From positions 1 through 23,975 of IMG/VR virus record IMGVR_UViG_3300023180_000398: a stretch of 23,975 bases of DNA; one strand, written 5' to 3'. The notes below the pieces were generated by a model. The model was not told where the DNA came from, ran no database searches, and was given only the letters and a program-made list of their open reading frames with translations. Made by a program: the position numbers and the translations under genes. Shown in pieces: positions 1 through 23,975 of the stretch. Numbering within the stretch: the first letter of the stretch is position 1; every line of letters begins with the position of its first letter. The DNA is from a virus.

Positions 1-211
1 CGCACAAGGTGCAGTATTTCTCGTTGTGTTGAAGAATTTGTTCTTTAGTTCTTCGAGAAAGCGCAGAAAATTCATTGTCATATTGGGTAATAGGGGTTGA
101 TATTATGCAAAAACTACTTTTGCTTGCGTCCGTATTTTTGCAACTTACGATCAAGCTCAGGATCGCTAAGAGCAGAAATATCAGAATCGATTTGTTTTGC
201 CTTTCTAACAT
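1..211 (-). CDS. Rz1: Rz1-like outer-membrane lipoprotein (o-spanin), embedded in Rz, 3' end outside the window
   Basis: This frame starts at an ATG inside the Rz-like gene, in its +1 frame, and stays open for 70 codons to the window edge. The N-terminus is a lipoprotein signal: basic residues (MLERQNK), a hydrophobic stretch (residues 8-22) and a lipobox ending I21-V-S-C24, so Cys24 would be lipidated. The mature part contains an FCIISTPIT segment, an Asp, RRTKEQIL, then HNEKYCTLC. This resembles the C-P-D-T-HN-C pattern of o-spanins that I recall from other Gram-negative phages. O-spanins pair with i-spanins to fuse inner and outer membranes in the last step of lysis. An embedded +1 Rz1 is the classical lambda arrangement. 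The reading frame and lipobox are seen; function is inferred. The stop codon should lie just past the left edge. Confidence 0.82.
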   Translation of the reverse strand, partial: MLERQNKSILIFLLLAILSLIVSCKNTDASKSSFCIISTPITQYDNEFSALSRRTKEQILQHNEKYCTLC

Positions 212-317
212 TCTTCAAGGTTTCGTTTAGTTTATTATTTTCTCTTTGTGTTTTGCCTACGAAAAAACCTAGAAACACTAAAAAGAAACCAAATATTGCT
301 TTTATAATTTTTACCAT
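114..317 (-). CDS. Rz: Rz-like i-spanin
   Basis: A 67-residue protein with one N-terminal membrane segment (IIKAIFGFFLVFLGFFVG, residues 4-21). It is followed by a charged, helical periplasmic part rich in Lys, Asn and Glu (residues 22-45) and a C-terminal SDPELDRKLQKYGRKQK tail. Its size and N-in/C-out layout fit an inner-membrane spanin subunit. The decisive support is the lipoprotein frame nested in its +1 frame, the hallmark of Rz/Rz1 pairs. Its ATG overlaps the end of the upstream 35-residue gene, so translation is probably coupled. No strong Shine-Dalgarno is visible. It acts after holin and endolysin, by bridging to the o-spanin and disrupting the outer membrane. It is shorter than lambda Rz but within the range of small spanins. 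Confidence 0.75.
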   Translation of the reverse strand: MVKIIKAIFGFFLVFLGFFVGKTQRENNKLNETLKNVRKAKQIDSDISALSDPELDRKLQKYGRKQK

Positions 318-418
318 CTATCAAAATCATTATTAAGCCACAAAGCTATCATTGTAGCTATTACAAAAAATCCTATCCAATAGCTATTAACTATTGAGTC
401 CATCACCAAGTCTGGCAT
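311..418 (-). CDS. 35-residue single-pass membrane peptide in the lysis cassette
   Basis: This short frame begins MPDLVMDSIVNSYW and ends NNDFDRW. Between them is one predicted transmembrane stretch (WIGFFVIATMIALWL, about residues 14-28). The ATG lies one base after the TAA of the upstream holin-like gene. Its own stop overlaps the ATG of the Rz-like gene (ATGGTAA), so it fills the gap between two genes exactly and looks translationally coupled on both sides. There is no separate Shine-Dalgarno. The N-terminal side is acidic and the tail mixed. I do not recognise a family. It could be a pinholin, an antiholin or a small lysis accessory, but position is the only evidence for a lysis role. Part of the frame could be open by chance; the tight fit argues against that. 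Confidence 0.55.
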   Translation of the reverse strand: MPDLVMDSIVNSYWIGFFVIATMIALWLNNDFDRW

Positions 419-419
419 A

Positions 420-656
420 TTATTTTTTCTTTTGTTCAAGAACAGATGTACCAAGTAAGCCAACACCAAAGCCAATCAACCAATTAGCTGAAGCATCTAG
501 CTCACTAAAATTAGTAACATCACCCATAAGACCAGTTACAAATAGAGCGAACTTCTCCATCAAACCAAAGCCAGTACAAATCATTCCAGTTAATCTCTTT
601 GAACTGAACGATCCCCAGCGGTCTTGTAATATTTGAGGTACAGTATTTTTACTCAT
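420..656 (-). CDS. Holin-like protein with two membrane segments
   Basis: A 78-residue protein with two hydrophobic segments, about residues 23-46 (MICTGFGLMEKFALFVTGLM region) and 58-73 (NWLIGFGVGLLGTSVL). They are separated by an acidic loop (DVTNFSELDAS), and the protein ends in a basic EQKKK tail. Small size, two helices and a charged C-terminus are the usual signs of a class II holin, which permeabilises the inner membrane to time lysis. It lies three genes upstream of the spanin pair and starts two bases after the stop of the preceding small membrane gene. No Shine-Dalgarno is seen, so coupling is likely. It is the best holin candidate in the window. There is no specific motif that proves it, and a neighbouring membrane protein could be the holin instead. 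Confidence 0.55.
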   Translation of the reverse strand: MSKNTVPQILQDRWGSFSSKRLTGMICTGFGLMEKFALFVTGLMGDVTNFSELDASANWLIGFGVGLLGTSVLEQKKK

Positions 657-658
657 AA

Positions 659-850
659 CTATATAAACATTTTAACAGCTGCTTGTCCTACTGCCTTGCC
701 AACTACTATAGAAATAGTTATTAAGGAGATTCCAATAGCTATACTTAATATAGATACCCAAATGCGAGCTTGTATGCGATGATGATCTAAATATGCAAGC
801 CATTCGGCAAAAACTTCTGCTATTACGCTTTTTTTGTTATTTTTTGCCAT
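659..850 (-). CDS. Small single-pass membrane protein, lysis cassette
   Basis: A 63-residue protein with a soluble, amphipathic N-terminal half (AEVFAEWLAYLDHHRIQARI) and a long hydrophobic C-terminal half (IWVSILSIAIGISLITISIVVG, about residues 30-51). The final segment, KAVGQAAVKMFI, is itself weakly hydrophobic, so a second short helix is possible. The start overlaps the end of the upstream membrane gene by 14 bases. The family is not recognised. The location between other membrane proteins and the spanins suggests a holin, antiholin or accessory role. That is inference from context only. Confidence 0.5.
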   Translation of the reverse strand: MAKNNKKSVIAEVFAEWLAYLDHHRIQARIWVSILSIAIGISLITISIVVGKAVGQAAVKMFI

Positions 851-1088
851 TATTGCTTATTATTACGTGTATTAACTTATCAATTTTTTCGTTAGTCTCT
901 CTATTAGATTCCTCAACTTTTTTATTGAGTTCTTCTATTTTAATTTCTAACGCTTTAGTAACTTCTGCAGTAATCAAATATCTAAGTCCCTTTACAACAA
1001 TTCCAAAAATACCAGCAATAATACCAATAGTGGTCCAATGAGATGGATCAGAGGCGGTTTCTGCTACTTTTTGAAATTGTTTTTCCAT
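837..1088 (-). CDS. Membrane-anchored coiled-coil protein, lysis cassette
   Basis: An 83-residue protein with a short polar N-terminus, one transmembrane segment (WTTIGIIAGIFGIVVKGLRYL, about residues 18-38) and a charged helix (TAEVTKALEIKIEELNKKVE and onward, residues 40-75). The helix has heptad-like spacing of hydrophobic residues and probably forms a coiled coil. The ATG shares a base with the TAA of the preceding tail chaperone gene (TAATG). The layout resembles small phage membrane proteins encoded next to holins, but I cannot name a family. It might be a holin partner or a second inner-membrane spanin-like protein. It is the first gene of the membrane cassette after the tail genes. 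Confidence 0.5.
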   Translation of the reverse strand: MEKQFQKVAETASDPSHWTTIGIIAGIFGIVVKGLRYLITAEVTKALEIKIEELNKKVEESNRETNEKIDKLIHVIISNNGKK

Positions 1089-1447
1089 TAATTAAGTTGA
1101 TCTAATTCTGATTGATTAGCGGCTTGCTTAATATTGTTGATTTTTAAGCGCGCTGCTGCACGTGCATCCTTAATATTTTGTGGACATGCTGTGCCATTAT
1201 CAACTTCTCTTATGATATACCAATCAGTTGAGTTTAGATATTCTTGCTCTGTTTTGATTAAGGCATCTTTTTGTGGATCTATATCATCAACCCATTGATT
1301 GCTGCCAAAATCCCATTTTCTTATCGGAAAATCAATAGGCGCTTCACCGACAAAGGTTATGTCAGATCTATTTAAATCAACGGTTGATACTTCAACGGCC
1401 TTGCCATTAGAGTCAACATAGCAATAAGTTCCTTTTTGTAATGTCAT
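1088..1447 (-). CDS. Phage tail assembly chaperone (tail APC family-like)
   Basis: A 119-residue soluble protein. Its C-terminal half carries the pattern NSTDWYIIREVDNG, then a Pro (P89), then IKDARAAARLKI. This matches what I know of the Phage_tail_APC family: a D-W-x(2,3)-R segment, a conserved proline, then an Arg-rich helix. Such proteins are usually encoded directly after a tail fibre gene and are thought to help fold or assemble the fibre. That is the arrangement here, since the ATG overlaps the TAA of the fibre gene by one base. The N-terminal half (residues 1-60, with KWDFGSNQWVDD) looks like a small beta domain. No frameshift site is apparent, so this is not the lambda G/GT type. Confidence 0.7.
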   Translation of the reverse strand: MTLQKGTYCYVDSNGKAVEVSTVDLNRSDITFVGEAPIDFPIRKWDFGSNQWVDDIDPQKDALIKTEQEYLNSTDWYIIREVDNGTACPQNIKDARAAARLKINNIKQAANQSELDQLN

Positions 1448-3147
1448 TATAAAATCTCCTCAATAATTATTCCGCTCTTCAGTGCTCCGCCAAAGTATGC
1501 AGTAGAAGTGTTTCCATTAATATAACAAGATCCGGCACTAGAGCCATATCTCAATTTATATGTCCTAGATGAAGTTGAGCCAGAGCTCTCAAAGTATATA
1601 GCTGTTAGAACTCTATTTCTTCCCCCTGTGTCATCATGTGATGCTGAAGCTGCAATAGCATCTGCGTCACTATCTTTAAATAGCGCTATAGCCATTTGTT
1701 GCGTACCATTGGCAGCTAGAACAGCATTAATAGTTATTTTTAATGTTGAAGTAGCATATTTTGGAGTAAACGCTAGAGTGGTAAATTCTGCTCCTTCAGT
1801 ATTTTGAGGAATAGTATTGTCAAAAGGAATGGCTGTTGATGTATTTGTATAAGTTGAAGATAATGAGCTATCTGTTTGAACTAGACCAATACCAACCGCA
1901 CTTCTTTCCTCATTAAATAACCTCGGATCAAAAGCTGTAACTGATGTGCCTTTTTCTAATTTGATATTAGTGATAAATGCAGTATCAGCAACTGTTGCAT
2001 CTGTATCATCTAGCCAGATTAATACAGCAACATTTGCCGTTGAAGAGGTATCAATCGAAACATTGGCAATAGAAAAAGTTTGATAAGAAGTTGTTAATGT
2101 TAGGTCGCTTGGAGTGTTCTCATAGGTCCAATTAGTTGCAAGGGAAGGATCAGTTCCTGCTCCATTCCAAGTTGCAACAACATCAGTTGTTACAGAATCA
2201 GCAGTACCAGTCCAAGAAATAACAGCAGCCCTTAATGTTTCTAGGGTTGCGTTTGATCCACCTTTTCTTGCGCTAAATGATAAAGAAGCTGTGCTTCCAA
2301 TCATTGCTGCTGAATCAGCAGCGCTAAGCACATGAAGGCAAGCCCATTGTTTGTTAGCTGTTTCTTGGTCGAACTTAATTGCCGAATAAGCGCCAGTTGG
2401 AACTGTAGTAGTTTCTTGAGAGACATCAGCAATGTCATTCCCATCTGATAATAGGCGAATACCATCAAATAAAATAGTATCGTCATTATTGGCTGGAGTT
2501 GTTGTTGAATCAAAAGTTGTTCCTCTGGTTGAAACAGAAGCCTGACCGTTAGTAACATAGTTACGATTAAAAGAAGGGTCAGAAAAGTTTAGTGCATCAA
2601 TATAAGGTTTCTGAGGGTTTAGAACAACAACATCTGTGCCATCATAAAGTAAGTCATAATATTGGTCTTGCTGTAAATCACCAGATTCTACATCAACTTT
2701 AGCTCCAGCACCATCATATTTTTTCATATTCTTGGCACCAACAGCTGAAATATTTAAAGTAGAAGCGCCTGTATTATCAGCATTTATTTTAATATTGAAT
2801 CTAGATCCAGTAGCATAAGCAGTTATAGCAGGAGAGGGTGTTGCTGTGTAAGTATCAGCAGATCCACCAGCTGTTCCAAGGGTAGTATAAGTACCATCTT
2901 GAACCTGACCTAACGCTATAGAATCTGTTCTTGCGCTACCGTTTGTTAATCCAGTGAGCTTCTTAGAGTTCATTGGAATATTGGCAGTGATAGTAGTTTG
3001 ACCATCCTTTGTAATACAATTAGATAAGCCGGTTGCCATACCATCCATCTCACCATCCATTCTTGATGCTGTAATATTTACTGAATTACCTAAGTCGGTT
3101 ACCCAATTATACAATCTTTCAAATGTTCCTGATCCGTTAAATGCCAT
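1447..3147 (-). CDS. Tail fibre / receptor-binding protein
   Basis: A 566-residue protein. The N-terminus (residues 5-75) has the conserved podovirus fibre-attachment pattern: FERLYNWVTD, then ASRMDGEMDGMATGLSNC, DGQTTITANIPM and a downstream ALGQVQ. After this comes a small beta domain (about 85-190) and a Ser/Thr/Asp-rich beta region (200-410). The C-terminal domain (about 420-566) starts near VGIGLVQ and includes FTPKYATSTLKITINA and a final SGIIIEEIL. It looks like a trimeric receptor-binding tip. The start has a clear Shine-Dalgarno (AGGAGA) about 8 bases upstream. It is followed by its likely chaperone gene. Role: host-surface binding, probably carbohydrate. The fibre call is firm; the receptor cannot be told. 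Confidence 0.85.
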   Translation of the reverse strand: MAFNGSGTFERLYNWVTDLGNSVNITASRMDGEMDGMATGLSNCITKDGQTTITANIPMNSKKLTGLTNGSARTDSIALGQVQDGTYTTLGTAGGSADTYTATPSPAITAYATGSRFNIKINADNTGASTLNISAVGAKNMKKYDGAGAKVDVESGDLQQDQYYDLLYDGTDVVVLNPQKPYIDALNFSDPSFNRNYVTNGQASVSTRGTTFDSTTTPANNDDTILFDGIRLLSDGNDIADVSQETTTVPTGAYSAIKFDQETANKQWACLHVLSAADSAAMIGSTASLSFSARKGGSNATLETLRAAVISWTGTADSVTTDVVATWNGAGTDPSLATNWTYENTPSDLTLTTSYQTFSIANVSIDTSSTANVAVLIWLDDTDATVADTAFITNIKLEKGTSVTAFDPRLFNEERSAVGIGLVQTDSSLSSTYTNTSTAIPFDNTIPQNTEGAEFTTLAFTPKYATSTLKITINAVLAANGTQQMAIALFKDSDADAIAASASHDDTGGRNRVLTAIYFESSGSTSSRTYKLRYGSSAGSCYINGNTSTAYFGGALKSGIIIEEIL

Positions 3148-3162
3148 TTAAATTTTCTCCTG

Positions 3163-4623
3163 TTATTGGTTTGTTACGAAACTAGACGACCCAACTGCTG
3201 CACCTTTAGTTAGAAGATCAACAATGCGTCTTGTTTTTTCATTAATAATTGCCTTACTTGCTTTTTGAGGTAGGGCGGATTTCACTATTTCTTCAGCTAC
3301 TTTATCAGCTTTTAATATCTGAGATCTTGAAGAAGCATTTCTAATAGCAGAGCTTGCAGCTTGACTCATTGTAGTAGATGCAATACCGCTGCCACTTGCA
3401 AATGTTCCAATTGGAATTAATCTGCTTCCAAAAGTTCTAAGGGTATCACCGACAACACCAGTTTGAGCCGCTTCTTTAATTAACTTTTTCTCTTGTGCAG
3501 AAAATCCTCTTAATCTATTAGGGTTGCTAATTAATGTTCTAAAGCCACTCTTAATTGCAGTTGCTGGGTTATCACTAAGCTCAGCTCTTGTTATGATTTT
3601 TTCAATATCTCTAAGTTTTGCTGATTTAGCCCAGATCTTTCTGCCTCTTTTTAATGCTTCAAATCCCTCTTTAGTTCCAACCACATCTTCTGCCTTAACA
3701 TCTTCTATGGATTTTCTGAAAGCATCTTGAATCTTTTGCATCTTAAAACCTTCTTTTGTTAGTTTTCCAGTTGTTTTATCAACCAAAGAATCAATTCTAT
3801 CGCCTAAGATTTCATCGATTTCTTGAGCGGCTTGTAGGGATATTTTTCTATTCTTTAATTGGTCAATATCATTAACTAATTTTGTGAAGCTATCATCTCC
3901 AGTTAATAATCTAGCTTCTTTTGTTTGAGGAGTTAGCTTCTTAACATTGTTAATGAATTTATTGGTGACGTTTTCTCTTAAAACTCCACCCTTATCATTA
4001 GCTTCTTTATATGTAGCACTTGCTATATTTCTTAGATCATCGGAGGTAACTTTTGGATTAACTTCTTTTTTAACAAGCTTCTTAACTCCTTTGGCTGTTT
4101 TACCTAAACCTCTAAGGGCGCCAGCAGTTGCTACAGAAGTAGCAGCGCCAATAGCAGCTTGTTTTGCAGCCGCTTCTAAAGTACCTTCTTGAGTTGGAGT
4201 TAAGCCGGCAACTGTGCCTCCCGCAAGGGCAGCACCTTTTAATGCGCCAAGTCCTGCACCAACAGGAGCTGTTCCAATTATTTGACCAGCACCTCTACCA
4301 ATCTTTTGAGCGGTAGTCAGGCCTTCTCTTTCTCTAGCAACCTGAGCCCCAACCTTTCTTGAAAGATCTTCTCTTCCTGCAAGTTCAGCGCCTCTTTGGA
4401 ATGCGCCAGCTGCAAGTTCACCTAAGCCAGGGCCTATTTCTAGGATTCCTTCTTTTAGGCTATCGATAAATGTTGCGGCGGTTCCAGCTTGTGCAACTTT
4501 AGTGCCTGCGCCTTGTAGTAGGCCGCGTCTTTCTGCTTCTTTTATTACGGCAGCTTTCTCAGGAGTTACTAAACCTCGTCTAACCGCTTCTTGTAAAATT
4601 TGTGTTCTTGAGAGTGTTGTCAT
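3163..4623 (-). CDS. Putative internal virion (DNA ejection) protein
   Basis: A 486-residue protein. Near the N-terminus a ten-residue unit occurs twice, ILQEAVRRGL (9-18) and VIKEAERRGL (26-35). A long Ala/Gly-rich region (about 90-170, with GAGLGALKGAALAGGTVAGL and AAIGAATSVATAGALRG) contains weakly hydrophobic helices able to insert in a membrane. A Lys-rich helical part follows (170-350), and a second Ala/Ser/Gly stretch near 390-440. Large, Ala/Gly-rich proteins with cryptic membrane helices between the tail hub and fibre genes are typical podovirus ejection proteins, which leave the virion and help DNA cross the envelope. The start lies one base after the previous stop, with an AAGG Shine-Dalgarno. 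No lytic transglycosylase motif is visible. Exact role is inferred. Confidence 0.6.
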   Translation of the reverse strand: MTTLSRTQILQEAVRRGLVTPEKAAVIKEAERRGLLQGAGTKVAQAGTAATFIDSLKEGILEIGPGLGELAAGAFQRGAELAGREDLSRKVGAQVAREREGLTTAQKIGRGAGQIIGTAPVGAGLGALKGAALAGGTVAGLTPTQEGTLEAAAKQAAIGAATSVATAGALRGLGKTAKGVKKLVKKEVNPKVTSDDLRNIASATYKEANDKGGVLRENVTNKFINNVKKLTPQTKEARLLTGDDSFTKLVNDIDQLKNRKISLQAAQEIDEILGDRIDSLVDKTTGKLTKEGFKMQKIQDAFRKSIEDVKAEDVVGTKEGFEALKRGRKIWAKSAKLRDIEKIITRAELSDNPATAIKSGFRTLISNPNRLRGFSAQEKKLIKEAAQTGVVGDTLRTFGSRLIPIGTFASGSGIASTTMSQAASSAIRNASSRSQILKADKVAEEIVKSALPQKASKAIINEKTRRIVDLLTKGAAVGSSSFVTNQ

Positions 4624-4624
4624 T

Positions 4625-5677
4625 TTAAGGCCTTATTCCAAATTCAATTAATTTCTGGTTTATTTCATCATTTGATAAACTTTTTAGATTGCGACCCTTC
4701 TCAGACTTACCAGCCTCCTTAAGCTGCGCCCTAAAATCCTTCCTAAACTGACGATCAAACTTCTTCTTCTCAGCTCTAAAGTCAGTAGTAAACCTACCTT
4801 CAGATTCTAGGTCAGATGCAAGGTCAGCAAGTTTTTGGTCATAACTACTTAAAGTTCTAAGAACGCCTATTGCTTTTTTGGTTGCTAACTCAGAAGTGCC
4901 TAATTCAAATATAGTTTTCTTAGCTAGATCCAATTCCTTCTCAGAAATTGCACCTTTTAGCTTACCAGTAGCCTGGATTGTTAAGTCAGAGACTCTTTGT
5001 TGAATGATTCTAGTATTAGCAGCTTTATCTAAATCAGATGGAAGGCCAAATGCTGCAGAAAATTCATTAAGAGTTGCAACCTTAGAAGCGCCAGGTCCAA
5101 CAAAAGCACCGTCATCTAAAGCACTTTCAATAGCATCTAGGTTAATATTAAATTTAGCGGCATTATCACCTTGCTCTAGAATATTATTCAGTCTAACAGC
5201 TTTACTTTTGCCAGATTCTTTCTTGAAAGATGATTCCAATTCGCCGGTTTTTACTTCTACCAAAGGTTTTGTTGAAGTTGCTTTTTGTACTGCTAAATCA
5301 GCTTGTTCAGGGCTAATTAGGCCAGCATCTAAGTCAGATTGAATTTTACCAATATTACTAAGCGGAGTAGGGGATTCTAGGCTACCAAGCAACTGTTTAG
5401 CCACAAAAGCCTCTCTAGTTTCTGGAGATAATTGTTTAGCTAACTCAGGATCAATGCCAGCATTTGAAGCAAAAGCTAGTTGACTTTGTCTTTCTTGTTC
5501 AGCTAATTTCTTACGAGCTCTGTTCTGTGCAAAAGCCCCAATAGCTGCATTTCCAAGTTGCGCGGCTAATACACCATATCCACCCCTTGGATCAAATCCA
5601 ATGCCTTGCTCAGCTCTTTGTGAGATTTGACCCGCTTCAGCTAAAGCTTGTTGTAATACTCTTCTATCTACTGTCAT
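4625..5677 (-). CDS. Putative internal virion protein
   Basis: A 350-residue, mostly helical protein rich in Ala, Gln, Leu and charged residues. The N-terminal segment reads RRVLQQALAEAGQISQRAEQ, followed by GGYGVLAAQLGNAAIGAFAQ and NRARKKLAEQERQSQ. I recall this pattern from uncharacterised virion proteins of Bcep22-like podophages. The C-terminal third (270-350) is highly charged. No signal peptide or enzyme motif is seen. A strong Shine-Dalgarno (AGGAGG, 8 bases before the ATG) fixes the start, and the ATG overlaps the upstream TAA by one base. Its place between an S74-domain protein and an Ala/Gly-rich ejection candidate suggests a part of the internal core or ejection apparatus. Confidence 0.55.
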   Translation of the reverse strand: MTVDRRVLQQALAEAGQISQRAEQGIGFDPRGGYGVLAAQLGNAAIGAFAQNRARKKLAEQERQSQLAFASNAGIDPELAKQLSPETREAFVAKQLLGSLESPTPLSNIGKIQSDLDAGLISPEQADLAVQKATSTKPLVEVKTGELESSFKKESGKSKAVRLNNILEQGDNAAKFNINLDAIESALDDGAFVGPGASKVATLNEFSAAFGLPSDLDKAANTRIIQQRVSDLTIQATGKLKGAISEKELDLAKKTIFELGTSELATKKAIGVLRTLSSYDQKLADLASDLESEGRFTTDFRAEKKKFDRQFRKDFRAQLKEAGKSEKGRNLKSLSNDEINQKLIEFGIRP

Positions 5678-6747
5678 TATTGGACCCTCCTGAAATCTGC
5701 GTCAATCATAGCGTAAATAACTGCCTTAGTGCCGTTCTCTAGAGTTATTACGGCATCAGGGTTTATCTCTTCTACGTCTTGAGCCATTACGCCTTCATAG
5801 CGGAATTCGCCATATTTCTTATCCTTATATTCAAATTCAAAGATTGGTATTCCGCTTGGTGAGACTCCTACTTGTTCGATATTTTCTTTTAGGCGTATGT
5901 CAGAAAACGCCGCTGCAATAGCGGAGCTACCAGTACTTCCTAGGGCGCCAATTAATGCAGCATTTCTTTGCTCTCTTCTATCTTTTCTTGCTTGATCAGC
6001 TTGGAAAGCTCTATTTAATCCAGCCTGTTCAGCACCAAATAAATCTAAGCCGCTTGCTCTTGGCTGGAACTGATTAAAGCCAATACCTCCAACTTGCTGG
6101 GTATTAAGCAAGGAGGCGATTTCGTTAAACCTTGCAGCCCTTTGTGCCTCAACTGTGGCAACACTTTCTCTTTGCAATTCTCTTAACTGTCTATTTTGCT
6201 GTCCTTCTAAACGATTAAATTCTTGATTATATGCCTCACTACCAGCAGGGATTCCTTGATCAGCAAGCTCTTGTTTTAACCTATCTCTTTGTTCATCAAA
6301 GTCTCTTTGGAACAATTGTCTTCCTTCTTCAAATCGCGCCTCAGCATCAACTCCCGGCAGGTTGCCAGAAAGGGAAGAGGAAAGTGCAGAAGCCAAAGAT
6401 TCTTGTCTTAATCTTTGGCTTTCTGTAAACGGACTTTCCTCTAATCGGATAGTATTGGTTGACGGATCGAAGAATTGACTACCTAAGGCCGTTTCGATGT
6501 TGGGATTATTTATTAATAAGTCTTTTTGTTGTTCTCTTGATAAATTTTTAAATACATTCATTGCGGTTAATTGCTCAGGAGTCGATATTGTTGATAATCC
6601 TTTAGCCTTTCTTCTTGCATTAAAATCTTCAATAGACTCTCCTATTCCTAAAGTGTCTAGTGCACCGGTTGCTGCTAGTGATTCGCCGCCCGGAATTGAG
6701 CCTAAAATACCTCCAGCTGCTTTTTTAAAACTACTTCCAAATCCCAT
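5677..6747 (-). CDS. Virion protein with C-terminal S74-type intramolecular chaperone domain
   Basis: A 356-residue protein. Residues 1-60 hold a Gly/Ala-rich start, residues 105-260 form a long Gln/Arg/Glu-rich helical body (LFQRDFDEQRDRLKQELADQ, EGQQNRQLRELQRESVATVE), and residues 281-356 match a peptidase S74 / endosialidase chaperone: FSDIRLKENI, then RYEGVMAQDVEEINPDAV. In that family the Ser (S282) and Lys (K287) of the SDxRxK motif drive self-cleavage that frees the chaperone after trimer folding. The chaperone normally sits on beta-helical fibres or spikes, but this body is helical and lacks visible fibre repeats. It lies just downstream of the tail hub gene, so it may be a tail needle, adaptor or internal virion protein. 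Domain call firm; role open. Confidence 0.72.
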   Translation of the reverse strand: MGFGSSFKKAAGGILGSIPGGESLAATGALDTLGIGESIEDFNARRKAKGLSTISTPEQLTAMNVFKNLSREQQKDLLINNPNIETALGSQFFDPSTNTIRLEESPFTESQRLRQESLASALSSSLSGNLPGVDAEARFEEGRQLFQRDFDEQRDRLKQELADQGIPAGSEAYNQEFNRLEGQQNRQLRELQRESVATVEAQRAARFNEIASLLNTQQVGGIGFNQFQPRASGLDLFGAEQAGLNRAFQADQARKDRREQRNAALIGALGSTGSSAIAAAFSDIRLKENIEQVGVSPSGIPIFEFEYKDKKYGEFRYEGVMAQDVEEINPDAVITLENGTKAVIYAMIDADFRRVQ

Positions 6748-6749
6748 AT

Positions 6750-8279
6750 CTATATTATATTATTAACGTTAACACTATAGTCTGTTCTAAACCAGAACAG
6801 CTGTTGCCCTTTTAAACTTGTTTTAATCCTCATGCCAATAGCTACGCCTTCGCCAGAGGATAAAACTAAATTACTTCTTGTTTGATTTTCAGGAGACCAT
6901 GGAGTTACATCCCAAGCGGACGTATCCCATGGGCTTCCTGATGAAGTTGATGATGTGGTTTGGCTTGTTGTGCCAATACCATAATCAAAATTTACAATTG
7001 TGTTTAGACTTACATTTCCATCTATCTGAATTACATTCCTGAAAGAATTCATTGTTTTTTCTGCTGGAGTTCCTAAATTGCTATAGGCTGCTTGAATATC
7101 ACATACAATAAAGTTGCCATCGTCATCAAATCCATCATCAGCTTTATAAACTTTACCCTGAACGCCAAAATAAAGATCGTTATTATAAAGGCCCCATGTT
7201 CTGGCATTCATTCCGGTAAATTTAGTTGCAGCGCCGGTAATAGTATTTATTACATATTGAACATAGTTAGAATTAGTAGCTTTGGGTACATTAAATAGTA
7301 ACCAACCACCTTTTGGATATAATTCAACTTCCCATCCATAATTGCTTGAATATAGAGTGGCCGCTTCTAATGCTGCTCCAGATAATTTAGAGCGATTAGT
7401 AACGGCGCCATCATTTTTAAATACTTCTGAAAAGAATACAAAATCTTGATCTGTAATAATTACCACATCACCAGCGACTTTCTTAACGCCACGAATTGAT
7501 AGCGGCCTTCCAATCTTATATGTTCCAACTAATGACCAATTAGAGGCATCTCCAGGGTCAGATCCTTGGTAAAGAATTGCATCACCACTAGACATTAGGA
7601 ATAGGGCATAATCATCAACGCCATCGCCGCCATCTAAGTTCCAAGTTACCATAGAAACTAAGTTACCTCCAAAAGGAGCCACTCTTGATAATTGGAATTT
7701 AGTAAATGTGCCGCCAATTGCATTTGTTGCGCCATACCAAAAATCTTGTGCGTCAGAATCCCAAACATAAACCCTGTTTTTATGAACATTAACGCCGTCT
7801 AGATCGCTAGGGGTTAATCCTGATCCTGAAATTGTACTATTAGATAATGTAGAGCCATCATAAGTAAGCGGGGTGTCGTTACCATTAAGCATCAATAACT
7901 GAGCGTTAAAGTTAACATATTGCCATCTAGCATTACTTTTACCTGAAGCTAGATTTGAGATGCTTGCTGGATTTGTAATATCATTGATTTCATCAGAATT
8001 TGCGCAAAGGAATTTTCTTGTAGTACCTGAATTATATTCCATCAGGGTTTCAACTTCGCCAGTTAATCCAGTTGCATGTTCACTAAAGCCTTTTCTTGTA
8101 CTAACTGAACCTTGATCAGGGAACCAATTTTCCATTAATACAGCATCTGTTGCCTCCATCTGGCTTTCTGCGTCTCTAGTATTCAAACCTCCAGAAGGTG
8201 AGGAAACATTGACTCTTGCAGCCTGACCACTTCTTTCTTGCTCTAAACCTAAATAATCTCGTCTTGTAAATACTACCAC
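6750..8279 (-). CDS. Tail hub/nozzle protein (P22 gp10-like beta-propeller)
   Basis: A 509-residue beta-rich protein. The N-terminal region contains SSPSGGLNTRDAESQMEATD, then AVLMENWFPDQGSVSTRKGF. This is the conserved opening of podovirus tail hub/nozzle (packaged-DNA stabilisation) proteins. The rest has repeated beta segments (LLMLNGNDTPLTYDG, VHKNRVYVWDSDAQDFWYG, YALFLMSSGDAILYQGSDPG), consistent with a propeller. These proteins extend the connector and close the DNA channel below the portal. The start codon is GTG, overlapping the TAG of the connector gene (TAGTG), so it is probably translated by coupling. A lack of Met upstream and the conserved N-terminus support this start. Confidence 0.78.
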   Translation of the reverse strand: MVVFTRRDYLGLEQERSGQAARVNVSSPSGGLNTRDAESQMEATDAVLMENWFPDQGSVSTRKGFSEHATGLTGEVETLMEYNSGTTRKFLCANSDEINDITNPASISNLASGKSNARWQYVNFNAQLLMLNGNDTPLTYDGSTLSNSTISGSGLTPSDLDGVNVHKNRVYVWDSDAQDFWYGATNAIGGTFTKFQLSRVAPFGGNLVSMVTWNLDGGDGVDDYALFLMSSGDAILYQGSDPGDASNWSLVGTYKIGRPLSIRGVKKVAGDVVIITDQDFVFFSEVFKNDGAVTNRSKLSGAALEAATLYSSNYGWEVELYPKGGWLLFNVPKATNSNYVQYVINTITGAATKFTGMNARTWGLYNNDLYFGVQGKVYKADDGFDDDGNFIVCDIQAAYSNLGTPAEKTMNSFRNVIQIDGNVSLNTIVNFDYGIGTTSQTTSSTSSGSPWDTSAWDVTPWSPENQTRSNLVLSSGEGVAIGMRIKTSLKGQQLFWFRTDYSVNVNNII

Positions 8280-8983
8280 TATGAAGTTGTAACTAGAGTT
8301 GGATAACCAATTCTAGATTTATCAAAGGTAGATCTTCTCACATGTGTAATAGTTTTGTTAGCACCATTAATTGAGACTCGTTCTGCCAAGGCTAAATCTA
8401 GCTCCCTCTGCTTTTCCGCATAAGGACGCCCTTGCATAGCAAGCAGCCTCCAAGTCGCATCTAATCTTAATATGTAATCGTCAATAACAGGAACATCAGT
8501 ATCAGCTTGCCATCCTGTTTGGCCAGTTCCACCACTATCTTCTACAATTTCATTAGAAATATATTCAAAAATGAAGCTTTCTACAGCTGATGGAGTAGGG
8601 TATAAAACAATTAAATCCTGCCTTATTCTAAAGTAGTCATTAACTGTTGCTCCAGTGATTGTGGCGTTATTTAATATTCTCCATTCTTCAGGAGTCATAG
8701 CGCCAATAACGTTTCTTTGTTGTGTTGTATTCCAAAAAGTATTATCAATAAATCTATCGAAATCACTCGGTAGGGCATATGTGGCAGTTGAGGCAACACT
8801 AGAAAACGTGTGTTCTTTTTGTAACTCTTGCCAATCAAATGATCTAGACAAATTAGTGATAGCTATTGTTATAGCTTGTAAAACCTGCTTAGCAGAATCT
8901 TCGTTATTACCAATAATAGTGCTTGGTACACTAGAGCTCTTGGTTTCTTTTAAAATGTCTTGTGCAATTGATAGCAGAGTCAC
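8279..8983 (-). CDS. Head-tail connector/adaptor protein (P22 gp4-like position)
   Basis: A 234-residue protein. It contains an alpha-helical N-terminus (LLSIAQDILKE, VLQAITIAITNLSRSFDWQE), a middle section with TYALPSDFDRFIDNTFW and AMTPEEWRIL, and a C-terminal DDYILRLDATWRLLAMQGRPYA followed by an Arg-rich tail. The SFDWQ..LP.DFDRF pattern with a helical C-terminus is what I know from podovirus adaptor proteins that bind below the portal. The gene order agrees: capsid genes upstream, tail hub downstream. The start is GTG, with AGAGGAA about 9 bases upstream; no early in-frame ATG exists. Its stop overlaps the hub start. I am confident of a head completion/connector role, less of the exact P22 equivalent. 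Confidence 0.7.
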   Translation of the reverse strand: MTLLSIAQDILKETKSSSVPSTIIGNNEDSAKQVLQAITIAITNLSRSFDWQELQKEHTFSSVASTATYALPSDFDRFIDNTFWNTTQQRNVIGAMTPEEWRILNNATITGATVNDYFRIRQDLIVLYPTPSAVESFIFEYISNEIVEDSGGTGQTGWQADTDVPVIDDYILRLDATWRLLAMQGRPYAEKQRELDLALAERVSINGANKTITHVRRSTFDKSRIGYPTLVTTS

Positions 8984-8989
8984 TTATAT

Positions 8990-9472
8990 TTATTCCTCTT
9001 TAAATTTATTTAATAATTCTATTAAAGATGCTTTTGAGGCATTTCCTTTATATTCAATTCCAAGCTTATCTAGCTCAGCTTTTAGCTCAGCAGCACTTCT
9101 TTTTTCTTCAGAATCTTTGATTTCAATAGTAGCTTCTTCAATGGTTGGTTTTTCTGCTGGGGCTTCTTTTACTTTTTTGACAGCAGGCTCTTGCTCAACG
9201 CCATTAACAGCTTTAAAAGCTACATACTTGTCATAAGCTCTTTTGAATAATGTTTTTTCATCTACAGCTACTTTATCACCATAACTATCTGGAACTTTTC
9301 TTTCACCAGATCTTCTTCTTACAACAGAATATCTATCCTCACCTGATTCAATATATATGTATAAGCGTGGTTCACCATTCTTAAAGCCATCATAAAAGCC
9401 TACTCTTTGCTTACCATAAATTGCCAATTGTTCCTGAGGATTTGTTATATCTAACACTAGTTTTTCTGTCAT
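8990..9472 (-). CDS. Structural-region protein with C-terminal HeH/LEM-like domain
   Basis: A 160-residue protein. Residues 1-90 form a compact mixed domain (LDITNPQEQLAIYGKQRVGF, LYIYIESGEDRYSVVRRRSG). Residues 91-122 form a charged linker rich in Glu, Lys and Pro. The end (124-158) has RSAAELKAELDKLGIEYKGN then ASKASLIELLNKFKEE, which matches the HeH/LEM or SAP-like helix-extended-helix fold: a Leu-rich helix, GIxYKGNxxK, and a second Leu-rich helix. Such domains bind DNA or protein and occur at the ends of several phage head-region proteins. It sits between the putative decoration protein and the connector, so it may be a head completion or DNA-contact protein. It follows an intrinsic terminator and lacks a strong Shine-Dalgarno. 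Confidence 0.6.
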   Translation of the reverse strand: MTEKLVLDITNPQEQLAIYGKQRVGFYDGFKNGEPRLYIYIESGEDRYSVVRRRSGERKVPDSYGDKVAVDEKTLFKRAYDKYVAFKAVNGVEQEPAVKKVKEAPAEKPTIEEATIEIKDSEEKRSAAELKAELDKLGIEYKGNASKASLIELLNKFKEE

Positions 9473-9496
9473 AGTCTTATTTATTTAATTTGTTAT

Positions 9497-9530
9497 TATT
9501 AAAAGGAGAGGAGATTTCTCCCCCCTCCCA
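9497..9530 (-). terminator. Intrinsic terminator after the capsid/decoration genes
   Basis: Read on the minus strand, GGGAGGGGGGAGA is followed by a short loop and TCTCCTCTCC, then TTTT. The stem closes as GAG-AAAT-CTC and extends outward through about five more pairs, two of them G-U. On the plus strand the same bases give mismatches instead of wobbles, so the element favours minus-strand transcripts. It lies right after the putative decoration gene and would reduce read-through from the heavily expressed capsid genes into connector and tail genes. Stem and U-tract are seen; activity is inferred. Confidence 0.6.
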
Positions 9531-9545
9531 GTGAATAGCTAAAGA

Positions 9546-10049
9546 TTAGTTATCTTTGCCATCAGCAACTTCAGGACGAGCGATTTCTAACTCAGCAAGT
9601 CCAGTTGAAGGAGTGTCAATTGCAGACGCACCTTTACATCTTCTGATGTAATCACCAGCAACGTCAGCATCATCAATAGAGCCGGCAGTTGCAGTTAGGT
9701 AGCAATCAGCATTATCAGCGAAGCTGGCAAGTACTTTACCTACAGCTTTACCACTGATTTGATACCAACCATACTGGTCGGCAACGTTTGCAGACATTGC
9801 AAAAGCAACTGGTCCAACAGCATCAGCAACAGCTAAGGCAGTTGAGAAGTCGTCAGCGTTATAAGTAACAGTTGAACCAACAACAGTTGAAGCAACGCCT
9901 TTTAAGTAAATAAACTCACCAACGCCATAGTCAGTAGAAGCTTTATCCACAGCGCGAATAATAGTTCCTAGTTGAACTTGAGCAGTTGATGAAGTTTCGT
10001 CTATAGCTTGGCTATAAACTGTTTGTTCAATGCTTTTAAAATCAGACAT
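9546..10049 (-). CDS. Putative capsid decoration/stabilisation protein
   Basis: A 167-residue, beta-rich, acidic protein of Ala, Val, Asp, Thr and Gly, with no signal peptide or enzyme motif. Characteristic stretches are GVGEFIYLKGVASTVVGSTV, GWYQISGKAVGKVLASFADN and a C-terminal LAELEIARPEVADGKDN. Small beta proteins of this size encoded immediately after (or before) the major capsid gene commonly decorate the capsid surface. The start has a good Shine-Dalgarno (AAGGA, about 8 bases upstream), and the gene ends right before an intrinsic terminator, consistent with high expression together with the capsid. The name is inferred from position and composition, as I cannot match it to a named family. 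Confidence 0.55.
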   Translation of the reverse strand: MSDFKSIEQTVYSQAIDETSSTAQVQLGTIIRAVDKASTDYGVGEFIYLKGVASTVVGSTVTYNADDFSTALAVADAVGPVAFAMSANVADQYGWYQISGKAVGKVLASFADNADCYLTATAGSIDDADVAGDYIRRCKGASAIDTPSTGLAELEIARPEVADGKDN

Positions 10050-10079
10050 TTCTTTAATCCTTATTTATTAGTTAATAAC

Positions 10080-11036
10080 CTATGCAATCATTACACCGTG
10101 TACACGAGCGTTATCAATTGTCATGTTTCCAGTAAATACAAGTGGAGTTACATACACGTCTTGGTTAACAGGACGAGTAGTTTCACCAGTTTCAAATAAT
10201 GAATCACCTAAGTATTTAAGGAAGATATGATCTGAATTGATAAAGTACATGTGCGCAGATGGAGCCTCAGGATCGTAGAATACGTCAGCGCCTTTGTATT
10301 TAACAACAGCGAAGCCTAATTGACCAAGTTTACCATCAGTGATTCTTTGGATAGTTTGAAGAGAATCTTCGTAGTATCCGAAGTAAGTAGCGTCAGCTGC
10401 AATCAAATCTGGTAATTCACCTGATTGTACTTGGCAACGAATGTAAAGAGTGTTCATTGCGCTTTGGATAGTAGTAGCAGAAGGAGTTACTGTTTCTACA
10501 GAGAAGTCATACAACTTGTTCTGCCAGAAAGAGTAGCTAGCTCTGTTAATGCCACCAACAGTACCAGTAGTTGGATCATCAGCAACTAAAGATTGTAAAC
10601 CGCCGATTTCATTTCCACCAGATCCAGTTCCATCAGCGTAAATTGAAGAACCTAATTGGTTTTTCAAAGAAGCTTCTAAAACTTTCATTTTGTTTTTAAG
10701 AAGAGGAACGATTCTTTCAGCGCCTGCGTTTTGCTTCATTTCTTTACCAGACATAGTTACTGTACCAGTAAGGATTTTCTGAGAGAATTCAGCAGAAGTT
10801 AATACGTCTTGAACAGTTGTGTCAAAAGTATCATACTCGCCTTGGAATTGAACAGTTCCGTTAGATGCATAAGATAGTTTTTCTTGGAAAGAAGCACCAC
10901 CTGATTCTTTGATAATGTTACCTTTCTCCTGCATTTTAACTAAAAGCGGGTGATTATTGATAACGTTATCTGTAATACTAGCCTTGTAATTATCCAAGGT
11001 AGTAGTCAAAATTTGTGAAACGTTTGGATTAGTCAT
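10080..11036 (-). CDS. Major capsid protein (HK97-fold, short-tailed phage type)
   Basis: A 318-residue protein. The N-terminus has ILTTTLDNYKASITDNVINN and HPLLVKMQEKGNIIKESGG, then a beta segment (YDTFDTTVQDVLTSAEFSQK), the T-V-T-M-SGKEMKQNAG segment and a long helix (ERIVPLLKNKMKVLEASLKN). The middle has SIYADGTGSGGNEIGGLQSL, and the end has a DVYVTPLVFTGNMTIDNARV strand set. This succession is what I know from the capsid proteins of BPP-1/Bcep22-type podoviruses, with the HK97 fold. It is preceded by scaffold and followed by a putative decoration gene, as expected. The length is typical; no separate protease is seen, so maturation probably uses the scaffold only. A hairpin lies directly upstream and there is no clear Shine-Dalgarno. 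Confidence 0.85.
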   Translation of the reverse strand: MTNPNVSQILTTTLDNYKASITDNVINNHPLLVKMQEKGNIIKESGGASFQEKLSYASNGTVQFQGEYDTFDTTVQDVLTSAEFSQKILTGTVTMSGKEMKQNAGAERIVPLLKNKMKVLEASLKNQLGSSIYADGTGSGGNEIGGLQSLVADDPTTGTVGGINRASYSFWQNKLYDFSVETVTPSATTIQSAMNTLYIRCQVQSGELPDLIAADATYFGYYEDSLQTIQRITDGKLGQLGFAVVKYKGADVFYDPEAPSAHMYFINSDHIFLKYLGDSLFETGETTRPVNQDVYVTPLVFTGNMTIDNARVHGVMIA

Positions 11037-11044
11037 TTTTACTT

Positions 11045-11070
11045 ATCTATTAAAAATTGTCTTAATAGAT
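11045..11070 (-). repeat. Inverted repeat (9-bp stem) just upstream of the capsid start
   Basis: ATCTATTAA and TTAATAGAT form a perfect 9-bp stem with an 8-base loop, ending 8 bases before the capsid ATG. In the minus-strand mRNA it would form a 5' hairpin. It could protect the capsid message from decay or mark a processing site. There is no U-tract, so a terminator is unlikely. The stem is only AT-rich, so its stability is modest. Confidence 0.4.
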
Positions 11071-11093
11071 ATTAGTTTCACTCAAATTATTTC

Positions 11094-12125
11094 TTAGCTA
11101 TACAAGCTTCTAATAAAAGCTTCAGTAGCGGCCTCAGGATCAGTAGTTGAAGCTTTGACAGAGCTGCCTTTAGAAGACTGTTTTTTTAATTTTTTAGCCT
11201 TCTGTATTTCAGCTTGTCTTTTTGCTTCAGCTTTTCTTAAGATCTCTTCCTCTCTAACAGACGCAAGCTCGTCATCAAGAAGCACAGCTTTTTGATAGGC
11301 TTTTTCCATCGTCATATCAGGATTGGAATCATTGAAGAATAGGGCCATATTATGCCTTACTCTATCAAAATAAGGATGCTTAAGATTTCCATTGGCATCT
11401 TTCGCTTGAGAGAAATTTTCTATTTCTTTCTTAGCTGAGATTTGCTGCTCTTTTTGTTTTTGCTGTTCAAATGATTCGAGTTTATTTCTAATATCTGATA
11501 ATTCATTTGATAATCTAATCTCTTCCGGAGTTCTGTAATCTTCATCATCAATTTCACTTTCCGAAACAGTAGATTTACCAAAGTTTGTTAGGTCAACATT
11601 AGTTTGTTTTGCTAACAACTCTATTGCCTGTCTAGGATCTCTTGCAGTCAGCGCTTCAAAATCTGCATAATTCTTAACCATCTGAGCATATTGTTGCTTA
11701 GAATAGCCAAGATTATTTGCTTGAATTGCATCTTCCAAAACATCTATAATTTTTTTTGATTCGCCTAATTCTAAGCGCTTTCTATCTAAATCAGCACGCG
11801 ATTTCTTGCCTGCATTTATTAGCTTTTCTCTTAGTTCAGGGTCCTCTACTGATTTGACGAGATCTTTAAATTCCTTAACATGGCCGCTAAGCTCTTTATC
11901 AAGGTCACTTTCCTCAACATCAGTTATCTCTTGTTCATCATTATTAGCCCCTACTGTCTCTTGAGGCTCTATATTATCATCTTCAGCTTCAGTATTTATT
12001 TCTTCTACCTCTGCAGATTCTTCTTTAGATTCTTGCGTAGGAGTATCCTGGTTTTCAAACATCTGAGTAACCGCTTGCTCCATAGCTAAATCAGCTGAAT
12101 TTTCTTGTAGAGTTTCTTGATTCAT
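11094..12125 (-). CDS. Scaffolding protein
   Basis: A 343-residue, highly charged protein. The N-terminal 90 residues are strongly acidic (ESKEESAEVEEINTEAEDD and more). The middle is helical with likely coiled coils (DLDRKRLELGESKKIIDVLE; NELSDIRNKLESFEQQKQKE). The C-terminal end is basic (AEAKRQAEIQKAKKLKKQSS) and closes with FIRSLYS. An acidic head, helical body and basic capsid-binding tail, directly upstream of the major capsid gene, are the standard signs of a phage scaffold, which guides procapsid assembly and then leaves. No protease motif (Ser-His-Asp) is visible, so self-digestion is not supported. No Shine-Dalgarno precedes the ATG. The 5' region carries a long imperfect hairpin. 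Confidence 0.75.
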   Translation of the reverse strand: MNQETLQENSADLAMEQAVTQMFENQDTPTQESKEESAEVEEINTEAEDDNIEPQETVGANNDEQEITDVEESDLDKELSGHVKEFKDLVKSVEDPELREKLINAGKKSRADLDRKRLELGESKKIIDVLEDAIQANNLGYSKQQYAQMVKNYADFEALTARDPRQAIELLAKQTNVDLTNFGKSTVSESEIDDEDYRTPEEIRLSNELSDIRNKLESFEQQKQKEQQISAKKEIENFSQAKDANGNLKHPYFDRVRHNMALFFNDSNPDMTMEKAYQKAVLLDDELASVREEEILRKAEAKRQAEIQKAKKLKKQSSKGSSVKASTTDPEAATEAFIRSLYS

Positions 12126-12146
12126 ATAAAATACTATTTTTAATCA

Positions 12147-12200
12147 TTAACACTATATGTAGTAGTAATTATAAGAAAAAACTACTATATATAGTGTTAA
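12147..12200. repeat. 19-bp inverted repeat between accessory block and scaffold gene
   Basis: TTAACACTATATGTAGTAG and CTACTATATATAGTGTTAA are inverted repeats with one mismatch in 19 positions, separated by 16 bases. The mismatch is G-U in a plus-strand RNA and A-C in a minus-strand RNA. The loop holds TATAAT (minus strand) and a run of T. No U-tract follows either arm, so it does not look like a terminator. It fills the gap between the 236-residue gene and scaffold and could be an operator, an RNase III-type processing hairpin, or an expression control for scaffold. Confidence 0.6.
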
Positions 12201-12203
12201 AAG

Positions 12204-12914
12204 TCAAGAATTATCTAATGATTTTAGCACGTTTGAACGCTCTAAAATCTTTAAATGTTCCTCAGGTAATCCTTCGAGTACCTTATCCATAACACCTTTT
12301 TCCTGACAAGCCTTTAGAGTTGTTTGTACCAATCCTTGTATATTTCTATTCTCAGAAGGGCTGCCATTGTTTCCAGCAAGTAAAGCCTCGTTGATAAATC
12401 TTTGTCCGTAACTTATTAATTGATGATTGTTAACATCCTTATCATCAAAACTCCCATCGTTTAATTCATCCTTTATTTTACTCCAAAGTTTAAGCTCTCT
12501 CATTCTGTCTTTTGCTGCAATCTCCATATTCTTCTTCTTAAACTCAGCTTCTTTTAAATCTATTTCTAATTCTTCTCTATCTAGTTCATCTTCAGTTGTT
12601 TCCAACTTCTTTAGAATGCGTTTTACTTGTAATATATTGCGTTGATACTCGAAACTTAGGGTAGCAAGATTCTCAAAGAATACAGCTTGCTCCTTAACAG
12701 CTTGCCAATATTTAGATGCCTTAGTAGGGAATTTAACATTATTTAAAACAGAAACCATCATCTCTGTTTCTGTTCTCCAGATTTGACGCTTCTCATAAGT
12801 ATCTTGAAGCTCTTCTTGCATGGTTTGAATAGCGTTGAAATCTTCTTCTGATAAGAAGTTACTATTCTTTATGCTTTGTAGCGAATCGCTTGCGTATTTA
12901 TTTAATGTAATCAT
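12204..12914 (-). CDS. Unknown helical protein, accessory block
   Basis: A 236-residue, almost wholly helical and charged protein. A central coiled coil (about residues 95-150) has heptad-like spacing: RNILQVKRILKKLETTEDEL, then REELEIDLKEAEFKKKNMEI and AKDRMRELKLW. The N-terminal part contains EDFNAIQTMQEELQDTYEKR and a conserved-looking VKFPTKASKYWQAVKEQAVF. No membrane segment, signal or catalytic motif is seen. It is the last gene of the block between portal and scaffold, and its ATG overlaps the stop of the 81-residue gene (ATGA). I do not recognise a family. A structural or assembly role is suggested by position only. Confidence 0.6.
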   Translation of the reverse strand: MITLNKYASDSLQSIKNSNFLSEEDFNAIQTMQEELQDTYEKRQIWRTETEMMVSVLNNVKFPTKASKYWQAVKEQAVFFENLATLSFEYQRNILQVKRILKKLETTEDELDREELEIDLKEAEFKKKNMEIAAKDRMRELKLWSKIKDELNDGSFDDKDVNNHQLISYGQRFINEALLAGNNGSPSENRNIQGLVQTTLKACQEKGVMDKVLEGLPEEHLKILERSNVLKSLDNS

Positions 12915-13156
12915 ATAATTAAATTTACTACTTCTCCGGTTTCTGGATCTGTATATGTATTTTTATCCAATTCAGATTGCGCGTATTCTTTAGATACTTC
13001 GTCGCAAGAAATACTAGGCGTCCAGGAATTTTCGTTCTCACCTTCTACAACCAAAAACTTATCTACAAATAATCGGAAAGATAAGCCTAAAGACTCTTTA
13101 TCCTCATGACTAATTAAGCCAGAGATTACTTTTTCTTTTAATTCAAAAACTTTCAT
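12911..13156 (-). CDS. Unknown small protein, accessory block
   Basis: An 81-residue acidic protein (KVFELKEKVISGLISHEDKE, FRLFVDKFLVVEGENENSWT) ending in DPETGEVVNLII. It has no membrane segment or recognisable motif. Its ATG shares a base with the TAA of the propeller gene (TAATG) and its TGA overlaps the next ATG, so it is embedded in a tightly coupled set of genes. A chaperone or partner for the fibre or propeller protein is conceivable, since small proteins often follow phage fibre genes, but the sequence does not show it. Confidence 0.55.
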   Translation of the reverse strand: MKVFELKEKVISGLISHEDKESLGLSFRLFVDKFLVVEGENENSWTPSISCDEVSKEYAQSELDKNTYTDPETGEVVNLII

Positions 13157-13989
13157 TAAGAATACTCCTCCGTTGAAGCTAAATAACTGGCACCACCAGC
13201 TGTAGCAAACCCTGCTGTAGTGCTACCACATCCATAAGTATCGCTTCTAGCTGTAGCTAAAGAATCAATACCAGACCAAGTACTACCATCGTAAGATTCA
13301 GCTGTAGTTAATTCTCCACCAGTATCATTTCCCCCAAACATAATAGAATCCGTCTGTGTCCCAAATGCTCCAAGATCTCTAGTTGCAGTTGTAATAGAGC
13401 CGCCACTACTCCAACTTGTACCATTATATTCTTCACATGTTGTAATTCTTGCGCCACTAGCACCAGCAATAACAAGACCAGCAGATAATGTTCCTGCTCC
13501 AGCGGGACTTTCATGATTAGATGATGATGCACCGCCACTACTCCATGATGTACCATTATATTCTTCTGTTGCGTTTGTTCCATTACCTCCAGTGCTAACA
13601 CCTGCTGACAATGTTCCAAATCCTGTGGGGTTTGCAATGCCGGTTGCTAAAGTTCCGCCACCGCTCCAGCTTGTACCGTCATATTCTTCAGTTACATCAC
13701 TAGAAACAGCGCCCGTCCAACCAGCAGCTTTTACACCAGCAGTTAATGTTCCAAATCCAGATAGCCCCCTTACCGCAGTTGAAACGGCTCCTCCACTTGA
13801 AAAGCTAGAACCATTATATTCTTCGGTAGAAGTAGTATTACTACCGCCAGTAACCCTGCCTGTTGCAACAAAGCTAGCAGATAATGTTCCACCTGCAACA
13901 TGGTTGTTTCTACCAGTAGATAATGATCCACCTGCTCGCCAGGTAACAGAAACATCAACAAATAGATATGGATTTACTAAATAAGGCAT
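13156..13989 (-). CDS. Six-bladed kelch-like beta-propeller protein
   Basis: A 277-residue protein made almost entirely of a 41-46 residue repeat. Each unit has an aromatic centre and Gly-rich strand (TSWSSGG type; aromatic at W17, F63, W108, W149, W193, W238), then a G-x-G-T segment, a second Gly strand, and TEEY-N-G. TEEY-like ends occur near 55, 100, 141, 186, 231 and 273. The first unit lacks its TEEY strand at the N-terminus and the protein ends with a lone TEEYS, the usual circular closure of a propeller. Six blades are therefore expected. Kelch-type propellers bind proteins or sugars. It follows a fibre-like gene by 3 bases, has an AGGA Shine-Dalgarno, and is probably a virion surface protein. 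Confidence 0.75.
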   Translation of the reverse strand: MPYLVNPYLFVDVSVTWRAGGSLSTGRNNHVAGGTLSASFVATGRVTGGSNTTSTEEYNGSSFSSGGAVSTAVRGLSGFGTLTAGVKAAGWTGAVSSDVTEEYDGTSWSGGGTLATGIANPTGFGTLSAGVSTGGNGTNATEEYNGTSWSSGGASSSNHESPAGAGTLSAGLVIAGASGARITTCEEYNGTSWSSGGSITTATRDLGAFGTQTDSIMFGGNDTGGELTTAESYDGSTWSGIDSLATARSDTYGCGSTTAGFATAGGASYLASTEEYS

Positions 13990-13992
13990 AAA

Positions 13993-15186
13993 TTAAGTCC
14001 TAGTTAAATACATTGTTATTTTAGCGCCAGTTGCCCCAGTTCCAGCTGTATCAATATCGAAAGTAATTTCAGCATCATCTGCTAATGAAGAGTCACTAAT
14101 AACAACGGGAGTCGCAGCTGTAGTGCTAGTTTTTTCATTAGCATCGATTGTTAATTTTGTAGAAAGAATAGATACGCCACCTTCATTAATATCGAAAGTC
14201 GGGGTGCCTGAGGAAGAAGCTGTTGAAAGAGAGCCTCTAACATCATTAACTGTGCAGGCATAAGGAGTTCTCCAAGTTAATTTAGCAGTTCCTGTTTCAA
14301 TTGCTGTCGTTTCATCAGAAAGAGCAAATGTGAAAGGGATAGAAACGCCTTTAACAACGCCGGTTCCCTTAGGGGTTAATTGGATATCAATATTTGTATC
14401 GTCACCCGTTGCCTGTAAAGCTGGTGCATTACCAGTTGCAGCATTTACAATTGTGAATTCATTTACCGCGCTTCCAGTTTCAGTGAATTTTAATAATTCG
14501 TTAGTACCATCACCTAAAGCGTTACCATTTACATCTAATTGTCCACCTAATTGAGGAGTTGTATCTTCTACAACATTAGCCAAAACGTCTGTCCCAGGTA
14601 CTAGTCCTAAAGTTGTTCTTTGGGCAGCAGCATTAGCATCATCTAAAAGTGCTCGACCAGCTGAGGTGCAAGTAATTTCTTCTATAGTTCCAGCCCCAGC
14701 GGTTGACCTACCTAATATAACGTCAGTACCAGAAGTATCTTGCATCTTGTCATAAGTAACTGCATCTGAAGCAATTGTTATGGCACCAGTATTGGCAAGT
14801 GTTGCATCTCCGGACATTGCCACTCCTGTTGCGACATTTGAGCCGTTACCAACTAAGATATTAGTATCTGTTAGAGTGGTTGATACTTTTGCATCCATCT
14901 GAGTTTGGATAGCGCTTGTAACACCTTTAACATAAGCTAATTCTGCTAGAGAAGGGTAGGTTGCCACCGCAAGAGAAACAAATTCCTTTGAAGCGCCAGT
15001 CGCCACAAGTTCTGATGCTGTTAGACCGGTATGTGCTACGTCAGAAGACGATAATTGAAGTGGGCTACTTGTATCTTCTCCATCGGATACTGCTCTAAGG
15101 GTTGCATCGATACCCGAGTTGCTATTACTAACTTGTAGTAAGTCTTTATATGTATTTGCTACTGTATTTCCTGTAAGTGCTGCCAT
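13993..15186 (-). CDS. Fibre-like structural protein (possible head fibre or appendage)
   Basis: A 397-residue, Thr/Ala/Gly/Asp-rich beta protein. The first 60 residues include NTYKDLLQVSNSNSGIDATL and a DGEDTSSPLQLSS segment. The middle (about 75-275) has phage-fibre sections such as VGNGSNVATGVAMSGDATLA, DATLANTGAITIASDAVTYD, DTTPQLGGQLDVNGNALGDG and IQLTPKGTGVVKGV. The C-terminal domain (about 280-397) reads as a beta sandwich, starting IPFTFALSDETTAIETGTAK and ending KITMYLTRT. This composition is common in phage fibres. It lies between portal and scaffold rather than with the tail genes, next to a propeller protein, so it may be a capsid appendage. No catalytic depolymerase motif is evident. 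No Shine-Dalgarno is seen. Confidence 0.65.
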   Translation of the reverse strand: MAALTGNTVANTYKDLLQVSNSNSGIDATLRAVSDGEDTSSPLQLSSSDVAHTGLTASELVATGASKEFVSLAVATYPSLAELAYVKGVTSAIQTQMDAKVSTTLTDTNILVGNGSNVATGVAMSGDATLANTGAITIASDAVTYDKMQDTSGTDVILGRSTAGAGTIEEITCTSAGRALLDDANAAAQRTTLGLVPGTDVLANVVEDTTPQLGGQLDVNGNALGDGTNELLKFTETGSAVNEFTIVNAATGNAPALQATGDDTNIDIQLTPKGTGVVKGVSIPFTFALSDETTAIETGTAKLTWRTPYACTVNDVRGSLSTASSSGTPTFDINEGGVSILSTKLTIDANEKTSTTAATPVVISDSSLADDAEITFDIDTAGTGATGAKITMYLTRT

Positions 15187-15205
15187 AGCTAAAAAATTTA
15201 TTAAT

Positions 15206-15538
15206 TTAAGTTAAACTTTCCCAATTGCTTGATAGGCTCTCCCAATTTGTGGAAATGCTATTCCAATTATTGGAGCTACCTATGCCCAAAGTTAAGTCAT
15301 TGATAGAATTAATGTTTCCATCAAAATGAGTAGCTGAATATTCAGCCAGTAATTCATTGATATTGGTTTTGGAGCTAGAAAGGTTGCTTTGTAAATATTC
15401 TGTTAAGGCACCTGTAACATTGGTGTTTGTTATACTTTGGTTGGCGGCAAGCTCTAATATAGCTTCACTATAATTAAGCCCCGTCTTTGAGACTAAAGTT
15501 TCAATCGCTGCTATTATGTTTCCTTGGTTTGTTGCCAT
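15206..15538 (-). CDS. Unknown small protein with tryptophan heptads at the C-terminus
   Basis: A 110-residue protein. Residues 1-75 are helical and Asn/Ser-rich (IIAAIETLVSKTGLNYSEAI, NINELLAEYSATHFDGNINS). The last 22 residues hold three short repeats, NNWNSIS, TNWESLS and SNWESLT, encoded by a 21-base tandem repeat. I do not recognise a family. A repeated W-x-S-[IL]-S end could form a docking or multimerisation tail. The gene starts one base after the previous stop and ends 19 bases before the fibre-like gene, so it may attach that fibre or anchor it to the head. That is inference from neighbours. Confidence 0.5.
   Translation of the reverse strand: MATNQGNIIAAIETLVSKTGLNYSEAILELAANQSITNTNVTGALTEYLQSNLSSSKTNINELLAEYSATHFDGNINSINDLTLGIGSSNNWNSISTNWESLSSNWESLT
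15216..15278. repeat. Three tandem 21-base units within a coding region
   Basis: Three consecutive 21-base units share a central (t/c)CCAATT core: they begin CTTTCCCAATT, CTCTCCCAATT and CTATTCCAATT. They lie in frame and encode the three Trp-containing heptads at the end of the 110-residue protein. The units diverge outside the core, so this is an old or constrained repeat rather than a recent slippage product. Confidence 0.6.
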
Positions 15539-15539
15539 A

Positions 15540-15863
15540 TTACCAATCCTTTATTGTGCAATTATTTGCCTTTAGGTGCTCCATATAAGAGGATTTTGAG
15601 GTATGTATACTACCATCAACATTACTCTCTATGCCACCATGTTTATTAATATATCCATCTACAGTTAGATCCTCACCTTGTTTCTTCTTACTTTTATAAT
15701 TCTTTATTTCTTCCGCTTTTTGTTCATCAGAAACAAAGTTTCCAGCTGTAACAGATCTCATAAAATTAATTAACTCAGGATCATTCCAGTCCTTTATTTC
15801 TTGATCCTTCTTCTCAATATATTCGTAGCGACCTTCCATGTTTCTCATTAGTTCTTTTGTCAT
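15540..15863 (-). CDS. Unknown small hydrophilic protein after portal
   Basis: A 107-residue, Lys/Glu-rich protein (RNMEGRYEYIEKKDQEIKDW, DEQKAEEIKNYKSKKKQGED) with a C-terminal SSYMEHLKANNCTIKDW. No membrane segment or known motif is visible. Its ATG overlaps the portal stop by four bases (ATGA), so it is co-translated with portal. Small charged proteins at this place are frequent in podoviruses and usually lack an assigned role. It may be a head-region assembly factor, but nothing in the sequence proves that. Confidence 0.55.
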   Translation of the reverse strand: MTKELMRNMEGRYEYIEKKDQEIKDWNDPELINFMRSVTAGNFVSDEQKAEEIKNYKSKKKQGEDLTVDGYINKHGGIESNVDGSIHTSKSSYMEHLKANNCTIKDW

Positions 15864-18013
15864 ACTAGATCACTCTCCCTAATTAAGTTTGATACTCTGT
15901 CATTAGCGACTTTAGCAAGTTGATCTGCAGATTTAGCTCTTCTGTCAGCCTCTTTATTTACATCTTCAAATTCTATTTTATCTTCAAATTGAATTTGATC
16001 TTGAAGGAGCTCAGCCTTCTTAATATTTACTTCTTGCTGTTTGATATCGACTTCCTGGGCCTTTAATTGCATCTCTAAATCTCTTCTCTGATTCTCAGCT
16101 TGCGCTAGTATTTCTTCAGCTGATGGTTGTTGAGGGGCTTCTTCTTCCTCTTCTGGCACCAAGAACTCTTCTAAATTACGCCCAACTTTGAATGGACGGC
16201 TAATAAAACCTAGAAATTCATTAAATGCAGATTTGTTAATTATGTTATTTTGTAAAAGAGGGAATAGGGCGCTAGAGAAACTGGTAACAGCGTTGACGAA
16301 CTCTATTCTGTCTTGCTTTTCTTGAGACTGATCTACTCTTACAGTACTTTCAGTTTCAATATCAATTGAGAAATCACGGAGCCTATCATTCTTGATAATA
16401 ACGTCCAGCTTCTCTAGCTGTTCAGGAGTTACTGCATATCCCTTAAGATCTTCCAGAGGTTTCTTGAGAGTTTTTCTCATACCTTCGGCTGCTTCTTGTT
16501 GCAGCCTCGCCATTTTTTGCTGTGCCTCTGGGTCTTGAGGGTCAATCAGAGATTGTGCTTCACCTAACAATGCATTTTGTTTAGCTGCAGCAACTTCCTG
16601 AATACTTTGAATATCTACTATCTTAAGGTTTGTCATCTTAGCCAACTCAACTGCCGAGTAATTCTCGACAATTAATTCTGCCATTAGACGAATTGTATTT
16701 CTTATATTAATTTCAACTTCTTCTTGTAGTGGTTGAATGCGAGAAATTGCAAAATCACCCTTTAATCTTTGAGCAGTTGCAGTTTCACTTGCAAAACTAG
16801 TGCCGCGAACAATATCAGAAAGGCCAGTAATATCTCTAATGTTATTAATAACACGAGCTTTCTGATCGTTTAACTGTGCAATAGTATTAATAATATCAAC
16901 AATGGGCTTGGTAAAGATTGCATCTTTAATATTGCTTCCAGGCTGCACGCCTTTCAGAGGGGAAAATTCACCATCATCGCCATTTAATAAGTTCTCAATA
17001 TCAGAGCCTTCAGCAATTGAGTTATAAACACCGGTATATTTTACCTGCTCAACTAGAGATCTAATTCTATCATCGATCTCATTTAATTCTTCTGCCTGCG
17101 ATTTATACATTCTATACAAAGGCACAGGAATTAAACTAGAAGGGTCAGAATCACAGCCCAAAGGTTTAGAAATACAGAAGAAATCATCTAAATTGTATGG
17201 ATCTTCATCTTTACTAAGAACTTGACCGGCTAGGCCAGTTGTTAACCAAACAACCTCTCTTTTGTTCTTATCCCATACTTCCCAAACTTCAGCAAATTTA
17301 AATAAATCACTTTCATCCTTAACATAGCCTTCTTCTGTTTTTATGCTACTTTGAGTCAGATTAACTTCACTACCAATAGAGCCAAATTTATCAACTAATT
17401 GCTCTCTAGTCATTTTATGTCTAAAGGCAATCCATCTTACATCTTCCCATACTGTCTCTGGAGAAATTCTAAAATCTTCCCACTTCACATATTCAACACG
17501 AACCTTTTTTGAGCTATAATCTACATCTTCTTCTACAGACTCTATTTCATTACCTTCTTCATCAATTGTTTTTTTAGAAATTTCAACAATCTCACCTGGA
17601 TCATAAACAACTCTTGAAATACCACGGCCACAAATTAGAAAATCATCTCTAACTTTATTAAATACTGACTTCACATCACCATCTTCTAAACAATAACTAA
17701 CAGCTCTTTCCATCATTTCTGATGCAATTCTAGCATCTTCGTCTTTATCTAAATATCGACGAGTTATGTTTGGATCAGGAAGTTTAGAAAATACAAGAGG
17801 GCGTAGGGTCTGAGTATTGGCCCAGAAAATATTATAACGCTTGTTATTACCGTGTTGATCTTTGTAGATATCTAAATATTTTGCAGCTTCAGCACGCCAT
17901 GTTTTTTCATTCTTATCAGCGCTTTCTATTTCTCTTGTCCAGATATCAACTAAGGCTGAATCGCCTTTACTAGTGGTAAGGTCTTGTTGAGATTCTACTT
18001 GTACTTCTGACAT
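15860..18013 (-). CDS. Portal protein
   Basis: A 717-residue protein, the length of P22-type portals. The N-terminal part has IWTREIESADKNEKTWRAEA, then RYNIFWANTQTLRPLVFSKL and PDPNITRRYLDKD, the conserved opening of podovirus portals. The core includes RISPETVWEDVRWIAFRHKM, LIPVPLYRMYKSQAEELNEI and GLSDIVRGTSFASETATAQR, the crown/wing section seen in this group. The C-terminal 110 residues form a charged coiled coil (AENQRRDLEMQLKAQEVDIK), typical of a P22-like portal barrel. The portal forms the dodecameric ring at one capsid vertex through which terminase packs DNA. It is followed by an overlapping small gene. The start lies 6 bases after a perfect 11-bp inverted repeat, and no ordinary Shine-Dalgarno is present. 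Confidence 0.85.
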   Translation of the reverse strand: MSEVQVESQQDLTTSKGDSALVDIWTREIESADKNEKTWRAEAAKYLDIYKDQHGNNKRYNIFWANTQTLRPLVFSKLPDPNITRRYLDKDEDARIASEMMERAVSYCLEDGDVKSVFNKVRDDFLICGRGISRVVYDPGEIVEISKKTIDEEGNEIESVEEDVDYSSKKVRVEYVKWEDFRISPETVWEDVRWIAFRHKMTREQLVDKFGSIGSEVNLTQSSIKTEEGYVKDESDLFKFAEVWEVWDKNKREVVWLTTGLAGQVLSKDEDPYNLDDFFCISKPLGCDSDPSSLIPVPLYRMYKSQAEELNEIDDRIRSLVEQVKYTGVYNSIAEGSDIENLLNGDDGEFSPLKGVQPGSNIKDAIFTKPIVDIINTIAQLNDQKARVINNIRDITGLSDIVRGTSFASETATAQRLKGDFAISRIQPLQEEVEINIRNTIRLMAELIVENYSAVELAKMTNLKIVDIQSIQEVAAAKQNALLGEAQSLIDPQDPEAQQKMARLQQEAAEGMRKTLKKPLEDLKGYAVTPEQLEKLDVIIKNDRLRDFSIDIETESTVRVDQSQEKQDRIEFVNAVTSFSSALFPLLQNNIINKSAFNEFLGFISRPFKVGRNLEEFLVPEEEEEAPQQPSAEEILAQAENQRRDLEMQLKAQEVDIKQQEVNIKKAELLQDQIQFEDKIEFEDVNKEADRRAKSADQLAKVANDRVSNLIRESDLV

Positions 18014-18019
18014 TAAAGC

Positions 18020-18060
18020 TTGTTTATCGTTCTTCTTTTATCATCCTTTACGATAAACAA
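18020..18060 (-). promoter_or_regulatory. 11-bp perfect inverted repeat in the portal leader
   Basis: TTGTTTATCGT (18020-18030) and ACGATAAACAA (18050-18060) are perfect inverted repeats with a 19-base spacer, ending 6 bases before the portal ATG on the minus strand. In mRNA they would fold into a hairpin that holds the only Shine-Dalgarno-like bases in its loop. A six-codon frame (MIKEER, 18024-18044) starts in the loop and stops in the stem. The 9-mer GTTTATCGT occurs again at 21944-21952. It could be a protein operator or an RNA control element. Confidence 0.5.
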
Positions 18061-18072
18061 CGCATGTCAGCC

Positions 18073-18101
18073 TTGTACAATTAGGATTTGCGTGTTATTA
18101 T
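18073..18101 (+). promoter_or_regulatory. Candidate promoter for the tRNA-Gln gene
   Basis: On the plus strand, TTGTAC and TATTAT are spaced by exactly 17 bases, with the -10 box about 32 bases before the tRNA. The -10 differs from TATAAT at one position; the -35 matches only in its TTG. It is the only plus-strand promoter-like pair close to the only plus-strand gene in the window. Confidence 0.35.
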
Positions 18102-18125
18102 TATATGAAAAATTTTAATTTGCAA
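18100..18125 (-). promoter_or_regulatory. Weak promoter candidate for portal and downstream genes
   Basis: The minus strand has a perfect TATAAT at 18100-18105, with TTGCAA at 18120-18125. The spacer is 14 bases, shorter than the normal 16-18. It overlaps the tRNA promoter candidate in the opposite direction. If used, it would give a leader of about 80 bases containing the 11-bp inverted repeat before portal. Confidence 0.25.
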
Positions 18126-18133
18126 GTAAATTT

Positions 18134-18205
18134 TGGGACGTAGCCAAGCGGTAAGGCAGCGGGTTTTGATCCCGCCATGCGCAGGTTCGAATCCTGCCGT
18201 CCCAG
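18134..18205 (+). tRNA. tRNA-Gln (anticodon TTG)
   Basis: The full cloverleaf is visible. The acceptor stem TGGGACG pairs perfectly with CGTCCCA. The D stem is GCC/GGC with loop AAGCGGTAA. The anticodon stem GCGGG/CCCGC has loop TTTTGAT, giving anticodon TTG (18166-18168). The variable loop is CATGC. The T stem GCAGG/CCTGC has loop TTCGAAT. The discriminator is G at 18205, and no CCA is encoded. The U1-A72 pair and G73 are known identity elements of bacterial tRNA-Gln. It lies on the plus strand, opposite to all protein genes, and ends one base before the terminase stop codon. It may be a translation-supporting tRNA or a trace of recombination with a host tRNA locus. Confidence 0.93.
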
Positions 18206-20836
18206 CTATTCAAAGCTTTTCTTATTGTTTTTTCTTTTGATTTGAGCACGCACATTCTTAGGATTGAAATCTTTATGCCACTGATCAGCGATCTCCAGAG
18301 GACCTTTTGGTAAATCAATAGTAATAGGGCGACTCATACATAAATATCTTAATGTATCCACCGCATGATCCTCCATTTTAGTATCTAAATCCTCAGGACG
18401 AGTATTGTCATATTGCATTATTGGTAAAGTTCTAATTAGGTTCTTGCATGTATTCATAATGTAGAGTAGGGGTTTTCCATCAACTCCCATAAGTCTATCT
18501 CTAATTTGTTGCCATCCTGCAATACGCTTATTATCAGCTGGATGGTACAAAACTCCTTCTTTAGCCATCTGTTCAGCAAGTGAAATACCACTACTTACAT
18601 CAAATATAGCAGGATCAGCAACCTGTATTCCCATCTCTTCTCCTATTTGCATCTGCCTCGTGTTTTTTGCAACTTCTCCTGCGGTTAACTTTATTCCTTG
18701 GTTCGGTTTTCCTGTGGTTCCATAGTATTCTCTATAAATTATTATTGAATCACGTGGATAAACTATAGGCTTTCCATTGATATTTATAATGCTGCCATCA
18801 CTTATTGCTCCCCATAACGTACAAAACGGCGCAGAATATCCCCAATCAAAGGCCCTGACCTTAAACCAACCAGCAGGGATGATAAATGAATCTATCACAT
18901 GTTTATCTTTATCCCATCTATCAAAATAGGCACCTTCTATTGCATCCCAATCACCCTCAAGCATAGCCTTAGCCATAGCCCCACCTAAACCAAGAAGCTT
19001 GGCTGAATATAGAGGATCGTTTTCCTGCATTGTTGGATTGTCAATCAATTTAGCAGGAATAAATTGCCTTAACATTCCACCTTCTTCATCAGGAACTTGG
19101 TAAACCTTCATAGGATCCTTATTGTCAATAAAGGTGTGCTTTACAAAGTCATGACCTATGCCACCAGGGTTAGAGGAGGCAATTATCTTAGGAAGCTTGC
19201 TTTTATATTTTTCAGGAACGTCTAATGACCCAAGACGAACACGTGATCTTAGGAATTTATATATATCTTCAGTAAAATGTGTAAGCTCATCTATTAGCAA
19301 TACATTAATTTCTACACCTTGATATTTATTTTTATCTTTTTCGTGTTGGCAGTGACATAGATGTATTTTGCTACCATTACTAAAAACTATTTGGTTAGAG
19401 CTGTAGTTAATTTTAACGCCACCAGAGTTAACAAAAGGGGAGAGTAGGTTAGCAAAACCACTTGGCCCATCTAAATGGTTCTTCTTAAGATCTTCTGATA
19501 GTCTACGGAAAAGATATATTTGTATATTAGGAATTTCTAATGCATATGCTAGCGCTATTACGCGCATTGCGTGGGAATTGTGAGTGGGAATAAAAGATCT
19601 GCCTGTTAAATATGTTCCTGTTGGACATGCTACGGTAATACAGCGCATAGGTACTGTTGGAATAGGCTTCACATCTACAATATATCTTCTTTTTGTAGTT
19701 GCCCTTAGATCTGTCATCTTTTGTCTATTTAGCTTTCTCTTGATCTTAAATACTGGAAAATCTGCTACAAATTTAAGCCTATGGCTATCTTTATATTTTG
19801 GATTTTTTTTACTTAACTCTTTAGTTCTTATGGTTGCTATTATTCCTAATGATGATATTAGTTCATGTACATCTTCTATTAAATCTCTATCTGATAATCC
19901 TAATTCACACTGACCCCTCTTATCGCAAGAGCCGTCTGTATCCATTATACCTTGTAGAAGCTCTTTTCGCTGCTCTATTGATGCTCTTAGATATTGGGTT
20001 GGGATTCTTTTTTTACCTAGAATCCCTAATAATTTAAGGTAATCTTTAAAATATTTAATTTTAACTCTAAGATAAGGCTGCTTATAGCCTTTAAGCAATC
20101 TTTCATACTCAATTTCTTCTGGAGCATGTTTTAAGCATTCTCTAAGATCAGACTCCAACATACCCATTAACCCTGTAGATTTACAACCATCACCTAACCA
20201 TAAGCCTAGTAAATAAGGCGATATTAATAAATCTTGTCTTGGCAAATCTAATGCGCCACAAACATCTACTGAATGATTAGGTCTTTCTATTTTACCATGC
20301 TTTATCTTTAAAGTTTTTAGAATTTCTTTCGTTGTTCTTTCTTTTCCCAATGGAGGTTCTTTATAAATATACTCTCTTTCTTGATTTAAGTTAGTTATAT
20401 TTATTTGAGATGATTTTTTTTTAGGATTCTCTAACGCTCTACTTGCTCTATTTTTTCTTCTTCTTTGCCTAAACTCTGGGGTTAATCTTAATGCCTGCTC
20501 CCTTTCTTTATCATTCATCGTAACCCAGAGGTGATTTGCATCACAATCTATAGATTCTCCTGTATTAAATATCACACTGTAACAATCAGGATTTTGATTT
20601 ACCTCATGTACAGCAGTAATCTCTGTTATCTGGCCTTTGCTATTAAAAACCTCATCACCTACTTTTAGATCGCCTATTTGAGTAAATTTAGAAGGAGTTG
20701 CTATAAGATTAGTTAGTCTCTCTGCTTTACCACCTCCTGCAGCACCACCATATAATATCTCTGTTGCATCACTTAGAAAACATTGTGATTGCTTGGGATG
20801 TAAGCTTAGGTTAATTTCCTCAGCCGTATTATCCAT
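18206..20836 (-). CDS. terL: Terminase large subunit, interrupted by an in-frame intein
   Basis: The 876-residue frame codes for a terminase of 493 residues once residues 38-420 are removed by splicing. The extein holds an N-terminal adenine-type segment (LHPKQSQCFLSDATEILYGG), a Walker A loop split by the insert (GGAAGGGK37 joined to S421-HAMRV), Walker B (NVLLIDE, Asp/Glu 516-517), a coupling motif (IIASSNPGG) and an RNase H-like nuclease with Asp664 (RAFDWGYSAP), Asp741 (QVADPAIFD) and Asp823/827 (MEDHAVDTLRY). It is the packaging motor: ATPase plus genome-cutting nuclease. The ATG overlaps the small subunit's end by 8 bases. Without splicing the ATP site would be broken, so activity depends on the intein. 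Confidence 0.95.
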   Translation of the reverse strand: MDNTAEEINLSLHPKQSQCFLSDATEILYGGAAGGGKAERLTNLIATPSKFTQIGDLKVGDEVFNSKGQITEITAVHEVNQNPDCYSVIFNTGESIDCDANHLWVTMNDKEREQALRLTPEFRQRRRKNRASRALENPKKKSSQINITNLNQEREYIYKEPPLGKERTTKEILKTLKIKHGKIERPNHSVDVCGALDLPRQDLLISPYLLGLWLGDGCKSTGLMGMLESDLRECLKHAPEEIEYERLLKGYKQPYLRVKIKYFKDYLKLLGILGKKRIPTQYLRASIEQRKELLQGIMDTDGSCDKRGQCELGLSDRDLIEDVHELISSLGIIATIRTKELSKKNPKYKDSHRLKFVADFPVFKIKRKLNRQKMTDLRATTKRRYIVDVKPIPTVPMRCITVACPTGTYLTGRSFIPTHNSHAMRVIALAYALEIPNIQIYLFRRLSEDLKKNHLDGPSGFANLLSPFVNSGGVKINYSSNQIVFSNGSKIHLCHCQHEKDKNKYQGVEINVLLIDELTHFTEDIYKFLRSRVRLGSLDVPEKYKSKLPKIIASSNPGGIGHDFVKHTFIDNKDPMKVYQVPDEEGGMLRQFIPAKLIDNPTMQENDPLYSAKLLGLGGAMAKAMLEGDWDAIEGAYFDRWDKDKHVIDSFIIPAGWFKVRAFDWGYSAPFCTLWGAISDGSIININGKPIVYPRDSIIIYREYYGTTGKPNQGIKLTAGEVAKNTRQMQIGEEMGIQVADPAIFDVSSGISLAEQMAKEGVLYHPADNKRIAGWQQIRDRLMGVDGKPLLYIMNTCKNLIRTLPIMQYDNTRPEDLDTKMEDHAVDTLRYLCMSRPITIDLPKGPLEIADQWHKDFNPKNVRAQIKRKNNKKSFE
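19577..20725 (-). mobile_element. Intein with LAGLIDADG homing endonuclease in the terminase Walker A loop (class 3 signature)
   Basis: The insert is residues 38-420 (383 residues), in frame. It starts with Ala38, not Cys or Ser (AERLTNLIATPSKFTQIGDL), and ends PTHN420 with Ser421 as +1 residue. Splicing motifs: block A-like start, block B ANHLW (His102, Trp104), block F MRCITV (Cys399) and block G THN (Thr418, His419, Asn420). The trio Trp at B:12, Cys at F:4 and Thr at G:5, together with a non-nucleophilic first residue, is the known class 3 signature. The endonuclease lies between B and F, with LAGLIDADG helices LLGLWLGDG (Asp216) and LLQGIMDTDG (Asp301). The intein probably homes into intein-free terminase genes. 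Confidence 0.93.
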
Positions 20837-21098
20837 CAGAACTTAACATAATGTTAAGAGAAGGGAGTAGGGGTCTTTCTTCATCATTAGCAAGAGCAGT
20901 TGGCACAACTCTTGGGAAGATTTTAGTATAGAAGGCTTCCAAATTTCTTTCATCCTTCATTGCCCACATCTTTAATCCTTCAGCGCCACCTAGGTTTTCA
21001 AATACTTCTTGAATTGCTTTCTTGCCGTTAGTTGAAACTTTGTTTGGCGTTCCTTTTTTTCTACCACCTGTTTTTGGAGATCCTTTTTTCTTTGCCAT
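20829..21098 (-). CDS. Putative terminase small subunit
   Basis: An 89-residue protein with a very basic N-terminus (MAKKKGSPKTGGRKKGTPNK), a helical middle (GKKAIQEVFENLGGAEGLKM, NLEAFYTKIFPRVVP) and a short acidic tail ending SLNIMLSSDG. Short proteins that begin with KKGSPKTGGRKKGTPNK are found just before the large subunit in podoviruses and act as DNA-recognition partners of the packaging motor. The stop overlaps the large subunit by 8 bases. The length is below that of P22 gp3, so it is a compact version. There is no clear Shine-Dalgarno; an out-of-frame ATG sits 8 bases upstream. The role rests mainly on position and the basic N-terminal pattern. Confidence 0.65.
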   Translation of the reverse strand: MAKKKGSPKTGGRKKGTPNKVSTNGKKAIQEVFENLGGAEGLKMWAMKDERNLEAFYTKIFPRVVPTALANDEERPLLPSLNIMLSSDG

Positions 21099-21218
21099 TT
21101 TTCATTTTAAATTAAATATATTCAGCAGCCAGTAGTTATAGAGTTGCCATAAAGAGGGCTTAACTAAACCTGGATTTCCATAATGCTTACTACTTTAGTC
21201 TTGGGTCTTACTATAAAA

Positions 21219-21239
21219 AAAACTTAAAACTTAAAACTT
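21219..21239. repeat. AAAACTT heptamer, three perfect tandem copies
   Basis: AAAACTT is repeated three times without interruption, directly after an A-run. It lies in the non-coding leader between the 173-residue gene and the terminase small subunit. A protein-binding or DNA-bending role is possible but not shown. Confidence 0.5.
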
Positions 21240-21254
21240 GAGTCTTGAAGTAAT

Positions 21255-21273
21255 AATAGCTCCCTAAGCTATT
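21255..21273. repeat. Small hairpin in the terminase leader
   Basis: AATAGCT and AGCTATT form a perfect 7-bp stem with a 5-base loop, about 160 bases upstream of the small terminase gene and just downstream of a promoter candidate. On the minus strand the heptamer repeats and a T-run follow, but the T-run is over 30 bases away, so it is not a normal terminator. The rest of the non-coding stretch 21099-21357 holds no convincing open frame. Confidence 0.35.
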
Positions 21274-21287
21274 TCGTTTGCAGTATA

Positions 21288-21316
21288 ATTATAGAGATGA
21301 TAACGCTCACCTCCAA
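21288..21316 (-). promoter_or_regulatory. Candidate sigma70-type promoter for the terminase genes
   Basis: On the minus strand, TTGGAG (21311-21316) and a perfect TATAAT (21288-21293) are separated by 17 bases. Transcription would start near 21281 and give a leader of about 180 bases before the terminase small subunit. The -35 matches the consensus at three positions. A small inverted repeat (TTATATTC/GAATATAA, 21324-21351) lies directly upstream and might be an operator. Confidence 0.45.
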
Positions 21317-21357
21317 AACGTCCTTATATTCTCAATTTACACTGAATATAAATCTCA

Positions 21358-21879
21358 TTATACCGGTTCTATTAAATCATTTGTAGCATTAAATACCTCT
21401 AGAGCCCCAGTAATTTTATCAAGAATTTGTTGAGCTTCTTCTAAGCCAGAATTTTTTTTCTTTTCATCAAAGCACCTTACAACTAAGGCCTGCTCAACAT
21501 CATTTTGATTAACACCTCCAGACTCATTCATCTGCTTAATGCCGTTAACATTATTAAGGCCATTATAGGCATTAATAATAAGTTGCCCTACCTTGTTATT
21601 ATATTCAAGCCATTCTACAATGGTTAGCTCCTTATCTTCAATCTTCAAAGTTAGGGTTGCATTAGTTTTAGCTAAAGCTTTTCTTAAAGCTAATCTTCTA
21701 TTGCAAAGATCTATAGTAGATTGTATTAAGCCTAATACCTGTTTTTCTTGTTCATTTTTATCTTTGAAAGAAGGGCCTATCTTGTTACAATAAGATGCAT
21801 ATTTCTGAATATCTTGATTATTTTTTTCAATCCTTTTCTCAATTAAAGGAATCTCTTTTAATGCTTGTATTATTTTCAT
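21358..21879 (-). CDS. Unknown helical protein upstream of terminase
   Basis: A 173-residue, helical protein. It has an N-terminal charged helix (LKEIPLIEKRIEKNNQDIQK), a central STIDLCNRRLALRKALAKTN, the pattern KIEDKELTIVEWLEYNN, and a C-terminal EEAQQILDKITGALEVFNAT. There is no membrane segment, zinc site or enzyme motif. The pattern of long helices with T-N-A and T-I-x-E-W-L resembles helical phage proteins of unknown role, but I cannot name the family. It is flanked by two non-coding regulatory stretches, so it is transcribed as a unit of its own or leads the terminase operon. The operator array lies about 90-160 bases upstream of its ATG. Confidence 0.6.
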   Translation of the reverse strand: MKIIQALKEIPLIEKRIEKNNQDIQKYASYCNKIGPSFKDKNEQEKQVLGLIQSTIDLCNRRLALRKALAKTNATLTLKIEDKELTIVEWLEYNNKVGQLIINAYNGLNNVNGIKQMNESGGVNQNDVEQALVVRCFDEKKKNSGLEEAQQILDKITGALEVFNATNDLIEPV

Positions 21880-21929
21880 TTTATGTAATTTGTTTGTTAT
21901 TTTTAATCTAAAAGAATTCTACTGTAGAT

Positions 21930-21948
21930 TAAACTTATAACAAGTTTA
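21930..21948. repeat. Small inverted repeat in the leader of the 173-residue gene
   Basis: TAAACTT and AAGTTTA form a perfect 7-bp stem with a 5-base loop. The right arm overlaps the 9-mer GTTTATCGT (21944-21952), which also makes up most of the inverted repeat before the portal gene. The two sites could be recognised by one regulator. Confidence 0.35.
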
Positions 21949-21971
21949 TCGTCGTATAATGGGTTATAACG

Positions 21972-22042
21972 TATTTACACTATCTTTATTTAGTACACAT
22001 CCTTATAGCAATGTACACTAAGTTCATAATTTAGTATACATT
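21972..22042. promoter_or_regulatory. Operator-like array: alternating copies of a TTAGTGTACATT-type motif
   Basis: Four related sites alternate in orientation. The three clear ones are TTTAGTACACAT (21989-22000, forward), AATGTACACTAA (22010-22021, reverse) and TTTAGTATACATT (22030-22042, forward). A weaker one is TATTTACACTAT (21972-21983, reverse). The two forward copies agree at 11 of 13 positions on the minus strand (GATGTGTACTAAA, AATGTATACTAAA). Centres of the clear copies are about 20-21 bases apart, two helical turns, so bound proteins would lie on one face of the DNA. The surrounding non-coding 21880-22186 also holds the promoter, terminator-like hairpin and small repeats listed separately. 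Confidence 0.55.
22002..22029 (-). promoter_or_regulatory. Candidate promoter inside the operator array
   Basis: On the minus strand, TTATGA (22024-22029) and TATAAG (22002-22007) are separated by 16 bases. One operator-like copy fills the spacer, one lies directly upstream of the -35 and one directly downstream of the -10. This is the layout expected for a repressible promoter. The boxes alone are modest; the arrangement with the operators gives the support. It would drive the 173-residue gene and possibly terminase. Confidence 0.4.
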
Positions 22043-22066
22043 ACCATAGTTGGCTTATTTTGGACT

Positions 22067-22096
22067 AAAATAAAAGTAACTGTATTGCTACAGTTA
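22067..22096 (-). terminator. Terminator-like hairpin ending the DNA-metabolism genes
   Basis: On the minus strand, TAACTGTA and TACAGTTA form a perfect 8-bp stem closed by a GCAA tetraloop, followed by CTTTTATTTT. Stem plus U-rich tail resembles an intrinsic terminator, though the stem has only three G-C or C-G pairs. It lies between the last small gene of the SSB side and the operator array, separating two transcription units. Confidence 0.4.
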
Positions 22097-22142
22097 ATGC
22101 GTAACATAGTATTTTATTTTTTATTTTTCAAGGAAATAAGTT

Positions 22143-22162
22143 TACATAACATTTCTTATGTA
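22143..22162. repeat. Inverted repeat downstream of the coiled-coil gene
   Basis: TACATAA and TTATGTA form a perfect 7-bp inverted repeat with a 6-base spacer, about 25 bases after the end of the 62-residue gene. The TGTAC next to it resembles the core of the operator-like motif further on. It may be a further regulator site or a small hairpin; no U-tract follows. Confidence 0.3.
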
Positions 22163-22186
22163 CAATGCCATATTCTTGTCTGGCGC

Positions 22187-22375
22187 TTACTCACTGTAGT
22201 TTTCATCATTGTTAATCAAATCCTCAATGGTACCTATAGCCACAGCATAATTTTGTTTTAATGACTTATTCTCTTCTTCAAGTTCCTTAATTCTTAGCTT
22301 TAAAATATAAATATTTTTATGATTACTGAAAGCATTTTTTCTCTTTATTTCGACTATCTTCTCTTCAGCGTCCAT
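22187..22375 (-). CDS. Small coiled-coil protein
   Basis: A 62-residue protein with a charged start (MDAEEKIVEIKRKNAFSNHK), a leucine-rich helix with heptad-like spacing (IYILKLRIKELEEENKSLKQ) and an acidic tail (EDLINNDENYSE). It probably dimerises. No DNA-binding motif can be named, although the basic N-terminal patch followed by a leucine-zipper-like helix would allow it. It is flanked by non-coding DNA on both sides, with an upstream promoter candidate about 175 bases away, and lies next to the operator array. A regulator role is conceivable but unproven. Confidence 0.5.
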   Translation of the reverse strand: MDAEEKIVEIKRKNAFSNHKNIYILKLRIKELEEENKSLKQNYAVAIGTIEDLINNDENYSE

Positions 22376-22548
22376 TAATAATAAATTTAATTGAAGCCTA
22401 ACCCCCTCCCCCTTCCAAAGAAAGAGGCTAGGCCCTATTCACATCAATATAGATCTAGCAATGCAAAAAACTAGAAAACAACGCAGGATAAAAAAGGGGG
22501 AGATGATTCAAAAAGAAAGCCTTATTTTAGTCCTACATTATTTTCTAA

Positions 22549-22574
22549 ATTATATTGTTGTGGTTAAGTGTCAA
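22549..22574 (-). promoter_or_regulatory. Candidate promoter with perfect boxes but short spacer
   Basis: On the minus strand, TTGACA (22569-22574) and TATAAT (22549-22554) are both perfect consensus hexamers, but only 14 bases apart. Normal sigma70 spacing is 16-18. It would drive the small coiled-coil gene. The rest of 22376-22588 is non-coding, with purine-rich stretches (a GGGGGAGGGGG run on the minus strand near 22400) and no convincing frame. Confidence 0.3.
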
Positions 22575-22588
22575 TTTATTAATTTTTA

Positions 22589-22816
22589 TTATAAAAACCA
22601 CTCTGCCCCTGTAGCAATTAACATGCCCTGAACACGACATTGTTGACATATTAGATATCTTAGCGGAATCTTTTGGTTCCAAACGTTCTGCGCTCTATCA
22701 TGGCAGTTTAGGCATATTAATTCACCTTGATAATGTGGTTCATCTGCTTTTTTCATTTCATCTTTTAAGTTTTTTATTTCCCTTAGATCTTTTATGTTAA
22801 TTATCTGGGCTGTCAT
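22589..22816 (-). CDS. Small protein with a four-cysteine zinc site
   Basis: A 75-residue protein. A charged helical N-terminus (IINIKDLREIKNLKDEMKKA) leads into C35-x2-C38 (LICLNCHD) and, 18 residues later, C57-x2-C60 (LICQQCRV). This is a zinc-ribbon or zinc-finger layout. Such small proteins are common near phage DNA-metabolism genes and usually bind nucleic acid or a partner enzyme; the exact role is unknown. It starts two bases after the stop of the VRR-NUC nuclease, so the two are co-translated and may work together. Confidence 0.6.
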   Translation of the reverse strand: MTAQIINIKDLREIKNLKDEMKKADEPHYQGELICLNCHDRAQNVWNQKIPLRYLICQQCRVQGMLIATGAEWFL

Positions 22817-22818
22817 CT

Positions 22819-23205
22819 TTATAACAAATCTATTATTCCTTCTTTTTCTAAAATACTCATGGCATCTTCCATCGATCTTGCTATGTAATACTTATCATTC
22901 ATAGACTCCTTACAAGTTTCTTCAAATTCTTTCTGGCTACTTGATTGCTTTCCTGTTTCAGTTTTACATTCAAGGTATATATGGTACATTATCTCACCCT
23001 TTAGTTTTCTAAACTCATAATCCGCCTTTCCTGGACGCAGCCCTTTTGCCTTTAATAATTGTCCTGTCTTGAGCGCTCTATTCTCTCCGCTAGCATCATA
23101 ACTCCACCAAGAGCAATTTAACTTGCCGTAAGATTCATATCCTTTTATTATGGATGCTAAGTTTTTGTGAAAATAGTCTTCCTTTCCTAGGCCTCTTCTT
23201 GCCAT
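22819..23205 (-). CDS. VRR-NUC family nuclease
   Basis: A 128-residue protein from the chosen ATG. It has an N-terminal GLGKEDYFHKNLASIIKGYE helix, then the PD-(D/E)xK core: GLRPGKADYEF (Asp62), IYLECKTETGKQSS (Glu79, Lys81), and SQKEFEE (Gln91), followed by a YYIARSMEDAMSILEK helix. This D...ExK...Q series is the VRR-NUC pattern, seen in stand-alone phage proteins that act as Holliday-junction-type nucleases. It probably resolves branched DNA during replication or before packaging. An upstream TTG at 23247 would add 14 residues; I prefer the ATG because it has a GAGG Shine-Dalgarno and leaves only a 19-base overlap with the upstream gene. Confidence 0.8.
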   Translation of the reverse strand: MARRGLGKEDYFHKNLASIIKGYESYGKLNCSWWSYDASGENRALKTGQLLKAKGLRPGKADYEFRKLKGEIMYHIYLECKTETGKQSSSQKEFEETCKESMNDKYYIARSMEDAMSILEKEGIIDLL

Positions 23206-23444
23206 TGTTGTTCTGCCTCTATATTTCTTTTTTGATACTCTTTCCAACCAAGCTGCTCTTCTTCATATTCTTTTGTGCCAAAGGTATTTCGTTTAATCCA
23301 AAGCTGCCAGTAATCGTTAGGCTCCTCAGAAACAAAGCCTCTATCCGAACATGCATAACTTATTGTGTTCGTGGCTTTATCATAAATTGTCCAACTATAA
23401 CCATCAAAAACTTCAATATCTTTAATATTTGTAATTTTTGTCAT
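23187..23444 (-). CDS. Unknown small acidic protein
   Basis: An 85-residue acidic protein rich in aromatics (VFDGYSWTIYDKATNTISYA, NDYWQLWIKRNTFGTKEYEE), with a Glu/Gln-rich helical end (QKRNIEAEQQWQEEA). No membrane segment or known motif is visible. It lies between SSB and the VRR-NUC nuclease and overlaps the latter by 19 bases, so it belongs to the same operon. I do not recognise a family. Confidence 0.55.
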   Translation of the reverse strand: MTKITNIKDIEVFDGYSWTIYDKATNTISYACSDRGFVSEEPNDYWQLWIKRNTFGTKEYEEEQLGWKEYQKRNIEAEQQWQEEA

Positions 23445-23500
23445 TTTCCCGTTAATTTTATTAAGTTGATATTCTTAGTCTTTCTTTAATTCAGGATTAG

Positions 23501-23950
23501 TTAAAATGGAATCTCATCATCAACTTCTGCCTTTTCTTTATTACTGGGTAAAGCATCTTTCCAGCTTTTATCTTCTGCCTTTTCCTGCCAATGTGTGTCA
23601 GTATTCTTGGAGTCAAGAATATGTAAAGTTGAATTGAAATTATTAAGAGCTACTTCGGTTGTATATTTCTCAACTCCTTGCTTATCGGTCCATTTTCTGG
23701 TTTGAAGTGAACCCTCTAGGTAGAGTTTTGTGCCTTTTTTGACGTAACTCTTTACTATACCGACTAAACCTTGAGAGAACACAATCACGCGGTGCCATTC
23801 TGTTCTTTCTTTACGTTCGCCAGTTGATGTATCCCTCCAGTTCTCAGAAGTTGCTAGAGAAAAAGTTGCTATCTCTTTTCCCTCTGGAGTTATCCTAATT
23901 TCAGGATCGTTTCCTAAATTCCCTACTAAAATTACTCTATTAATCGTCAT
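23501..23950 (-). CDS. ssb: Single-stranded DNA-binding protein
   Basis: A 149-residue protein with the bacterial-type SSB layout. An OB fold occupies residues 1-112: RVILVGNLGNDPEIRITPEG, the ATFSLATSENWRD strand, TEWHRVIVFSQ, and YLEGSLQTRKW. Trp38, Trp52, Phe58 and Trp87 correspond to the DNA-stacking aromatics of E. coli SSB. A short polar linker ends in the acidic tip DDEIPF, which recruits partner proteins. It coats single-stranded DNA during phage replication. The ATG has a GAGG Shine-Dalgarno about 6 bases upstream. Only 25 bases of upstream sequence are in the window, so its promoter is not visible. Confidence 0.95.
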   Translation of the reverse strand: MTINRVILVGNLGNDPEIRITPEGKEIATFSLATSENWRDTSTGERKERTEWHRVIVFSQGLVGIVKSYVKKGTKLYLEGSLQTRKWTDKQGVEKYTTEVALNNFNSTLHILDSKNTDTHWQEKAEDKSWKDALPSNKEKAEVDDEIPF

Positions 23951-23975
23951 AATTTACCTCAATAAATTTACCATT

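Follow-up and report, generated by a model that had tools for sequence, protein, structure and literature searches.

A probable class 3 intein with a LAGLIDADG endonuclease domain in the Walker A motif of a tailed-phage terminase large subunit

Among mycobacteriophages, the terminase large subunit (TerL) is the main intein host, with the P-loop site known as TerL1-a and the class 3 inteins TerL1-c and TerL1-e (Kelley et al. 2016, PMC5050341), and TerL inteins have also been described in crAss-like phages (PMC7886860). A survey of 1701 class 3 inteins reported LAGLIDADG motifs in 82.5% of them (PMC7891396). Two class 3 inteins that have been dissected by experiment, Msm DnaB-1 and Mle DnaB, possess His65, Trp67 and a Cys located 21 residues before the Asn, and the same Cys, His and Trp were required in all three class 3 inteins that were mutated (PMC5222942). 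The terminase intein described here, which most probably belongs to this class, shares with Msm DnaB-1 and Mle DnaB both the His65/Trp67 numbering and the 21-residue Cys-to-Asn spacing.

The analysed DNA (hereafter the window) comes from IMG/VR as a virus record 23,975 bases long; an exact copy of it lies inside a longer IMG/VR contig, IMGVR_UViG_3300018424_000003 (34.5 kb). The ORF at 18206-20836 on the minus strand is a single open frame without internal stop and encodes 876 amino acids, of which residues 1-37 and 421-876 form TerL and residues 38-420 form the intein. The exteins carry both ATPase motifs and a terminase profile, as a phage terminase large subunit does: Pfam assigned them to Terminase_6N (PF03237), and PHROGs to several terminase large subunit families. 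Uninterrupted terminase relatives are 59-71% identical to the window TerL. The precursor is organized as follows:

20726..20836, minus strand: N-extein, TerL residues 1-37, ending in Walker A GGAAGGGK (translation; alignment to intein-free relatives)
19577..20725, minus strand: probable class 3 intein of 383 residues, Ala1 to Asn383 (limits set by 82 empty relatives; class by signature and profile)
18206..19576, minus strand: C-extein, TerL residues 421-876, beginning with Ser+1 of Walker A, with Walker B VLLIDE, the nuclease part and the stop codon (PF03237, PHROG terminases; 44-46% identity to TerL of Acinetobacter and Salmonella phages)

The intein of 383 codons is inserted between Lys37 and Ser421 (GGAAGGGK / S), within the Walker A loop. 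Two IMG/VR phages with TerL 68% and 60% identical to that of the window have GGAAGGGKSH and GGSAGGGKSH without insert. Intein-free alleles, which the first-pass annotation had proposed to look for in related phages, are numerous: 82 of the 84 related terminases with a readable P-loop are empty, the other two being the window's own phage and locus L037, which is occupied. When a subset of 75 terminases was clustered at 95% identity into 37 groups, 35 groups were empty and two were occupied. Since GG(A/S)AGGGK-S is contiguous in the intein-free relatives, both splice junctions are exact and the intein comprises 383 residues, so the insert at residues 38-420 (19577..20725), which the annotation had described as splitting the P-loop between GGGK and S, keeps its limits.

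Several other elements of the window and its relatives were recorded. A tRNA-Gln gene (anticodon TTG; 18134-18206, plus strand) lies between the portal gene and terL, overlaps terL by one base, the final one of its stop codon, and is 86.7% identical to the tRNA-Gln of Acinetobacter phage MD-2021a; it was the sole match between the window and named phages at the DNA level. An 89-aa ORF (20829-21098, minus strand; phrog_11043, unknown function) overlaps the terL start and, judged by its position, is a candidate small terminase subunit. A 277-aa ORF (13156-13989, minus strand) is built of TEEYNGTSWSSGG-type repeats with a kelch-like resemblance. Finally, a 4.4-kb contig from a Rickettsiales MAG (L194, JALREU010000115.1) carries an intein-free terminase 59% identical to the window TerL, which is either a weak hint at the host or a contaminating phage contig.

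Position 1 of the intein, fixed by the empty relatives, is Ala1 and thus offers no Cys, Ser or Thr nucleophile. At the other end, THN is followed by Ser at +1, with Thr at G:5, His-Asn and Ser+1 falling on the class 3 columns. The regions and residues predicted to carry out splicing are:

20396..20725, minus strand: N-terminal splicing (HINT) region, about intein residues 1-110, end approximate (matches residues 6-72 of 6rix/6bs8; AlphaFold/Foldseek)
20531..20533, minus strand: His65, block B:10, of the catalytic triad, an invariant column
20525..20527, minus strand: Trp67 at B:12, the Trp of the WCT triplet and residue 104 of the ORF, by aligned columns
19577..19690, minus strand: C-terminal splicing region, blocks F and G, intein residues 346-383 (alignments)
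19640..19642, minus strand: Cys362 at F:4, numbered Cys399 in the ORF and predicted to be the first nucleophile; found in all 107 class 3 sequences and in none of class 1
19577..19585, minus strand: Thr381-His382-Asn383, block G (Thr418-His419-Asn420 of the ORF), by aligned columns

A phmmer search of all PDB sequences returned the class 3 DnaB inteins 6rix, 6riy and 6bs8 as the best matches, at E values near 1e-13 and with the W, C and THN positions in register, and H65, W67, C362, T381, H382 and N383 were invariant in a 12-sequence alignment with phage inteins; chance similarity was rejected on these grounds. Over 107 other class 3 splicing domains, the signature columns contained H in 107, W in 105 (N in 2), C in 107 and T in 106 (S in 1). 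Profile models of the two classes, from both of which the window intein had been left out, gave it 126.5 bits with the class 3 model and 24.0 bits with the class 1 model. A tree of 115 splicing domains separated the classes with SH-aLRT 93 and placed the window intein within class 3, at a position inside the class that its 121 columns do not resolve. The THN ending was rejected as proof of class 3, because it is also found in the class 1 phage inteins JD001 and SeF1. The same two inteins lend some plausibility to a class 1 or class 2 type intein in which Ala1 and the block F Cys co-occur by coincidence and Ser+1 attacks directly. We consider this extremely improbable, since the combination of B:12 Trp and F:4 Cys is missing in all seven class 1 references (checked against PDB sequences), none of which has either residue, and since both profile and tree put the window intein in class 3; class 1 membership was rejected on the same three lines of evidence.

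With a probability of roughly 0.93, the element is a class 3 intein that carries a LAGLIDADG homing endonuclease and lies between Lys and Ser of Walker A in a tailed-phage TerL; it would splice by the class 3 mechanism and might act as a homing endonuclease. The first-pass annotation had proposed a class 3-type intein with Ala1 and a Trp-Cys-Thr triplet, and the signature columns, profile and tree agree with it: Cys399 and Trp104 do align at F:4 and B:12, and the intein falls outside class 1.

The window intein most likely splices via the class 3 route, for which we adopt the chemistry of characterised class 3 inteins (PMC5222942, PMC7664689, PMC3196547). In the 876-aa precursor, Cys362 (F:4), aided by His65 and Thr381 and packed on Trp67, would attack the Lys37-Ala1 bond, and the N-extein would be held on Cys362 as a thioester, the first branched intermediate. 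The N-extein would then pass to Ser+1, giving the second branched intermediate, and cyclisation of Asn383 would release the intein and join the exteins as GGAAGGGK-S, the product being a normal 493-aa terminase. The freed 383-aa intein, as a homing endonuclease, could cut empty terL alleles at the P-loop codons. Since the P-loop is split between Lys and Ser in the precursor, ATP binding would be expected to fail before splicing; RadA with a P-loop intein lost its ATPase activity (cited in PMC6195587). It had been suggested that the insertion puts ATPase activity fully under the control of splicing; the interruption of the unspliced P-loop stands, and regulatory control goes further than the evidence does.

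It should be noted that the block F position after CxxV, which is usually acidic (Asp in 80 of 107 sequences, Ala in 6 of 107), is Ala in the window intein, and this could slow splicing. The replaced Asp, along with the existence of inactive class 3 inteins such as Arth_1007 (PMC3196547), would suit a dead or splicing-poor intein and a terminase that is either non-functional or rescued by other phages. This is very unlikely, given that the intein has every residue shown to be necessary in class 3, that neither the ORF nor the TerL motifs are disrupted and that two assemblies contain the identical sequence, and we retain class 3 splicing as the preferred reading.

One further cysteine of the splicing domain has a counterpart in a described system:

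20582..20584, minus strand: Cys48, in the column of the redox cysteine Cys48 of M. smegmatis DnaBi1 (alignment)

Oxidation of M. smegmatis DnaBi1 induces a disulfide that links Cys48 to the catalytic Cys118 and blocks splicing; Cys48 was called non-conserved, and splicing failed in all Cys48 mutants (PMC6195587). In our sample, which leans towards relatives of the window, Cys occupies this column in 55 of 108 class 3 splicing domains (48 of 92 without near copies) and in none of the seven class 1 sequences. The column is the most Cys-rich of the splicing domain after that of the catalytic Cys, and at least 12 changes were mapped to it on the tree. A reversible redox switch, in which a Cys48-Cys362 disulfide formed under oxidative stress would keep the packaging ATPase off until the cell is reduced, is conceivable for the window terminase and for many phage P-loop class 3 inteins, and we hold it to be improbable. 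Because all Cys48 mutants of DnaBi1 failed to splice, the residue may instead be kept for structural reasons. Thus, the recurrence of Cys48 is a lead towards redox-sensitive terminase splicing and falls short of evidence for it; with Cys48 in about half of the sampled class 3 inteins, redox control of inteins becomes testable in many proteins.

Between the two splicing regions, the insert contains matches to LAGLIDADG_3 (PF14528, E 5e-11) and Hom_end (PF05204):

19721..20230, minus strand: predicted LAGLIDADG homing endonuclease domain, about intein residues 166-335, limits approximate (PF14528, PF05204; PI-SceI and I-DmoI folds)
20186..20212, minus strand: LAGLIDADG motif 1, LLGLWLGDG, with Asp179 (alignment)
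19931..19960, minus strand: LAGLIDADG motif 2, LLQGIMDTDG, with Asp264 (alignment)

An AlphaFold2 model of the intein, computed from an alignment of 37 IMG/VR and window inteins, combined a HINT and a LAGLIDADG fold (mean pLDDT 91.9, pTM 0.90). Its Foldseek matches included PI-SceI (E 2.7e-18) and other endonuclease-bearing inteins, with I-DmoI matching the endonuclease part and 6bs8, 6rix and 6riy matching the splicing part with an rmsd of 0.7-0.8 A over 69 columns. In the comparison with viral models, intein-bearing phage helicases and terminases matched best. With two motifs bearing acidic residues and a matching fold, as in LAGLIDADG endonucleases, the domain looks intact, and the intein may home.

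The distribution of the intein is patchy, which fits a homing element. An alternative scenario is that it was inherited long ago in this terminase lineage and lost from most relatives, rather than being a recent arrival by homing. Over 64 loci, similarity of the intein and of the C-extein to those of the window correlate positively (Spearman 0.56), so shared descent with losses has to be considered, and related inteins are often carried by GGAAGGGK terminases. However, the closest TerLs (about 70% identity) are empty, the closest intein (L114, 44% identical) is found in a TerL only 24% identical to that of the window, and L128 has a TerL 46% identical with an intein of just 38% identity. Moreover, L037 (IMGVR_UViG_3300000115_005369, 1-887), whose TerL is 68% identical to the window's, houses at the same codon a class 3 intein of dissimilar sequence, which best matches those of N1M2 and EL and is cut off by the contig end just short of the block B His-Leu-Trp. 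On balance, old inheritance appears the less probable scenario, though one to be taken seriously. Base composition is a weak sign of foreign origin, the intein having a GC content of 33.2%, compared with 36.7% for the window and 37-40% for the exteins. No direct sign of recent transfer was found among 50,697 phage records and IMG/VR, where the best intein relatives, the same phage aside, are 44-46% identical. Regarding the suggestion that the element still moves, the endonuclease does look intact, but no copy above about 46% identity was seen outside the same phage. The many intein-free sister alleles, together with one sister occupied by a different class 3 intein, make a set suited to homing tests into the P-loop.

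A number of unusual class 3 inteins were observed in other phages. The terminase inteins of Vibrio phages JSF3 (L023, 1474-2487) and D98a (L021, 235-1257) have Ala1, the F:4 Cys and THN, with Asn in place of Trp at B:12, and score as class 3 (131-136 versus 42-52 bits); rare deviations at the B:12 Trp (6.1%) were already reported (PMC7891396). The JSF3 intein is also present in its relatives JA-1 and VCO139, and a 57-60% identical intein occurs in over 30 Vibrio phage records. In phage ORFs of L143, L150, L153, L167 and L169, class 3 inteins occupy the site GDR(I/V/L)RG(R/K)-Q...THN-T, followed by (F/L)FDE, and this site just before a Walker B-like motif is a second hot spot. One frame of L159 (IMGVR_UViG_3300009548_000041) appears to contain two N-termini of class 3-like inteins, ALEVNELIPTPN and, behind RRGGK, LLSVEELIPTPT, both ahead of the last THN, suggesting two inteins within one protein. 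The class 3 intein of L146 (IMGVR_UViG_3300028026_000031) ends in SHN, with Ser at G:5, and not in THN.

Compared with known systems, the window intein is one more of an already described kind. The first-pass annotation implied rarity, but class 3 inteins are common in the P-loops of phage terminases: the P-loop GK-S/T site holds 88 of the 106 class 3 inteins collected, mostly in phage terminases (90 of 108 in the raw count, which includes two class 1 controls), and this survey marks the terminase P-loop as one of the main sites at which class 3 inteins reside in phages. Named terminase examples at this site include Stenotrophomonas SOVA965, Synechococcus B23, crAss-like DAC15 and Clavibacter CMP1. 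The closest intein in named phages is that of the Stenotrophomonas phage SOVA965 terminase, a class 3 intein 34% identical over 99% at a junction of the same type (GKGNGK-S), although it has Pro at position 1 and belongs to a different terminase family. The inteins of the terminase-like ATPases L114-L118 from IMG/VR, found at GxxGxGK-S, are 39-46% identical to that of the window, whereas their C-exteins are only 23-27% identical to its terminase. The mycobacteriophage TerL inteins likewise place a LAGLIDADG endonuclease intein in the terminase ATPase domain, TerL1-a at the same Lys-Ser/Thr junction, and the Dusk-type terminase intein, whose sequence we read here, is class 3 at the K-T P-loop site; they differ from the window in intein sequence (about 26-30% identity) and in terminase family. 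Finally, the DnaB inteins of M. smegmatis (6bs8) and M. chimaera (6rix, 6riy) share with the window intein the WCT triplet, His65, Trp67, the Cys-to-Asn spacing, Cys48 and the HINT fold, but are mini-inteins without endonuclease in a bacterial helicase. To these, the window adds a well-bounded, probable class 3 intein from an uncultured phage lineage.
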